Below, one piece after another: positions 1 to 64,000 of a stretch of DNA of 64,000 nt. Source of the DNA: an uncultured Flavobacteriales bacterium (GTDB taxonomy: Bacteria > Bacteroidota > Bacteroidia > Flavobacteriales_D > Parvicellaceae); assembly GCA_943788755.1 (NCBI GenBank), contig CALSRM010000002.1, positions 279,505 through 343,504 on the forward strand, in the 5' to 3' direction. The notes beneath the pieces are model-generated. The model saw only the letters and a list, made by a program, of their open reading frames with translations, was not told the DNA's origin and did not search any database. How positions within the stretch are numbered: position 1 is the stretch's first letter; every line of letters begins with the position of its first letter. The translations under genes and the position numbers were made by a program.

Positions 1-1293
1 CGAGGAATACATATTTGTAAAAGTATGTTGGCGTGGCAATTATTTGGTAATAATGAAACACCAGAATCTAGTGGTATGAAAGGTGACCATCTTATTGGGA
101 AATACTATGTTGCCTTTGATAAGGAGTACAAAAAGCAAATAGCAGAGTTGGTACATGGCGGAATGGAGTCGAAGGATGCAGAGAGAGAAGCTGAAATATT
201 TAAAGATGCACAAGCAATGCTTCGTAAATGGGAGGCAAGAGATCCCGAGGTCTATAGGCTTTGGGAAACTATGAACGCATGGGTTTATTCAGGATTTGAA
301 AGAACTTACACGGAAATGGGAGTTGATTTTGATAAACTTTATTATGAATCTAATACTTACATTTTAGGGAAAGATGTCGTGGAGAAAGGCTTAGCGGATA
401 ACATTTTTTATAAAAAAGAGGATGGCTCAGTCTGGTGTGATTTAAGTGATCATAAAATGGATGATAAATTATTACTCCGTGCGGATGGAACATCTGTTTA
501 CATGACACAAGACCTAGGTACGGCGATAGAACGTTATAAAGATTATACAAACTTATCGGGTCTTATTTATACAGTAGGAAACGAGCAAAATCATCATTTT
601 AAGGTTCTTTTCACAATACTGAAGAAAATAGGATATTCGTGGGCTGAAGGATGTTATCATCTTTCCTATGGTATGGTAGACTTACCTACTGGTAGAATGA
701 AGTCTAGAGAAGGAACTGTTGTAGATGCCGATGAGTTAATGAAAAGTGTAATTCAGGATGCTAAAGAAATGACGCAAGAAAGAGGGCATTTAGATGGTCT
801 TTCTGATTCAGTTAAAGATGAACTTTACAAAACAATTGGTCTTGGAGGGTTAAAATATTACTTGCTGAAAGTTGATCCAAAAAAAGGAATGCAATTTAAT
901 CCTGAAGATTCAGTTGATTTAAACGGAAATACCGGTCCTTTTATTCAATATACATACGCAAGGATTCAATCTATACTGAGAAAAGTTGAGACTTTTCATA
1001 AAGGGTCTGAGACAGACTTATTACTGGAGCCTGCGGAAAAAATATTATTGAAAGATCTTTCAGAATTCCCAAGCGTGATTGAAGAAGCTGGCAAAAGCTA
1101 TAGCCCTGCATTACTCGCTAATTACACATATGAATTGGTGAAGAATTATAATTCATTTTATCAATCCCTATCAATTATAAAAGAGGAAGATCCTAACAAA
1201 AAAGCATTTAGAATAGCAATTAGCTATAAGGTAGGAGAGGTAATTAAATTATCAATGCAATTGTTAGGTGTAAACGTTCCTGAAAGAATGTAA
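1..1293 (+). CDS. argS: Arginyl-tRNA synthetase, 3' part (5' end outside window)
   Basis: Class I aminoacyl-tRNA synthetase charging tRNA-Arg in the cytoplasm. The reading frame is open from the first base of the window (it begins RGIHICKSMLAWQ), so the first visible ATG at 25 is internal and the N-terminal HIGH-motif half is missing. Visible family features are the GDHLIGKYYV segment, the KMSKS-equivalent loop GRMKSREGTVVDADEL (bases 691-738), the C-terminal anticodon-binding helical domain with GPFIQYTYAR, and the usual family end VPERM. About 430 residues are visible, consistent with the last two thirds of a roughly 590-residue enzyme. The stop lies one base from the convergent gene that follows. 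Confidence 0.95.
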   Translation, partial: RGIHICKSMLAWQLFGNNETPESSGMKGDHLIGKYYVAFDKEYKKQIAELVHGGMESKDAEREAEIFKDAQAMLRKWEARDPEVYRLWETMNAWVYSGFERTYTEMGVDFDKLYYESNTYILGKDVVEKGLADNIFYKKEDGSVWCDLSDHKMDDKLLLRADGTSVYMTQDLGTAIERYKDYTNLSGLIYTVGNEQNHHFKVLFTILKKIGYSWAEGCYHLSYGMVDLPTGRMKSREGTVVDADELMKSVIQDAKEMTQERGHLDGLSDSVKDELYKTIGLGGLKYYLLKVDPKKGMQFNPEDSVDLNGNTGPFIQYTYARIQSILRKVETFHKGSETDLLLEPAEKILLKDLSEFPSVIEEAGKSYSPALLANYTYELVKNYNSFYQSLSIIKEEDPNKKAFRIAISYKVGEVIKLSMQLLGVNVPERM

Positions 1294-1294
1294 T

Positions 1295-2242
1295 TTAGAA
1301 ACTTGTACTCGTTTTTCTTTCAGTTGGCTCCTCTTCAGGTATTTCTTCTTCAGGTATTTCAGGCGCTTTATTAAGGTTTAAAGAAAGCATAATTTCATGT
1401 GTTCCTGATGTATTTGAACCAACGCCTGAACTGCTAAATTCGAAGGCATAAGTAAGCGATAACTTGTCAATCACTTGCATGCCCATATTTAAGATAAATA
1501 CTGAATTTGACCTATGTCCTATACCTCCCCAGAATTTATTATCATATTTAATATTTCCAAAAACTTCTACTTGTGAATTTTTCTTTTGTGCATTCCTTAT
1601 CATAATTAAAGGAATAAATTCAAATTGCTCATCAACTTTTATTTTGTAAGAAAAATAAACATTACTATGGCGTACTAAGTTGTATTTACTGGCGTCAACA
1701 ATATCTAGACTAGCTTTTGTTCCTAGTAATTGAGGAAGAGCTATTCCAATATTTAAATTTCTGTCAAAAGTGTAGGTCAGTCCAAATGTTGCATCAACCG
1801 TCATTTTCAAAGGAGCGCTTGTGAGAACAATATCACTCATGTCATCTGCTTGAATAGTGGTCAAATCCAAAGTTCCTTTCATAATTCCAGCAGAAAGCCC
1901 AAATCGAATTTTATTCTTGTTGTTAATGAGTAATTTGTAGGAGTAACTTGCATTAGCATTTATTCTTTGAATGAAAGCAATTTTATCTAAGGAGAGGTTA
2001 CCACCAATTCCCATTTTAGAATTTAACTGACGTTGCGCTGATAAAAAGGTGGTATTTGGACTTCCTGCAAAACCCAACCACTGCTGTCTGTGAACTAATT
2101 GTACTCGGGTTCCTTTTTTTGTTCCAACCTCTGCAGGATTAATAAAAGAAGTATTGTATGGATACATAGCGCTAATTGGCACCTGTTGGGAAAATGCACT
2201 AAACGATATTAATATTATTATACCTAAAAATAGATTCTTCAT
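1295..2242 (-). CDS. PorP/SprF family type IX secretion membrane protein
   Basis: A 315-residue outer-membrane protein of the PorP/SprF family. In gliding Bacteroidota these proteins are usually paired with, and help secrete or anchor, a specific type IX cargo protein. A signal peptide (about residues 1-18, ending SAFSQ) is followed by the family-typical start (MYPYNTSFINPAEVG), a QQWLGFAGSP segment and repeated beta-strand pattern. A Pro/Glu-rich tail (EIPEEEIPEEE) at the C-terminus is unusual and probably periplasmic. It lies 13 bases downstream of the HYR-repeat gene on the same strand, so the two are probably one operon and a cargo/anchor pair. The family call is firm; the pairing is inferred from position. 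Confidence 0.9.
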   Translation of the reverse strand: MKNLFLGIIILISFSAFSQQVPISAMYPYNTSFINPAEVGTKKGTRVQLVHRQQWLGFAGSPNTTFLSAQRQLNSKMGIGGNLSLDKIAFIQRINANASYSYKLLINNKNKIRFGLSAGIMKGTLDLTTIQADDMSDIVLTSAPLKMTVDATFGLTYTFDRNLNIGIALPQLLGTKASLDIVDASKYNLVRHSNVYFSYKIKVDEQFEFIPLIMIRNAQKKNSQVEVFGNIKYDNKFWGGIGHRSNSVFILNMGMQVIDKLSLTYAFEFSSSGVGSNTSGTHEIMLSLNLNKAPEIPEEEIPEEEPTERKTSTSF

Positions 2243-2255
2243 AAAAATAAATTTA

Positions 2256-5033
2256 TTATCTCATCAATAAAATACTGCCTTTGTATTCTTCTTGAGCACA
2301 TTTAATTAAATAAAAGTAAGTCCCTTCTGGTAAAGGCTCTCCTGATTCGTTCGTTCCGTCAAAGTTATTTTCATAAGAAGTGGATTCCCAAACTATTTTT
2401 CCCCATCTGTTGTAGATGGCCAATGGACAACCTGAAATTAAAGAAGGTTTGTTTACAGTCCATTTGTCATTTGTAAAATCACCATTAGGAGAAAGAAAAT
2501 TATTTATTTCTAAGGAGTCAATTGTATTTACTAAAATTAAAACAGAGTCAGTAGCAGAACAACCGTCTGCACTTGTTGTGTAAATAGTATAATAATTTAC
2601 AGGTTCTGTTGGAGCTACGGTTGGATTTAATATGGTGTCATTATCCATATTGTAATCAGGAGTCCATAAAATATTTTCACCATTACTCAAAGTCGCATCA
2701 ATAACTGTACTATCTCCTTCATCAATTAATACACTTGTTCCTGCAAATAATATAACAGGTGCAAATACTTTTAAATCAAATGCACAAGTTGTTGTGTTTC
2801 CTACTAGGTCTGTTACAGTATATTCAAGTGTTGTAGTTCCTATTGGAAAAGAGTCACCTGAAGTCAAACCAGTGCTATCAGTTTGCGCAGTAATTGAATT
2901 TCCGCAATCATCTGCTCCAATTGGAATAATAAATGTAAAGACATCATTGCATGTAGAGTCATTATTTGGGCAAATAATAGTAGGTGCAACAGTGTCGTTT
3001 GGTATAACGTTAAAAGTACAGGTTGCTATGTTTCCAGAGGAGTCTTGCGCTGTCATTGTTATTGTATTAATGCTATCTAAAGTTAGACCTATCCCTAGAC
3101 TTTGGGATATTACAGGCGCGGGGTCACAAAAATCGCTTGCTACCACTAATCCAGAGAAATCTGGTAAAGTATACTGACAAAATATGTTAATATCAAGTGT
3201 TTGATCTCCTGGACATGTTATTATTGGAGCCAAAGTATCGATAATCGTTATTGTAAAGGTGCAGGAATTCGAATTTCCGGCAAGGTCTGCAACTAAAATG
3301 GCTATATCTTGTGTAGAAGATATTCCTGATAATATTGTTCCAGCAGCAATGGACTGAGAATAAGTGAAACTTGAACATTCATCTGTTATATTCAAAATAG
3401 TGTCGTAAGACGGAATTAAATATTCGCAATTGTTATCTGCAGCGACATTTGAATTATTCGGGCAATTTATTTCTGGAGCGCTGTTGTCAACTACAGTAAT
3501 GTTAAATGAGCAAGTTGCTGTATTGTTAAAATCATCTGTAATTGATAATATAACTGGGTAAGGTCCTCCCGCTGCAAATGTGGTTCCAATAGCAATGTCT
3601 TGGGCTTCTCCACCTACAGTGGAGCAATTGTCAATTGCTGTAATAAATCCTGTGAAATCTCCCATAACATATTCACAATTAGCATCAGCTGATATTATAG
3701 TATCAGGAGCGCACTCGGTAACAATTGGAGCAATAGTATCTAAAATATTTACATCAAAGTTACATGTAGATGTATTTCCATAAATATCTTCTGCTGAGAA
3801 AGCAATAACAATAGGTGAGTTTGTCCCTGCAAAAAGGGTGTTAGCAGAAGGAGTTTGTGTAAAATATGAGTCTCCACAATTATCAACACCAGTTACTAAA
3901 GTAGCGTAATCCAAAGCCCTGAACTCGCAATTTGCATCTAAAAAGTCAGTTTGATCTGCAGGACAAGTTAATACTGGAGCAATAGTGTCAACCATGGCTA
4001 ACTGGAACGAACATACAGCTATATTGTCAGATAAGTCGGTTACGGTAAAGCTAACTGTTACGGGGCCTACGCCAGTTTCGATTTCTCCTAGCGCTGGATT
4101 TTGCAAAATTGTAGGATTGTTGTCACAATTATCCACTATAACTAAAGACCCAGTATAATCAGGAAGAACATATTCACAATTTCCATCAACGAAAACAGTT
4201 TCATTAGAAGGACATGTTATTGTTGGTGGATCAGAATCATCAACTATTACCAGAAAACTACAAGTAGCTGTATTTCCACTTGCATCCGTGGCTGTTAATG
4301 TTACTTCTTGAGATGTTGTAATAGTTGTACCAGCAACCGGGCTTTGCGTGACAAGTGGACTGGAATCGCAGTTGTCTGTGATTGTTGCAGAACTTGTATA
4401 GTCTCCTAATGTTGCAGTACAACCTGCGGAAGCAGATACATTTTGAGGTGCTGGACAAGTAATTGTTGGCGAAATTGTATCTATTAAGGTTACGGTTATA
4501 TCACAATCCATTTTATTTCCGGATGCATCTTCGGCTGTTAATGCAATTATTAGAGGTGAATTTACGAAAATCACAGAATTTGGCAAAGGAATCTGAGTGA
4601 TTGTTGGATTCATATCGCAATTGTCTGATACGTTAGCAGATGTTGTGTAATCAGGTACTTCAATTTTACAATCATTATTAACATATAATGTTTGAGTTTC
4701 TAGGCACGTTATTGATGGATTTTCAGCATCTACAACTATTATATTAAATGAACAAATAGATGATCCGCCTGCACTAGTAATAGTATATTCTAGAATATTT
4801 GTGCCTAAAGGAAAAAAATCTCCTGAAGTTAATCCGGTGCCATCGGTTTGGGTTATTGTTTCGCCACCACAATTAGTAGCGCAAGTAGGAATAGTATAGG
4901 CAACGGTTTCTCCACAGAATCCAATTGCATTATTTACAGTAATATCTCCAGGGCAATTCATTGTAGGAGCTTGCCCATAAAATGATTGGCTTATTAAAAG
5001 CAAAGAAAAAATAAAAAAATAGAATGATTTCAT
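2256..5033 (-). CDS. HYR-repeat secreted protein with type B T9SS sorting domain
   Basis: A 925-residue secreted protein. The signal peptide covers residues 1-20. Nine HYR (hyalin-like, Ig-fold) repeats of about 80 residues follow, each opening with a Cys-Pro-like motif (ITCP, LTCP, INCP) and carrying an internal Cys pair and a TDASGN/TDDFNN-type strand. The C-terminus (about 845-925: LSPNGDFTNDKW, YNRWGKIVWES, FDGTNESGEPLPEGTYFY) is the gliding-motility-associated, type B sorting domain read by the type IX system. It is therefore expected at the cell surface as an adhesin or matrix protein. The downstream PorP/SprF gene supports this. The ligand is unknown. No frameshift is seen despite its length. 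Confidence 0.92.
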   Translation of the reverse strand: MKSFYFFIFSLLLISQSFYGQAPTMNCPGDITVNNAIGFCGETVAYTIPTCATNCGGETITQTDGTGLTSGDFFPLGTNILEYTITSAGGSSICSFNIIVVDAENPSITCLETQTLYVNNDCKIEVPDYTTSANVSDNCDMNPTITQIPLPNSVIFVNSPLIIALTAEDASGNKMDCDITVTLIDTISPTITCPAPQNVSASAGCTATLGDYTSSATITDNCDSSPLVTQSPVAGTTITTSQEVTLTATDASGNTATCSFLVIVDDSDPPTITCPSNETVFVDGNCEYVLPDYTGSLVIVDNCDNNPTILQNPALGEIETGVGPVTVSFTVTDLSDNIAVCSFQLAMVDTIAPVLTCPADQTDFLDANCEFRALDYATLVTGVDNCGDSYFTQTPSANTLFAGTNSPIVIAFSAEDIYGNTSTCNFDVNILDTIAPIVTECAPDTIISADANCEYVMGDFTGFITAIDNCSTVGGEAQDIAIGTTFAAGGPYPVILSITDDFNNTATCSFNITVVDNSAPEINCPNNSNVAADNNCEYLIPSYDTILNITDECSSFTYSQSIAAGTILSGISSTQDIAILVADLAGNSNSCTFTITIIDTLAPIITCPGDQTLDINIFCQYTLPDFSGLVVASDFCDPAPVISQSLGIGLTLDSINTITMTAQDSSGNIATCTFNVIPNDTVAPTIICPNNDSTCNDVFTFIIPIGADDCGNSITAQTDSTGLTSGDSFPIGTTTLEYTVTDLVGNTTTCAFDLKVFAPVILFAGTSVLIDEGDSTVIDATLSNGENILWTPDYNMDNDTILNPTVAPTEPVNYYTIYTTSADGCSATDSVLILVNTIDSLEINNFLSPNGDFTNDKWTVNKPSLISGCPLAIYNRWGKIVWESTSYENNFDGTNESGEPLPEGTYFYLIKCAQEEYKGSILLMR

Positions 5034-5206
5034 AAATATTTAGAATAACAATATCCAAATATACTAAAATAGAATGCAAAAAGAGAGGTTTTACCTAAGG
5101 TGTTTTATACTAACAAAAAAAGCATCTAGTAAAGTTATTACCAAAAGCTTTAATTGTTGTTTACTACAACGCTAAATCAATGTTTTTTAATCATATAGGT
5201 TATGCC

Positions 5207-5662
5207 CTATATGCCTTTTATGGATTTTAATCTTTTTACATAACTAGGATCGGTAGCGTAACCTACTTTTTTTAGAAAAACATAATAATCTCCACCCGAA
5301 TAATGTCTGTCTTGCCATCTTTTGTAGTAAGCAACACAATCTTTCCAGTTATCGAACTCAATGTATTTTTTCTTATACCAAAAACCGAAGATATTATTTC
5401 TGCTGAGTGAGCACTTTGTACATTTAAACCAGCCTGTTTCCAAAATGGCTTGCCTTAAAACAATATCAGCATGTTGTACACCCGCATTTTCTAAAGCAAT
5501 TTTTAGATTCTCCACAGTCAATGTAAACGGAGGGTATTCAGTAGAAGGATCCGTGTGCTTATTCGAACCTGAAAATATACACATTGGATTAAGATGCAGA
5601 AAAACTATTAAAAGTAAAATTTTAAATGAAAACGTATTTCGAATGTCAGTTAATTTTTTCAT
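5207..5662 (-). CDS. Glucosaminidase-domain peptidoglycan hydrolase
   Basis: A short (151-residue) exported protein. A hydrophobic N-terminal segment (about 14-32) is followed by a glucosaminidase/lysozyme-like domain (about 45-148). The signature QAILETGWF carries the likely catalytic Glu, followed by NNIFGFWYKKKYIEFDNW and a YKRWQDRHY motif. Family members cleave N-acetylglucosaminyl or muramyl linkages in peptidoglycan. The protein is little more than the bare domain and has no cell-wall-binding repeat. It stands alone with its own promoter box at 5698-5705. Confidence 0.85.
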   Translation of the reverse strand: MKKLTDIRNTFSFKILLLIVFLHLNPMCIFSGSNKHTDPSTEYPPFTLTVENLKIALENAGVQHADIVLRQAILETGWFKCTKCSLSRNNIFGFWYKKKYIEFDNWKDCVAYYKRWQDRHYSGGDYYVFLKKVGYATDPSYVKRLKSIKGI

Positions 5663-5697
5663 AATTCTTAAGTTTAAAGATTTTTAGAAAAGCCGTG

Positions 5698-5705
5698 CAA
5701 AGATA
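5698..5705 (-). promoter_or_regulatory. Bacteroidota -7 box for the glucosaminidase gene
   Basis: The minus strand reads TATCTTTG, a perfect TAnnTTTG -7 element, about 36 bases ahead of the ATG at 5662. I saw no clear TTG -33 element at the standard spacing. Confidence 0.6.
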
Positions 5706-5946
5706 AAGCTAAATATTATCTCGCTTAAAATAATTAAGACAAACTGTTGATAAGTGCAGACGAAAAGAGAGTAATCTGCTTTCATTCAACCATTTTTATT
5801 GATGAAACATTACTCTTTTTATAAAAAATGGCTCTGAAATTATTAGTTTTGATTCAGTTCTTGGTTAAATTTATCACATATATAATTTAGTATGAAGACA
5901 AAAGCTTTAATCCCATTAATCCATCCTTAATATTTAGCAAATAATT

Positions 5947-6894
5947 ATGCCGAAGAAAAGATCATATAATGATTTTCCGCAATGGAAAGATTTTCAAATG
6001 TACTATCCAGAAGAGTTTAGGATAGCAGAAGGAGAAGAGCCTGCTGAAGAATATTGGGAATGGAGAGATTATACTGTTCACATAGATAGATACGTTCCAA
6101 AAGAAAATAATAAGCGATTAAAAGTTATTCTTGTCCATGGTGGTGGAGGGAATGGTAGGCTTTTAGGACCAATGGGAGCTTATTTAAGAGCAGAAGGATA
6201 TGAGTGTGTTGCACCTGACATGCCAGGTTTTGGATTGACAGAAATTAGAAAGCCGAATAGTTATTCAACATGGGTAGAACTTTTAAATGATTTGATTAAT
6301 AGGGAAAAGGAAATGTGTGGACGAAAAGTTTTGCTTTGTGGTATCAGCCTTGGAGGTATGTTGTCTTATCACGCTGCTTGTTTAAATGATAATGTTGTTG
6401 GCCTGATGGTTTCCAGCTTAGCAGACACTTCCCAAAAGGAAGTCCAACTTCAACTTGCTAAAAACAAAATAATAGGCAAATTAGGAGCGAAAAGTTTATC
6501 TATATTTAAAGGGATTACCGATAATATGAAGGTGCCAATAAAGTTAACTACAAAAATGTGGGCAATGGCGAATGATCCATCATTTGTAAAAAAATTGAAG
6601 AAAGATAAGGTAGGTTCCGGAAGTTGGGTTTACCTAAAGTTTTTAAGAACGCTATTTGAAGCGAAAGCTGCTATTGAGCCCGAAGATTTTACAAAGTGCC
6701 CTTTGTTGTTTTTTCAGCCCAAAGAAGATTATATAATTCCATGGAATATATCCGAGCCTTTCTATAATAGATTAGCGTTCAAGAAAGAGGTTGTTTTTTT
6801 AGATAATTGTGGTCATATCCCTATGGAAGAGCCTGGGATATTCCAGTTAAAAGAGCATGCATTAAAATTTATTGCCGATTTGGGAAAGACGTAG
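5947..6894 (+). CDS. Alpha/beta-fold hydrolase
   Basis: A 315-residue cytoplasmic alpha/beta hydrolase of unknown substrate. The oxyanion-hole motif is VHGGGGNG (64-70), then DMPGFGLTE, the nucleophile elbow GISLGG (Ser134), a late acidic strand (FFQPKEDYIIPW) and the catalytic His in DNCGHIPMEEPG (about 290). There is no signal peptide. The stop codon is one base from the stop of the convergent membrane-protein gene. The fold is certain; the family spans esterases, lipases and haloperoxidases and I cannot narrow it. Confidence 0.85.
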   Translation: MPKKRSYNDFPQWKDFQMYYPEEFRIAEGEEPAEEYWEWRDYTVHIDRYVPKENNKRLKVILVHGGGGNGRLLGPMGAYLRAEGYECVAPDMPGFGLTEIRKPNSYSTWVELLNDLINREKEMCGRKVLLCGISLGGMLSYHAACLNDNVVGLMVSSLADTSQKEVQLQLAKNKIIGKLGAKSLSIFKGITDNMKVPIKLTTKMWAMANDPSFVKKLKKDKVGSGSWVYLKFLRTLFEAKAAIEPEDFTKCPLLFFQPKEDYIIPWNISEPFYNRLAFKKEVVFLDNCGHIPMEEPGIFQLKEHALKFIADLGKT

Positions 6895-6895
6895 A

Positions 6896-7510
6896 CTAAC
6901 TATTTTTATTAATCTCATCTTGCAGTTTCCTCATTAATTCCTGCTCTTTAATTCTTGATTTGTTTCTAGTTTCATTAAGTTCCAATTCAAATTCTTTAAG
7001 TTTTTCTTTAGCGCCTTTTGTTATTTTGTTGCTAATTTGAAATTTAAAAAGAAAGAATAACAAGAAAGTCAATAGGCTAATAATAATAATCCAAACAACG
7101 GTCTTGTAAAAGCTTTTGGAGGTAAATGAGCCAAAAAGGCTAATGTTTTCTTTTTCAAATTCTTTTTCAACATTAACATTTATTAATTCTTTCTTTAACG
7201 CTGTAACAGATTCTAATGCATCTTTTGATATTTTTAATTCTTCTGAGTAAGCTTTCTCAAAATTAGAGCTCTCATATTTAGCTGATTCTAAAGAGTCTTT
7301 TACATTGGAGTAAAACTTTTCAATCCATTCAATTTTAATCACTTTATTGTTGACATAAGTTCTGGATTGCTCCATAATAAATTTATGTTGACTATTAAGA
7401 GTAGATTTCTCACTGTTTAGCGGGTTTTCAAGAATAATGTTTGGTGTTTGTCCTTGAAAAGGCAATGAGCAGCAAAGTAATAAGCTAATTGATAAAACTT
7501 TAAACATCAT
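6896..7510 (-). CDS. Membrane-anchored coiled-coil protein, unknown function
   Basis: A 204-residue protein I do not recognise. The signal peptide is at 1-20 (ending LPFQGQ). A long, charged, probably helical periplasmic region covers about 35-125. One transmembrane segment follows (about 134-155, VVWIIIISLLTFLLFFLFKF), then a cytoplasmic Lys/Glu-rich coiled coil to the end (KGAKEKLKEFELELNETRNK). The single-span, two-coil layout suggests a structural or scaffold role, but nothing more specific is visible. It lies downstream of phoH on the same strand with a 49-base gap. Confidence 0.6.
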   Translation of the reverse strand: MMFKVLSISLLLCCSLPFQGQTPNIILENPLNSEKSTLNSQHKFIMEQSRTYVNNKVIKIEWIEKFYSNVKDSLESAKYESSNFEKAYSEELKISKDALESVTALKKELINVNVEKEFEKENISLFGSFTSKSFYKTVVWIIIISLLTFLLFFLFKFQISNKITKGAKEKLKEFELELNETRNKSRIKEQELMRKLQDEINKNS

Positions 7511-7559
7511 GAATTATTTACAAATAATATTACCTTTCTACGTTATTTGTCACTAAAAG

Positions 7560-8891
7560 TTATAGCATTTCATTAGCCAGATTTGCTAACTCAGATCTTT
7601 CACCTTTTTCTAATGTAATATGTGCAAATAAATTATTTCCTTTTAACCTGTCAATTATATAGGACATTCCATTACTTTGATCATCCAGGTAAGGAGTGTC
7701 TATTTGAAAAATATCTCCAGTAAAAATAATTTTAGTATTTTCTCCTGCTCGCGTAATAATTGTTTTAACTTCATGAGGAGTAAGATTCTGTGCTTCATCA
7801 ACAATGAAAAGCATATTAGAAAAACTTCTACCTCTAATAAAAGCTAGTGCTGTAATTGAGAGCTTATCTGTTTCCTCCATTTCATCAATCTTTTTATGTT
7901 TCTTTTCATTTGGACCAAATTGGTTTTTGATGAATTTTAAATTGTCAAAAAGAGGTTGCATATAGGGGTTTATTTTGTCCTCAGCATTTCCAGGTAAATA
8001 CCCGATGTCATTGTTGCTTAATGGAATAATAGGCCTAGCCAATACAATCTGATTGTAAGAATTGTGTTGCTCAATAGCACTTGCTAATGCAAGTAGCGTT
8101 TTACCTGTTCCTGCGACACCTTGCAATGTTACTAGTTTTATGTTCGGATCAAGTAAAGCTCTAATTGCTAATGTTTGCTCGGCATTCTTTGGCTTAATAC
8201 CATATACATATTCTTTTTCCACTCTTTCTAGAACTTGCGAACCTCCATCAAAGAAAGAAAGAATAGAAGTTTTGCCATTTTTCAATATATAAAAACCATT
8301 ATTAATAGGCGGCTCTGGCATGAAGCTAGTATCTTCCAAAATACCTTCTTTATACAGTTTATTAATTACTTCTGTATCTACATTTTCTAAAATAATTTTC
8401 CCAGTATATCCAGCACTTTCTTTATCAACCTTATCTGTGGTATAGTCTTCGGCATGCATGCCTAAAGCTTTGGCTTTTAATCGAAGATTAATATCCTTAG
8501 ATACAAGGATGATTGATCTATCTGGTTCTTCCACTCTAAGTGTAAGAGCTGCATTCAATATCTTATTGTCATTTGTTTTACCAAATACTTTTACGGCATC
8601 AACTTCTAGTTCAGCATCAGTCATTACGAGTTTAAATCGCCCAGTTTTGTCTCCATTAATTGGATTCCAGTCCTGAATAGTTTTGTCTTTGCTTATAATG
8701 TCAAGGAGTCTTATAAACTCCCTTGCAGCAAAATTTTTGGTATCATTCCCTCTTTTAAAAGTATCAATTTCTTCCATAACCGTAATGGGAATGGCAATAT
8801 CATGCTCATCAAAACAGTTTATTGCGTTATGATCATGAAGAATAACAGATGTGTCAAGGACAAATATTTTAGATTGTATTTTTTCGGTCAT
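7560..8891 (-). CDS. phoH: PhoH-family protein: PIN domain plus PhoH ATPase
   Basis: A two-domain protein of about 443 residues from the chosen start MTEKIQSKIF; an upstream ATG at 8951 would add 20 unlike residues. The N-terminal PIN ribonuclease domain (about 5-150) carries VLDTSVILHD and later acidic residues. The C-terminal PhoH domain has Walker A GVAGTGKT (258-265), Walker B IVDEAQNLTP and the FTGD sensor. This PIN-PhoH fusion (PhoH2/YlaK-like) is reported in other bacteria as an ATP-dependent RNA helicase and ribonuclease. All key motifs are intact. Its role in phosphate response is only implied by the family name. Confidence 0.92.
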   Translation of the reverse strand: MTEKIQSKIFVLDTSVILHDHNAINCFDEHDIAIPITVMEEIDTFKRGNDTKNFAAREFIRLLDIISKDKTIQDWNPINGDKTGRFKLVMTDAELEVDAVKVFGKTNDNKILNAALTLRVEEPDRSIILVSKDINLRLKAKALGMHAEDYTTDKVDKESAGYTGKIILENVDTEVINKLYKEGILEDTSFMPEPPINNGFYILKNGKTSILSFFDGGSQVLERVEKEYVYGIKPKNAEQTLAIRALLDPNIKLVTLQGVAGTGKTLLALASAIEQHNSYNQIVLARPIIPLSNNDIGYLPGNAEDKINPYMQPLFDNLKFIKNQFGPNEKKHKKIDEMEETDKLSITALAFIRGRSFSNMLFIVDEAQNLTPHEVKTIITRAGENTKIIFTGDIFQIDTPYLDDQSNGMSYIIDRLKGNNLFAHITLEKGERSELANLANEML

Positions 8892-8997
8892 AGGATGTGA
8901 TGTTTTCGTGAATAAAAGAACGACAAATGAAGGTGAGATTAACAAAATCAATTTTAACTTATCAACAATTGTAATGTTAGCTTATAGGTAAATGTAA

Positions 8998-9288
8998 TTA
9001 GTCAATTCTTCTATTGTTTATTTTTCTTTTTATCGCGATTACTATATAGCCAAAAAAGGCAAATGGAATTAGCAGTCCAGTCCAGAAACTGAGGTATTTA
9101 ATGTCCCACCAACTTTCTTCTATTTCACATTTCCCATTTGTAAAATTATCAATATGACAAGTAGTTCCGTTTTTAATAAATACAGTGTCTCCTATAATTT
9201 GGTAAGGTTCTATGTCAACGGTATCATCAGTAGTTGTGTTTCCTGTTGAACAGATGGTAAATAAGAATAACAATAAAATGACGCGCAT
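8998..9288 (-). CDS. Small secreted/membrane protein, unknown
   Basis: A 96-residue protein not recognised. It has a hydrophobic leader (MRVILLLFLFTICSTGN), a short extracytoplasmic stretch with two Cys (TTCHIDNFTNGKCEIEE), one transmembrane segment (about 67-86) and a basic tail (KRKINNRRID). The two Cys could form a disulfide. It sits between phoH and the Lrp-type regulator gene, all on the minus strand, and may share their transcript. Confidence 0.55.
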   Translation of the reverse strand: MRVILLLFLFTICSTGNTTTDDTVDIEPYQIIGDTVFIKNGTTCHIDNFTNGKCEIEESWWDIKYLSFWTGLLIPFAFFGYIVIAIKRKINNRRID

Positions 9289-9304
9289 AGTCTATGGTTA
9301 TTAA

Positions 9305-9769
9305 TTATGCAATAATAGGAATTGAAGTTGTGTCTTTCAATGAACTCATGACAAAAGAACTTTGAACATTAGCAATGTTATTGATTGATGACAATTTGTT
9401 TTTTATGAAGGATTGATATTCTTCCATGTTTGAAACAATTACTTTTAATTGGTAATCATAACTTCCAGTGACATGAAAACATTCGATAACTTCTACATAC
9501 TCGATGATGGATTTTTCAAATTCAATTTGCATATCTCTTGAATGTAATATCAATGAAACAAAAGACATCACCATTAAATTTTTATCGATTAATTTTCTAT
9601 CTAAAATCGCAACGTAATGTTTAATGTAACCTTGCTTTTCCAATCGTTTTATTCTTTCGTAGGTTGGAGTAACAGATAATCCAATTTTTTGAGCTAGCTC
9701 TTTTGTGTTAAGTTTTGTGTTGTTTTGCAATAAATTAAGAAGGAATCTGTCAATTTTGTCAATTACCAT
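9305..9769 (-). CDS. Lrp/AsnC-family transcriptional regulator
   Basis: A 154-residue regulator. The N-terminal winged HTH is at about 1-60 (DRFLLNLLQNNTKLNTKELAQKIGLSVTPTYERIKRLE) and the C-terminal RAM ligand-binding/oligomerisation domain at about 65-150 (GSYDYQLKVIVSNMEEY). The gene is divergent from the Cys/Met-metabolism PLP enzyme, sharing a 162-base intergenic region that holds a long direct repeat. Lrp/AsnC proteins often control the neighbouring amino-acid enzyme in response to an amino acid, so this one probably regulates the gene at 9932. The ligand is unknown. Confidence 0.92.
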   Translation of the reverse strand: MVIDKIDRFLLNLLQNNTKLNTKELAQKIGLSVTPTYERIKRLEKQGYIKHYVAILDRKLIDKNLMVMSFVSLILHSRDMQIEFEKSIIEYVEVIECFHVTGSYDYQLKVIVSNMEEYQSFIKNKLSSINNIANVQSSFVMSSLKDTTSIPIIA

Positions 9770-9815
9770 GTAGTTTATCTTTCTGTTTGATGCTTGATAT
9801 TATGGATAAATATAC

Positions 9816-9900
9816 TTAAATAATCTTTAATTGTGTATTTATATAGTGTAATTTTCTAAAATTATATTTTATTTAAGTTAAATAATCTTAAATGTGTAAT
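9816..9900. promoter_or_regulatory. Direct repeat, candidate Lrp/AsnC operator
   Basis: Two near-identical 20-22-base stretches start at 9816 and 9878. Both begin TTAAATAATCTT and continue into AATTGTGTA or AATGTGTAA. They lie 62 bases apart, about six helical turns, in the intergenic region between the divergent Lrp-type regulator and the PLP-enzyme gene. Lrp-family octamers typically wrap DNA carrying AT-rich repeats. The assignment as operator is inference. Confidence 0.5.
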
Positions 9901-9931
9901 TTTACTTCGTGAAACAACTAAACATGGAACT

Positions 9932-11182
9932 ATGGATTACAAAAAAATGAGCCCAGAGAGTTTAATGATGAGTCATGGCTACAAACCAGAGTTATCAGAA
10001 GGAGCAATTAAGTGCCCTATTTTTCAAACGTCAACTTTCGTATTCAAAAATGCAGAAGAAGGTAAAGCTTTCTTCGAAGTTGCATATGGAATAAGAGAAA
10101 AAGAAAAAGAAGAGGAACTGGGGCTTATCTATAGCCGTTTAAATAATCCCGATTTAGAGATTTTAGAAAATCGATTGTGTTTATGGGATAAAGCAGAAGA
10201 CTGCGCAGTGTTTGAAAGTGGAATGTCTGCAATTTCAACAGCGATGATGGAATTCTTAAAACCAGGAGATTTAATATTATGCGGAAGACCTTTATATGGT
10301 GGCACAGACCATTTTGTGAATCACTTTTTAGCAAAAATGGGGATTCATTCAATTGGGTTTAATTCAGACACTAGTAAAGAGGAAATCATTGATTTAGTAA
10401 AGGCATCAGATCATAAATTAGCAATGATTCATATTGAGACTCCTGCAAACCCAACCAATGCGCTCTTCGATATTGAAATGTGCAGTGATATTGCTAGAGA
10501 GCTTTCTTCGGAGGAAGAAAAAGTAATTGTTTCTGTTGATAATACGTATATGGGTCCTTTATGGCAACATCCTCTGGAGCACGGTGCAGACATTGTACTT
10601 TATTCTGCAACAAAATACATTGGTGGCCATAGTGATGTGATAGCAGGAGCATGCCTTGGTTCTAAAGAATTGATTGGGAGAATAAAAGGTTTGCGTACCT
10701 TTTTAGGTAATATGGCTGGACCATGGACAGGCTGGTTATTAATGAGGAGTTTAGAAACATTAAAAGTTCGAATGGATCAGCAAGCTGAAAATGCAAAACA
10801 TGTTGCAGAGTTCTTAAGGAACCATCCGAAAGTTGAAAAAGTGTATTATTTAGGTTTTATTGAAGACGATAATAATCCAGCTAAGACTGCTTTGTATAAA
10901 AAACAATATAAAGAAGCAGGGGCGATGATCTCTTTTGATGTAAAAGGCGGAGAAAAAGAAGCTTTCATATTTTTAAATAGCTTAAAATTAATAAAGCTTG
11001 CTGTTAGTTTGGGGAGTACAGAAAGTCTTGCAGAACATCCTGCAACAATGACGCATGTTGATATAGAAGCGGATGTAAGGCAGAAGCTGTCAATAACGGA
11101 TAAACTGGTGCGTTTGTCAGTTGGGGTTGAAAATTCTAAGGATATTATTTGGGATGTAGAACAAGCATTGGATGCTATCTAA
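9932..11182 (+). CDS. Cys/Met metabolism PLP enzyme (methionine gamma-lyase / cystathionine gamma-synthase-like)
   Basis: A 416-residue fold-type I PLP enzyme of the Cys/Met metabolism family. Visible landmarks are YSRLNNPDLEILENRL, ESGMSAISTAMM, GRPLYGGTDHF, DNTYMGPLWQHPLEHGADIV, the PLP lysine in YSATKYIGGHSD, and the C-terminal SLGSTESLAEHPATMTH. The position that carries the key Cys of classical methionine gamma-lyases is Gly here (LYGGT), so gamma-lyase versus gamma-synthase specificity cannot be settled. The divergent Lrp-type regulator suggests amino-acid control. There is no downstream partner: a REP-like repeat and the arginine decarboxylase-like gene follow. Confidence 0.88.
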   Translation: MDYKKMSPESLMMSHGYKPELSEGAIKCPIFQTSTFVFKNAEEGKAFFEVAYGIREKEKEEELGLIYSRLNNPDLEILENRLCLWDKAEDCAVFESGMSAISTAMMEFLKPGDLILCGRPLYGGTDHFVNHFLAKMGIHSIGFNSDTSKEEIIDLVKASDHKLAMIHIETPANPTNALFDIEMCSDIARELSSEEEKVIVSVDNTYMGPLWQHPLEHGADIVLYSATKYIGGHSDVIAGACLGSKELIGRIKGLRTFLGNMAGPWTGWLLMRSLETLKVRMDQQAENAKHVAEFLRNHPKVEKVYYLGFIEDDNNPAKTALYKKQYKEAGAMISFDVKGGEKEAFIFLNSLKLIKLAVSLGSTESLAEHPATMTHVDIEADVRQKLSITDKLVRLSVGVENSKDIIWDVEQALDAI

Positions 11183-11246
11183 GTATTCTTAAATTTGTTT
11201 TCATAGTTCTATTTCGTTTAGCGGGAATAAACCCTCTTCTATACGT

Positions 11247-11280
11247 GATAGAGATTTATCAATTTCGATCGAAATGACAA
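11247..11280. repeat. REP-like palindromic intergenic element
   Basis: The stretch reads like the short GAGATTT...TTTCG-CGAAATGACA intergenic elements often scattered in flavobacterial genomes. It contains a perfect 12-base palindrome TTTCGATCGAAA (11263-11274), lies in a gene-free gap and has no coding potential. Only one copy is visible in this window, so repeat status rests on general resemblance. Confidence 0.4.
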
Positions 11281-11310
11281 AAAGCAGGATGTGAAAACAA
11301 CCAAATTTAT

Positions 11311-11318
11311 ATCTTCGC
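11311..11318 (+). promoter_or_regulatory. -7-like box directly ahead of the GTG start at 11323
   Basis: TATCTTCG, one base off the TAnnTTTG consensus, ends only a few bases before the GTG at 11323. If it is used, transcription would begin at or next to the start codon, giving a leaderless mRNA. Confidence 0.4.
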
Positions 11319-11322
11319 GCTC

Positions 11323-12714
11323 GTGAGTACAAAATATCAAGATATAATAGAAAAAACATATGACTTCCCACAAGATGAGTTCGAAGTCAAAAAAAATGAA
11401 CTGTTTTTTCATGGTATTGATTTGATGCAAATGATCAAAGAACATGGTTCGCCATTGAAGATTTGGTATTTACCTAAAATTTCTGAGAATATAAACCGCG
11501 CAAAGGAGTTTTTTAGATTAGCGATGGAGAAGGTTGATTATAAAGGAGACTACACCTATTGCTATTGCACTAAAAGTTCTCATTTTAAGTTTGTACTTGA
11601 CAAGGTAATTGAATCAGGAAGCCATTTAGAGACTTCTTCAGCATATGATTTAGATATTATTAAGAACCTGACTAATGCAGGGAAATATTCAAAAGACAAG
11701 TTTATTTTGTTTAACGGTTATAAAACAGATGCCTATATACAAAACATAGCAGATCTTTTTAATCAAGGGTTTTATAATGGAGTAATGGTTATTGATAGCA
11801 CCTCGGAGTTGAATAAAATCGATAAGCTAGTAGATCAGCCATTTAAAATTGGAATGCGGATAGCGACAGAAGAAGAACCTAAATTTGGGTTTTATACTTC
11901 CCGCTTGGGAATTGGCTATGAAGAAGCAGTTAAGTATTATACGGAGCATCTTCAAGGAAATAAAAAGCATCAACTAAAGTTGTTACACTTTTTTGTTAAC
12001 TCAGGGTTTACGGATACGACTTATTTCTGGAATGAATTGACCAAGGTAGTTAACCTCTATTGTGCATTGAAAAAAGTCTGTCCCGAGTTAGATACACTCG
12101 ATTTAGGAGGGGGCTTGCCAATTAAAAATTCTTTATCGTTTGACTTCAATTATCAAAAAATGATTGATGATACAATTTTATATATAAAGACAATATGTGA
12201 TGAAAAGGGAGTGGTCGAGCCGAACATAGTTACGGAATTTGGGTCATTTACAGTAGGAGAAAGTGCAATTAACACGTATCGAATAATTGATCAAAAAAAA
12301 CAAAATGATCGTGAAAAATGGGACATGATTGATAGTTCGTTTATGACTACATTGCCGGATACATGGGCAATCAATAAAAAATTTATTATGCTGCCTATTA
12401 ACCATTGGAACGAACCTTTTGAACGTGTTTTTCTAGGTGGAATATCTTGCGATAGTGAAGATTTTTATAATTCAGAACAACACGTAAGCGCTATTTATTT
12501 ACCACAATACAATAACAAAACGTCATTTTATATTGGGTTTTTTAATACAGGAGCATATCAAGAAGCTTTAAGTGGTTACGGAGGAATTAAACATTGCTTA
12601 ACACCATCTCCAAAGACCTTAGTGTTGAACAAAGTTCACGGTGAAAAATTGGAAATACAAGTGTTCTCTGATTCGCAAAGCGCTGATAGCATGCTCTCTG
12701 TGTTGGGTTATTAA
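11323..12714 (+). CDS. speA: Arginine decarboxylase-like PLP enzyme
   Basis: A 463-residue, alanine-racemase-fold PLP decarboxylase of the Orn/Arg/DAP group, similar to the short biosynthetic arginine decarboxylases of Bacteroidota. The PLP lysine lies in YTYCYCTKSSHF, the glycine-rich phosphate loop in LDLGGGLPIK, and the C-terminal substrate/catalytic Cys region in GGISCDSEDFY. It would make agmatine for polyamine synthesis in the cytoplasm. The start is GTG; no in-frame ATG fits better. It stands alone between a REP-like element and the cysteine desulfurase gene. Diaminopimelate or other diamino-acid specificity is the main alternative. Confidence 0.82.
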   Translation: MSTKYQDIIEKTYDFPQDEFEVKKNELFFHGIDLMQMIKEHGSPLKIWYLPKISENINRAKEFFRLAMEKVDYKGDYTYCYCTKSSHFKFVLDKVIESGSHLETSSAYDLDIIKNLTNAGKYSKDKFILFNGYKTDAYIQNIADLFNQGFYNGVMVIDSTSELNKIDKLVDQPFKIGMRIATEEEPKFGFYTSRLGIGYEEAVKYYTEHLQGNKKHQLKLLHFFVNSGFTDTTYFWNELTKVVNLYCALKKVCPELDTLDLGGGLPIKNSLSFDFNYQKMIDDTILYIKTICDEKGVVEPNIVTEFGSFTVGESAINTYRIIDQKKQNDREKWDMIDSSFMTTLPDTWAINKKFIMLPINHWNEPFERVFLGGISCDSEDFYNSEQHVSAIYLPQYNNKTSFYIGFFNTGAYQEALSGYGGIKHCLTPSPKTLVLNKVHGEKLEIQVFSDSQSADSMLSVLGY

Positions 12715-12796
12715 TTTGATAAAATTGGAATCTTAACAACTGCACTTATCGCATGAAACCCTATTCTAGAATACATTTATCCTAAATACTTTTATT

Positions 12797-12804
12797 ACAT
12801 TTGA
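12797..12804 (+). promoter_or_regulatory. -7 box for cysteine desulfurase gene
   Basis: TACATTTG matches TAnnTTTG and ends 18 bases before the ATG at 12823. Confidence 0.5.
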
Positions 12805-12822
12805 AGTCATTATAATCAACTT

Positions 12823-13962
12823 ATGAACGTATATTTAGATAACGCCGCTACAACACCTTTAGATCCTTTAGTGCTTGAAGTTATGATGCCTTATATGACA
12901 GATCATTTTGGGAATCCATCTTCAACGCATGCTTTCGGTAGAAAAACCAAAAATGCCATTGAAATATCTAGAAAAAAAGTGGCAGACTATTTAAATGCTG
13001 AACCTTCAGAAATTATTTTTACATCGGGCGGAACTGAAGCTGATAATATGGCGCTTCGTTGCGGTGTTATGGATTTAGGCGTTAAAAGAATAATAACTTC
13101 ATCTATAGAACATCATGCAGTTGGTCATACAGCGGAACATCTTAGAGATCATTTTAATGTTCAGGTTGAGTTTGTTAATTTAAAAGAGGATGGTCACGTA
13201 GATGTTCAACATCTTGAAGAATTATTAGCTAAAGGTTCGTTAAAAACAATGGTGTCTCTGATGCATGGCAATAACGAAATAGGAAATCTACTTTCATTGG
13301 AAACAATAAGCAACTTGTGTAAAAAACACAAAGCTTATTTTCATTCAGATACGGTTCAAACAATGGGGCATTATCGTTTTGATATGAAAACGCTCGATAT
13401 AGATTTTATTACAGGTGCTGCTCATAAGTTTCATGGACCAAAGGGTGTTGGGTTTTTATATATAAATAAAAACACACCAATAGAATACATGATGTCCGGT
13501 GGTTCTCAAGAACGCGGGCATAGAGGAGGGACAGAAAATCTTTACGGAATTGTTGGTCTAGCCAAAGCGATGGAAATTGCCCATGAAGATATGGAAGAAC
13601 ACCAGGAATCTATTCAAGAGATAAAAAACTATATGAAGGAACAGTTACAAGAAATTGTTCCTGGCATTATTGTAAATGGTGAAGAAAACCCCGAGAGGAG
13701 TTTATATACGGTTCTTAGTGTTTGCTTCCCATTCTCAGAACGCAGTAGTATGTTTCTATTCAATTTGGATATAAACGGTGTTTATGCTTCTGGCGGCAGT
13801 GCTTGTACGGCAGGAAGTAATATGGGGTCTCATGTATTAGCTGCGTTACCAAATTCTCAAAATTGCCAACCTGTTCGTTTTTCTTTTGGACGTTTTACGA
13901 CCAAAGAAGAGATTGATTATGCTTTGGAGAAGGTTAGGGAGATGGTTGCTATTCCAGTTTGA
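12823..13962 (+). CDS. Cysteine desulfurase (IscS/NifS family)
   Basis: A 379-residue PLP enzyme taking sulfur from cysteine as a persulfide for Fe-S clusters or tRNA thiolation. Landmarks are MNVYLDNAATTPLDP, HGNNEIGN, the PLP lysine (Lys202) in TGAAHKFHGPKGVG, RGGTENL, and the catalytic Cys328 in SGGSACTAGS. The class I-type short loop around the Cys and overall length fit IscS/NifS rather than SufS. No scaffold or regulator gene lies next to it, so its sulfur acceptor is not evident. It converges on the DEAD-box helicase gene with a 37-base gap. Confidence 0.93.
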   Translation: MNVYLDNAATTPLDPLVLEVMMPYMTDHFGNPSSTHAFGRKTKNAIEISRKKVADYLNAEPSEIIFTSGGTEADNMALRCGVMDLGVKRIITSSIEHHAVGHTAEHLRDHFNVQVEFVNLKEDGHVDVQHLEELLAKGSLKTMVSLMHGNNEIGNLLSLETISNLCKKHKAYFHSDTVQTMGHYRFDMKTLDIDFITGAAHKFHGPKGVGFLYINKNTPIEYMMSGGSQERGHRGGTENLYGIVGLAKAMEIAHEDMEEHQESIQEIKNYMKEQLQEIVPGIIVNGEENPERSLYTVLSVCFPFSERSSMFLFNLDINGVYASGGSACTAGSNMGSHVLAALPNSQNCQPVRFSFGRFTTKEEIDYALEKVREMVAIPV

Positions 13963-13999
13963 GTTAACTAAACTGCGTTTTTTCAGTGTTATTATAGTG

Positions 14000-15226
14000 T
14001 CACTTCTTTTTCTTCTTTTTTTCAAAACGCTCATCCATTTCTAGAAGTGATTGCCAATCATCAGAACCATCACTGGATAAATCTTTCGTTTGCTCGTAGT
14101 CTAAATTAGAAACAGCCATTATTTCAATGTTATTTCCCAAAAATCCTTCAATATTATCGAGAATTATTTTTTCGTCTTTGCTACAAAAAGATATAGCTTG
14201 TCCTTTTTGAGTGCCTCGACCTGTACGTCCAACTCGGTGAACATAGTTTTCTGATTTGTCAGGTAAGTCATAATTAATTACAAAATCCACATTAGGTACG
14301 TCAATACCCCTTGCACTGATATCTGTAGCAATTAATACTTTTGTTTTTCCTGTTTTAAAATCACCTAGCAAGGTTGCTCTTTCATGTTGCTCCTTGTCAC
14401 CGTGCAGCGTGGAAGAAGTTAACCCAACTCTTTCCATGGCTTTTAAAACGCGTTCAGCTCTTACTTTTGTCCTAACAAATACGAGCACTTTGCTATCAGG
14501 GTTGTCTTTTAGAAAGCGTTCAAGGAAGAAACGCTTATCGTCCATTTCCACAAAAACAACAGAGTGGCTCACATTCTCAGAAACGGGATCTTTTGGTGAT
14601 ACTTGTATTCGGATAGCGTTTGAGACTAAAGAATAAGCTAATCTTTTAATATCTTTATTAATTGTTGCTGAAAAGAATAATGTTTGATGCCTTTGTGAAA
14701 GTTTTGATTTAATGTCCGTTATGTCTTCAATAAAACCTAGGTCCAGCATGTGATCGGCTTCGTCCAATATCAAGGTGTTAATCCTGTGCAGTCTCAAGTA
14801 TCCTTGACTAATCATGTCAAACATTCTTCCCGGTGTAGCCACTAATACATCAACGCCATATTCTAGCTTCTCAATTTGACTTTGTTGTTCAACACCACCG
14901 TAAATACAGAAAGTAGTAACATCTGTAAAACGTGCTATCTCAGTAAAAACCTCCGCTACCTGAATAGCCAATTCACGTGTTGGGACCATTACCAAACATT
15001 TTACCCCATCTCTTCTGTTCTTAATTTTAGAAGCTTGGATGTTGTTAATAATGGGAATAGCAAATGCAGCTGTTTTTCCCGTTCCTGTTTGTGCGATTGC
15101 TAAAACGTCCTCACCTTTTAGAATTGAAGGGATTGATTTAAATTGAATATCCGTAGGGTTTTTAAATCCTAGTAAGGCTAAATTCTTTTTAATCTGCGGT
15201 GCTATGTAATAGTCATCAAACTTCAT
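14000..15226 (-). CDS. DEAD-box RNA helicase (RhlE-like)
   Basis: A 408-residue helicase with the complete DEAD-box motif set: Q motif (FKNPTDIQFKSIPSIL), I AQTGTGKT (45-52), Ia PTRELA, Ib TPGR, II DEAD (about 155), III SAT, IV VFVRT, V ATDISARGIDVP and VI HRVGRTGR. The C-terminal tail is short and lysine-rich (ending in seven residues that are nearly all Lys), as in RhlE-type helicases that aid ribosome assembly or mRNA turnover in the cold. It is monocistronic, with its own promoter box at 15244-15251. Confidence 0.93.
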   Translation of the reverse strand: MKFDDYYIAPQIKKNLALLGFKNPTDIQFKSIPSILKGEDVLAIAQTGTGKTAAFAIPIINNIQASKIKNRRDGVKCLVMVPTRELAIQVAEVFTEIARFTDVTTFCIYGGVEQQSQIEKLEYGVDVLVATPGRMFDMISQGYLRLHRINTLILDEADHMLDLGFIEDITDIKSKLSQRHQTLFFSATINKDIKRLAYSLVSNAIRIQVSPKDPVSENVSHSVVFVEMDDKRFFLERFLKDNPDSKVLVFVRTKVRAERVLKAMERVGLTSSTLHGDKEQHERATLLGDFKTGKTKVLIATDISARGIDVPNVDFVINYDLPDKSENYVHRVGRTGRGTQKGQAISFCSKDEKIILDNIEGFLGNNIEIMAVSNLDYEQTKDLSSDGSDDWQSLLEMDERFEKKKKKK

Positions 15227-15243
15227 TATGGTAAATTGTTTTG

Positions 15244-15251
15244 CAAAAGTA
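15244..15251 (-). promoter_or_regulatory. -7 box for DEAD-box helicase gene
   Basis: The minus strand reads TACTTTTG, matching TAnnTTTG, 18 bases upstream of the ATG at 15226. Confidence 0.55.
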
Positions 15252-15317
15252 AGGAATCGAGATTAACAACAGTAAGTTTTGATTATATTTAGATTTTAAA
15301 TAGTAATTGATCAAAAA

Positions 15318-16109
15318 TTGTCATCTAATAATTCTATAAAACTCACATTTTTAGGAACAGGGACATCACAAGGTGTCCCCGTAATAACATGTAACTGTAA
15401 CGTTTGCCTGTCAGACAATAATAAAGACAATCGTCTCCGTAGTTCGGTTTTAATCGAAACACAGGGTGTAACATTCGCCATAGACTCAGGTCCTGATTTC
15501 CGACAACAAATGTTAAGAGAAAATATACAGCATTTGGATGCCATTGTGTTTACACATGAACATAAAGACCATGTCGCTGGATTGGATGATGTTCGCGCTT
15601 TTAATTTCAAGTCAAAAGCTTCAATGAATATATATTGTACGGAGCAAGTTTTTCAAAATTTATCTAGAGAATTTCATTATGTATTTGATCCAAAGTTTTT
15701 ATATCCTGGAATTCCAAAAATAGAACCGCATATTATTACAAATCAATTATTTAAAGTAAAAGGAGTAAAGGTATTACCAATCGAAGTTTTTCATTATAAA
15801 TTACCCGTTTTTGGTTATCGAATAGGAGATGTAACTTATATAACGGATGCGAATAAAATCGCCCCAGAAGAGTTCGAGAAAATGAGAGGTTCTAAAATCC
15901 TTGTCCTTAACGCGCTTAGAAAGACGAAACATATTTCGCATTTCACATTGGAGGAAGCCCTAGCAATCATTAAAGAAATACAACCCGAAAAAGCTTATTT
16001 AACACATATCAGCCACTTGATGGGCAGGCATGATGATGTCAATAAGGAATTGCCTGATAATGTGGAGATTGCTTATGATGGTTTGCAGGTTGAATTGTAT
16101 TTCCAATAA
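15318..16109 (+). CDS. MBL-fold metallo-hydrolase (PhnP-like)
   Basis: A 263-residue metallo-beta-lactamase-fold phosphodiesterase-like protein. The N-terminal GTGTSQGVPVITCNCNVC holds the Cys cluster seen in PhnP-type enzymes. The metal-binding motif is THEHKDH (His80, His82, Asp84, His85), then FAIDSGPDFR, YITDANKI and a late His in LTHISHLMGRH. The family includes cyclic phosphodiesterases, but there is no phosphonate gene nearby, so the substrate is open. The only available in-frame start is TTG at 15318; there is no ATG in the first half of the gene. It faces away from the helicase gene. Confidence 0.85.
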   Translation: MSSNNSIKLTFLGTGTSQGVPVITCNCNVCLSDNNKDNRLRSSVLIETQGVTFAIDSGPDFRQQMLRENIQHLDAIVFTHEHKDHVAGLDDVRAFNFKSKASMNIYCTEQVFQNLSREFHYVFDPKFLYPGIPKIEPHIITNQLFKVKGVKVLPIEVFHYKLPVFGYRIGDVTYITDANKIAPEEFEKMRGSKILVLNALRKTKHISHFTLEEALAIIKEIQPEKAYLTHISHLMGRHDDVNKELPDNVEIAYDGLQVELYFQ

Positions 16110-16121
16110 TTGAATAGCGTC

Positions 16122-16156
16122 ATTGCGAAAAATTTTAGGAAGAAATTTTTCGCAAT
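16122..16156. repeat. REP-like inverted repeat, possible bidirectional terminator
   Basis: A perfect 14-base inverted repeat (ATTGCGAAAAATTT / AAATTTTTCGCAAT) with a 7-base loop lies between the convergent MBL-fold and amidohydrolase genes. The flanking GTCATTGCGA...CGCAATCTC pattern is that of dispersed REP-like elements in many bacteria. Its placement also suits transcription termination from either side. Confidence 0.6.
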
Positions 16157-16189
16157 CTCACCGAAAAAGTGATGAAGTACTAGACTGGT

Positions 16190-17827
16190 TTACTGCTTAT
16201 AAACCAACTCACCGTTTATATAAGTCGCTTTAACCTGTGTTTTTAAAATTTCATCTTCAGGTACAGTTAGTATATTTCTGTCTAGAATTATAAAATCTGC
16301 TAATTTATTAACTTCCAAAGACCCTTTATCTTGTTCTTCAAAATTGGAAAGTGCTGCCCAAATTGTCATTCCTTTTAATGTCTCCCAACGAGATAACGCA
16401 TTCTCTATTTGAAATCCATTTTTAGGCATTCCATTTTTGTTTTTTCTAGCTACAGCAGCATAAAAAGTTTCAATTGGGCTGATATTTTCAATTGGGAAAT
16501 CTGTCCCCAAAGCAATAAATTCATTTTGATATAACAACTTTTGATAAGCATATCCAAACCTTGTTCTCGTTTTCCCTAATCGGAGCCTAGCCCATCGCAT
16601 ATCGCTTGTTGCGTGTGTTGGCTGGACAGAAGGAATAATAGTAAATTCTTTAAACAATTTGAAGTCAGTGGAATCGACAACCTGCGCATGTTCAATCCTC
16701 CATCTCTTGTCGTTCTCTCCCCCTAAAATATCTCCGTATATGTTTAAAATTAGTCGAGAGGTTGAATCACCAATAGAATGGGTACACATTTGGAACCCTT
16801 TATCATAAATTAGTTGCGCTTTTTCTCTGAAGTAATTGGGGTTGCTTAATAACATGCCGTAATGTGCGCTGTCTACATCGGAGTAAGGGCGCAATAAACA
16901 AGCTCCTCTTGAACCGAGAGCACCATCTCCATAGAATTTAAATGCCGCAACGTTTACCCGGTCAGTTTTGTAAGGCCCTCCAACAGTATCTAAATAGTAA
17001 TCGAAATTCTCTTTGGTGTCACTTAACATTATATACATTCTCATTTTTAACTCTTCCGATTTTTCAAGGTTTTCAATTAATTGGACATCACTCTTGCTAA
17101 GTCCAGCGACATCTACTGTTGTTAAACCAACAGCAAAGCAATTACGTTGTGCATCTAGCAAAGCTTTTTTCTTTTGTTGTTCGTTGGGTTTGGGGATGAA
17201 CTGACGAATGTGATCAACTGCTTTGTCAGAAATAACTCCGGTAAGTTCTCCGTTTAGAACTTCTATAAACCCTCCTAATATTTCTGTTTCAGTTGTAATG
17301 CCAGCAATATTTAAAGCGGACTGATTAGCAATTGCCATGTGACCATCTACACGTCTTAATAATACGGGAGTATTTGGGAATTTATGATCGAGTTCCATTT
17401 TATTTGGGTTACCTGGATTGGCCCAAATAGTTTGGTCCCAGCCCCTGCCTTCAATCCATGTTGCTATTTTGTTCTTATCGAAATTAACACATCTTTCAAC
17501 TACTTCTTCAAATGATTTTGAATCCTTTAATTCTACTTGTTGCAAACTAAGACCATATCCTAAAAAATGACAATGTGCATCTATGAAGCCTGGGTAAACC
17601 CAATCCAATTGTAGGTCAATACTCTCGGGAGCACTGTATTTATTCAAAATTTGTTGTTCTTTTCCGATAGCTACAATTCTACCATCTTTTATCGCCATTG
17701 CTTCAAATACGAGACTGTCTTCGGTTACAGAAACAAGGTTTCCATTGTGGATAATTAAATCCACTTCCTTTGTGTTCATGCAAGAACTACACATCAGAAT
17801 AAATGGCAGGATATAGAGTAGCTTCAT
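16190..17827 (-). CDS. Amidohydrolase (YtcJ-like) with export/lipoprotein leader
   Basis: A 545-residue metal-dependent hydrolase of the amidohydrolase 3 (YtcJ-like) family. The metal site begins GFIDAHCHF (His85, His87), with HSIGDS, IEHAQV and GTDFPI further along, which fits a TIM-barrel zinc enzyme. The N-terminus (MKLLYILPFILMCSSC) is a short export signal with Cys13/Cys16 at a lipobox-like position, so it is probably a periplasmic lipoprotein. The ATG overlaps the stop of the upstream membrane-protein gene (TAATG), suggesting translational coupling. The substrate is unknown; relatives act on N-substituted amides or amino acids. Confidence 0.88.
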   Translation of the reverse strand: MKLLYILPFILMCSSCMNTKEVDLIIHNGNLVSVTEDSLVFEAMAIKDGRIVAIGKEQQILNKYSAPESIDLQLDWVYPGFIDAHCHFLGYGLSLQQVELKDSKSFEEVVERCVNFDKNKIATWIEGRGWDQTIWANPGNPNKMELDHKFPNTPVLLRRVDGHMAIANQSALNIAGITTETEILGGFIEVLNGELTGVISDKAVDHIRQFIPKPNEQQKKKALLDAQRNCFAVGLTTVDVAGLSKSDVQLIENLEKSEELKMRMYIMLSDTKENFDYYLDTVGGPYKTDRVNVAAFKFYGDGALGSRGACLLRPYSDVDSAHYGMLLSNPNYFREKAQLIYDKGFQMCTHSIGDSTSRLILNIYGDILGGENDKRWRIEHAQVVDSTDFKLFKEFTIIPSVQPTHATSDMRWARLRLGKTRTRFGYAYQKLLYQNEFIALGTDFPIENISPIETFYAAVARKNKNGMPKNGFQIENALSRWETLKGMTIWAALSNFEEQDKGSLEVNKLADFIILDRNILTVPEDEILKTQVKATYINGELVYKQ

Positions 17828-19227
17828 TATTTTAAAAATTTTAAAAATGGAATTTTTTCACTGAGGTAATCAATATTAAGAAATGTAAGAATAGCCATTC
17901 CTAAAAAGGGTAGGGCAGGGATTTTATATCGAACCAAAGCCCCTGATACGGGAGTTGTTAGTCCAATTATAGTAAATAAGATGAGGGTAAAAAAAACACT
18001 AAACCAAAATATGTTTTTTGTTTCTACAGTGAGTTTTACCTTTCGTTTTAAACCTGAAAAAAAGGAAAGAATTATTAGAGCTAGAATCAATGTGTTCTCA
18101 ATTATTGAAGGGAGAAAGACAAGTCGATTCCCTTTAGTAATCAAGGGTCTTATAAAACAATTTGCTATGGCTTCTGGCACTGCTTGTGCTATTCTAAAAA
18201 ATGTAGGTTCTAATTTAGTAAGTTCAAACCTGCTACCTGGTTCTGTTATTAAAGCGAGACGAATAAAATCTTTTTGCTTTGTAATCAAGATTTCGACAAA
18301 ATCAAAATGGGGAGGAATTCCCCTTGAATTAAAAGCAAAAACACTCAAAACGACAACTACAGAGGAATAGATTATAAAGGGGTATTTTATCTGGAATTTT
18401 ATAGTAATAAAATAGCCCATTACACATGGGAGCAATGCAAGTAACACATAAAACTTTATCAAGAATAAAAGATTAAAAGAAAGAATGAACAGTGTCAAAA
18501 GTTTAATGTTGATTCTTTGTTCAGTTAATTGCTTTAATGCGTAGATAAGAATTCCCATACCAAAGATGAGAATGCTTTCTTTTAGGGCTCCCGAACTCCA
18601 AAATATTACCGATGGAATTAGGAAAACTGCAATAATTAGAGCTCCTTTTTTGTTGCTGAAAAAATCCTTGAAAGACCTGAATATGCCGGTGAATCCAATC
18701 ATACTTAGAGCGGTGAAAAAAAGCGTATGAATATGAATGTTTCCTAAAGAAAATAATCGAATTATGGCATTCAATCTAATTATGGTACGTGCGTCATTGT
18801 AGGTGCTAGATTTATAAACGTGATCCCAATTATTCATTTCTACATAATAGGTGTTAAAGAAATATTCATTGTCGTTTTTATACCCAAAAAGCATTTTAAA
18901 AAAATCAGTAGGGTCAGAAAACAATGAATTATATAGTACTTCACTATCGTCAAAGTATTTAAATATGTCAGCCTCTAAGCGATTGGTGTAGTATGCAGTA
19001 TAAATCCAAGTTAATCCAAATCCAATGATAAGTTTAACAGAAAATAGTAACCATAATTGCGTTGTTGTAATCCCAGAATCACTAAAAAATTTCCATCTTT
19101 TTAAAATCCAAAAAAATAGTACAATATAGAGTATAAGAAGTAAGGTGCTCAATTGGTTATGTTTGTGAGTAAAGACAAATGTAACACCAATGAAATGAAA
19201 GTTCTCTTTCTTTAAACAAATTTTCAC
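17827..19227 (-). CDS. Polytopic membrane protein, unknown (EpsG/glycosyltransferase-like)
   Basis: A membrane protein of up to 466 residues with about ten hydrophobic segments. After the first two spans comes a soluble loop with Asp/Tyr-rich motifs (YTAYYTNRLEADIFKYFDDSE). Later spans carry SSGALKES, a pattern reminiscent of EpsG-like or GT-C-type membrane proteins of surface-polysaccharide assembly. The listed start is a GTG; the first 25 residues are unlike a signal and the true start may be slightly downstream. It is coupled by TAATG to the exported amidohydrolase. The functional link is unknown. Confidence 0.6.
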   Translation of the reverse strand: MKICLKKENFHFIGVTFVFTHKHNQLSTLLLILYIVLFFWILKRWKFFSDSGITTTQLWLLFSVKLIIGFGLTWIYTAYYTNRLEADIFKYFDDSEVLYNSLFSDPTDFFKMLFGYKNDNEYFFNTYYVEMNNWDHVYKSSTYNDARTIIRLNAIIRLFSLGNIHIHTLFFTALSMIGFTGIFRSFKDFFSNKKGALIIAVFLIPSVIFWSSGALKESILIFGMGILIYALKQLTEQRINIKLLTLFILSFNLLFLIKFYVLLALLPCVMGYFITIKFQIKYPFIIYSSVVVVLSVFAFNSRGIPPHFDFVEILITKQKDFIRLALITEPGSRFELTKLEPTFFRIAQAVPEAIANCFIRPLITKGNRLVFLPSIIENTLILALIILSFFSGLKRKVKLTVETKNIFWFSVFFTLILFTIIGLTTPVSGALVRYKIPALPFLGMAILTFLNIDYLSEKIPFLKFLK

Positions 19228-19281
19228 TTCTTGTTAATAAATAAAGCTTTTTGGAATGGCATAAAAGCGTGATGTTATGTT

Positions 19282-19289
19282 TACTTTTG
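19282..19289 (+). promoter_or_regulatory. -7 box for purL
   Basis: TACTTTTG matches TAnnTTTG and ends 35 bases before the purL ATG. A TTGG sits at 19251, farther away than the usual -33 spacing. No purine riboswitch-like fold is apparent in the short leader. Confidence 0.5.
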
Positions 19290-19324
19290 TAGCGTAAAAT
19301 TAAAATTCATAACCATATAAGAAT

Positions 19325-21559
19325 ATGAGTGTTACCGCAACAAAAGAAGCTACCTTAGAACAAGCAAAAGAATTAGGCTTATTAGAATCTGAATTCGAAC
19401 AGATAAAAGAGATAATGGGACGTACGCCTAACTTTACAGAGATGAGTGTTTACTCGGTAATGTGGAGTGAACATTGTTCGTATAAAAATTCCATCCTTTG
19501 GTTAAAAACATTACCAAAAGATGGTCCAAATATGTTGGTTAAGGCTGGTGAAGAAAATGCTGGTTTAGTTGATATAGGAGATGGTTTGGCTTGTTGCTTT
19601 AAAATTGAATCTCACAACCATCCGAGTGCATTAGAGCCTTATCAAGGAGCTGCAACTGGTGTTGGTGGAATTAATAGAGATATTTTTACAATGGGAGCTA
19701 GACCTGTTGCACAATTAAACTCTTTACGTTTTGGAGACATTGATAGAGATCATACTAAATGGTTGGTGAAAGGTGTTACAAAAGGAATTGGGGATTACGG
19801 AAATGCTTTTGGTATTCCAATCGTAGGTGGCGAAGTTTTCTTTGACGAGAGCTATAATCAAAACCCATTGGTAAACGCATTTTCCGCTGGAATTATGAAA
19901 ACAGGAGAAATGATTTCAGCTACAGCATCTGGAGTTGGTAACCCGGTTTTTATTGTTGGTTCTGCTACTGGTAAAGATGGTATTCACGGAGCTGCATTTG
20001 CTTCAAAAGATATTACAGAAGATTCTATGGATGATCTTCCTGCCGTTCAAGTAGGAGATCCATTTCAAGAGAAATTATTACTAGAAGCTTCGTTAGAATT
20101 GGCAAAAACAGATGTTCTTAGAGGAATGCAAGATATGGGAGCAGCGGGAATTACTTGTTCTACTTGTGAAATGAGTGCTGCGGGAAAAGTAGGGATGAAA
20201 ATTAATTTAGACCTAGTTCCAACACGTCAAGCTGATATGAAAGATTGGGAAATATTACTTTCTGAATCGCAAGAAAGAATGCTGGTTGTTGTTGAAAAAG
20301 GAAAAGAGGCTATAGTTAACGGTATTTTTGAAAAATGGGATTTAAATTGTGCTGAAATAGGTGTTGTAACGGATGATGGAATGGTGGAGTTCTCAATGGG
20401 TGGAGAAGTTGTTGCGCATGTAAATGCTGATTCTCTAGTTTTAGGTGGTGGAGCGCCTCAATATAAAAGAGATTACAAAGAACCTGCCTATTATGCAGAA
20501 TACCAAAAATTTAAAATAGAGGATGTTAAGCAACCCGAAGATTTAAAAGAGGTAGCACATTTTTTATTAACACATCCAAATATTGCTTCTAAGCGATGGG
20601 TTTATGAGCAGTATGATAGTATGGTGGGGACAGCTAATATGAGTACTAATGCACCTTCTGATGCGGGTATTGTAAACATTAAGGGGACCAATAAGGCTTT
20701 AGCAATGACTGTAGACTGTAATTCAAGATATGTGAATGCTGATCCGGAAACTGGTTGCGCTATTGCCGTATCTGAAGCAGCCCGTAATATTGTTTGTTCA
20801 GGAGGTGAGCCTTCAGCAGTTACAAACTGTTTGAATTTTGGAAATCCATATAATCCCGAATCATACTGGCAATTTGTGGGTTCTGTTAAAGGAATGACAG
20901 CTGCATGTAAGAAGTTTCAAACACCGGTAACAGGAGGAAACGTTAGCTTCTATAATCAATCTATTATTGACGGAAAAGAGGTTCCTGTTTTTCCAACACC
21001 AACAATTGGAATGCTAGGAATCTTGAATGACAAGTCAAAGAAAATGTCTTTGGATTTTAAACAAAAAGGAGATTTAATTTTCTTAATAGGAAATGTGACC
21101 GAAGATATTGCTAGTTCAGAATATTTATATAGTTATCACGGTGTAAAAGCATCTCCAGCTCCTTATTTTAATTTGGAAGAGGAGTATGAAATGCAAGCAG
21201 CTGTTAAAGGATTGATTAGCGACCGGTTAATTTCCGCAGCGCATGATTGTGCTGATGGTGGCTTGTTTATTACATTAACAGAAATGGGAATGCCCAATGC
21301 ATTAGGGTTTGACATTGTATCTGATTCTGAAATCAGAGAGGATGCTTATTTATTTGGCGAATCTCAAGGAAGGGTAGTTGTAACAGTTGATAATACAACT
21401 GAAGATGAGTTTTTGGATTATATGATCGAATGTGGTGTTCCTTTTACATTAGTAGGACACGTAACTAAAGGTAAAATGGTAGTTGATGATACACATTTTG
21501 GCTTTATTAACGAAGCTAAAGAACACTTTGACAATGCTTTGGAAGCAAGGTTGAGCTAG
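19325..21559 (+). CDS. purL: Phosphoribosylformylglycinamidine synthase subunit PurL
   Basis: A 744-residue PurL of the small (three-subunit) type, ATP-dependent, converting FGAR to FGAM in purine synthesis with PurQ and PurS. Visible motifs are SVMWSEHCSYKNS, the metal/ATP segment IESHNHPSALEPYQGAATGVGG, DMGAAGITCS and the second-half signature CADGGLF. Length and architecture are normal, and it is intact end to end. purQ and purS are not adjacent. A strong terminator follows at 21583. Confidence 0.97.
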   Translation: MSVTATKEATLEQAKELGLLESEFEQIKEIMGRTPNFTEMSVYSVMWSEHCSYKNSILWLKTLPKDGPNMLVKAGEENAGLVDIGDGLACCFKIESHNHPSALEPYQGAATGVGGINRDIFTMGARPVAQLNSLRFGDIDRDHTKWLVKGVTKGIGDYGNAFGIPIVGGEVFFDESYNQNPLVNAFSAGIMKTGEMISATASGVGNPVFIVGSATGKDGIHGAAFASKDITEDSMDDLPAVQVGDPFQEKLLLEASLELAKTDVLRGMQDMGAAGITCSTCEMSAAGKVGMKINLDLVPTRQADMKDWEILLSESQERMLVVVEKGKEAIVNGIFEKWDLNCAEIGVVTDDGMVEFSMGGEVVAHVNADSLVLGGGAPQYKRDYKEPAYYAEYQKFKIEDVKQPEDLKEVAHFLLTHPNIASKRWVYEQYDSMVGTANMSTNAPSDAGIVNIKGTNKALAMTVDCNSRYVNADPETGCAIAVSEAARNIVCSGGEPSAVTNCLNFGNPYNPESYWQFVGSVKGMTAACKKFQTPVTGGNVSFYNQSIIDGKEVPVFPTPTIGMLGILNDKSKKMSLDFKQKGDLIFLIGNVTEDIASSEYLYSYHGVKASPAPYFNLEEEYEMQAAVKGLISDRLISAAHDCADGGLFITLTEMGMPNALGFDIVSDSEIREDAYLFGESQGRVVVTVDNTTEDEFLDYMIECGVPFTLVGHVTKGKMVVDDTHFGFINEAKEHFDNALEARLS

Positions 21560-21582
21560 TGTTGTAATAAAATATATGTAAA

Positions 21583-21622
21583 AACAAGGCTGGTTCAATT
21601 TGAATCAGCCTTGTTATTTTTT
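21583..21622 (+). terminator. Rho-independent terminator after purL
   Basis: A hairpin with arms AACAAGGCTGGTTCAA and TTGAATCAGCCTTGTT (one G-T wobble) is followed by a T-rich run, starting 24 bases past the purL stop. Confidence 0.85.
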
Positions 21623-21692
21623 CTGTTTTTGAGAATTAATCCCTCACGATGATTAAAATGATATTTTAGAATAGTTCACTTAAACGACAGGC

Positions 21693-22202
21693 TTAATTTA
21701 CAATGTTAATTTTTGTATTATCTCTCCACTTCTTCATTAATTCGGGGTTACCTGTTATATTTCCTAAAACAAAAATATCTGAAGAATATAATGCCTCTGA
21801 ATTTTTGGCTAGTTCCTTTTCAACTGCAACTGGGCCAAGGTAGTTGGAGTGAACAAAGTATCCACACGCAAATATTCCTTTTCTCGGAGTATTCGTATAT
21901 CCATTTTAATCCCATTCTGTTCCATACCATGCTGGGAATACTTCTGATGTTAATTGGGTGTGAAGATAAATTCCGAGGCTGGCAATGTCCTCAATGTTCT
22001 TTTTCTTTGATTTAATTATTTTCAATTGTTTCTGGTATTCCTTTTGCAATTCTCTATTAATCAAAGAGTCGTATTTATTGTTGCTCAGTTTAAGACATGT
22101 TAAATCTAGATTAAAATTGGAGCAAAACAGCATTAATGAAGCTAGAATTGTAGTTAGCATAATTTTTAATCTAGCTAATGCAGTATTTGATATAAGAAAC
22201 AA
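21693..22202 (-). pseudogene. Decayed exported protein gene: in-frame stop and apparent internal deletion
   Basis: The intact-looking first part (98 codons, 22202 to 21906) has a hydrophobic leader and ends PAWYGTEWD followed by TAA. The same frame continues past that stop for 70 codons (NGYTNTPRKGIFACGYFV, then HSNYLGPVAVEKELAKNS, ending TKINIVN and TAA at 21693-21695). From memory, a Bacteroidota family of exported proteins has a WYGTxWDFNG...GKGxIACGYFV core, then a long middle, then a C-terminal FIHSNY segment. Here core and C-terminal segment are joined directly at two similar YFV/YF(I)HS sequences, as if about 100 residues were lost. It follows lgt on the same strand with a 77-base gap. 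Decay is directly seen as the stop codon; the deletion is inferred. Confidence 0.6.
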
Positions 22203-22279
22203 TTTTTATAAAAAAATAGTCCGTAGCATCTTAAACCTAAATGAAAAGCTATTAACCGAGGAAGTGTTTTTATTATTCT

Positions 22280-23431
22280 TTAATCGAAATAACGCGGGTT
22301 TTTCCAAAGAATTCGAAACCCAATAAAACTTGTTAAAATGAAAAGAGTGGAAATAATCTGAGCCTGCGTAATTAGTAAACCAAATAAGTTATACGTTTCA
22401 TTGACACGAATTAATTCTATAATAAAACGTTCTATTCCATTAAAGAAGAGGTAGCTAATGAAAATAAATCCCGTTAGTTTTATTTTTTTTCTGAAGTACA
22501 TCAACAGTCCAAAAATAAATAGGCAAATCACGAACTCATAAATAGGGGTTGGGAAAACAGGAGTAGCTAATTTGTAGCAATAATCCGAATACATACAATC
22601 TTGTATTCTAATTCCCTTGTTTATTACATTATTCGGGTAATCATAGCACCAAATCCAATCCGGTAAAATGGATATTAAGTCAGGTTTTGCTGCAGTGTTT
22701 TTAATTCCCCAATCTCCATCACCGCTAAAATGACAACCTAATCTTCCAATTCCATATGCAAGCATTAATGCAGGTGAAACAGCATCTAACATATGAAATA
22801 CATGTAGTTTTTGCTTACGGATGTAGCTTATACAAGCCACAGAGGCCGCTATTAATCCACCGTAAATTGTTAGGCCACTAAATGGATCATGCAGAAATTC
22901 AGAAAGTGGAACAGGATCTTCCAACCAAGCGAATATTTTAGCTCCTAAAAAACCAAAAACCAATGCTAATAATGTAATATTGCTTATATGCTCATGCGGT
23001 TTTACTTCTTTCTCAACTTTTATTGGCTCTGGTAACTTTGTTTTTTCCGATTGGTAATAATTCTGTCCAGCGACTCCCAACCCGATTGCAAATCCTCCAA
23101 AAAGACTTCCTTTACAGGATAGGATATAATGTTGGAAATCATTTAAAATAGATGAATCATAGAAGGGATAAAGGAACTTAAACCCAATGATAAACCCAAT
23201 CAAAAACAGGATAATCAATTCTATTAGAGAAGCTTTTTTACCTTCAATAGCTATGCTTAATTTGCCATAAAGTAATCCTTCTTTTTCTTTACGGATAATC
23301 TCTTTTCTGAATAGGAATGCAGCGCTTAAAAAAGCAATTGCTACAAAAAAACCAAAGGAGTTGACAGGTTTTAAAAAATTCCAATCTACTCCGAATAAGT
23401 CTTTACATAAATGAAATAGAGTAGGGTACAT
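22280..23431 (-). CDS. lgt: Prolipoprotein diacylglyceryl transferase
   Basis: A 383-residue inner-membrane enzyme moving diacylglycerol to the Cys of prolipoproteins. Several transmembrane segments are visible; the Lgt signature is YGIGRLGCHFSGDGDWG with the upstream YGGL region and a C-terminal ERFIIELIR. It is longer than typical Lgt because of a charged insertion (about 135-160, EKTKLPEPIKVEKEVKPHEH) and a wider periplasmic region. The start overlaps the mtaB stop (TAATG), so the two genes are translationally coupled. Many lipoproteins in this window (BamE-like, MbnP, GIN) would be substrates. Confidence 0.93.
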   Translation of the reverse strand: MYPTLFHLCKDLFGVDWNFLKPVNSFGFFVAIAFLSAAFLFRKEIIRKEKEGLLYGKLSIAIEGKKASLIELIILFLIGFIIGFKFLYPFYDSSILNDFQHYILSCKGSLFGGFAIGLGVAGQNYYQSEKTKLPEPIKVEKEVKPHEHISNITLLALVFGFLGAKIFAWLEDPVPLSEFLHDPFSGLTIYGGLIAASVACISYIRKQKLHVFHMLDAVSPALMLAYGIGRLGCHFSGDGDWGIKNTAAKPDLISILPDWIWCYDYPNNVINKGIRIQDCMYSDYCYKLATPVFPTPIYEFVICLFIFGLLMYFRKKIKLTGFIFISYLFFNGIERFIIELIRVNETYNLFGLLITQAQIISTLFILTSFIGFRILWKNPRYFD

Positions 23432-24765
23432 TAGCCGTTTATTCTAGCAACGGTTTCTAATTTTTCTTCAACGAATTCAATTTTCATTGTTCCGTCTTTA
23501 TCCAATTCTGTCATTTTAACCTTTGCAGATTGATTTACCATTAACGGATTGAAAGCTGTTTTAACTTTAACATAGTTAGTTGTAAAACCATGCATGAAAC
23601 CATTGTCTTCTGAACCCTCAAATACAACTTTGTCTTCAAGGCTAACATTAGCTTCGTAAAATGCCCTTTTCTTTTTCTCACTCAAAATTCGAAGCATGTT
23701 ACTTCTTGCTTTTCGAACATCTTTTGGTACCACTCCGTCCATTCTTAGAGCAGTGGTATTGTCTCTCTCGGAGTAAGTAAAGACATGCAAATAGGAAACT
23801 GGGAGTTCGTTTAAAAAGTTATATGTTTTCATAAACTCTTCGTCCGTTTCTCCAGGGAAGCCAACGATAACGTCTACACCAATGCAAGCATCAGGCATTA
23901 GTTCTTTTATTTTTTCTACGCGAGAAACATATAATGACGATGCATATCTTCTCCGCATGCTTTTAAGTAAAACATCCGAACCACTCTGCAGTGGAATATG
24001 AAAATGAGGAACAAATCGCTGTGATTTTGAAACGAACTCTATTATTTCATTACTCAATAAATTAGGTTCAATGGATGATATCCGGAATCGTTCCACATCT
24101 GCAATTTTATCCAATTCTTGAATTAAACCAAAAAAGTCCTCATCAGTTCCGTAGCCAAAGTCACCTATGTTGACCCCAGTTAAAACAACTTCTTTCACAT
24201 CTGTTTTAGCTAATTCTTTTGCTTTTGTAATAGTATCTTTTATCGATGCATTGCGACCTCTGCCTCTTGCCAGCGGTATAGTGCAAAACGAACAAAAGTA
24301 ATTGCAGCCATCTTGTATTTTTAACAAAGAGCGTGTTCTATCTGTTGTACTAAAACCAGGAACAAATTCTTTGGTTTCTTTAATTTCGTTGGATAGTATT
24401 TGAGTCTCTGGTCGCTTATGTAAATCGTTCAGATAGTCTCCAACATTAAATTTCTCATTGGCTCCTAATACCAAGTCAACACCTTTAATGTCTGCAATTT
24501 CTTGGGGTTTTAACTGAGCGTAACAACCTATTACAACTATAAATGCTTCCGGATTGTAATTCAGTGCTTTGCGGACAATGTTTCTGCATTTCTTGTTAGC
24601 ACTTTCAGTAACGGAGCAAGTGTTGATTACGTATATATCAGCGCCCGATTCAAACCCTACTTTAGCATAACCACTATCTGTTAGTGACTGAGCTATTGTA
24701 CTCGTTTCCGAAAAGTTGAGTTTACAACCTAGTGTATAATATGCAGCGGTACCGTATTGATTCAC
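23431..24765 (-). CDS. mtaB: tRNA t6A37 methylthiotransferase MtaB
   Basis: A 444-residue radical-SAM methylthiotransferase making ms2t6A37 in tRNA. The N-terminal MTTase domain holds one cluster's cysteines (Cys14, Cys50, Cys81). The radical SAM motif is CNYFCSFC (Cys154, 158, 161), followed by the ARGRGRN and GEIGxYG-like VNIGDFGYG segments. A C-terminal TRAM-like domain is short. MtaB rather than MiaB is suggested by the YTLGCKLNFSET opening. The start is GTG, placed only four bases after a perfect -7 box, so the mRNA is probably leaderless. First gene of the mtaB-lgt operon. Confidence 0.92.
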   Translation of the reverse strand: MNQYGTAAYYTLGCKLNFSETSTIAQSLTDSGYAKVGFESGADIYVINTCSVTESANKKCRNIVRKALNYNPEAFIVVIGCYAQLKPQEIADIKGVDLVLGANEKFNVGDYLNDLHKRPETQILSNEIKETKEFVPGFSTTDRTRSLLKIQDGCNYFCSFCTIPLARGRGRNASIKDTITKAKELAKTDVKEVVLTGVNIGDFGYGTDEDFFGLIQELDKIADVERFRISSIEPNLLSNEIIEFVSKSQRFVPHFHIPLQSGSDVLLKSMRRRYASSLYVSRVEKIKELMPDACIGVDVIVGFPGETDEEFMKTYNFLNELPVSYLHVFTYSERDNTTALRMDGVVPKDVRKARSNMLRILSEKKKRAFYEANVSLEDKVVFEGSEDNGFMHGFTTNYVKVKTAFNPLMVNQSAKVKMTELDKDGTMKIEFVEEKLETVARING

Positions 24766-24769
24766 GATA

Positions 24770-24777
24770 CAAAGGTA
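24770..24777 (-). promoter_or_regulatory. -7 box abutting the mtaB GTG start
   Basis: The minus strand reads TACCTTTG then TATC then GTG. The match to TAnnTTTG is perfect and the spacing places the transcription start at or beside the start codon. Confidence 0.55.
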
Positions 24778-24813
24778 ATTTACTTTTTAATAAGCTTGAC
24801 GAAAATCTAGGGC

Positions 24814-24850
24814 AAAAAAAAGGCCGTTTATCAAAACAGCCTTTTTTTTT
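24814..24850 (-). terminator. Bidirectional-looking terminator after the barrel-protein gene
   Basis: Arms AAGGCCGTTT and AAACAGCCTT (one mismatch) around a four-base loop, flanked by an A8 tract and a T9 tract. It lies ten bases past the stop of the minus-strand gene at 24860 and upstream of mtaB, insulating the two. Confidence 0.8.
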
Positions 24851-24859
24851 GAGAAAATA

Positions 24860-25738
24860 CTATTGAAAGTAATATGCTACTGATAACCTAATTCCTCTGT
24901 ACATTGAAGTTAAATTTCTTGATAAATTCAGTTTACTGTAGGCAACTCCTGGGTTTTGATCATACGTATAGTATTCATTTTCTTCAGTTATTCCTGCTAT
25001 AGAAGTTTCTGATTTAACGTTAGTTTTTCCAACTCCTCTATTACTGTCAAATCCAAGAGCAATTACCTCTATACCAGCCGAAAAGTTGTCAAACTGAAAA
25101 TTGATACCGCCATAAAGGTCTAAACCGTAACCGATTGAGTTACCTTTTGTTGTAATTCTTACATAATCACCATTCGAAAAATCTGTTTCATTAATAGATT
25201 TTGATGGCGCATACCCAAAAGAAATAGCAGATCCCACATAAAAATCTAAATCAAATAGTCTATAACTAGGTTGACTAAGGTGGTAATCATATCCAATACG
25301 CCCATAAATTCCTGTTCGTTTTATTTGTTCCTTTTCTGCTATCGTTAATGAAGGAGCTATTGTTGTGTCTATTTCTCCTTCATATTTTATGTTGGTTCGT
25401 TTAAAATAAATCCCAAAAGTAAGATTCGATTTATCAGACAAGTAATACCGGTAATTTGGAACGAGTCTTTCTGTAACTCTGTGTTTATTGTCAATTATTG
25501 TAGTCGAATCCGATACAATGTCACTGTTGAGCTCAGAGTAATCCATCGGAGCAAAAAAATACAAGCTTAAAGCTTTATCTCCTTTGTGCCTTAATCTATA
25601 ATTTGGGATTTCTCCATCGGAAAGGTAATCTAGGTCATATTGCGTGTAGCGCTCAAAATTACCATAGTCTACTTGAGCTTGACTTTCAGCAATTCCTATA
25701 ATGACTGATAATGTTAATAATATAAAATAATTTTTCAT
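24860..25738 (-). CDS. Predicted outer-membrane beta-barrel protein
   Basis: A 292-residue exported protein not assigned to a named family. The signal peptide ends about residue 21 (ESQAQ). The rest alternates polar and aromatic residues in strand-length runs (RYYLSDKSNLTFGIYFKR, GIYGRIGYDYHL, GYGLDLYGGINFQF) and ends in an aromatic strand (IRLSVAYYFQ), as outer-membrane barrels do. It lies 20 bases downstream of the lipoprotein gene at 25758, probably in one operon, and ends at a strong terminator. Confidence 0.7.
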   Translation of the reverse strand: MKNYFILLTLSVIIGIAESQAQVDYGNFERYTQYDLDYLSDGEIPNYRLRHKGDKALSLYFFAPMDYSELNSDIVSDSTTIIDNKHRVTERLVPNYRYYLSDKSNLTFGIYFKRTNIKYEGEIDTTIAPSLTIAEKEQIKRTGIYGRIGYDYHLSQPSYRLFDLDFYVGSAISFGYAPSKSINETDFSNGDYVRITTKGNSIGYGLDLYGGINFQFDNFSAGIEVIALGFDSNRGVGKTNVKSETSIAGITEENEYYTYDQNPGVAYSKLNLSRNLTSMYRGIRLSVAYYFQ

Positions 25739-25757
25739 GATTCTAATATTTTTTAAT

Positions 25758-26438
25758 TTAAAATTTCAAATTGACACGCTTTTTCTTCCTCGGCTGGTTG
25801 TTTTCCTTAAACTTGCCGTTGTATTTTAATTGATAAAATAATCGATCTAAATCAAGTCTTTTATCTTCGGCAGGACAACAATCCATATTTCCATTTGTTC
25901 CATCGGTATTTATATTAATATCATTTGAACCAAAATAATTTGCGTTATTTCTCAAATAAAAATTATCTATCTCTAAATCAGTTTTATTCAGTAGGCTTAT
26001 TGTTCCATTTACTAATTGAATGTAGTGCGCGTCTTCTAGTCCCGCATCAGTTACGTAATTCGTTAACTTATTATCTTTGAAGTTTACATATACTTTTCTC
26101 CATTCTGTGTAAAAAGGCTTTCCAAAAGTTTGCGCTTTCTCGGAAGCTACAGTGGCCGAATCTTGCTTTATGTTTTTATTTCTGTTATCGATTTGAATTC
26201 TTCGATCCATTAGTCTATAATTATAGGAGAACATGTAATCCCCATCCTTTAAATAGAGCACATCATAAGGTGTTATGCCCAATATTTTATTAACATCGTC
26301 TTTTGTTTGCCCTTTTTCAATCTTTGAAATTTTTTCAGCATCAGTAAAAGGAGGCGCCACAATGAATTTAGACTGGGAACAGCTTGTGATTAAAAACCCA
26401 GAAATGATAAGGGTGTAAATCAAGTTAAATTTTTTCAT
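25758..26438 (-). CDS. Lipoprotein with BamE/SmpA-like N-terminal motif
   Basis: From the chosen start MKKFNLIYT (an upstream ATG at 26492 would add 18 unlike residues) this is a 226-residue lipoprotein with lipobox LITSC at about residue 20. The segment ISKIEKGQTKDDVNKILG, then a Tyr-rich strand (DYMFSYNYRLM) and VYVNFKDNKLTNY, matches the SmpA/OmlA (BamE-like) pattern of one amphipathic helix plus strands. The C-terminal half has DINxNTDGTNGNMDCC and a basic tail (PRKKKRVNLKF). A role in outer-membrane assembly is only suggested. It probably forms an operon with the barrel gene downstream. Confidence 0.6.
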   Translation of the reverse strand: MKKFNLIYTLIISGFLITSCSQSKFIVAPPFTDAEKISKIEKGQTKDDVNKILGITPYDVLYLKDGDYMFSYNYRLMDRRIQIDNRNKNIKQDSATVASEKAQTFGKPFYTEWRKVYVNFKDNKLTNYVTDAGLEDAHYIQLVNGTISLLNKTDLEIDNFYLRNNANYFGSNDININTDGTNGNMDCCPAEDKRLDLDRLFYQLKYNGKFKENNQPRKKKRVNLKF

Positions 26439-26791
26439 ATTTTTCGTTTTGTTTATTAATAGTGTAGCTAATTTAGCTTCTAAAATGAACATTAGTATAC
26501 AGTATAGTTTTTCTTTTCCACCTGCAAATGTTTATATCTTCAAGTGTTTATTTACATGTCTACAGATGTGTTATACTTTTTATAATGATCTAAGTGGCTA
26601 ATAATATTTTCTAAAATCCACAACCATTTTTATATATTTACGTTTATCCTATTTAAGGATTTCGATTATCTATGTAATATTTTGGTGGTTTATGTTTTTA
26701 TTTAACTTAGTTATTGATCTAAAGTAGCTATCAGCTCATCCTCTAGGATTTAAGTAGGTTATAAAATTTATAGGTTATCTTTGATCAGAAA
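26439..26791. promoter_or_regulatory. Divergent intergenic region with -7 box and short direct repeats
   Basis: A 353-base AT-rich gap between the divergent lipoprotein and giant type IX cargo gene. TATCTTTG at 26776-26783 is a perfect -7 box nine bases before the ATG at 26792. Two imperfect copies of TGATCTAA(A)GTnGCTA lie near 26584 and 26714, about 130 bases apart. No ORF or RNA gene was recognised. Confidence 0.45.
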
Positions 26792-29700
26792 ATGAAAAGG
26801 CATAGTATTTTTATTTTGGTTCTTTTATTGAGCTTCTTTTCTGGCTTCGTGTATTCTCAGACACTGATAATAAACGAAGTTTCTAATGGACCGAGTGGAC
26901 TTCAAGAATATGTAGAGTTTGTAGTAGTTGATGCAAGTGCAACATATGATTGTACGGGTTCTGTTCCACCATGTGTGGATATTCGTGGTTGGATATACGA
27001 TGATAATAGTGGTTATCATGGTGCATCGGGTATTGCATCTGGTTGTGCTCGTTTTACAAATGATCCATTGTGGTCTTGCGTTCCTGTTGGAACAATCATT
27101 TTACTTTACAACGGATTAGATCCAAACCCTGATATTCCAGCTGATGATGTTAGTTTATTAGATGGAAATTGTGTGCTTTCAGTTTCTTTAGAAAACCCAC
27201 AGTTTTTTGAATTTACAGAAATAACTCCAGGGGACATCGTTTGTAGTTATCCTGCAACTGGTTGGGGAATAGATCCTTCTCCAGATTGGTCGAATGTGGC
27301 TATGGCAAATGGTGGAGATTGTGCAAGACTTGTTGATTTGAATGGGTGTGAAGTGTTTTCACTTTGTTTTGGTGCTGCGAATTTGAATACAATGATTTAT
27401 TTTACAGGAGTTGGAAATGATGATGTATGGTTTTTTAACGACGGTGATCCCGCTCTACAGACTAATTGGGGTGAAGGATGTGCCGGAGATATTGCTGTTT
27501 GTGGATCGAATGATCAAACTCCGGGATTCGCTAATAATATTGCAAATGCTAATTTTATAGGGCAGTTTAATAATTATTGTGAGCCAATACCTCCGATAGT
27601 AGTTACTTCGGCATCAATTGATGCTGGTTGTGGTTGTTCTGGAACTGCGAGTATTACAGCGAGTGGTTCCATCCCAGGATATACATACGAATGGTATGAT
27701 ATTGTTTGGATGACCACTGGACAAACTACCGATGTAGCGACTAACTTATGTGCCGGAACTTATCATGGTATTGCTACTTCATCTATTGGTTGTGAAGATA
27801 CAGTAACAGTTGTAATAAATTCTTCTGGAAGTATGACATCTAGTAATGTTAATACAGATCCTTTATGTTTTGGGTCATGTGATGGCACTGCTGCAATCAC
27901 ACCAGTTGGAGGTGCAATACCTTATGCTTACAGTTGGAGTGGAAGTGCTAGTACTTCTAATTTTGCCGATGATTTATGCACAGGACCTCATACGGTTACT
28001 ATTACCGATAACTTAGGGTGTGTTATTACCGAAACCTTTTCACTAGTTGAGCCAACGGCACTTACTTTGTCAACTGCTTTTGAAAGTCCATTGTGTTTTG
28101 GTAGCTCAGATGGAAGTATTACGCTGACAGTTACTGGAGGTAACGCAAATTACTCGTATTTATGGGACGATATTGGAGCTTCAATAACCCAGAATATATC
28201 TGGAATTCCAAGTGGAACTTATACTGTAGATGTAACAGATGCTAATAATTGTATACAAACTATTCAAACGGTTGTAACAGCACCGTTACAATTGACGCTC
28301 ACTGCATCAACAGATTCCGTCTCATGCAGTATTTTGTGTGATGGAGGAATCGCATTAGCGATAACAGGTGGAGGTTCTAGCCCTTTTCAATTCAGTTTAG
28401 ATAATACAAATTTTAATAACTCTGGAAGTTTTGATTTTTTATGCGAAGGTGTTTACCCTGTTTATATATTAGATGGCAATGCATGTCTTGATTCGATTAT
28501 TATTGAAGTTTTTACTCAGTCGGCTCCAGCTGATGCTACAATTGGTTCGGTTGATACTTTATGCGAGAATATATCTCCCGTGCAGTTATTTGCTGCTGAT
28601 CCGGGTGGTGTTTGGACAGGAACAGGTATTTCGAATGCTACTTTAGGTATTTTCGATCCTGCGCTTGCTTCTTCAGGAATTCATGAAATTATTTACACTA
28701 TTCTAGGTGTTTGCGGCAATGCTGATACTGTTTTAATTGAAGTTATACCAGCTGACAATGTTTTAATTACTGCAGTGGCTGATGTTTGTGAAGATGCCCC
28801 TAGTTTTAATCTCTCTGTGCAAAGTGGTGGAGGTTCATGGTTTGGAACTGGCATTACAAATAGTTTAACAGGTGAATTTTCTCCATCGGTTTCTGGAGTT
28901 GGTTCTTTTATGGTTTATTATTCTACGAATGGAGTTTGTCCGCAAACTGATTCTGTAGAACAAGTGGTATGGTCTAATGATATTCCTATTGTAGGTGTTG
29001 TTGAATCAATGTGTTTAAACGATACACCTATTAATTTATCAGCCAATTTACAGGGAGGAACTTGGTCTGGTGCGGGAATAACAGATCCAGTTTTAGGAAC
29101 ATTCGACCCTTCGGTTGCTGGTTCAGGAAGCCATATAGTTACATACAGTTTAAATTCAGTATGCGGTGGAAGTGATGTTATAATAATCATTGTAAATGGA
29201 TCTCAGTTAGGAAGTATTGTTCTTAGTAATATAGTCGGATGTGTCCCTTTAACGGTGAGTTTTTCCAGTACCACGGGGGGGAATAATCAGAGTTGTTCGT
29301 GGGATTTAGGAGATGGAACTCAATTGAACAACTGTGATGCATTTAATTATACATATACAGAAGAAGAGTGTTATGATATTTCTTTGAATATAATAGATTC
29401 TGTTGGCTGTGTTTCTAATATTTTAGCAGATTCACAAGTTTGTGCGGACCAAAGTCCTACGGCAGATTTTTCTTACTCACCTTCAGAGGTTCTGGTTTAT
29501 AATGCCTTGGTGCAATTTACAAATGAAAGTTCAAATGCAGTAAATTACGAATGGTTTTTTGACAACATTTTTTACTCCTCAGATGTAGAAATTTCCTATA
29601 ATTTTGAAAGCAATGGAGTAGGCACATATCCAATATGTTTAGTAGCTGAAAACGATTTTGGTTGCCAGGACACAATTTGTGAAGAAGTTAACGTAGTTGT

Positions 29701-29986
29701 AGACTTTTCAATATATGTTCCAAATGCTTTTTCTCCGAATGGAAAGGGAGATAATGATTATTTTTATCCTGTGCTAAATGGTCCAGCACCTGAGGACTAC
29801 ATATTGAATATTTTTGATAGATGGGGAGCTCTTATATTTGTTACAACTGATTATCTTGCAAAATGGGATGGCACCTTCAATGGTTCCCCAGCGCAACAAG
29901 ATATTTATGTTTGGAAAATTTCATATAGAGAAGCCGGTAATGATAAGGTGAATATTATAAGAGGGCATGTAAGTTTAATAAGGTAA
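26792..29986 (+). CDS. Large secreted protein with SprB-like and PKD repeats and type B T9SS sorting domain
   Basis: A 1064-residue secreted protein. The signal peptide is 1-23. A Cys-rich N-terminal region (about 24-265) opens TLIINEVSNGPSGLQEYVEF, resembling a lamin-tail-like domain. SprB-type repeats (about 270-520) show CFGSCDGTA and CFGSSDGSI turns. Repeats with GGVWTGTGISN / GGTWSGAGITD motifs follow (about 560-800), then two PKD-like domains (about 815-970). The C-terminus (VPNAFSPNGKGDNDYF, FDRWGALIF, WDGTFNGSPAQQDIYVWK) is a type B sorting domain. It would be secreted by the type IX system as a surface adhesin. It is not followed by a PorP/SprF gene, unlike the HYR protein. Confidence 0.9.
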   Translation: MKRHSIFILVLLLSFFSGFVYSQTLIINEVSNGPSGLQEYVEFVVVDASATYDCTGSVPPCVDIRGWIYDDNSGYHGASGIASGCARFTNDPLWSCVPVGTIILLYNGLDPNPDIPADDVSLLDGNCVLSVSLENPQFFEFTEITPGDIVCSYPATGWGIDPSPDWSNVAMANGGDCARLVDLNGCEVFSLCFGAANLNTMIYFTGVGNDDVWFFNDGDPALQTNWGEGCAGDIAVCGSNDQTPGFANNIANANFIGQFNNYCEPIPPIVVTSASIDAGCGCSGTASITASGSIPGYTYEWYDIVWMTTGQTTDVATNLCAGTYHGIATSSIGCEDTVTVVINSSGSMTSSNVNTDPLCFGSCDGTAAITPVGGAIPYAYSWSGSASTSNFADDLCTGPHTVTITDNLGCVITETFSLVEPTALTLSTAFESPLCFGSSDGSITLTVTGGNANYSYLWDDIGASITQNISGIPSGTYTVDVTDANNCIQTIQTVVTAPLQLTLTASTDSVSCSILCDGGIALAITGGGSSPFQFSLDNTNFNNSGSFDFLCEGVYPVYILDGNACLDSIIIEVFTQSAPADATIGSVDTLCENISPVQLFAADPGGVWTGTGISNATLGIFDPALASSGIHEIIYTILGVCGNADTVLIEVIPADNVLITAVADVCEDAPSFNLSVQSGGGSWFGTGITNSLTGEFSPSVSGVGSFMVYYSTNGVCPQTDSVEQVVWSNDIPIVGVVESMCLNDTPINLSANLQGGTWSGAGITDPVLGTFDPSVAGSGSHIVTYSLNSVCGGSDVIIIIVNGSQLGSIVLSNIVGCVPLTVSFSSTTGGNNQSCSWDLGDGTQLNNCDAFNYTYTEEECYDISLNIIDSVGCVSNILADSQVCADQSPTADFSYSPSEVLVYNALVQFTNESSNAVNYEWFFDNIFYSSDVEISYNFESNGVGTYPICLVAENDFGCQDTICEEVNVVVDFSIYVPNAFSPNGKGDNDYFYPVLNGPAPEDYILNIFDRWGALIFVTTDYLAKWDGTFNGSPAQQDIYVWKISYREAGNDKVNIIRGHVSLIR

Positions 29987-30049
29987 TTAGTTTACCAGAG
30001 TTTCAATATTTTTCAGTTTTCTTATTTTAAAAGACATTAATTAATAGCA

Positions 30050-30057
30050 TATCTTTG
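30050..30057 (+). promoter_or_regulatory. -7 box abutting trmD start
   Basis: TATCTTTG, a perfect match, ends four bases before the trmD ATG at 30062. The spacing predicts a leaderless transcript. Confidence 0.55.
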
Positions 30058-30061
30058 TATT

Positions 30062-30736
30062 ATGAGAATTGATATTATTAGTGCCGTTCCATCTTTGTTA
30101 ATAAGCCCATTTGCTGATTCAATTTTACAGCGTGCTCAAAATAAAGGCCTAGTTGAGGTAGTTGTTCATGACTTGAGGGATTACACGACTAATAAACATA
30201 AAAAAATAGATGATTATGCTTTTGGTGGCGGTGCTGGTATGGTAATGACTATTCAGCCAATTGATGCATGTATTACTGAATTGAAAAGCCAAAGAGTTTA
30301 TGATGAAGTAATTTATATGACACCTGATGGCGAACAATTAAACCAACAGATTTGTAATAAATTATCATCCTTAACAAACATAATTGTTTTGTGTGGTCAT
30401 TACAAAGGGATCGATGAGAGGGTGCGGGAAATGTTTATTACAAGAGAGATTTCTATTGGGGACTATGTTCTTTCGGGAGGAGAGTTAGGTGCAGCAGTTC
30501 TTGCGGATAGCATTATTCGTTTGATTCCAGGGGTTTTAAATGATGAAACTTCAGCCTTAACAGATTCATTTCAAGATGATTTATTATCCCCTCCAATATA
30601 TACTAGACCAGCAGATTATAATGGAGAGAAAGTGCCAGAAATACTTACTTCTGGAAATGAGAGAGCTATTGAAGAATGGAGAATGCAACAGGCTATTGAA
30701 CGAACAAAAAAACGCAGGCCTGATTTATTAGATTAA
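30062..30736 (+). CDS. trmD: tRNA (guanine37-N1)-methyltransferase
   Basis: A 224-residue SPOUT methyltransferase making m1G37 in tRNAs with a G36G37 anticodon side. Motifs: [13 protein letters not shown] start, [13 protein letters not shown], the SAM-binding trefoil-knot segments [13 protein letters not shown] and [16 protein letters not shown], and [16 protein letters not shown] near the catalytic Asp. Length is normal. It is followed by rplS, the conserved trmD-rplS order. A perfect -7 box sits four bases before the ATG. Confidence 0.96.
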
Positions 30737-30818
30737 ATAATCTTGCATATGGTGTTATATATAAATTATTATTCGTAATATTGCAGCCCGAAATTGAGGA
30801 AGAACAAACACATAAGTA

Positions 30819-31175
30819 ATGGATATTATTAAAGAAATAGAGAACGAAATTAACGAAATGAAAGATTGGCCAAAGTTTAGTGCTGGTGATACATTAGTTG
30901 TTACATATAAGATTAAAGAGGGAGACAAAGAAAGATTGCAGTCTTTTCAAGGTGTAGTTCTTCAAAGAAGAGGTGAAGGTGTTAACGAAACATTTACTAT
31001 TCGTAAAATGTCAGGTAATACTGCCGTTGAAAGAATTTTCCCAATTGCTTCTCCATTTTTGGAAGAAATTAAAATTGTAAAGAAAGGTGCTGTTCGCAGA
31101 TCACGTATCTTTTATCTCAGAAATAGAAGAGGTAAGTCTGCTAGAATTAAAGAAAAGAGAGTTTTTTCATCGTAA
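30819..31175 (+). CDS. rplS: Ribosomal protein bL19
   Basis: A 118-residue 50S protein at the 30S-50S interface. Characteristic stretches are FSAGDTLVVTYKIKEGDKERLQ, FQGVVLQRRGEG, TFTIRKMSG and VERIFPI...RRSRIFYLRNRRGKSARIKEKR. Length and end are normal. It lies 82 bases after trmD, with a possible own -7 box (TAATATTG at 30776-30783), so it may be both co-transcribed and separately initiated. A terminator follows directly. Confidence 0.97.
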   Translation: MDIIKEIENEINEMKDWPKFSAGDTLVVTYKIKEGDKERLQSFQGVVLQRRGEGVNETFTIRKMSGNTAVERIFPIASPFLEEIKIVKKGAVRRSRIFYLRNRRGKSARIKEKRVFSS

Positions 31176-31197
31176 GAAATTTTTATTGGAATATTTG

Positions 31198-31227
31198 AAA
31201 AGCACCTATTTAGTGGTGCTTTTTTTG
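31198..31227 (+). terminator. Rho-independent terminator after rplS
   Basis: AAAAGCACC and GGTGCTTTT arms around an eight-base loop, followed by a T run, 22 bases past the rplS stop. Confidence 0.85.
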
Positions 31228-31282
31228 TTATGAATAATAAACAAATATTTTACCTAAAAAGTTTTTGGTTGTTTATTACTTC

Positions 31283-31290
31283 TACTTTTG
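31283..31290 (+). promoter_or_regulatory. -7 box for the MbnP/MbnH cassette
   Basis: TACTTTTG matches TAnnTTTG and is followed four bases later by GTG at 31295. It is the only convincing promoter element ahead of the run of genes from 31295 to 33490. Confidence 0.5.
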
Positions 31291-31335
31291 TAGCGTGAGA
31301 TATCCCTTTTTATAAGTATTTACTTTTTTATAACT

Positions 31336-31680
31336 GTGCTGTTTTCGGGTACATTTTGGCAAACTTTTATTGTCTTTGATTTTCTTTTCCATCAAGACAC
31401 GATTATTAGCGAAAAGTGCATAAATAAAGACAACCTAGAAATTCATTGTCAAGGAGCATGCTATTTGAATAAACAATTAGCCAAAGTTCAAATTTCGGTA
31501 CCTGCTGTTGAGAAAGCTTCAACTGTTTCGCTTGACTTTTGGTTACTTTCTTATCAAGATAAATATCGAATGAGATTTGTTGAGGATATTGAAGTGAGTT
31601 TGCAGGTCGCAAACAACGCAAAAAATGACTTGGCTTTGGGCCAGTTATCCGATGTTTTTCATCCGCCGCAATTTATTTAA
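31336..31680 (+). CDS. Small exported Cys-containing protein; N-terminus probably frameshifted
   Basis: A 114-residue protein if started at the GTG at 31336. It has a hydrophobic N-terminus (LFSGTFWQTFIVFDFLF), then CINKDNLEIHCQGACYLNKQL with a CxGxCYL motif, and a C-terminal His-containing tail (DVFHPPQFI). Upstream, GTG at 31295 sits four bases after a perfect -7 box and would encode MRYPF before a stop. Adding one T to the T5 run at 31307-31311 would fuse this to ISIYFFITVLFSG, giving a much better signal anchor. Small proteins with this C...CxGxCxL pattern occur beside MbnP/MbnH-type genes in related genomes (from memory). The function is unknown, perhaps metal handling. Confidence 0.6.
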   Translation: MLFSGTFWQTFIVFDFLFHQDTIISEKCINKDNLEIHCQGACYLNKQLAKVQISVPAVEKASTVSLDFWLLSYQDKYRMRFVEDIEVSLQVANNAKNDLALGQLSDVFHPPQFI

Positions 31681-31712
31681 GTACCTAAATATTAATTAAA
31701 TAAATTTGATAA

Positions 31713-32648
31713 ATGAGAAAGTTATTGTTATTGACTTTTCTCTTGATCAGTCTTGTCGGGTTGGCATGTGAACATTGTAATGTTTACTTAAATATTTCAC
31801 CAGGAGATTATAAAAATTCATTTGGAATTTTTATGCGGTCTCGCACTATGCTGGGGGATTATAATTTAAGTGGACAGAATTATTTAAAACACACAAGCCA
31901 TAATTCGCAATCTGGATTTTTAGGGAATCAAGTCAGAGAAGAATACAACATATATGAAGTAAGAGGGAATTTTTACTTTAAAGAAAGGTGGAACACTATT
32001 ATTGTGTTGCCATTTGTTCAAAATGTCCAATACATTAATGATATTGCTAAATATAATGTTAGCGGTGTAGGTGATCCTATGCTTTTGCAACGTTTCCAGC
32101 TTTACAACACAAAACTTACAGAGGACACTTCTAAATTTGTGCATAGAGTAACTGTTGGAATTGGCATAAAAATACCATTAGGAAGTATTGAGAGAGAGTA
32201 TCTTTATGGAAAACCAAATCTTGACCTTCAACCTGGGACGGGAAGTTGGGATGCATTGGGCTCATTTTCTTATGTTGTAAGAAAACAAAAAGTTGGATTA
32301 ATTTTTAATTCAAATATTAAATTAAATTCTGCTAATGAAAATAAATACCAATATGGAAATACTACAAACGTAACGGCTAACGTTTTTTACATGTTCAATC
32401 TAAAAGAAGTTACTTTTGTTCCTTTTTATGGTACTTATTATGAAAAAGCAAATTATGATAGAAACTCAGATATTCATACTGATACAGGAGGGAGTTCCTG
32501 GTATAGCGATATAGGGTTTAAGTTAAATGTGAAAAAATTATTATTAACCTCTAATGTGCAATTTGCTTTTGAAAATAATTTAAATGGAATAAATCAACTT
32601 GTTCCAAAAGCAAGATTAATCATAGGATTAAATTACTTATTGAAATGA
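31713..32648 (+). CDS. Predicted outer-membrane barrel with N-terminal CxxC motif
   Basis: A 311-residue exported protein. The leader ends at VGLACEHC, placing a Cys-x-x-Cys pair at the mature N-terminus (residues 19 and 22). The remainder has beta-barrel-like strands (YNIYEVRGNFYFKERWNTIIVLPFVQNVQYI, VTVGIGIKIPLGS, WYSDIGFKLNV) and ends in a strand pattern (ARLIIGLNYLLK). Barrels opening CxxC are common neighbours of MbnP/MbnH-type genes in Bacteroidota (from memory), so a role in copper or other metal passage is plausible but unproven. Its stop overlaps the MbnP-like start by four bases (ATGA). Confidence 0.65.
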   Translation: MRKLLLLTFLLISLVGLACEHCNVYLNISPGDYKNSFGIFMRSRTMLGDYNLSGQNYLKHTSHNSQSGFLGNQVREEYNIYEVRGNFYFKERWNTIIVLPFVQNVQYINDIAKYNVSGVGDPMLLQRFQLYNTKLTEDTSKFVHRVTVGIGIKIPLGSIEREYLYGKPNLDLQPGTGSWDALGSFSYVVRKQKVGLIFNSNIKLNSANENKYQYGNTTNVTANVFYMFNLKEVTFVPFYGTYYEKANYDRNSDIHTDTGGSSWYSDIGFKLNVKKLLLTSNVQFAFENNLNGINQLVPKARLIIGLNYLLK

Positions 32649-33490
32649 AAAAAATAATCTTTATTATTTTAATGTTAGCTGTTTTACCATTGGTAATTAC
32701 TAGCTGTAAAAAGAAAGGATGTACGGATGCCATGGCTTCAAATTATGATGCCAATGCTAAAAGAGACGATGGCACTTGTACATATGACCCACATGTAGAC
32801 CCACATATTACGCTGAGTTTTGAGCATAATTTTGATGGTTCAATTGTTTCTAGTTCGAGTTTTAATCAGTTAAATTATTCAAACCAAGCTGGAAATATAC
32901 TCAGTATTGAGCATCTAGAATATTTAGTTTCCAATATAAAATTTTACAAGTCAAATGGAGATAGTCTCGTGTTTTCGGATTATAACTTATCCAACTTGTC
33001 TGATATGAACTCGCTTTCTTTTGAATTGTCTGATCATGTTGAAGAAGGGAGTTATACTGGAATCGGATTTGACTTGGGATTTAATTCTTCAAATAATATT
33101 TCGGGCAGCTATACTGATTTGAATGCTGTAAACTGGAGTTGGCCAGATATGTTAGGAGGTGGATACCATAACATGAAATTTGAAGGTAAATTTATAGATA
33201 CTAATACAGATACAATATCTTATGCTTATCATATGGGAAAAGCTAGGGAAATAACGGCTACTGATACTACTTTTCACGATAACCATGCGTTTATCAAATT
33301 GAATACTTCTTTCAATATTGAAAATGATGCTTCAATTTCAATTGATATGAATATTGCTGAATGGTTTAAAAACCCAAATACATGGGACTTAAATGCATAT
33401 AACAACATGTTGATGCCAAATTATACAGCACAAATCATGATGAAAGATAATTCAAGTAATGTGTTTTCTTGGGGTGGAATTGTACAATAA
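32645..33490 (+). CDS. MbnP-like copper-binding-family lipoprotein
   Basis: A 281-residue lipoprotein: lipobox VITSC (Cys at about 21), then a short module KKGCTDAMASNYDANAKRDD ending in GTC, then an MbnP-like domain. Family landmarks are ITLSFEHNFDG, EHLEYLVSNIKFYKSNGD, the Trp-containing WSWPDMLGGGYHNMKFEG and HAFIKLNTSF. In methanotrophs MbnP binds copper and has a Trp converted to kynurenine by its di-haem partner MbnH. The next gene here is an MbnH-like di-haem protein, so the pair is conserved. There is no methanobactin peptide gene in sight. The domain call is firm; the role in this organism is inference. Confidence 0.85.
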   Translation: MKKIIFIILMLAVLPLVITSCKKKGCTDAMASNYDANAKRDDGTCTYDPHVDPHITLSFEHNFDGSIVSSSSFNQLNYSNQAGNILSIEHLEYLVSNIKFYKSNGDSLVFSDYNLSNLSDMNSLSFELSDHVEEGSYTGIGFDLGFNSSNNISGSYTDLNAVNWSWPDMLGGGYHNMKFEGKFIDTNTDTISYAYHMGKAREITATDTTFHDNHAFIKLNTSFNIENDASISIDMNIAEWFKNPNTWDLNAYNNMLMPNYTAQIMMKDNSSNVFSWGGIVQ

Positions 33491-33497
33491 ATATACT

Positions 33498-33526
33498 AAA
33501 GCGTCCAGAGATGGGCGCTTTATTTT
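33498..33526 (+). terminator. Hairpin terminator after the MbnP-like gene
   Basis: AAAGCGTCC and GGGCGCTTT arms (one G-T pair) with a six-base loop and a following T-rich stretch. It lies between the mbnP-like and mbnH-like genes and may set their relative expression. Confidence 0.65.
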
Positions 33527-33581
33527 ATAATTTATCGAAGCCATATTATAACTAACTTTATCCTTGTTTAATAATTGAGTC

Positions 33582-34709
33582 ATGAGGTTTAACTATTTCA
33601 TAATAATATTTGCTCTGTTACTTACATCATGTAAAAAACATGAAGGATGCACAGATGCTTCGGCCTTAAATTATGATGCAGCAGCAAATAGGGATGATGG
33701 GTCTTGTAAATATGTTGGGGTAAATTACCCTTATGAATTAGATGTTCCAAGTCAATTTGAACAGCTTTTACCGGCACCAAGTATTCCTGCAAATAACCCT
33801 CTGACCGAGGCTGGAGTATTGTTGGGAAGAAAATTGTTTTATGATCCGATCTTGTCTGGTAATAATACCCAGAGCTGTGCAAGTTGTCACAAACAAGCCA
33901 ACGGCTTTACGGATAATGGTTATCAGTTTAGTACCGGAATTGATTTGTTGCAAGGAGATCGAAATGCAATGCCTTTATTTAATATGGCATGGAATTACAA
34001 TGATACATATTTTTGGGATGGAAAGGCTTCTGGGATTGAAAATCAGGTGTTTGAGCCAGTTGCTAACCCCATAGAAATGCATGAAACCTGGCCCAATGCT
34101 GTTGCTAAATTGCAGTCGGATGACGAATATCCTTCTATGTTTAATACTGCTTTTGGAACGGAGACAATAGATTCAAATTTGGTCACTATGGCAATTGCTC
34201 AATTTGAAAGAACGCTAATTTCTGGCGACTCTAGGTTTGATCAATACATACGAGGTGAGATTTCTTTAACTCCTTCTGAATTTGCTGGTTATAATGTTTT
34301 TATGGATGAAGCAGGAGGAGATTGCTTTCACTGTCATGGAGATATAAATAATCCTCTTTGGACCGATAATATATATCATAACAATGCACTAGATGCTACA
34401 TTTTCAGATTTGGGGAGAGGTGCAGTAACCGGAAATGCTGCAGATAATGGGAAGTTTAAAACCCCCTCACTTCGAAATTTGTCTTATACTGCTCCATACA
34501 TGCACGATGGAAGGTTTGCAACATTAGATGATGTCATTAATCACTATGCTGTTGGTTTGCAAAATTCTGCAACCGTAGACCCATTGATGAAAAATGTATT
34601 ATCAGGAGGTAATCAGCTTAACCCGCAGGATAGAATTGATCTAAAAGCATTTTTATTATCACTTAATGACCCCAATTTCGTAACAAACCCCGATTACCAA
34701 GCTCCTTAG
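33582..34709 (+). CDS. MbnH-like di-haem cytochrome c peroxidase-family lipoprotein
   Basis: A 375-residue periplasmic lipoprotein (lipobox LLTSC, Cys17). It opens with the same GCTDASALNYDAAANRDD module as its MbnP-like neighbour. The di-haem domain has two c-type haem sites, CASCH (about 99-103) and CFHCH (about 247-251), plus LGRKLFYDP, FWDGKA and the C-terminal APYMHDGRFATLDDVINHY typical of the CcpA/MauG superfamily. MbnH oxidises a Trp of MbnP to kynurenine, so this is the expected partner. A weak -7 box (TATCCTTG near 33558) may give it its own promoter. General cytochrome c peroxidase is the alternative. Confidence 0.88.
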   Translation: MRFNYFIIIFALLLTSCKKHEGCTDASALNYDAAANRDDGSCKYVGVNYPYELDVPSQFEQLLPAPSIPANNPLTEAGVLLGRKLFYDPILSGNNTQSCASCHKQANGFTDNGYQFSTGIDLLQGDRNAMPLFNMAWNYNDTYFWDGKASGIENQVFEPVANPIEMHETWPNAVAKLQSDDEYPSMFNTAFGTETIDSNLVTMAIAQFERTLISGDSRFDQYIRGEISLTPSEFAGYNVFMDEAGGDCFHCHGDINNPLWTDNIYHNNALDATFSDLGRGAVTGNAADNGKFKTPSLRNLSYTAPYMHDGRFATLDDVINHYAVGLQNSATVDPLMKNVLSGGNQLNPQDRIDLKAFLLSLNDPNFVTNPDYQAP

Positions 34710-34710
34710 A

Positions 34711-35355
34711 TTATTTTAATTTTTCAATCTCACTTTTTCTACCAATTGAAGCAGTAATATAATCTGTTTTTATTAAAGCTCCTCTAGCTGGAGAATATTC
34801 TCTACCATAAAAAATAATTTGTAAATGCAGCTTATTCCAAATTTCACGCGGGAACAATCTTTTGGCGTCTTTTTCCGTTTGGTCTACATTTTTCCCATTG
34901 GTTAAATTCCAACGATACATTAATCGATGAATATGCGTATCAACAGGAAAAGCCGGAACACCAAATGCTTGACTCATCACAACTGAAGCAGTTTTATGTC
35001 CAACACCAGGCAGTTCTTCCAAATGTTCGAAAGATTTAGGTACCATGCCATTGTGCTTATCTAAAAGGATATGCGATAAATCATATATAGCTTTCGATTT
35101 TCGAGGAGACAATCCACATGGTCTTATAATTTCCTTTATTTCTTCTGTTGTATGTTTAATCATTTCAGATGGAGTATTTGCCATCTTGAATAGGGCAGGA
35201 GTAACTTTGTTTACGCGGACATCAGTGCATTGAGCAGATAGTAAAACGGCTACCAATAATGTATATTCATCTGTATGGTCTAGCGGAATAGGAGTCTCTG
35301 GGTAGAGTTTCTCAAGTTCATCAATGATGTATTTTACTTTTTCCTGTTTAGTCAT
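34711..35355 (-). CDS. nth: Endonuclease III lacking the [4Fe-4S] cysteines
   Basis: A 214-residue base-excision DNA glycosylase/AP lyase. The helix-hairpin-helix is LPGVGHKTASVV with the catalytic Lys121, and the catalytic Asp139 lies in FPVDTH; SAQCTDVRVNKVTP is the standard early helix. The C-terminus, where the four Cys of the iron-sulfur loop normally lie (after FYGREY), reads SPARGALIKTDYITASIGRK and has no Cys. The whole protein has only two Cys (43 and 80), so it cannot bind the cluster in the usual way. It lies at the 3' end of the bat operon, abutting batE with no gap, so it is probably co-transcribed with it. Confidence 0.9.
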   Translation of the reverse strand: MTKQEKVKYIIDELEKLYPETPIPLDHTDEYTLLVAVLLSAQCTDVRVNKVTPALFKMANTPSEMIKHTTEEIKEIIRPCGLSPRKSKAIYDLSHILLDKHNGMVPKSFEHLEELPGVGHKTASVVMSQAFGVPAFPVDTHIHRLMYRWNLTNGKNVDQTEKDAKRLFPREIWNKLHLQIIFYGREYSPARGALIKTDYITASIGRKSEIEKLK

Positions 35356-36123
35356 CTAGATTGTTTCTACAAACTCTTTCTGTAACCAACCAATTTTACC
35401 ATCGCCGAATCGGATTTCATACCATAGTTCGGTTTCGTCTAATATTTTAACCTTTGTTCCTTCGTGCAGCACAAATGAAACACTTGAGTTTGCTGATGGT
35501 TGAGACATTAATTCAATGGATGGCTTGAAAATAATAGCATCTTCATTTGACATTAATCTGCTTTTATGGAGGCCAGAAAAAATAATGGAGAATATTCCAA
35601 ATATCATAGAGAGAACAGCAGTATAGAAGGTTAGTTTTTGCAGTTTTCTTGATTTAGAAAATAGGTATAAAATCAACAACAGACTACCAATGATAAATAG
35701 GTAAACAGAATTATACGCCCAGTAATTGGGGGCATTACTAACCCAGGTAAAAAACCAGTCGCTCAAACGTACCGAGTCATTAATTTTATTTTTATCCGAA
35801 ACTCTTTTGTTTGCTAATTTTAAATTATGCAGGATGTTTAAATTACCCGGAGATAGTTTTAACGCTTTTTCGTAATAAAGAATGGTGTTAGGAATGTCAT
35901 CTATCTTATAGTAAGAATTCCCAAGGTTTAAGAAAAGCTCTGGGGAATAAAACTCTTCGCAAAGCCCATTATATGAATTAATTGCGGCCTCATAATTATG
36001 CTCCTCATATTGGTTGTTTCCCTGATTAAAAACATCTTTAGGGTCAGAGATTTCAGCCTTGATAGAAGCCGATATAAATAAAATAAAAATCAATATAATC
36101 CTACCTCCTAACATGTTTTTCAA
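35356..36123 (-). CDS. batE: BatE: TPR plus SH3-like aerotolerance protein
   Basis: A 255-residue protein. The signal peptide covers about 1-23. TPR motifs follow (NQYEEHNYEAAINSYNGLCE, LFLNLGNSYYKIDDIPNTILYYEKALKLSP, about 30-105), then two transmembrane segments (about 135-190) and a C-terminal bacterial SH3 domain (about 200-255, ending WYEIRFGDGKIGWLQKEFVETI). This is the BatE architecture of the Bat (Bacteroides aerotolerance) operon. The start overlaps the end of batD by 23 bases. Confidence 0.85.
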   Translation of the reverse strand: MKNMLGGRIILIFILFISASIKAEISDPKDVFNQGNNQYEEHNYEAAINSYNGLCEEFYSPELFLNLGNSYYKIDDIPNTILYYEKALKLSPGNLNILHNLKLANKRVSDKNKINDSVRLSDWFFTWVSNAPNYWAYNSVYLFIIGSLLLILYLFSKSRKLQKLTFYTAVLSMIFGIFSIIFSGLHKSRLMSNEDAIIFKPSIELMSQPSANSSVSFVLHEGTKVKILDETELWYEIRFGDGKIGWLQKEFVETI

Positions 36124-37846
36124 TTTTGTTAATCAGCGTTTTGCTCGTTGTTAAAGTCGTCTCAGCATCACTATGCGAAAGAGGGGCAAAACGAGCCATT
36201 TCGCAATCGTTTAATACTTTTAGTAAGGCAGTAATAGTAGTAACTTCAATGCTTATTTTAGTTAGTTCTTCTTCAATTCTTTTTTTATTCAATCCAGAAA
36301 CTGGAATTTTAAACTTATGTGATAAATATCCATCGATGGCATTGTGGAGTTCTTCGAAATATTCTGAATCATTATTATTTTTCAGATGTTCTTCTGCCTT
36401 AGACAATCTGGTTAAAGCAGATTTTGATGCGTTTTTATGCGTTAGTTCGACTTGATTTTTTTCTTTTCCCGTTATTCTTTTGGCAAAAAAGACAAGAAAA
36501 AAGAGAAGAAAGGGACTTCCTAGTGCCAAAAAATAATTCGTCGTCCCAAAAAAGAAATCGTTTACGGGGTTTAATTCGGTCTCATGCTGGATGTGCCTTA
36601 TCTCATTACTTAACAACTCTACATCTTTTTTATTTTCGGACGAGGTATTGTTTAAGTCTTTGCCTTCTCCTTTTAAAACATTAATTTTTACAGCTTCAGA
36701 AGTAAGTGTTTTATATTTTCCTGTGGCAGTATTAAAGTAACTGAATTCAATTGCGTCGATATCAAAAACACCATGGTGTCTTGGAATAATTAGGTAGGTA
36801 AATTCTTTACTTCCGCTTAATCCGGATGAACTGATTTTGACATTGTTCTTTGTTTCGGGATCAAAAACTTCAAAGTCTGATGGGAAGTTAAGTTCTGGTG
36901 CATTCAATTGTTTCAAACTTCCTTTTCCAGAAATTTTAATTTTTAAATCAATTGGCTCATTTGTTTTCAGTTCGGTAGTAGAATAAGTGACTTCACATTT
37001 ATAGCCTTTTCCTACTTGCGATTCGAAGCTTAGTGGAGCATTGTTGGGAAGTGCTTTTACGGTTAATACTTGGGTGTTACTTTTTACATTTATAACCGAG
37101 CCTTGATTGAAAAAACTTCGGTTTACGCGCGCAGTAATATCGAATGCGGGGATTATAATTTCACCTGTTTTTTGAGGAAATACAATTTCCTTTTTTAACG
37201 TGTAGATATTATATCTTACGCCATTTATGGATTCTTGTTTAGTTGGCCAACCTTTTTTTTCTGCGGTAATTTCTTCTGTCCAAACACCATCAATCATGGC
37301 GTAATCATAATTATCTAATGCTATATTTCCATAGCGGGAATATATTTTATAAGTTACCAAAACAACTTCTCCTTTATAGGGCGCTTTCTTGCTTACTGAA
37401 ATTCTCGTAAAAAGATTTGAATTTTTTGGTGGTGCTACATTTAACTTAGGGTCACTCGCTCCAACTTGAACAGTAAAATAAGAGCTTTTGGTTTCTACAT
37501 CATCTGCGATAAAGGTAGCTGGAGTCAATTTAAAAGTGCCTTTTTTATTTGCTTTCAAATCAATTGAATATTCAAAAGAATGTGTTGCTTTTCCGTTTAT
37601 ATATTGATGAGATTCTCCGTTAGATTCACGAACAAATGAAAATCCTTCATAAGTAGGTCGCTGAATTCCCGTAATACTAAAATTATCTTTCGATGAAATA
37701 GAATAGGTTAATTTAAAAACATCTCCAACCTGAACTGATTTGTTCGATGTGTTAATACTGGTCGTAAATTTTTGCGCACTTCCTTTAGTAACAATAAAGA
37801 TGTTCGCTATAAAAAATAATAACAGTATTTTGAAATTGATCTTCAT
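36101..37846 (-). CDS. batD: BatD: oxygen-tolerance membrane protein
   Basis: A 581-residue protein with signal peptide (1-24), a long periplasmic beta-rich region (about 25-420) starting FTTSINTSNKSVQVGDVFKLTYS, a single transmembrane segment (about 437-455, NYFLALGSPFLLFFLVFF) and a cytoplasmic helical C-terminus with the conserved CEMARFAP motif. This is the BatD/oxygen-tolerance family. It is in the usual place between batC and batE, ten bases after batC and overlapping batE. Confidence 0.9.
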   Translation of the reverse strand: MKINFKILLLFFIANIFIVTKGSAQKFTTSINTSNKSVQVGDVFKLTYSISSKDNFSITGIQRPTYEGFSFVRESNGESHQYINGKATHSFEYSIDLKANKKGTFKLTPATFIADDVETKSSYFTVQVGASDPKLNVAPPKNSNLFTRISVSKKAPYKGEVVLVTYKIYSRYGNIALDNYDYAMIDGVWTEEITAEKKGWPTKQESINGVRYNIYTLKKEIVFPQKTGEIIIPAFDITARVNRSFFNQGSVINVKSNTQVLTVKALPNNAPLSFESQVGKGYKCEVTYSTTELKTNEPIDLKIKISGKGSLKQLNAPELNFPSDFEVFDPETKNNVKISSSGLSGSKEFTYLIIPRHHGVFDIDAIEFSYFNTATGKYKTLTSEAVKINVLKGEGKDLNNTSSENKKDVELLSNEIRHIQHETELNPVNDFFFGTTNYFLALGSPFLLFFLVFFAKRITGKEKNQVELTHKNASKSALTRLSKAEEHLKNNNDSEYFEELHNAIDGYLSHKFKIPVSGLNKKRIEEELTKISIEVTTITALLKVLNDCEMARFAPLSHSDAETTLTTSKTLINKIEKHVRR

Positions 37847-37856
37847 GGTCAGTTAA

Positions 37857-38729
37857 CTACCAGTCTTTGGTGTTATTGTCTCCTTTCTTTTTTCCTTTTT
37901 GTTTTGCGATTTTAAGCAAAATATTCTTTTCGTCCTCGTTTACTGCGTCTAAATCTTTTTTAATTTGACCCTTAGACATTTTTCCTTCTATTTCTTTTTC
38001 TTTTCCTTTGTCTTTATCTCCAGGTTTTGGTTTATCTCCTTCCTCGTCTTTGTCCTCATTTTTCTTATCCTCTTTGTCTCCTTCCCCTTCTTTTTTATCC
38101 TTATCTCCTTCTTTTTCCTCTTCCGATTTATCTCCGTCTTTATTGTCCTCTTTCTTGTCCTTGTTTTCTTCCTTTTTATCCTCGTCTTTCTTTTCGTCTT
38201 CGTCTTTACCTTCTTTTTGATCTTTGTTTTCCTGTTGCTGTTTTAATTTACTCAAAGCATATGATAAATTATAGCGTGTGTCTTCATCGTTTGGATTGTT
38301 TCGTAGCGAGTTTTTATAGGCTTCAATGCTATTTTTTAAATAGTCGGAACTTTTCTTTTGCTCTTCAGGATTTTGATTTTGTGAACTCCCAGAAAACCTT
38401 TTTAGGAATACATTTCCTAGGTTGTGATATGCTTTTGCTTTGTCATTTTTATTTTCTAGCGTTCCAGCATATTGCTTATAGTATTCGGTTGCTTTTTCAA
38501 AATCACCATTTCTATAGGCAGAGTTAGCTGCATTATATAAGGCTCCGTTGTATTGATTGTTAGCTTCATAAGCATTTTCAAAATTATCTTGAGCAGTGCC
38601 GTAGTCTCCATTATTGTAGGCGTCAATTCCTCGGTTTAGGTCTAGCTTTTCTTTGGTTTGTCCAATACTACTTGAAAAGGCCATAAAGAGACCAATGGAT
38701 ATGGTAATATGTTTAAGATTCGTTATCAT
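37857..38729 (-). CDS. batC: BatC: TPR protein with highly charged low-complexity region
   Basis: A 290-residue exported protein. The signal peptide is 1-23; TPR repeats cover about 28-160 (NRGIDAYNNGDYGTAQDNFENAYE, NAANSAYRNGDFEKATEYYKQYA, DEDTRYNLSYALSKLKQQ). A tract of about 85 residues made almost only of Lys, Glu and Asp (about 165-250) follows, then a short basic end (ISxMSKGQIKKDLDAVNEDEKNILLKIAKQKGKKKGD). The charged tract makes long false ORFs on the other strand. BatC in other Bacteroidota also has such a tract. The start overlaps batB by four bases. Confidence 0.85.
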   Translation of the reverse strand: MITNLKHITISIGLFMAFSSSIGQTKEKLDLNRGIDAYNNGDYGTAQDNFENAYEANNQYNGALYNAANSAYRNGDFEKATEYYKQYAGTLENKNDKAKAYHNLGNVFLKRFSGSSQNQNPEEQKKSSDYLKNSIEAYKNSLRNNPNDEDTRYNLSYALSKLKQQQENKDQKEGKDEDEKKDEDKKEENKDKKEDNKDGDKSEEEKEGDKDKKEGEGDKEDKKNEDKDEEGDKPKPGDKDKGKEKEIEGKMSKGQIKKDLDAVNEDEKNILLKIAKQKGKKKGDNNTKDW

Positions 38730-39889
38730 ATTTCTTCGAATAATTTAATTTTATCTACCATTTGAGTTCTCTTTTCATTCATGAAAAGCTCTATTAATAG
38801 AAGTAATAAACCTATTGCTAGAAAAGGTTGAAATTGATCTTCATATCCAGTGTATTTCTCGCTACTTAAAGTAGATTTTTCTATCGTATTTATTTGGTTG
38901 ATTAACCCTTCTAAACCAATACTCATACCATTTGCTCGTGTGTAAGAACCTTCCCCAGCGTTGGCTATGTTGATTAAATTCTCTTCATTTAATTTTGTTA
39001 AAACAGTATTCTCGTTTTCATCTTTTTTGTTCCCAGTCTTTTTACCATTCTTATAAATTGGAATAGGGACACCTTTTGTTGTTCCCATTCCAATTGTATG
39101 GACTACAACTCCTAGTTCGCTTGCCTTTTCTGCAGAAATAATACCTTGCTCTTCATGATCTTCTCCATCTGAGAATACAACAATTGTTTTATTGGCCCCG
39201 TTTTCAAAATTGAAAGATGTCATGCACTCGTCTATAGCTAATCCTATGTCGGTTCCTTGTGCCGACATCATTCTTGTGGTGACATTCTGCGTAAATGTTT
39301 TAGCAACATTATAGTCAGGTGTTATGGGTAGATGTTTATACGCACTGCCAGCAAAAACAACAATTCCAATATGATCACCATGCAGTTTATCTATTAGTTT
39401 TTCAATCGAAAGTTTAGAGATTTTTAACCGACTATAACCAGGAGATAAATCTTCGGCTAGCATAGAGTTACTAACATCAATAGCAAGCATGATATCAATT
39501 CCTTTGCTTTCTACATCTTTTTCATTTTCACCATATTGCGGATTTGCCATGGCGATTATTAAAAAAGAAACACTTAAGCGTAGTAGTATAAATTTGATTA
39601 ATGATTTGCCAGTTGAGTATCCTCCAAATATAGAGGGTAGGAGCTGCTTATCAGCAAATCTCTTTATAGCTTTGTTTTTCCAAGATATTGCCTGAAAAAA
39701 TAGAAGGAGCATAAACGGAATTAACATAAAGAGATAGAGTGCCCATTCATTTTCAAATCGAAATTCGGACACTTCTTCTGTCACATAGTAATACGTGGCA
39801 TATCCAATGCTCCAAAAGAGAATTTCGACTAGTATAATTATAATCAGTGCAGTAGTTGTATTGTAACGATATTTATGTGGTTGACTCAA
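38726..39889 (-). CDS. batB: BatB: membrane-anchored VWA-domain protein
   Basis: A 387-residue membrane protein: two or three N-terminal transmembrane segments (about 14-75 and 103-122), a von Willebrand factor A domain (about 130-320) with the metal site DVSNSMLAEDLSPGYSR and VVFSDGEDHEE, and a C-terminal transmembrane segment (FLAIGLLLLLIELFM). Fits BatB. Overlaps batA upstream and batC downstream by four bases each, so translation is coupled along the operon. Confidence 0.9.
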   Translation of the reverse strand: MSQPHKYRYNTTTALIIIILVEILFWSIGYATYYYVTEEVSEFRFENEWALYLFMLIPFMLLLFFQAISWKNKAIKRFADKQLLPSIFGGYSTGKSLIKFILLRLSVSFLIIAMANPQYGENEKDVESKGIDIMLAIDVSNSMLAEDLSPGYSRLKISKLSIEKLIDKLHGDHIGIVVFAGSAYKHLPITPDYNVAKTFTQNVTTRMMSAQGTDIGLAIDECMTSFNFENGANKTIVVFSDGEDHEEQGIISAEKASELGVVVHTIGMGTTKGVPIPIYKNGKKTGNKKDENENTVLTKLNEENLINIANAGEGSYTRANGMSIGLEGLINQINTIEKSTLSSEKYTGYEDQFQPFLAIGLLLLLIELFMNEKRTQMVDKIKLFEEI

Positions 39890-40908
39890 GAAATGCCTTT
39901 TAAAATGGTTGATTTAGCAAAAAATTCGAATAATATAAGACCTACACCTATGAGAATAAAAAGGAGGTTTTTTTCAGGTAAATCTACTTCGTACTCTATC
40001 GATTTAATTTTTTCCGTTTCTAATAAATCTATTTCATCATAAATTGCTTTTAACTTATCGTTGTCTGTAGCACGAAAATACTTTCCTCCTGTCATAGAGG
40101 CGATTTCTGTAAGTGTTTCTTCATCGATTTCTACATCCACCATATCGTAAACATATTTATTGTTAATTGGATTAATTCCAACGGGCATTCTAGCTTTCCC
40201 GTTCGTTCCAACTCCAATGGTATAAACGCGGATTCCAAATTCTTTTGCCATTTCTGCAGCAGATAAAGGATGAATTTTGCCATTTCTATTTACTCCATCC
40301 GTTAACAGAATAATTACTCTACTCGGAGCGGTGCTTTCTCTTAGTCGATTTACAGCTGTTGCGAGTCCCATCCCAACCGCAGTTCCATCTGGAACAACAT
40401 CTCTTTGCATTTCATCTAATAACTCTAGAACAATTCTATTATCACTAGTAAGAGGACATTGCGTGTAGCTTTCAGCTTGAAAAACTACTAGCCCAATTCT
40501 ATCATTTTTTCTTTTAGCAATAAAATCTTTCGCTACACTTTTGGAAGCTTCAAACCTGTCTGGCTCAAAGTCAGTAGCCAACATACTTCCTGAAGCATCC
40601 ATTGCTACAATTATGTCTATTCCTTCACTAAACTGTTCTATGTAAGAATCAGAATTTGTATTTATTTGTGGTCTCGCTAAAGCGATAATAAAAAGACCAA
40701 TTGCAATTGTTTTTGTGCCAAAAAAGATATGATGTAGATTGGGTAAAAACCCACTACTAATATCACTTATTTGTTTGTAGCTAGAAGTAGCTAGAGTAGC
40801 TGCTTTATTTTTTTGCGTAAGAATATACCAAAATATAATAAAAGGAAGTGCCAATAATCCCCATAGAACTTCTGAATTTGCAAATTGATATGTATCGAAA
40901 AGTCCCAA
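39886..40908 (-). CDS. batA: BatA: membrane-anchored VWA-domain protein
   Basis: A 340-residue protein: transmembrane segments near 12-30 and 63-80, a VWA domain (about 90-290) with metal site DASGSMLATDFEPDRFEASK and LLTDGVNRNGKI, and a C-terminal transmembrane segment (about 312-330). Fits BatA, the paralogue of BatB. BatA/BatB-type proteins work with MoxR-family ATPases, here encoded upstream in the same operon. Confidence 0.9.
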   Translation of the reverse strand: MGLFDTYQFANSEVLWGLLALPFIIFWYILTQKNKAATLATSSYKQISDISSGFLPNLHHIFFGTKTIAIGLFIIALARPQINTNSDSYIEQFSEGIDIIVAMDASGSMLATDFEPDRFEASKSVAKDFIAKRKNDRIGLVVFQAESYTQCPLTSDNRIVLELLDEMQRDVVPDGTAVGMGLATAVNRLRESTAPSRVIILLTDGVNRNGKIHPLSAAEMAKEFGIRVYTIGVGTNGKARMPVGINPINNKYVYDMVDVEIDEETLTEIASMTGGKYFRATDNDKLKAIYDEIDLLETEKIKSIEYEVDLPEKNLLFILIGVGLILFEFFAKSTILKGIS

Positions 40909-40909
40909 T

Positions 40910-41878
40910 TTAATTTTGCTCTTTTTTTGGAGTTTTTTTCAAGTCATTGCGCGTTTCTTGAATTGTTTTTCGGACAATAATTATTGCTTCTTCATTCTCT
41001 TGTGGAGACGGCAGTGTCTTTGCAAATTTCACCATATCTGCCAGACTGAATAGCTTGCTAATTAAGATGTGATGATCTTTTGAAATTGCTTTTAACTTTA
41101 ATTTAGAAAGAATTTCTTTACTTGTTTTTTCGAAAGTTGCTACCCTGTAACGGTATTCAATATACTTCCAGATAATGTCAGTCAGTTTTGAATAATACAA
41201 TTTGTTCTTATTGTTCTGCCAGAGTTCTTCTTGTTCAATCGATTCAAGTTGTTCGAGAAGTGTTATCGGCAACGGAATTTGCGGCACATAAACTACCTTT
41301 TCTGGTTTTCTTTTCCTTATTCGAATAATTATAATTGTTGCAAGAACGGCTACAATTATTGCAGTGACCCATGGCCAATTACTTCCAAACCACATTTTGA
41401 ACCTTTCCCAACGGGTAAGAGGGTCTTCAACAAGTGCTTTTATGTCTTTAAAATCAAGAGTAGTATCTATAGCAACAGGAAGAAATAGAATGGAAACAAC
41501 ATTTGACTGAATTGAATCATCGCCAACCAATGCGCTTAATGGTCCAATTTCTACCATTCCGCTATCGAAACTCGTAATTGTAAAATCTTGTTCAAAGTAC
41601 ATTTGCACATCGCCTATGTTGTCTTCGGAAGACCGCTGTTGAGGTGGTCTAATATCCCATATTTCAACTGCTTCTCCCAAAACTGTCGAATCAGAAATTA
41701 CTGGGAATCCAATTTTACTTTGATTAATATCTGCAGAATATTGAAATAACAAACTTACTTGTACAGGCTCACCAATTAGGAGCTTGTTTTTACTTGCTAC
41801 CAAGCTAAAGTTGGTTTGATTTTGGGCGAATCCAAAACCAATAATAAACAAAAATAATATGTTTAGAAAGTGTTTCAT
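40910..41878 (-). CDS. Bat-operon membrane protein (DUF4381-like position)
   Basis: A 322-residue protein with signal peptide (about 1-18), a periplasmic beta-rich part (VSLLFQYSADINQ...), one transmembrane segment (about 166-186, WPWVTAIIVAVLATIIIIRI) and a cytoplasmic helical domain containing LPITLLEQLESIEQEELWQNN and YRVATFEKTSKEI. This matches the extra membrane protein commonly present between the DUF58 and batA genes. Overlaps the DUF58 gene by four bases. The function is presumed to be in the Bat membrane complex. Confidence 0.75.
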   Translation of the reverse strand: MKHFLNILFLFIIGFGFAQNQTNFSLVASKNKLLIGEPVQVSLLFQYSADINQSKIGFPVISDSTVLGEAVEIWDIRPPQQRSSEDNIGDVQMYFEQDFTITSFDSGMVEIGPLSALVGDDSIQSNVVSILFLPVAIDTTLDFKDIKALVEDPLTRWERFKMWFGSNWPWVTAIIVAVLATIIIIRIRKRKPEKVVYVPQIPLPITLLEQLESIEQEELWQNNKNKLYYSKLTDIIWKYIEYRYRVATFEKTSKEILSKLKLKAISKDHHILISKLFSLADMVKFAKTLPSPQENEEAIIIVRKTIQETRNDLKKTPKKEQN

Positions 41879-42738
41879 CTTTGTTTAAACAAATTCATTA
41901 AGGGTATAATATAAGGACGATTTGTAGCTATCGTTGTGTAATCAACCCCTGCTTTCCTGAAAGTTTCTTTAAGTTCTCTGTTTCGTTTGATTGCGTTTGC
42001 TTTGTATTTTGTTCTTGTCTTTTTACTGGAAGTATTAATCCATTTGGTTTGCCCAGTTTCATTGTCTTTCAATTGTATTAAACCAACATTTGGGATTTCA
42101 TTTTCAATAGCATCTTCAATTTTTAACGCAACGATATCATGCTTTTTGTTGGCTACTTTCAAAGCGTCTTCAAAATTGTCATCCATAAAATCAGAAACAA
42201 TAAATGCAATACTTCTCTTTTTTACCATATTGGTAAAATAACGAAGTGCTTCTTTTATATCTGTCTTTTTTCCGTTTGGTTGAAATTCAATTAACTCTCT
42301 AATGATTCTTAAAATATGCTTCTTTCCTTTTTTCGGCGGTACATATAATTCTATTTGGTTAGTAAAAAGTGTTAACCCAATTTTATCATTGTTCTGAGTC
42401 GCAGAAAAAGCTAATACAGCGGATAGTTCAGCAATTATTTCACGCTTCAGCATTTCTTTTGTGCCAAAAGACTCCGAGGCAGAAATATCAACAATTAACA
42501 TTACAGTTAATTCTCTTTCCTCTTCAAACACCTTAACGTATGGATGGTTAAAACGAGCAGTTACATTCCAATCTATCGTTCGAATTTCGTCACCGGGCAT
42601 ATATTCTCGAACTTCAGAAAAAGCCATGCCTCTTCCCTTAAATGCTGAGTGATACTCACCAGAGAATACTTGAGAAGAAAGCCCTTTTGTCTTAATCTCA
42701 ATTTTACGTACTTTTTTTAAAAGTTCTTTTGTGTCCAT
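41875..42738 (-). CDS. DUF58 protein of the Bat operon
   Basis: A 287-residue DUF58 protein from the chosen start MDTKELLKKVRKIEI (an ATG at 42756 would add six residues). The DUF58 hallmark GEYHSAFKGRGMAFSEVREYMPGDEIRTIDWNVTAR is complete, and a VWA-like domain with DISASESFGTKE follows. DUF58 proteins accompany MoxR ATPases and VWA proteins; the complex may assemble or insert metal cofactors or protect periplasmic proteins. It lies second in the operon after moxR. Confidence 0.92.
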   Translation of the reverse strand: MDTKELLKKVRKIEIKTKGLSSQVFSGEYHSAFKGRGMAFSEVREYMPGDEIRTIDWNVTARFNHPYVKVFEEERELTVMLIVDISASESFGTKEMLKREIIAELSAVLAFSATQNNDKIGLTLFTNQIELYVPPKKGKKHILRIIRELIEFQPNGKKTDIKEALRYFTNMVKKRSIAFIVSDFMDDNFEDALKVANKKHDIVALKIEDAIENEIPNVGLIQLKDNETGQTKWINTSSKKTRTKYKANAIKRNRELKETFRKAGVDYTTIATNRPYIIPLMNLFKQR

Positions 42739-42825
42739 TTTTAATTTTATGTACAAAGGATAAAGTGTTAAGTAAAAAGTGTTTTAAGGGATTTAATACT
42801 TTATACAATAATACTTTGTACAATT

Positions 42826-43878
42826 CTAAGGAACTTCAACCTTGTTTAAAATAGTATTAATAATTGTTTCAGTGTTAATGTTTTCCGCTTCTGCTTCATA
42901 ACTTAATCCAATTCTGTGTCTTAGTACATCATGGCAAACTCTTCTAACATCTTCAGGAATTACATACCCTCTTTTATTAATAAAAGCATATGCTTTAGAA
43001 GCCATTGCCAAGGCAATACTTGCTCTTGGAGATCCTCCAAATTCAATAAGTGCTTCTAAGTCATCAAGCTTATAATCTTTAGGAGTACGGGTTGCGTAAA
43101 CTATATCGACAATGTACTTTTCAATTTTCTCATCCATGTAAACCTGCTTTACAATTTCACGCGCCTTTATTATAGCTTTAGTGTCGATAACTACGTTTGG
43201 AGTTGGGAAACCTTCTTTAGAAACGGTGTTTCTAATAATCATTTGTTCTTCCTCTTTTTTTGGGTAATCCAATACAACTTTCAACATAAAACGATCGACC
43301 TGAGCTTCTGGAAGCGGATAAGTACCTTCTTGTTCAATCGGGTTTTGTGTCGCCATTACTAGGAATGGCTCATCTAGTTTAAAGGTGGTATCACCAATGG
43401 TAACTTGTCGCTCTTGCATGGCTTCCAATAATGCACTTTGAACTTTAGCAGGAGCTCTGTTAATTTCATCTGCTAATATAAAATTCGCGAAAATTGGCCC
43501 TTTTTTAGAAATGAATTCCTCTTTATTGTGGTTATACACCATTGTTCCTAATAAATCTGCAGGTAACAAATCTGGTGTAAATTGAATACGGCTAAAGTCA
43601 GCGTTGATTGTTTTGGCTAAAGTTGTAATCGCTAATGTTTTTGCTAATCCTGGAACACCTTCTAGCAGAATATGTCCATTCGCTAACAAAGCAATCAAAA
43701 GACTTTCAATCATATGGGGTTGTCCAACGATTACCTTTTTCATTTCTGAAGTTACGATATCAAGAAAAGCACTTTCCTTTTGTGTCAATTCGTTTAAGGC
43801 CTGTATGTCTGTTTTAACAGAAGTTACGTTTGACTCTATAGATGCTGGAACCGAAGGTGTGGTATCATTATTTTCCAT
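42826..43878 (-). CDS. moxR: MoxR-family AAA+ ATPase
   Basis: A 350-residue AAA+ ATPase: Walker A LLEGVPGLAKT, Walker B ILADEINRAPAKVQSALLEAMQE, sensor 1 ATQNPIEQEGTYPLPEAQVDRF, and the sensor 2 region GGSPRASIALAMA. A low-complexity N-terminal tail of about 25 residues precedes the domain. It is the first gene of the moxR-DUF58-batABCDE operon, and the MoxR ATPase likely remodels or loads the VWA proteins. A -7-like box (TACTTTTA on the minus strand, 43905-43912) lies about 30 bases upstream. Confidence 0.93.
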   Translation of the reverse strand: MENNDTTPSVPASIESNVTSVKTDIQALNELTQKESAFLDIVTSEMKKVIVGQPHMIESLLIALLANGHILLEGVPGLAKTLAITTLAKTINADFSRIQFTPDLLPADLLGTMVYNHNKEEFISKKGPIFANFILADEINRAPAKVQSALLEAMQERQVTIGDTTFKLDEPFLVMATQNPIEQEGTYPLPEAQVDRFMLKVVLDYPKKEEEQMIIRNTVSKEGFPTPNVVIDTKAIIKAREIVKQVYMDEKIEKYIVDIVYATRTPKDYKLDDLEALIEFGGSPRASIALAMASKAYAFINKRGYVIPEDVRRVCHDVLRHRIGLSYEAEAENINTETIINTILNKVEVP

Positions 43879-44017
43879 TAATTATTGTTTTATTTTAAAC
43901 GTCCGTAAAAGTAGGTTTTTTATCGAGCTGTAAAGTTCAGAAATAATCTTATTTTCAAGGCATTTTTGCTTGTTAAAGAGTGTTAAATTTTTCGTAAATA
44001 AAGTTTTGGGTGTCTAT

Positions 44018-44524
44018 TTAATCCAAAAACACTTCCATTCCATCTTCTTTAAAGTCGACGGATATATGTTCTTGTAATGTGGTAGAAAGCGTAAGTCCTA
44101 CAAAATTAGCCTTGATTGGGAATTTCCTATGTTTTCTGTCTACCAATGCAACTGTAGTAAGGTGTTTTAAGTCAGAATCTAAAATATAACGTGTAGCGTA
44201 AATTAGTGTTCTGCCAGAATTCAATACATCATCAATAAGAATAATTGATTTATTATTCAAATATTCCAAATCTGTGGAGAAATCTACATCGTTTTCAAGC
44301 GGTTTATCTTTGTGTAGTTTTAACTTGTGTAATGTTACTTTTATTTCGGTAATATTTTGAAGAGCAGCATTTATTTTTTCAGCGAGTAAGTAGCCACGGT
44401 TAGCTATTCCGATTAAAACAATTTCTTTTTCATCGTAATTTTTTTCTAAAATTTGATGTGCAATTCTTTGAATTTTTTGCTCTACCTGTTTAGCAGATAG
44501 AATTAATGTTTTTATATTATCCAT
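44018..44524 (-). CDS. PRPP-binding phosphoribosyltransferase (PyrR-like)
   Basis: A 168-residue type I phosphoribosyltransferase-fold protein. The PRPP loop is ILIDDVLNSGRTL, with IGIANRGYLLAEKI and DRKHRKFPI further family signatures. Length and motif arrangement fit PyrR (pyrimidine regulator/uracil phosphoribosyltransferase) but hypoxanthine-type enzymes share the fold. No pyr gene is nearby. It lies 20 bases after a 36-codon small ORF on the same strand. Confidence 0.85.
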   Translation of the reverse strand: MDNIKTLILSAKQVEQKIQRIAHQILEKNYDEKEIVLIGIANRGYLLAEKINAALQNITEIKVTLHKLKLHKDKPLENDVDFSTDLEYLNNKSIILIDDVLNSGRTLIYATRYILDSDLKHLTTVALVDRKHRKFPIKANFVGLTLSTTLQEHISVDFKEDGMEVFLD

Positions 44525-44544
44525 GTTATTCTTGTATTATCAAT

Positions 44545-44655
44545 TTAAGCACCAACTGCAATAACGTAATTTTTTTCAATCCCTTTAGATACATCAATTC
44601 TTTCAAATGTTTTCCTTTTTTCTAGGGGGATTTTAGAAATTGTATTTTCTTCCAT
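44545..44655 (-). CDS. Possible 36-residue small protein
   Basis: A short ORF, ATG to TAA, with charged codons in a coding-like pattern (begins MEENTISKIPLEKRKTFERI, ends NYVIAVGA). It lies between the frameshifted TonB receptor and the PyrR-like gene, on their strand, and could be translated from the same transcript. I do not recognise it. It may be a real small gene or a relic of a larger one. Confidence 0.3.
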   Translation of the reverse strand: MEENTISKIPLEKRKTFERIDVSKGIEKNYVIAVGA

Positions 44656-44703
44656 AAATAATTTAATTATGGCTTAAAGATAAAAAGAAACTAGCTGTGA
44701 AGT

Positions 44704-47365
44704 TTTAAAATTGCGCAACTAATTTTAAGTTCAATCTTCTAGAAGTCAGAAAACTTGGAATAGCATATTGTCTTCCGGATACATCTTTTACCCAATTATA
44801 GTTTATTGTATTGGAAATGTCTAGAAGTTGAATACCTCAAATGAGAGCCACATTTTATCAATTTTTTTCCATAAAGAACCGTCTTTGTATTTTGTTTTGT
44901 CTGTCAAAAGTTCTTTACTAAACCCAATATCAACTCTTTTGTAAAGAGATGATCGCAAGGTGTCTTTGTATCTGTCTTGACCCGGAGGTCCGTAGGGCAG
45001 GGCTGTGCCGAATACAACAGTTAAATTAACTTTTAATGTGCTCCATTTTACTTTTTCAGTATTCCATTCTTCTGGCATTCTGTCTTGAAAAAATAGCGCA
45101 AAAGATACCCGCTGGTCTGAAGGTCTTGGGATATATCCAGGTTCTGTTCGAATACTATCGGTAGCAACATCGTTAGCAGTAAATCCAGCAACGATTTCTT
45201 CTCCATCAGAATTATAATAATCATAAAAATAATCATCCAAAATATCCTCCTGTGTTTTCATGTAGGATAAGGAAGCGTAGGATTCAATTCCTTTGACAAA
45301 TTCACCGTTAATTTTTAAGTCAATGCCAGTAGCATATCCTTTAGCGTTGTTTTCGCCATAATAACGAATTCTAACGTTATCAATTTCATAAGGAATAATG
45401 TCGGTTAAATGTTTGTAATATGTTTCCGCGCCTAATTTAAAAGGTCTTTTCCACATAAAGAAGGTGTAGTCACTTCCCAAAACAAAGTGTATAGATTTCT
45501 GCGCTCTTATTTCAGGGTTGATTACTCCTTGAAGATTTCTAGTCTCTCTATAAAAAGGAGGCTGATAATAAAAACCAGTGGCAAAACGAAAGCTTACATT
45601 TCGTCTATAAATTTCATCGTCACGAACATAAAACCATGCAGGGCGAAAATTGAAACTAATTCTTGGCGAAACTACCAATTGGCTATTGTAGTCCCAGTAA
45701 TTTGCTCTTACACCGCCTGTCATACTGAAATAACTATTTGTTTCAATGGTGTCTTTTATACTGTATGTGCTGTCTTTTGCTCTTACTGAATCTTCGAAAT
45801 AAATGGTTTTTGGAATTGATATCCGATACATATCTTGAATGTATCCAGAAAGGCGATTGGATTGTAAATCATTTTTGGACTTAACAACATTACTTAATGT
45901 AAGGTATTGGTATGGCTGCGCTGTTGGATCAACGTAGCCAGCAGAATCTTGTGGATGAGGGATGTTAAAACGAGAAGAATCAATCTGATTCCATTCACTA
46001 ATTTTATCATTTATTATTTCATGTTGGTACTTCGCCTCCCCATTGAATTTTATGTTTTCCTGATTTAAAAGTCCCTTTATGGTAAATATTAGCTACAGTT
46101 GCGTTCAATTCATTTCGTGCATGATTTAAAAATGCGCCAACTCCTCTATTAAAAGCAACTTCACCGAGGTCGTCATTACCTAAATCTCTTTCTAGTTCAT
46201 CTAACTTATATTCACCCAATAGATCAAAACTTTCTGTTTCGTGCGTTTGGTAAATAGAGGAAATAAACTTTAAAGTGAGCAACTCATTTGGTTTATGCGT
46301 TAAAGAAGCTGCTGCCATATAGGTTTCAAACTGCGTAATTTCTTGCCCCTCGTAAAAAACGGTAAATCGCAGCGCTTCATTGATACTTCCAAAATTTGTT
46401 TCTCTACTTTCTGGAACAACTCTAAATTTGTTTTTAGAATAGGTTCCAAAGATGGAAAGCTTTGTCTTTTCTGTTAACAGGAAGTTGAACATACCTTGGT
46501 AATCCACAAATATAGGTTTGTATTCTCCTTTCGTGTCTAATGCTCCTAATAGGTAGGAGTTAGTTCTGTATCGAATCCCAGTAATATAGTTAAATCGAGA
46601 AGATACGTTTTGTTCAACATGGGCAGCAGCTCCTAGTAAACTAGAAGTAAAAGTACCTTTAAACTCATCTGGAGTAGTGGCTTCAGAATAAGTGATGTCC
46701 AAAACTGAAGAAAGTTTATCTCCATATTTGGCATCAAACCCACCTGCAGAAAAAAGGATATCACTTACCATGTAGGGGTTAATGAAACTCAACCCTTCTT
46801 GTTGTCCGGAACGAGCTAAAAAAGGACGGTAGACTTGAATGTCGTTGACGTATATTAGATTTTCATTGAAATTTCCTCCACGAACATTATATCCAGCAGA
46901 AAGTTCATTGTTTTGCGAAACTCCAAAATTTCCAAACTTTAAGGTTTGTTCTATATTTTCACCGATTCCAGTTATTTCTGAAGGAGGGATTGGCTTGAAA
47001 TATCCAATGGCTCCAGTTCCGGGGTCTTTGAACGTTACTATATGTTCTGAGAAAGTTCTTGAATTCAGTGTAACTCTAACCTCTTTCGTCTCATTTGCAA
47101 ACAATGTATAAGTTGATTTCTTGCTCCAGTATTGTGCACTGCTATATTTTATAGTAATTTTTTCATTCGCAGGAACTGTGATACTGAATTTTCCATTTTG
47201 GTCGGTTACTGTACCTCTTGATGTTCCTGTCAGAACAATATTCGCATCCACTACAGGTTCTTCGAATTGATTGTAAAGAGTTCCCTTTAGTGTAGCGGTG
47301 GTTTGTGCACTAATTTGAAAAGCAGAAATCAGCAGGAAAATAAAAATGGATAAGGAAATTTTCAT
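44704..47365 (-). pseudogene. TonB-dependent receptor gene broken by two frameshifts
   Basis: Conceptually one receptor of about 885 residues. Signal peptide (1-20), carboxypeptidase-regulatory-like domain (about 25-105), plug domain (about 120-230, with IENIEQ-like GENIEQTLKF and GGNFNENLIYVNDIQVYRP) and the barrel. After HKIQWGGE the frame is lost at about 46030 (GAAGTAC, one extra base). The downstream frame continues YQHEIINDKISEW without interruption to FEVFN, then a base is missing at about 44824, where the expected LLD becomes F-stop. The last frame reads ISNTINYNWVKDVSGRQYAI to LKLVAQF and TAA at 44704-44706, the expected family end. The intact parts are 46019-47365 and 44821-46029. 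Confidence 0.88.
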
Positions 47366-47377
47366 GTATCTGATTGA

Positions 47378-48016
47378 CTAGTCTTTTCGCTTAAAGTCGC
47401 CATTTTTCCAAGCTTTAATAAATTTAGACCAAGCAATTGGGTTTAGCAAATTGATAGGAGGAGCTTGTCCAGCATAGTATAACTTACTTTGGTATTGTTG
47501 CATTTGCCATTTATAATTCATAGCGCCATCCATAGGGGTAGCATCTGCTCTTTCCTTTAAAGATGCTCTTTCCAAGTTAGCTTTGGCTCTTTTATAATCG
47601 TCATTTGGTATATCTGCATTTACAAAAACTTCAGCAAATTGCTCCTTAGAAGGCCATGGATATATATGTGCAGTTTTCAGCAGTATAGTATCCTTATACA
47701 TTACTTGAATTAAGGAATATTTACTGGTTTTGAGTGTGTCTGGAATAATAAAGTTGGCTTTTTTGTATCCTACAGAAGAGAAAATAATTGTATCTCCCTT
47801 ATTTGCAACAAACGAAAAATATCCAAAATAATCAGACGTGGTACCTCTTCTAACCGATTTGTCAATAATGTGACAAAAAGGAACAGCCTCAAGGCTGTCA
47901 CCAGAAACAACTACTCCGCTAAATTGAATTAACGTATTTTTAGTTGTGTCTTTTTGTCCAAAACTAAAAGCTGTTGAAAAGCAAATAATCAGGCTTACTA
48001 ATAAATTTTTCATCAT
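47378..48016 (-). CDS. Exported carboxypeptidase-regulatory-like domain protein
   Basis: A 212-residue protein: signal peptide (1-20), a carboxypeptidase-regulatory-like fold (about 28-110: FSGVVVSGDSLEAVPFCHI, RRGTTSDYFGYFSFVANKGD, IFSSVGYKKA), then a charged helical tail with YKWQMQQYQSKLYYAGQAPP. The first domain is the same fold as the start of the TonB receptor 12 bases downstream, and a paired gene of this kind before a receptor is common. A role as receptor accessory is inference. Confidence 0.75.
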   Translation of the reverse strand: MMKNLLVSLIICFSTAFSFGQKDTTKNTLIQFSGVVVSGDSLEAVPFCHIIDKSVRRGTTSDYFGYFSFVANKGDTIIFSSVGYKKANFIIPDTLKTSKYSLIQVMYKDTILLKTAHIYPWPSKEQFAEVFVNADIPNDDYKRAKANLERASLKERADATPMDGAMNYKWQMQQYQSKLYYAGQAPPINLLNPIAWSKFIKAWKNGDFKRKD

Positions 48017-48089
48017 GATTAAAGCTATTAAAACTCCTTAAAATTTAATTTATTATTCAAAGCTACAAAATGAATTACGAATGAATCCT

Positions 48090-48097
48090 TATATTTG
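48090..48097 (+). promoter_or_regulatory. -7 box for the type A T9SS cargo gene
   Basis: TATATTTG matches TAnnTTTG and lies 28 bases before the ATG at 48126. Confidence 0.45.
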
Positions 48098-48125
48098 GAA
48101 GGATTTCTAATAATAAAGATCAAGT

Positions 48126-49178
48126 ATGTATAGAATATTATCTCTAGTTTTTCTTTTTCCTTTGTTTTATACAGCACAAATAACTATTTCAGATACAGAT
48201 ATGCTGCAAAGTGGTGAAATGTATTTTTATAGTTCAAGTCCAGATTTTTTATTGGTAGATGTGTCTTTGACAGGAGCAAATTACTCTTGGGATAATTCTG
48301 CACTAACTGTTTTAAATCAAGATACATTGAATGCAGTTAACGTTACTTCAACTCCATTTGCGATATCAATTGTATTTTAATAATATTGCTCAATATCCTG
48401 ATCATAAGGCAGATTATGCTTTAGTGGTAGGACAAGAAGTAGATGCCTTTGGGCAAATCACAATTTCGAGCGTGTATGATTATTTTAAGGTTGATTCAAA
48501 TTCTCTACAAAAAGTAGGTTTTGGAGCTAATATAAATGGACTTCCAGCATCTGTTAAATATGATACAATAGATCGAGTTTATCCATTATCTATGACATTT
48601 GGTACAACTGACTCGACATCTGCATATTACATTTTAGCTATTCCAACTTTGGGGACATATGGGCAATGGATTAGGCGTAAAGTTGAGGTTGACGGCTGGG
48701 GTAATATTACAACTCCTTATGCTACTTATTCAAATACAATTAGGGCTAGAACTACTTTATATCAGAGGGATACCTTATATGTAGACCAGTTTGGGTTTGG
48801 AACCAATATCGATAGACCGATAGAAAACATTTACGAATGGTTTGAGCCAGGGAGTGGGGTTCCGGTATTTAAAGCTATAGAAAGTTCGGGTGCATTAACC
48901 GCAATCAAATATTTGGATACAATCAATACTACCTCGGTAGAAAGTCAATTTTACAGCGATTGGAAAGTTTATCCTAATCCTGTTGTAAACATTTTGAACG
49001 TTGAAATTGGAAGTGAGTTTACGTATGAAATTTACGACATTGAAGGTAGGTTAGTCGAAAAAGTAGATAATTATTTGTCAGAAACGATTGAACTCGGTCA
49101 CTTAGCAAAGGCGGTGTTTATACTTTTTTAGTAAAGACCGGAGATAAACGCAAGAGTTATAAGCTCGTGAGAAAATAA
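48126..49178 (+). pseudogene. Secreted protein with type A T9SS sorting domain, two frameshifts
   Basis: Conceptually about 350 residues: signal peptide (1-17, ending FYTAQ), an uncharacterised beta-rich domain, and a type A sorting domain (YPNPVVNILNVEI, YEIYDIEGRLVEKV, GGVYTFLVKTGDKRKSYKLV). At about 48360 (TTTGCGATATC) an extra base moves frame; the first ORF stops at 48380 while the next frame carries on from YQLYFNNIAQYPDHKADY. At about 49104 (GCAAAGGCGG) one base is missing, so the second ORF stops at 49131 instead of continuing GGVYTFLVKTG to TAA at 49176-49178. The two visible ORFs are 48126-48380 and 48331-49131. Confidence 0.85.
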
Positions 49179-49200
49179 TTGCAAGCTAAAAATAGATTGA

Positions 49201-49885
49201 TTATAAATGCCTTAAAATTCCATTTTCAAAAAGGGCTAAAAATGAGGTTCGAACACCCGCAATTGTTAAAGCATCGTTTGTCCAAGTATTGCAAGTCCTG
49301 AATAGGTAGTAGCTCCCTTTAGCCTCATAAAAATTGTCCTTAGAATTGTATCCAACATTGGGGATTAATTGTGGCGTCATGTCTGGTTTTATCACAAATG
49401 ATTGCTTAATAAACCCAATTAATTCAGTGTATTTTTCTTTTGTAATAACACATCTTTTAAGGCTTTGGTTTTCAATAGGTTTTCTTGAGGAAATAAGTAA
49501 CATGCATGGCGGTTGAGCTGGGTAGAAAAGCCGCATTGATAGCTGCTGAAGCTTTGAGGTCACTCCATGATGGAGTGTCTAGAAAGAAGCCTTTATCACC
49601 CCATCCAATGGATATAAATTTAGGACTTTGTTTGATACCTCTGAAGGTTTTAGTATCAATAAACTCCGTCCATTTAATTAAAGTAGTTTCCACCGGAAGA
49701 CATACATCTGTATGAATACCATTAGAAGTGACGAATATTTCAATTTCCCCATTTTCAGGATTATAGTCCGTGTTTATAGGGAAGGATGCCCCGATTAGTG
49801 CAATCGTTAAATAGGTGCTTAGAAACAAGAGAATTACCTCTAAGAATAGAAGTATAAAAGAGAGCGTTTTGTTAAAAAAAGTCAT
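49201..49885 (-). pseudogene. DUF2459-like exported protein, one frameshift
   Basis: Two overlapping frames make one protein of about 227 residues. The first (49885 to 49472) has a transmembrane leader, then VTSNGIHTDVCLPVETTLIKWTEFI and ISIGWGDKGFFLDTPSWSDLKASAA, a DUF2459-type pattern, and ends AMHVTYFLKKTY-stop. The second frame (49563 to 49201) resumes IENQSLKRCVITKEKYTELIGFI and runs to a normal end with YLFRTCNTWTNDALTIAGV. A single extra base near 49476-49490 (minus strand, AAAACCTATTGA) accounts for the break. It converges on the broken type A cargo gene. Confidence 0.8.
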
Positions 49886-50185
49886 TCTAACAATAATACG
49901 AAAAATAACTTTGAGGTTGGGATATGTGTTTTGGGCCCGAAAAGGATATTGTAAGTTTAGAAAGTAAGAAGTTGATTAGTTTTATTCCAGCAAGGTTCCT
50001 TTAAATATTTCAATAAGCTTAGTATTACATTTCCAGCAATAATTATATTTGCAATATCACCAATGTATATGCTTTGACTTTATTTTAATATTTCTAAATT
50101 CATTTAACGTATCAATTCTGAAAATGGATTTTAGCCAGCGCAACATTCATTTAATTATTTCGTTACTTTTGATGCCAAATCAGCT
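49886..50185. other. Intergenic region with promoter for the glycosyltransferase gene
   Basis: A 300-base gap between divergent genes. The only recognisable site is the -7 box TACTTTTG at 50164-50171, 14 bases before the ATG at 50186. No ORF or repeat was noted. Confidence 0.4.
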
Positions 50186-50908
50186 ATGACACAGAAATTA
50201 TCTATTTTAATTCCAGCCTATAATGAAGGAAAAACCATTCACTTAATTTTAGATAAAGTGAAAGCCGTTAATCTTTTAAATGACATTCAAAAAGAAATTA
50301 TTATAATAAATGATTTTTCTACGGACGATACTGTCGCTGTAATAGAGAATTATCAAAAGCAGAATCCAGAAATGGGAATTCGTTTATTCAGTCAAGAAAT
50401 GAACAAAGGCAAAGGAGCTGCAATTCACAAGGCAATAGAGTTGGCTACAGGCGATTATTTAATAATTCAAGATGCTGATTTAGAGTACGACCCTATAGAT
50501 TATAATGATGTGCTAAAACCAGTTGTAAATGGCTTTGCAGATGTGGTTTATGGGTCGAGATTTATTGGAGGGAATCCTCATAGAATTCTATTTTACTGGC
50601 ATTCTAGAGGAAACAAGTTTTTGACTAATTTATCTAACATGCTTACCAATTTGAATTTAACAGATATGGAAACTTGTTACAAATTGATACGAACAGATAT
50701 TGTAAAAGGACTAAACCTGAAAGAAAGCCGATTTGGTTTTGAGCCTGAATTAACAGCAAAATTGTCTCGTGTAAAGGATATTCGTATTTTTGAAGTTGGA
50801 ATTTCATATTATGGGAGAACTTATGAAGAAGGGAAAAAGATTGGCTGGAAAGATGGTTTTAGAGCCATCTACTGCATTATGAAATATAATATTTGGAGTA
50901 GGAAATAA
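50186..50908 (+). CDS. Family 2 glycosyltransferase (dolichyl-phosphate mannose synthase-like)
   Basis: A 240-residue GT-A glycosyltransferase. Motifs: ILIPAYNEGKTI, INDFSTDDTV, the DxD-type IIQDADLEYDP, VVYGSRFIGG, GFEPELTAKLS and SYYGRTYEEGKKIGWKDG, which together fit the DPM1/polyprenyl-phosphate glycosyltransferase subgroup. It has no transmembrane segment, so acts at the cytoplasmic face. It stands alone. Confidence 0.9.
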   Translation: MTQKLSILIPAYNEGKTIHLILDKVKAVNLLNDIQKEIIIINDFSTDDTVAVIENYQKQNPEMGIRLFSQEMNKGKGAAIHKAIELATGDYLIIQDADLEYDPIDYNDVLKPVVNGFADVVYGSRFIGGNPHRILFYWHSRGNKFLTNLSNMLTNLNLTDMETCYKLIRTDIVKGLNLKESRFGFEPELTAKLSRVKDIRIFEVGISYYGRTYEEGKKIGWKDGFRAIYCIMKYNIWSRK

Positions 50909-50930
50909 TCTCCATGCTCAAAAGTACTGA

Positions 50931-51149
50931 CCGCATAGTATTTTAGAGTCCGTAAAAGATGGAATGAATGCAAGTTTGATTTCCTTTAACAGCGACAAAA
51001 CAAAGATGAGTTATGTTGCTAAATATGTATTTTCAATTTGTCAATTACCAATGCAAGAACAACATCAAAAATTAAAAGAAACCTTTGCCAACTGGAAAAG
51101 GGAAGTGGAGAAGGTAGATGATGTGAGTGTGATAGGTTTTAGAATATAA
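50931..51149 (+). pseudogene. Relic of a SpoIIE/PP2C-type phosphatase gene
   Basis: An open frame after a stop at 50928 reads PHSILESVKDGMNASLISFN, then DKTKMSYVAKYVFSICQLPM, and ends EVEKVDDVSVIGFRI-stop. DGMNASLISFN matches the DGMD(I/A)xLxSI strand of SpoIIE-type phosphatases, and the EHLKxxFxxWKxxxxxxDDVxVIGxRI-like ending matches their C-terminus in Bacteroidota. In intact proteins these two are separated by roughly 100 residues holding the second metal-binding half, so the fragment is both 5'-truncated and internally deleted. It lies 3 kb upstream of siaB-siaC. Family from memory; the fragment nature is clear from the sequence. Confidence 0.6.
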
Positions 51150-51608
51150 GCCTGTCAAAGCTGGTGATTAGTTAAAATATAGATTCATCACTGCGTTTTG
51201 TATGATAAATGAATTTATCGCCAAACATAGTTCTGAATGACTAAAAACATTTTCTGAATGATAAAAAAAAGTATTGTTCTGAATTACACAAAATTCATCG
51301 CTTTAATGACAAAATAAACATTGCCAGCAGAATGTCATTCAGAACGGTATTTTACTGAAAATTTATTTTCAACGTAAAATGAAGCAATGAATCTTTTGTC
51401 GATAAAACTAATGTTGGAATGATTAATCAAAGTTGGTAGTCAAGTGCAATTAAATTATTCCAATTCCCGTAGTCAAAAGCAAAAATAAAATTATGCGAAT
51501 ATTTATAACCTTGTCCTTAGCTGCATATGCTCAGACGAGAGGTATTTATCACTACCATTTGGTTTCTGCGGCTTTAATTGAAATACTGGATAAGGCAGGT
51601 TGTAATAC
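51150..51608. repeat. Gene-free stretch with short repeated motif
   Basis: A 459-base AT-rich region. The ten-mer TTCTGAATGA occurs at 51231 and 51252, a one-mismatch copy at 51277 (TTCTGAATTA), and its reverse complement at 51336-51345. A 43-codon ORF at 51493-51624 (begins MRIFITLSLAAYAQ) runs into the end of yebC and is unlikely to be real in this form. The stretch may be a decayed locus next to the phosphatase relic. Confidence 0.4.
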
Positions 51609-52316
51609 TTACCCCATTGAATGATAGACATTCTGAACGTCTTCGTCATCTTCAAATTTTTCTATAAGTATTTCAACTTCAGCTTCCTGCTCTTCTGATA
51701 GTTTGGTGGTGTTGCTTGGTATTCTATCAAATCCTGAGGATAGAATTTCATATTTTTTGTTTTCCAGCTCTTTTTGGAGTGATCCAAAATTTTCAAAAGA
51801 ACCATAAATCATTATATTCTCATCATCTTCAAATACATCTTCAGCACCATAATCAATCAATTCAAATTCTAATTCTTCCAAATCGATTTCTCCTTTAGGG
51901 ATGCTGAAGTGGCAATTTTTTTCAAACATGAATTCTACGGAGCCTGAAGTGCCCATGTTACCTCCATTATGTGTGAAATAATTCCGCATACTGGCCACTG
52001 TTCTGTTGTTGTTGTCTGTTGCTGTTTCTATTAGAATTGCAATACCGTATGGACCGTAACCTTCAAATAATATTTCTTTATACTCGGAAGTGTCCTTGTC
52101 GATAGCTTTTTTTATCGCTCTTTCAACATTTTCCTTTGGCATGTTAGCAGTCTTTGCATTTTGCATCACTGCTCTTAGTCTCGCGTTTGTTTCGGGGTCA
52201 GATCCACCTTCTTTAACAGCAATTACGATGTCTTTTCCGATTTTAGTAAAGGTTTTGGCCATTTTAGACCACCTTTTCATCTTTCTTGCTTTTCTAAACT
52301 CAAACGCTCTTCCCAT
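51609..52316 (-). CDS. yebC: YebC/PmpR-family protein
   Basis: A 235-residue YebC-family protein. It opens MGRAFEFRKARKMKRWSKMAK, then GGSDPETNARLRAVMQNAKTANMPKENVERAIKK, YEGYGPYGIAILIET-like segment, NRTVASMRNYFTHNGGNMG, and an acidic C-terminus (EQEAEVEILIEKFEDDEDVQNVYHSMG). Family members are transcription regulators and, in some cases, translation factors relieving ribosome stalling at proline runs. Normal length, single gene. Confidence 0.95.
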   Translation of the reverse strand: MGRAFEFRKARKMKRWSKMAKTFTKIGKDIVIAVKEGGSDPETNARLRAVMQNAKTANMPKENVERAIKKAIDKDTSEYKEILFEGYGPYGIAILIETATDNNNRTVASMRNYFTHNGGNMGTSGSVEFMFEKNCHFSIPKGEIDLEELEFELIDYGAEDVFEDDENIMIYGSFENFGSLQKELENKKYEILSSGFDRIPSNTTKLSEEQEAEVEILIEKFEDDEDVQNVYHSMG

Positions 52317-52369
52317 TTCTAAATTCTTTAATAAATCTAAATTTGATTTGAGACAAATATAAAAAAATG

Positions 52370-53161
52370 CTAGCTAAAAATGATAAGACCTAAAAGAATT
52401 CCTCCAATAATTAGAAGTATATTTTTAACCTTATCTTTATTGTGGTGGTACTCCTCAAAAATAAGCAATGTGGTAATGTGTAGCAACATTCCTGAAGTAA
52501 TTGCAAGTAGGTTAACGCTTAAAGAATCAAACCAGTTTTGATCTTGTAAAAAAGTTCCTACTAAACCTCCAAGAGGGGACATAAAAGCAAAAGTGAAGAA
52601 TAAAATTATGGCGGTAGATTTTTTTATTTTTGCTGATATAAAGAAAAGCATCAAAACAATTGCAACGGGTATCTTATGTGAGACTATTGCCCAGAAAAAA
52701 ATAGCTGAGAATCCCTGAGAAGCATTTACATGCGTATGACCGAGATGATGGGCCCCTTCAAGAATAAATAAAGGTATTCCTTCGATAAATGCATGTACAC
52801 ATAACCCAAAGAAAAGTGTATAAATAACCTTATTTGTAATCTCTAGCCCTCCTTCATGGTTGTGTTCATGTCCGTGCACATGACCATGTTCTATTCCTCT
52901 AGAGAATAACTCTAGAATAATTTGAATTAAAAAACCAATCAATAAATATACACCTAAGTTGGGATTGTCAATTGAAGATAACTTTGGATTTGAAAATAAT
53001 TCGGGTAAAATATGAATGCAGATTAGACTTAAAACAAAGGAAACACCTATTGTTGTTACGTATTGTTTTATTTTAGAGAAAAAACTCTCAAATAGCAGTG
53101 TTAGTATTCCGACTATAGAAACACTTCCAAATAAAACGCCTATTACTAACCAAGTATTCAT
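52370..53161 (-). CDS. ZIP-family metal transporter
   Basis: A 263-residue membrane protein with about eight transmembrane segments and a histidine-rich loop (HGHVHGHEHNHEGG, about 92-105). The core helices carry HAFIEGIPLFILEGAHH and ISHKIPVAIVL, the ZIP metal-site pattern, so it likely imports zinc or another divalent metal. Its start overlaps the methyltransferase stop (ATGA). Confidence 0.88.
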   Translation of the reverse strand: MNTWLVIGVLFGSVSIVGILTLLFESFFSKIKQYVTTIGVSFVLSLICIHILPELFSNPKLSSIDNPNLGVYLLIGFLIQIILELFSRGIEHGHVHGHEHNHEGGLEITNKVIYTLFFGLCVHAFIEGIPLFILEGAHHLGHTHVNASQGFSAIFFWAIVSHKIPVAIVLMLFFISAKIKKSTAIILFFTFAFMSPLGGLVGTFLQDQNWFDSLSVNLLAITSGMLLHITTLLIFEEYHHNKDKVKNILLIIGGILLGLIIFS

Positions 53162-53883
53162 CCTTTTCTCCCTAGAATAATCAATCTATCAGAAACCTCA
53201 TTGTCAAATGGATTTAAATTATAATCACCAAATATAGAATCTATTTTCAAATTTGTTTGAGAAATTAGAGATTGAAAATCTTCCAGAGATAACGCCTGTA
53301 CTTTTTCGATAAAATGAAAATCATTTTCCTTATCTGTAAAATCAATGTTTTTTACAATATTTTCGTTTTCATAAGAACGTTTTAATCGGAAATTTATGCT
53401 GTCAATAGATTGTGTTTCTTCTCTAACAAGATTGCGAATAACTTTATTTGCATTCATAAAGTCGATAACAAATACTCCGTTATCTTTTAACATGGCCTCA
53501 ATCGCTTTGAGAACCTTTAAGTTCTCGGTTTTAGATTCGAAATACCCAAAGCTGGTGAATAAGTTGAAAATCGCATCAAATTCACTTTCGCAAAACGATT
53601 CGCGCATATCTCTTACTTCAAAGCGAAGGTTGTCATTATTGAATTTATTTGCCCAAGAAATACTATTTGGAGATAGGTCAATCCCCATAGTCTTAAATCC
53701 TTTTTTATTTAAAAATATGGAGTGCCTTCCCTTTCCACAAGCTAAATCCAGAATGTTTGACTCCAAATTAAGTTGAAGATGATCAATTAAATTATTGAGA
53801 AATTGTTCTGCTTCCTTGTCATCTCTATTTTTATAAAGCTTATGATAATATTCTGAATCAAACCAGGTCTCAAACCATTCCAT
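53158..53883 (-). CDS. Class I SAM-dependent methyltransferase
   Basis: About 241 residues from the chosen start MEWFETWFDSEYYHKLYKNR; an ATG at 53904 would add seven residues. Motif I is ILDLACGKGRHSIFLNKKG, then MGIDLSPNSISWA and FDAIFNLFTSFGYFES, a Rossmann-fold methyltransferase of the small-molecule type. Substrate unknown. It is translationally coupled (ATGA) to the ZIP transporter gene downstream. Confidence 0.85.
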   Translation of the reverse strand: MEWFETWFDSEYYHKLYKNRDDKEAEQFLNNLIDHLQLNLESNILDLACGKGRHSIFLNKKGFKTMGIDLSPNSISWANKFNNDNLRFEVRDMRESFCESEFDAIFNLFTSFGYFESKTENLKVLKAIEAMLKDNGVFVIDFMNANKVIRNLVREETQSIDSINFRLKRSYENENIVKNIDFTDKENDFHFIEKVQALSLEDFQSLISQTNLKIDSIFGDYNLNPFDNEVSDRLIILGRKG

Positions 53884-53976
53884 TGCACAACGTTTAACAG
53901 GCAAATATATCTCTTTATGAATAAAAAGTTGAAATTTTGATTTTCAATTTATTATCACATTCAATGAAAAATGTAG

Positions 53977-54126
53977 ATAGAAGAATTGTTTAAGCATTAT
54001 TCCTGTAAATGGATAGCAAGAGGTTTTGCAGAGTTGAATGTTAAAAGCAGTAATCTACAAGTATTTGATTATGAGGTCTATTGCTGTGTTAATGAAGAGA
54101 TTATATCTATTGATTACAAAGGTTAA
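53977..54126 (+). other. Possible 49-codon gene relic
   Basis: The gap 53884-54245 contains an uninterrupted frame without ATG, preceded by TAG, reading IEELFKHYSCKWIARGFAEL and ending YCCVNEEIISIDYKG-stop. Its composition looks protein-like but I recognise no family. It may be a leftover of an old gene; otherwise the gap holds only the siaB promoter. Confidence 0.25.
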
Positions 54127-54189
54127 ATAATTGAATTAGAGTGACTTATTTGTCTTTGATTATTAATTTTAAGAGATTCTTTAAAAGTA

Positions 54190-54219
54190 TTGGCGAAACA
54201 GAACAAATTGTTATATTTG
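54190..54219 (+). promoter_or_regulatory. Complete Bacteroidota promoter for siaB-siaC
   Basis: TTG at 54190-54192, then 19 bases, then TATATTTG at 54212-54219: exactly the TTG-N19-TAnnTTTG arrangement used by the Bacteroidota housekeeping sigma factor. It lies 27 bases upstream of the siaB ATG at 54246 and is the best-formed promoter in the window. Confidence 0.7.
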
Positions 54220-54245
54220 TTCTAACATTAGTATAACTAATAATC

Positions 54246-54803
54246 ATGATCGACGTTTTTGGTCTTTATAATAACATGGAAAAGAATGATATATTACTGT
54301 CGTTCAAAGGGACTATCACTTCTGAACTTTTGACATCAGTTCTTCAAATTATGGAGAATAAGATGGAAGATTTGAATGAAGCTCCCAAAACCAGAAAAAA
54401 GGTTTTTAATGTCTTAGTAGAGTGCCTTCAAAACTTATATCATCATATTGATGATTTTGAAGTTAAAGGAACTAAAGAAGAAATTTCAAAAAAGAAGTCT
54501 GCAATTTTCATGATTAGTCGTCATGATGAGCATTACAATATTATTACGGGTAATTTTATAGCTAATGAAAATATTGAGAAGTTAAAAGGAAGAATAGATC
54601 ATATAAATACTTTGGAAAGAGAAGAGTTGAAAGCCTATTATAAATCTACCCTTAACAATGGAGAGATGAGCTCTAAAGGGGGAGGAGGATTAGGTTTTAT
54701 TGATATAGCAAAAAAATCAGGTCAGAAATTAGTATATGATTTTATGGAAATAGACGAAGAATATTCGTTTTTCACATTAATAGTAAAAATAGTACAAAAA
54801 TAA
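54246..54803 (+). CDS. siaB: SiaB-family protein kinase
   Basis: A 185-residue protein of the SiaB family, a GHKL-related kinase that phosphorylates SiaC in the SiaABCD signalling pathway described in Pseudomonas. Landmarks are LLSFKGTITSELLTSVLQIME, the EN-helix-like RKKVFNVLVECLQNLYHHID and the glycine loop NGEMSSKGGGGLGFIDIAKKSG. A second ATG ten codons in (MEKNDILLSF) could be the true start. It is followed seven bases later by siaC. The SpoIIE phosphatase (SiaA) and diguanylate cyclase (SiaD) expected for a full pathway are not next to it. Confidence 0.85.
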   Translation: MIDVFGLYNNMEKNDILLSFKGTITSELLTSVLQIMENKMEDLNEAPKTRKKVFNVLVECLQNLYHHIDDFEVKGTKEEISKKKSAIFMISRHDEHYNIITGNFIANENIEKLKGRIDHINTLEREELKAYYKSTLNNGEMSSKGGGGLGFIDIAKKSGQKLVYDFMEIDEEYSFFTLIVKIVQK

Positions 54804-54810
54804 ATTAGAA

Positions 54811-55185
54811 ATGGATAATTTAACAATTGAAGGATCAGCAAAAACACCAACTGTTGAGTTTGAAGGTGTAGGTAAACTTTTAATAAAAGGTCGTTCTATA
54901 CCAGAAAATTCAATAGAATTTTATAAGCCAGTTATTGATTGGATTGGAAAATACGGAGGAGCACCAAAAGATATTACAGAAGTAAATGTCCAATTAGAGT
55001 ATTTTAATACAAGTTCTTCTAAGTGTATCTTAGATGTTTTCAAAAAATTGGAAACTTTGTCTGGTACTGAGGTTAAAGTTAACTGGTATTATGAAGAAGA
55101 TGATGAAGATATGTTAGAAGCTGGTGAGGATTACCAAGCAATTATAGATCTTCCATTTAAAATGATTGAAGTAGAAGAGCTTTAG
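54811..55185 (+). CDS. siaC: SiaC-family regulatory phosphoprotein (DUF1987)
   Basis: A 124-residue protein. SiaC family signatures: TPTVEFEGVGKLLIKGRSIPEN, FYKPVIDWI and VNVQLEYFNTSSSKCILDVFKKLE, the last holding the Thr/Ser region that SiaB phosphorylates and the phosphatase resets. In Pseudomonas SiaC switches a diguanylate cyclase. It is co-transcribed with siaB. A strong terminator follows. Confidence 0.9.
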   Translation: MDNLTIEGSAKTPTVEFEGVGKLLIKGRSIPENSIEFYKPVIDWIGKYGGAPKDITEVNVQLEYFNTSSSKCILDVFKKLETLSGTEVKVNWYYEEDDEDMLEAGEDYQAIIDLPFKMIEVEEL

Positions 55186-55206
55186 TCTTTTGTAAAGATT
55201 TACTGA

Positions 55207-55251
55207 AAAGCCGTTTACTGCGAATAATATCGAAGTAAACGGCTTTTTTTT
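55207..55251 (+). terminator. Rho-independent terminator after siaC
   Basis: Long arms AAAAGCCGTTTACT and AGTAAACGGCTTTT with a 16-base loop and T8 run; it ends just before the cmk ATG and overlaps a spurious TTG at 55250. Confidence 0.85.
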
Positions 55252-55261
55252 GATAAAAAAC

Positions 55262-55954
55262 ATGAAGAAGATAGTCATAGCCTTAGATGGTCATTCTGCC
55301 TGTGGTAAAAGTACCTTGGCAAAGTTTTTAGCAAAGGAATTATCATATGTTTATATTGATTCTGGAGCTATGTATCGAGCCGTTACGCTTTATTGTTTAA
55401 ATAATGGAATAATAAATAACGATGCCGATATAAAGAAAGAAGATGTAGTTGAATCCTTGGGAAGAATTAATATATCATTCAATTATAACAGGACTAGTGG
55501 TAATTCAGATACTTTTTTGAACGGGTTAAGAGTAGAAGATGAAATCAGAGAAATGCGTGTATCTAATTTTGTAAGCGCTATAAGTAAAATTAAAGAAGTT
55601 CGAGAAAAACTGGTTGAGTTTCAACAAAATTTGGGAAAGAATAAGAGTGTTGTGATGGATGGAAGGGATATTGGAACAGTAGTTTTTCCGGATGCAGAGT
55701 TAAAATTGTGGATAACTGCCAAGGTCGATATCAGAGCTGCAAGAAGATATAAAGAATATTTAGAAGGCGGACATGAGGTTTCGCTGGAAGATGTTATTGA
55801 AAATGTAAAGTCAAGAGATTTTAACGATTCTAATCGAAAAGAAAGCCCTTTGGTTAAAGCTGAAGATGCTATTGAAATTGACAATTCATTTTTGTCTAAA
55901 CAAGAAACATTTCAAAAAGCTATTAGCCTCGTTAATGAAAAACTCATTTCATAA
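55262..55954 (+). CDS. cmk: Cytidylate kinase
   Basis: A 230-residue (d)CMP kinase. Walker A GHSACGKSTLAKFLA, YIDSGAMYRAVTLY and VMDGRDIGTVVFPDAELKLW identify it. The ATG at 55262 is chosen over an in-frame TTG at 55250 because the latter lies inside the siaC terminator. It is followed by truA after six bases. Confidence 0.95.
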   Translation: MKKIVIALDGHSACGKSTLAKFLAKELSYVYIDSGAMYRAVTLYCLNNGIINNDADIKKEDVVESLGRINISFNYNRTSGNSDTFLNGLRVEDEIREMRVSNFVSAISKIKEVREKLVEFQQNLGKNKSVVMDGRDIGTVVFPDAELKLWITAKVDIRAARRYKEYLEGGHEVSLEDVIENVKSRDFNDSNRKESPLVKAEDAIEIDNSFLSKQETFQKAISLVNEKLIS

Positions 55955-55960
55955 GTTTAC

Positions 55961-56704
55961 ATGCGTCTATTTGCTGAAATAAGTTATAAAGGAAAACATT
56001 ATCATGGTTGGCAAAAACAACCCAATGCGATAACTGTTCAGTCTGTTACAGAGAAAGCTTTTAATGTGATTCTTAGGGATGCTGAATTTAATTGTACTGG
56101 ATGTGGTAGAACAGATACTGGAGTTCATGCAAAGCAATTTTACTTCCATTTCGAAACCAACGAGCAGATCGAATTGGATAAATTTGTATATAAGGTTAAT
56201 ACACTTCTGCCAGAAGATATCGTTGTGCATCGTTTGATTAAAGTGCCAGAAGGTTCCCATAGTAGGTTCGACGCAGATTCACGAACATATAAATATTATA
56301 TCCATCAAAGTAAGAACCCTTTTCTAACAGATATCTCTTATTATAATTCTAGAAAATTGGACCTTGATGCTATGAATCAAGCCTGTCCATGGCTTTTTCA
56401 TTATAATGATTTTACCTCGTTTAGTAAAGTAAATACCGAAACGAAAACAAATAATTGTGTCATTAAAAAGGCTCAATGGAAGATAGAGGGCGAGTCTATC
56501 GTTTTTGAAATAACTGCCAATAGGTTCCTACGGAACATGGTTAGGGCAATTGTTGGCACTATGATCGAAGTTGGACTTGGAAAGGTTACAATTGATCAGT
56601 TTAAAAAAGTTATAGAAAATAAAGATAGAGGGGAAGCAGGGACATCTGTGCCAGGTCACGGGCTATTTCTTACAAATGTTAGTTATCCATATATTAAGGA
56701 TTAG
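55961..56704 (+). CDS. truA: tRNA pseudouridine(38-40) synthase
   Basis: A 247-residue TruA with the catalytic Asp52 in GCGRTDTGVHA. Other family features are YKGKHYHGWQKQPN, SRTYKYYI and ANRFLRNMVRAIVGTMIEVG. Normal length. It forms an operon with cmk. Confidence 0.95.
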   Translation: MRLFAEISYKGKHYHGWQKQPNAITVQSVTEKAFNVILRDAEFNCTGCGRTDTGVHAKQFYFHFETNEQIELDKFVYKVNTLLPEDIVVHRLIKVPEGSHSRFDADSRTYKYYIHQSKNPFLTDISYYNSRKLDLDAMNQACPWLFHYNDFTSFSKVNTETKTNNCVIKKAQWKIEGESIVFEITANRFLRNMVRAIVGTMIEVGLGKVTIDQFKKVIENKDRGEAGTSVPGHGLFLTNVSYPYIKD

Positions 56705-56776
56705 TATATTTTATGTTTTTTACCTGATTTATTCCACTTTGCTTTATAATCACTATTTACAAAATAGATTTTAATA

Positions 56777-57502
56777 TCATTCAGTTATAACATTGCCTAA
56801 CCCAATATCTGCTAATATTTTTAAAGTAGGGTTTCCTACGTAGTAAATATTCCCAACATTGAGTAATTCTACTGCTAGGGTGTTTGTGGGCCCAACGTGT
56901 CCATCTCCTGTGCTTTTATTCGAAAAATGGAGATAGGAACTTGTTAAATTGGAAGCGTTAGCAATGCTGTGTTTTGATTGGTAAATGTAGGTTGAGTCAC
57001 TAAAGCCAGTGATATTTGCATTAATACTACCCTCTATAAAAACACATTGTAGCTTGTTACAAGAAATGTTTAAGGTGAATTCACTTATGGAGTTATAGCT
57101 GTTTACTTCTAAATTGTCTTGAATAATTTCACCCATGAAAGTAATTTTGCCAGTTCCATGTAGGTTAAGTGTTTCAATGTTGCCGTAATGAATGGTTACT
57201 ATATTTTCAATATTTTTATCTCTTATAAAATTACATCTATTTAAGTTTCTAATTTCGACAGCTGTGTCGATGGAATTTGTTTCGATGAATGAAACAAGGT
57301 TGGAATAGGATTCAACTTCAATATAGTTCAAGCTATCCTGCATTAGAATAACATCCGCATCATCAAATATGTTGATCACTGTTTTATTTGGTAATTCCCT
57401 TATTTCAGAAACCGTTTTTCCTGCTCCTTTCCAGCAGGATCTATTATTCGGCTTTTTACATCCAATCAAAAAGACTGCAGATATGAGAATAATCCGGATC
57501 AT
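56777..57502 (-). CDS. GIN-domain (DUF2807) lipoprotein
   Basis: A 241-residue lipoprotein (lipobox FLIGC, Cys15). The rest is a repetitive right-handed beta-helix-like region (about 35-235) of the putative auto-transporter adhesin head GIN domain/DUF2807, with VINIFDDADVILMQDS, VEIRNLNRCNF and GNIYYVGNPTLKILADIGLGN. The start overlaps the stop of the PagL-like gene by four bases. Family function is unclear; probably a surface- or periplasm-facing structural protein. Confidence 0.85.
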   Translation of the reverse strand: MIRIILISAVFLIGCKKPNNRSCWKGAGKTVSEIRELPNKTVINIFDDADVILMQDSLNYIEVESYSNLVSFIETNSIDTAVEIRNLNRCNFIRDKNIENIVTIHYGNIETLNLHGTGKITFMGEIIQDNLEVNSYNSISEFTLNISCNKLQCVFIEGSINANITGFSDSTYIYQSKHSIANASNLTSSYLHFSNKSTGDGHVGPTNTLAVELLNVGNIYYVGNPTLKILADIGLGNVITE

Positions 57503-58551
57503 TTTATTCGGTATTTAATGCCAAATTCAAAAGCTTCTGCAGCTGCCCAATGTGATTTCAATTGCAGGAGAATATGTATTTTATTAATTAATTGATAATG
57601 TATCCCAAAGCGATGGTAAATTAAACTTTTCATATTCTGATTAAAGAGGTAAACTCCCATATCGACTGCAAATGTTAAACGGTCAAAATTTCTTTCATTC
57701 CCAATAAATATTCCACTTTGTAAAGGAGAAACGTCTAAAGGGATGTGGGTTCGATGTAAAATTCCAGGGTTGTAAGTGAAGTCAATTCCTCCTGTGAAAT
57801 TATTCTTAGCACTTTGAACATAATTAACTCGGTTGCATAAATTGATGATAGGATACTTCTCTCTGAGTGGACTAGGGTTTTCTCTAATCCCTCCGGAGAA
57901 TATAACAGCGTACAACCATTTTCTGTCAAGAGCATAATTCGTATTGAATGGTTTTTTTTCTTTCTTTAAAGATGTTGTTTTTATATAAGAATATCCCATG
58001 TTGAATAACAGAAAGTTTATGCCGAGGTTTGGAGTTTGATACGCTCCATTAGAGAAATGACAAACCCCCACACCTAAGTTGAAATGGTTATTTTCCGATA
58101 GTGTAAATTCTTTTTCGGCTCGAAATACAATTTTGGTGTTGATATGACTCCCAATTACTATATTTCTGTTATTTGTATTCGCATCAAATATTTTTTCGAC
58201 ATAACCTAGACCAATACCTATTTTGAGCCGCATTCCATTTTCTTTTTTGGTTAATGGAAAAGAAGTAAATCCATTTAAGCCATATACCAAACCAATAACT
58301 TCAGGGTTTCCGGAATTTAATATAGAAGCGGTTAAGCCATAACTGATAGAATCTTTTTTTCTTTTTTCAATCGAAAACGCTAATCCTATTGATTTTCCTT
58401 GGATAAGGTAGTTTAGAGCTGGTTTATGCGGTATAAATTGACCCTGTTCTGAATTGATTTGAAAAGCAATGGTTTTTTCATTTTGAGCAAATGAAAAGAA
58501 ACTTGCGATAATAATAAAAAAACATAATGTTATATTTCTATACATTGACAT
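57499..58551 (-). CDS. PagL-like outer-membrane acyloxyacyl hydrolase
   Basis: About 350 residues from the chosen start MSMYRNITLC; the ATG at 58599 would place the divergent promoter inside the coding sequence. The signal peptide ends FSFAQ. A PagL/acyloxyacyl-hydrolase-type motif HFSNGAYQTPNLGIN (His and Ser of the active site) lies near the middle. PagL removes the 3-O acyl chain of lipid A in the outer membrane. The family's barrel is about 150 residues; the second half here is an extra strand-rich extension. It is divergent from a second PagL-like gene at 58603. Confidence 0.8.
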   Translation of the reverse strand: MSMYRNITLCFFIIIASFFSFAQNEKTIAFQINSEQGQFIPHKPALNYLIQGKSIGLAFSIEKRKKDSISYGLTASILNSGNPEVIGLVYGLNGFTSFPLTKKENGMRLKIGIGLGYVEKIFDANTNNRNIVIGSHINTKIVFRAEKEFTLSENNHFNLGVGVCHFSNGAYQTPNLGINFLLFNMGYSYIKTTSLKKEKKPFNTNYALDRKWLYAVIFSGGIRENPSPLREKYPIINLCNRVNYVQSAKNNFTGGIDFTYNPGILHRTHIPLDVSPLQSGIFIGNERNFDRLTFAVDMGVYLFNQNMKSLIYHRFGIHYQLINKIHILLQLKSHWAAAEAFEFGIKYRIK

Positions 58552-58575
58552 TACGGTAAAAGTACAAATTTGGAA

Positions 58576-58583
58576 TATCTTTG
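58576..58583 (+). promoter_or_regulatory. -7 box in the divergent PagL-like promoter region
   Basis: TATCTTTG, a perfect match, 19 bases before the TTG start at 58603. On the minus strand a weaker TACTTTTA is present about 10 bases ahead of the 58551 start, so the 51-base gap probably holds both promoters. Confidence 0.55.
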
Positions 58584-58602
58584 GGCATCTTAAAATCATA
58601 CT

Positions 58603-59769
58603 TTGTTAAAGATCATTTCATATTATTTAGTCTTTCTTATTCTTCCAATGAATATGAAAGCTCAAAATGATACCTCTATTTGCATGAATCAATTCTCTTT
58701 TGAAGCTTGCTATTATTATGGGAAATTATTGAAAATCTATGATGTTTTTCCTGAGAGTAAGTCAGCTTCTGCTTTGGATTTTCGTATTGGACTTTCGACT
58801 CATGGGAAAAAATATTGGCACCAACAATACAATTACCCTGATGTGAAATTAACTTTTTCCTATTCAGGTTATGGAAATAGAAGTGTACTTGGAAACAGTT
58901 TATCTATATATCCTAGTATTGGCTCGAATAAAGCATTGGGTCATGCAACGTTTGTAAATTATAACTTAGGATTGGGTTTAGCTTTTTTCAATAAACCATT
59001 TAATGAATTCACTAATCCGACTAATAATGTGATTGGTTCAAGTATTGTAGCTGTTGCAGCTGCTAGAGTTGTAATTGAGAAAAGGTTGTCTAGAAAGGTG
59101 TTAGTAAATCTTGGCGGTTCATTTAGGCATTATTCTGATGGACATATACAAGTGCCTAATGTAGGTGCGAATTTAATTTACTTAACTTTAGGGTTGAAGT
59201 ATAAGCCTGTTTATTCTACTAATTATTGTGAATTGGAGGAGTTGAAAATTAACAGAAAGCTGTCTTCTAAGTTAGAATTGGGGTTCGGTGCTCATGAGAT
59301 TGAAGGGACGGTTTACCCGCATGGAGGTCCATTATATCCAGTTTATAGTGGTTTGTTTTCTGTTGTCAAACGGATTAATTATAAACATCAATATTCTGCT
59401 GGCCTAAACTATAGTTATTACACCGATTATTTCGATTTTATTAAAGCCCAGCAAGTTTTTTACGATAAACAAAAACAACGATCTTCTAAAGTGATTCTTT
59501 TTTTAGGTCACGAATGGATATTTAATCACTTATCTATTGAAACGAAATTAGGGGTGAATTTATACTACCCATTTAGGAAGAAATTAATAGAAATGGAAAT
59601 ACTAGAAAACCGTTTCATGGATAATTATCTATCTGGACAATTAGGTTTTAATTATTATTATTTTAATTCTTTTAGTTCAAAAAAGATAAATCCTTATGTT
59701 GGATTCTCACTGAGAACAATAGGAGGGAAAGCAGATTTTATTCAATGCAATTTAGGTGTTAAAATCTAA
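58603..59769 (+). CDS. Second PagL-like acyloxyacyl hydrolase-family protein
   Basis: A 388-residue exported protein starting at TTG. The signal peptide ends NMKAQ. The motif FRHYSDGHIQVPNVGANL carries the His-x-Ser of PagL-type enzymes, in the same place relative to the barrel as in its divergent neighbour, with a similar strand-rich C-terminal extension (about 200-388). The two share the layout rather than long sequence identity, so they look like diverged paralogues. Confidence 0.75.
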   Translation: MLKIISYYLVFLILPMNMKAQNDTSICMNQFSFEACYYYGKLLKIYDVFPESKSASALDFRIGLSTHGKKYWHQQYNYPDVKLTFSYSGYGNRSVLGNSLSIYPSIGSNKALGHATFVNYNLGLGLAFFNKPFNEFTNPTNNVIGSSIVAVAAARVVIEKRLSRKVLVNLGGSFRHYSDGHIQVPNVGANLIYLTLGLKYKPVYSTNYCELEELKINRKLSSKLELGFGAHEIEGTVYPHGGPLYPVYSGLFSVVKRINYKHQYSAGLNYSYYTDYFDFIKAQQVFYDKQKQRSSKVILFLGHEWIFNHLSIETKLGVNLYYPFRKKLIEMEILENRFMDNYLSGQLGFNYYYFNSFSSKKINPYVGFSLRTIGGKADFIQCNLGVKI

Positions 59770-59856
59770 AAACTTTTCGTTCATAGGGTGAACTTTATTT
59801 ATTTCCTTTTTTTTCAGAAAATGTCATTTATGCCAATGAATTACAGGGTTTTATAA

Positions 59857-60837
59857 TTACAGACTTATCTTTAAAACAGTGCCGTTTTCCGTTGAAACAT
59901 AGAAGAGGTTATTAAAATTATTTATGGAAGTTAGTTGATATTCACTATCGTAATCTACTTCTTTCCAAGTATCGCCATAATCTACTGAAATAAGCATTGT
60001 GTAGTCCGCGATTATTATACCTCTGTTTCCTGAAAATGAAATACCATTGTAGCTGATCCTTTTTGAAAAAGCTCCTTTCTTTTTTAATATTGTAGTCCAG
60101 TTTTTTCCTTGGTTATTGCTTTTGGATACCCCTCCAGTATTGCTTACTACTATTATCGATTGGTCGTCAAGTTCTTGAATACCAGTAAATACATCATCGG
60201 TTAAAGAAAGCTGTTCGAAGCTTCCTGAAAGTGATTTCCCAATGTATCCAAATCCAGCGACGAAAGCATTATCTCCTTTTAAGCACGCGCTGCCTATTTC
60301 CTGGTGTAAGGTGTCAAAACTCCAACTAATACCATTATCAATAGTTTGATATATAACACCTTTGTTATAATCTTCTCCACCAACAAAACATCCTCTACCA
60401 TTCGAATTAAAAGCGAATTTCTTTATCGCAGGTCTGTTTTGCTCATGAAAAGGCAATTCATTAAACTTATACGGGAAATGTGTCCAATTATCTCCACTAT
60501 CACTTGTAGTTAATAAATAAAGGAAATCACCACCAGCAAAACCTACAGAATCGTTTATAAAAAAGATGTCATACATGCACCTGGGTTTTGCAACAATGCT
60601 CTTGCTCCATGAGCTTCCACCATCAGTTGTTTTGTATATGCACCCTTCAAAATCTCTTTTTCCACCGCAAGCAAAGCCAATAGAGTCGTTTATGAAAAAG
60701 ACGCTTCTGATGTAGCTGGCATCTTCAATCTGAAAAGTCTCGATAGAGAGTTTTTCTTTTGCGCTTTTTTTACAACTATTAAAAATTAGAATCAATAAAA
60801 ACGTAACGGCTAGTATGTAATAATTGACTTTCTGCAT
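59857..60837 (-). CDS. BNR/YCF48-like beta-propeller lipoprotein
   Basis: A 326-residue lipoprotein (lipobox IFNSC, Cys22). Repeats of about 45-50 residues carry the S/D-x-D-x-G-x-x-W (BNR/Asp-box) motif: TTDGGSSWSKS, TSDSGDNWTHF, TIDNGISWSFD, SNNQGKNWTTI, SVDYGDTWKEV, alternating with FFINDSxGFAxG strands. This is the photosystem II stability factor-like (YCF48) propeller in non-photosynthetic bacteria. Function unknown. Confidence 0.8.
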   Translation of the reverse strand: MQKVNYYILAVTFLLILIFNSCKKSAKEKLSIETFQIEDASYIRSVFFINDSIGFACGGKRDFEGCIYKTTDGGSSWSKSIVAKPRCMYDIFFINDSVGFAGGDFLYLLTTSDSGDNWTHFPYKFNELPFHEQNRPAIKKFAFNSNGRGCFVGGEDYNKGVIYQTIDNGISWSFDTLHQEIGSACLKGDNAFVAGFGYIGKSLSGSFEQLSLTDDVFTGIQELDDQSIIVVSNTGGVSKSNNQGKNWTTILKKKGAFSKRISYNGISFSGNRGIIIADYTMLISVDYGDTWKEVDYDSEYQLTSINNFNNLFYVSTENGTVLKISL

Positions 60838-61294
60838 TTTTGTAAAAATAATGAATTAACTATAACTTTCTGAACCCCGGTAAAATCAGGAGTCTTATTC
60901 GATTATTTTATAAGGTAAATGGGATAAGTTTCCTGCTCCATGATTGTTATATGGACTTAGGCTAGTAGGTTTTTATAATGCAGAGAGAAAAGTGGATAGA
61001 AATAACTAAAGGAATAGACTTTGAAGGGTAGTTCTAATAATTCATTCGTATCAAAATTCACAAAGCTTTTTAGAGACAATGAAAATTTCATTTTTCTATC
61101 TGGATAATAATATGAAATTTGAAGTAGTATATGAAAAACTATGCGAAACCCGTTGGGAACAAAGACAACAAACAATCTGACTTCGTTAAACTATTTTTAA
61201 ATAGCGAATCCTATTCAAAAATAGTTACGCCGCGCATCTTATTAATTATCTTTGTTTTTTCAAAGAAATGAATTATTAGAACTCACCTTAAGAT
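60838..61294. promoter_or_regulatory. 457-base gene-free stretch upstream of mazG
   Basis: It holds the hairpin at 61189-61226 and a perfect -7 box TATCTTTG at 61247-61254, 40 bases ahead of the mazG ATG. A minus-strand ORF at 60957-61175 and a 33-codon plus-strand ORF near 61079 have no recognisable features. No RNA gene was seen. Confidence 0.45.
61189..61226. repeat. Long near-perfect hairpin upstream of mazG
   Basis: AACTATTTTTAAATAG and CTATTCAAAAATAGTT form a 16-base stem with one mismatch and a six-base loop (CGAATC). It is not followed by a T run and lies 20 bases ahead of the mazG -7 box, so it looks like an operator or cruciform rather than a terminator. Confidence 0.55.
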
Positions 61295-62067
61295 ATGAAT
61301 ACAGTGGAACAAAAGTTGAAATCGTTTGAAAGGCTACTCACCATAATGGATAAGTTGCGAGCAGAATGTCCTTGGGATAAAAAGCAAACATTAGAATCTT
61401 TGCGTTACCTAACGATTGAAGAAACCTATGAGTTAGCGGATGCCATTTTGGAAAAGGATATGGAGGAAATCAAAGGGGAATTAGGAGATTTGATGCTGCA
61501 TATGGTGTTTTATTCTAAAATAGCTTCTGAAACTAACGACTTTGATGTTGCGGATGTACTCAATACGGTATGTGATAAATTAGTGGAACGTCACCCGCAT
61601 ATATATGGAGATGTAGTTGCAGATACAGAAGAAGCGGTAAAATTAAATTGGGAGAAAATTAAATTGAAAGTTGGTAGAAATCTGTTTTGGAAGGTGTGCC
61701 TAAATCTTTACCTGCCATGGTCAAGGCTACTCGTATTCAAGAAAAAGCAAGGGGGGTAGGGTTTGATTGGGACAACAAAGAGCAAGTATTCGAAAAAGTA
61801 AAGGAAGAGTTTTCAGAATTGCATGCAGAAGTTGAATTAAATGATGCGACAGCCATTGAAGACGAATTTGGAGATGTATTGTTTTCTATGATAAACTATG
61901 CTCGTTTCGTTGGTGTTAATCCGGAGATGGCATTGGAAAGAACCAATAAGAAATTTATTAGACGATTTCAATACTTGGAGACCGAATCAAAAAAAGATGG
62001 AAAAGAAATGGGGGAAATGACACTGAATGAAATGGATGAATATTGGAATAAAGCTAAGAAATTATAG
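61295..62067 (+). pseudogene. mazG: Nucleoside triphosphate pyrophosphohydrolase MazG, one frameshift
   Basis: Conceptually about 257 residues with both MazG domains. The first frame (61295 on) has LTIMDKLRAECPWDKKQTLESLRYLTIEETYELADAI, an EEIKGELGDLMLHMVFY motif with the metal-binding Glu/Asp set, and ends by reading NLFWKVCLNLYL-type nonsense after VGR. Adding one A to the AAA run at about 61678-61680 restores VLEGVPKSLPAMVKATRIQEKARGVGFDWD and the second domain with EIEDEFGDVLFSMINYAR-like metal site, ending NKAKKL. MazG hydrolyses aberrant nucleoside triphosphates. As the gene is broadly conserved, a sequencing error is as likely as true loss. Confidence 0.85.
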
Positions 62068-62568
62068 CTAGGTTGCCATGACCATAAGTCCCCACTTTCT
62101 TTTCATTCTATATCTCTTGGTTTTAAAGGGCCACATTACAATCCCTAGGCCGATTAGTCCGGCAGATGGAATAAGGTGTTCCCGATAAAAAATGGGTTTA
62201 TCTCTATTGATTACAGAGTTGAACGTTGTGATAACAGCAAAGGTAATTCCAGCAATAGGAAATAGCACGCTTCCGTTTTTTAGAAATTGCCTTTTATAGG
62301 GGGCTATTACAGATGCAATGGAATTATATTTTATCCAGGTAGTGTCAATTAAAATGCTGTCAAATTCTATTTCGTTTATTATTCCCAGCTGAATGCTGTC
62401 ACGGACTTTATAAACAATTGGGGATTTTTTGATATAATAAACGCGTTTGGCGCTTTTTCGTTTTCGCAGAATTAAAACATTCTCACTTCTCACAGAATCT
62501 TGGGCATGGCAAGAAGGTATAGTTAGAAATACTGCGAATAATGATATGATGGTTATTTTTAAAAGCAT
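62068..62568 (-). CDS. Small exported/membrane protein, unknown
   Basis: A 166-residue protein not recognised. The signal peptide is 1-22 (ending PSCHAQ). A strand-rich stretch (ILRKRKSAKRVYYIKKSPIVYKVRDSIQLG, about 33-62) follows, then two hydrophobic segments (about 98-115 and 133-148) and a basic C-terminus (KTKRYRMKRKWG). It converges on mazG, the stop codons being adjacent. Confidence 0.55.
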   Translation of the reverse strand: MLLKITIISLFAVFLTIPSCHAQDSVRSENVLILRKRKSAKRVYYIKKSPIVYKVRDSIQLGIINEIEFDSILIDTTWIKYNSIASVIAPYKRQFLKNGSVLFPIAGITFAVITTFNSVINRDKPIFYREHLIPSAGLIGLGIVMWPFKTKRYRMKRKWGLMVMAT

Positions 62569-62674
62569 GTTTGATAATCAAGAACTACATAAAGTTAAGT
62601 ATTATTTTAACTATTTATGTAATTATTTAGATTGTACATTATTCTACATTAAAATTTTTAATGTACTTTGTAAT

Positions 62675-64000
62675 ATGCTTAAATATTTAGTTTTTATCGT
62701 TTCACTTTCAATAACATATTGTGCAATATCGCAGAATATTGTTCCTGCTTCAATGTCAATTTTGTTGATAATACTGGAGCAAGTTCAATCGATCAAGTGT
62801 GGTTCACACCCGAAGGTACAGTTGGTACGGTTGGGAAATTTCACAAAGTTGAAATTGGTTTTAAATTGGGAGAAGACATTAATCAAGAGGTTGAAAATTT
62901 TATTACCAAAAGAGCGAAAGGAATTAATCCTTTTGACCCTGAACAAATTGATGTGTCAGTTAAATTAATTGCTCCAAATGGAGAAGAAATAGTTACTCAT
63001 GGGTTTTATTATCTTCCCTATTTTAATAACCCAGTTAAAGATCTGTGGATTGCTGATACTACTTCTTTTAAATGGCGAATGCGATTTGCACCAGATCAAA
63101 TTGGAAAGTGGGAAGCATTTGTTACAGCGAAAATTAAAGGGTTTCCAGATTCTGAGTCGATATTTAAATTTAATTGTATTGAGTCAAAACATAAAGGGTT
63201 GTTAAAGAATAGTCATACTGGAACCAAAGCAGATGGTTACTTATACTTTAGCGAAACGAACGAAACTTTTATTCCATTGGGTCATAATATTACTACTAGA
63301 GGAGAAGATGTAACTCCTTCAAAAAATGAAATGCACAAGAATTGGGTTAAACAATTAGGTACTAACGGAGGTAACTTTTTCCGAATGGAAATGCCGGCGG
63401 GAGGAGCTTTGCCGGATTGGCCGATTTACAATGATTATTCAGGAAAACTTGGTAAAATGTATGGATATGATGAGGTAGTAGAATTGGCGGAGGCTCTTGA
63501 AATGTATTTTATCATGTTTCGTCATCATGTGGAGGTTGGTAAACAAGCTTCTTGGGGAGTTAATTGGGATTGTTGGACAAATAACCCCTATAAAAAATCT
63601 TTTAATCTAGGAACTTCAAAAGATTACTTTTTAAATGAAGAAGTAATAAAATTCCAGAAACATGCCTTAAGGTATATTATGGCAAGATGGGGCTATAGCC
63701 CTAGTTTTGCATTTTATGGATATTCAGAAGTTGATTTATGGGTTGAAGAGACAGGATTAGAAGATTCAGAGTCATTTAAATTATTTGCTGACTGGTTTGT
63801 TGAAATGAAAAATTATATAAAAACAGATTTGCACTTTACAAGCGATAAATTTATTTGTTCGTTTAGGTCCGGGAGAGCTAATTTCGGATTTAAAACACCC
63901 AAAGCCAGCGTCTAAGATTTTTGATGAATGTGATGTGATTTCTTTACATACTTATAGCTACAAAAAAAACGATAATTACAGAAGATTTGACTATTTAAAA
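62675..64000 (+). pseudogene. DUF5060/glycoside-hydrolase-like gene, two frameshifts, runs off the window
   Basis: The start is ATG at 62675: signal peptide MLKYLVFIVSLSITYCAISQ. At about 62750 (GCTTCAATG) one base is missing and the frame passes to NVNFVDNTGASSIDQVWFTP. From there a DUF5060-type Ig-like domain (NPFDPEQIDVSVKLIAPNG, HGFYYLPYFNN, WRMRFAPDQIGKWEAFV), then a TIM-barrel-like part with GGNFFRMEMPAGGALPDWP and FRHHVEVGKQASWGVNWD. At about 63855-63861 one base is extra; the next frame reads LGPGELISDLKHPKPASKIF, then DECDVISLHTYSYKKND to the window end. The middle, intact frame is 62719-63915. The family suggests polysaccharide breakdown; the substrate is unknown. Confidence 0.8.

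Follow-up and report, generated by a model that had tools for sequence, protein, structure and literature searches.

Is a short SpoIIE-type open frame close to a siaB-siaC pair the remainder of the phosphatase that once served this pair, or a scrap of some other SpoIIE gene? The question arose from a locus in DNA of an uncultured Flavobacteriales bacterium, the whole 64,000-nucleotide stretch analysed being referred to here as the window (Table 1). An excerpt of PMC7647112 states that, in P. aeruginosa, the phosphorylation of SiaC at Thr68 is set by SiaA and SiaB; SiaA of the SiaABCD system carries a PP2C-type phosphatase domain and is drawn there as having a HAMP and a PP2C domain besides two membrane spans. 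Measured against SiaA as given in that excerpt, the fragment keeps only parts of the PP2C domain. Residue Thr67 of the window's SiaC, found in its YFNTS motif, was taken as the putative equivalent of Thr68, an assignment made without alignment.

Table 1. Features around the SpoIIE-type fragment, with positions in the window
Feature	Position	Strand	Remarks
Variable slot	49830..51592	.	No counterpart in the three genus mates; holds the glycosyltransferase gene and the fragment
Family 2 glycosyltransferase	50186..50908	+	Directly upstream of the fragment
SpoIIE-domain fragment (relic)	50931..51149	+	72-codon open frame, lacks the sensor part and the larger share of the catalytic domain
First piece, ESVKDGMNASLISFNSDKTKMSYVA	50946..51020	+	Model positions 112-136 of the 249-position SpoIIE HMM
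Second piece, KYVFSI...DDVSVIGFRI	51021..51149	+	C-terminal 42 residues and stop; model positions 208-249
Dispersed intergenic repeats	51156..51426	.	Downstream of the fragment; more copies on C1 and C2
YebC/TACO1-family gene	51609..52316	-	Bounds the slot on the right; genus mates 96-97% identical
SiaB-like protein	54246..54803	+	DUF6272, PF19788 (1.3e-44)
SiaC	54811..55185	+	PF09345 (1.2e-39); YFNTS motif, Thr67

Composition of the fragment

The HMM used to recognize SpoIIE domains was built from those of the genome's own paralogs (ORFs of at least 120 aa, the fragment being left out) and comprised 249 positions. Against this model the fragment scored 51.1 bits, in two collinear SpoIIE/PP2C pieces that correspond to the KDGMDAS strand and to the C-terminus of the family. 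Between them 71 model positions (137-207), equivalent to 71 to 76 codons, were absent, which bears out the preliminary description of a phosphatase strand joined to the family C-terminus with the middle missing. This internal deletion is in frame. Model positions 1-111 and everything upstream of them, sensor included, were absent as well. The frame is bounded by a stop codon at 50928 and by the TAA at 51147, and its first ATG, at 50964, opens an ORF of 61 codons.

The fragment was found only by the HMM made from close paralogs; it was not detected by the general Pfam model PF07228 at the family cut-off. Two other Pfam matches, HNHc_6 (0.027) and Cas_Csd1 (0.078), were weak, below their cut-offs, and were rejected. 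No unrelated family, the kind of match named in the preliminary description as speaking against a SpoIIE origin, reached its cut-off. The top pairwise match in the own genome covered residues 21-72 of the fragment (E=4e-14). For the first piece, the ungapped BLOSUM62 score with the own 1102-aa paralog was 66, while the best of 500 shuffles reached 42 when compared with the C-terminal 260 residues of 21 SpoIIE ORFs; at the DNA level the result was weakly significant, with 29 of 2000 shuffles equally good. Aligning the fragment without gaps to the final ~66 residues of the domain, a reading that would imply no internal deletion, limited the identities of the first part to D, G and K. This reading was rejected, since it is the KDGMDAS region to which the first piece corresponds, with 13 of 25 residues identical to the own 1102-aa paralog (by visual count) and 19 of 22 to a 711-aa protein of the genus mate G001.

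The acidic motifs, i.e. the D in DSTGHG, TDGF and DDV, are what we take to be the metal sites of PP2C enzymes. DDV is the sole survivor of the three in the fragment, and since the other two are lost, and with them most of the active site, the fragment should be catalytically dead. The SpoIIE (PF07228, PP2C-type) phosphatases with TPR or Reg_prop/Y_Y_Y sensors share with it the KDGMDAS strand, the C-terminal DDVxVIG region and a clade with support 1.0. It differs from them by having no sensor, no VNADSTGHGVPGA motif and no TDGFQDQ motif, and by falling below Pfam detection. Descent from a SpoIIE gene, as a pseudogene, was apparent in that intact members are collinear with the fragment while essential parts have been lost from it.

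Relatives of the fragment and the slot bounded by the DUF2459 and yebC genes

Searching 40 related genomes at the DNA level uncovered an intact relative in G001 (C10:483-2618), which encodes the 711-aa protein mentioned above, a TPR-SpoIIE fusion. The gene displayed 88% DNA identity to the first piece over 66 nt (50955-51020) and 72% to the second over 103 nt, and the 228 nt that separate the two matched stretches are absent from the fragment. The first piece was also close to a 908-aa Reg_prop/Y_Y_Y-SpoIIE of G019 (C86:21-2744; 19 of 25 residues identical). The second piece was most like the 1102-aa Y_Y_Y-SpoIIE type, with 61-63% identity (26/41 in G002). When both pieces were taken together, 43 of 67 residues were identical to the G001 protein and equally 43 of 67 to the G019 protein, and 39/67 and 38/67 to the 1102-aa type of G002 and of the own genome, respectively. 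In a tree of 40 SpoIIE rows, the fragment grouped with the G001 and G019 proteins and the own 1102/1072-aa proteins with support 1.0, its placement within this clade being poorly supported (0.70-0.86).

The first piece is nearest to the TPR type of G001 and the second scores highest with the Y_Y_Y type, so that neither type stands out as the single parent. The own 1102-aa gene was rejected as sole parent, the G001 and G019 genes matching the first piece better. No full-length ortholog of the 711-aa protein was found among the own genes, whose best full-length matches to it were 43-46% identical. The G001 gene was likewise rejected as a syntenic ortholog at the window site, because its neighbours map to the own C3, where the corresponding place is occupied by a 453-aa gene. 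Within the fragment's clade, catalytic SpoIIE domains 73-94% identical were observed behind different sensors, TPR in one and Reg_prop/Y_Y_Y in the others (the G001 and G019 genes above, and G000 C1:133290 and C3:768979, G000 being the own genome), which suggests that sensors may have been swapped among these genes.

The fragment lies in a slot whose flanks are conserved in three genus mates (85-89% DNA identity), with a DUF2459 gene on one side and yebC on the other. Its content elsewhere is a 506-aa gene whose TPR matches are weak (G002 and G003) or about 170 bp (G001). The preliminary description had proposed to look for a SpoIIE gene at this place in relatives, and none of the three genus mates has one: searching all frames of at least 25 aa by HMM without speed filters gave nothing up to E=0.1. 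The identical scan picked up the window's fragment as well as the two control genes. Neither an intact SpoIIE gene nor a deletion intermediate was seen at the exact site in the genomes compared.

The glycosyltransferase upstream of the fragment was 84% identical to a protein from another genus and 48-49% identical to its best homologs in genus mates, which are placed elsewhere. On account of these identities an exchange at the slot is suggested; for the glycosyltransferase itself, either exchange between genera or differential loss is likely. A single inherited cassette composed of glycosyltransferase and fragment was unsupported, and no SpoIIE gene was found beside 29 other glycosyltransferase loci (flanks of up to about 1.5 kb each). 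The repeats downstream of the fragment, which make up much of 51156-51426, are ~60-90 nt long and occur in partly complementary forms, with further copies at G000 C1:66286-66538, C2:124134-124227 and C2:354186-354853. Those at C2:354.2-354.9 kb flank an ORF for a 99-aa GIY-YIG nuclease (L197:1971-2270).

SpoIIE genes and siaB-siaC pairs

The pair (54246-55185) lies 3.1 kb from the fragment and, as the preliminary description had it, has no SpoIIE gene beside it: both members were recognized by Pfam, and the SpoIIE HMM found no other SpoIIE within the 64-kb window. The named SiaC records nearest to the window's, among the matches listed, came from Cryomorphaceae, Crocinitomicaceae and other Flavobacteriales metagenome genomes. 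The family of the fragment presumably belongs to the same broad class as the PP2C-type domain of SiaA.

A search of the whole genome, also recommended at the outset, did reveal SpoIIE phosphatases in number, with 21 PF07228 matches, 20 of them above the cut-off and two representing adjoining pieces of one broken gene. Proximity of ~3 kb to one of them is therefore weak evidence. The same genome has nine SiaC matches above the cut-off plus a degraded one, and five DUF6272 matches at four places. SpoIIE genes occurred within 5 kb of siaC at two of the nine loci: a siaB-siaC-7TMR-SpoIIE cluster on C1, and a split Reg_prop/Y_Y_Y-SpoIIE gene directly after siaC on C3. The latter consists of two overlapping frames (L035 1743-4412 and 4342-4923; G000 C3:1748242-1751422). 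The degraded SiaC match (G000 C3:1239727-1240059) contains five stop codons and is likely a siaC pseudogene.

The survey of other genomes included the best 80 SiaC loci among the matches listed, of which 46 were flanked by 5 kb or more in each direction. Within this sample siaB was a nearly constant neighbour, lying within 500 bp of siaC at 77 of the 80 loci. A SpoIIE gene was found 0.2-2.3 kb from siaC at 11 of the 80, and within 5 kb at six of the 46 well-flanked loci, leaving 40 without. None of ten loci where, as in the window, a cytidylate kinase gene follows had a SpoIIE gene in the sequence covered, several of these loci being short-flanked. In G002 the siaBC pair is syntenic with that of the window and has no local SpoIIE gene.

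The siaC-linked genes were also placed in the tree. Nine of the 11, located 1.5-1.7 kb from siaC, formed a separate clade (support 0.99) apart from the fragment, and that of L141 fell into a third group. The SpoIIE gene of L124, 227 bp from siaC, belonged to the wider group holding the fragment's clade (0.97), and that of L148, 5.1 kb from siaC, was sister to this clade (0.93). The fragment, unlike what is expected of a SiaA-type partner, thus stood outside the clade of SpoIIE genes from nine of the 11 SpoIIE-bearing SiaC loci, and no SpoIIE gene was found at the corresponding site in the three genus mates.

By itself the fragment matters little: where about twenty SpoIIE genes are present, remnants are to be expected. 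The useful part is negative: because 40 of the 46 sampled SiaC loci have no SpoIIE gene within 5 kb, nearness to siaBC is weak evidence of partnership here. If the SiaC proteins of such pairs are reset in the Pseudomonas manner, the phosphatase must usually be encoded elsewhere or shared. The window's SiaC would presumably be reset by a SpoIIE phosphatase encoded elsewhere, and the products of most siaC genes in the genome are likely to be served in the same way. The single siaB-siaC-SpoIIE cluster on C1 could help to test where the SiaC phosphatase is encoded.

Origin of the fragment and competing explanations

Very probably the fragment is the functionless remainder of a further gene for a SpoIIE-type (PP2C) phosphatase, seemingly without any particular link to the SiaB-SiaC pair nearby; we regard it as a pseudogene scrap of the ordinary kind, lying in a variable slot. 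Either a SpoIIE copy or a portion of such a gene would have entered the DUF2459-yebC slot in the present lineage, after which the sensor, the in-frame internal block and the greater part of the catalytic domain may have been deleted, leaving a sequence that would now have no function. Differences between the fragment and its nearest intact copies were commonest at third codon positions (9/4/16 against G002); much of the divergence is therefore expected to have arisen while the gene was whole, and the codon pattern fits a gene that would have diverged intact and decayed later.

The preliminary description had suggested another possible origin, in which the fragment would be what is left of a former SiaA-like partner of the pair. 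The short distance and the lack of a second SpoIIE gene in the window agree with this, as do the 11 loci with closely placed SpoIIE genes, the cluster on C1, and the position of the L124 and L148 genes near the fragment's clade. It is contradicted by synteny, however, since none of the three genus mates has a SpoIIE gene at the site and the syntenic pair of G002 does without one. The scarcity of SpoIIE genes at well-flanked SiaC loci, their absence from the sequence covered at the ten cytidylate kinase loci and the different clade of nine linked genes tell against it as well, and we give the old-partner origin scarcely any credence. A working small protein encoded by the 61-codon ORF, e.g. a C-terminal decoy titrating a SpoIIE dimer or substrate, would agree with a frame that stays open across an in-frame deletion (72 open codons are expected by chance with a probability of 0.0016, given the base composition) and with the third-position bias. 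Yet a conserved short ORF, named beforehand as an observation that would count against a relic, was not found in 60 related genomes (E<=1e-12), where matches were limited to long SpoIIE genes and one stub in G003. Moreover, amino-acid-changing codon differences outnumbered silent ones against all five relatives compared (15 to 7 against G002), contrary to ten intact pairs, in which changed codons were at most as many as silent ones, and WKGD, identical in the five relatives, reads WKRE in the fragment. A working small protein is accordingly very unlikely, and a newly made one, derived from a SpoIIE tail and acting as a decoy on the many SpoIIE phosphatases of the genome, slightly more so.

An assembly error might also have produced the deletion or the join. 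Residual indel errors are suggested by the fact that four of 14 compared window genes are frameshift-split yet have an unbroken counterpart in one or more genus mates. The loss of 71 codons and of the whole upstream gene goes beyond small indels, however, and the segment lies inside a contig of 389,572 bases in an assembly of five contigs, so that we consider such an artefact highly improbable. The frameshift-split genes themselves (48117-49175, 44824-47374, 49204-49915 and 61292-62064) reflect either assembly indels or real decay.

Comparable remnants were encountered outside the window. In the sister species G003, a 58-codon C-terminal SpoIIE stub (L106 1498-1674, C11) is all that survives at its locus of the ortholog of the 1102-aa SpoIIE gene, adjoining tRNA-Pro and tRNA-Ser genes, and its neighbours are the same as those of the own 1102-aa gene. 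It resembles the fragment in being a C-terminal remnant of the same clade, but differs by its position beside the neighbours of the 1102-aa gene instead of in the yebC slot, and by having no internal deletion. It is either a parallel SpoIIE remnant or a misassembly. In the own genome, tandem SpoIIE paralogs occur at G000 C1:513-517.6 kb (L022), the second of which is broken near its end, with the last part in another frame.
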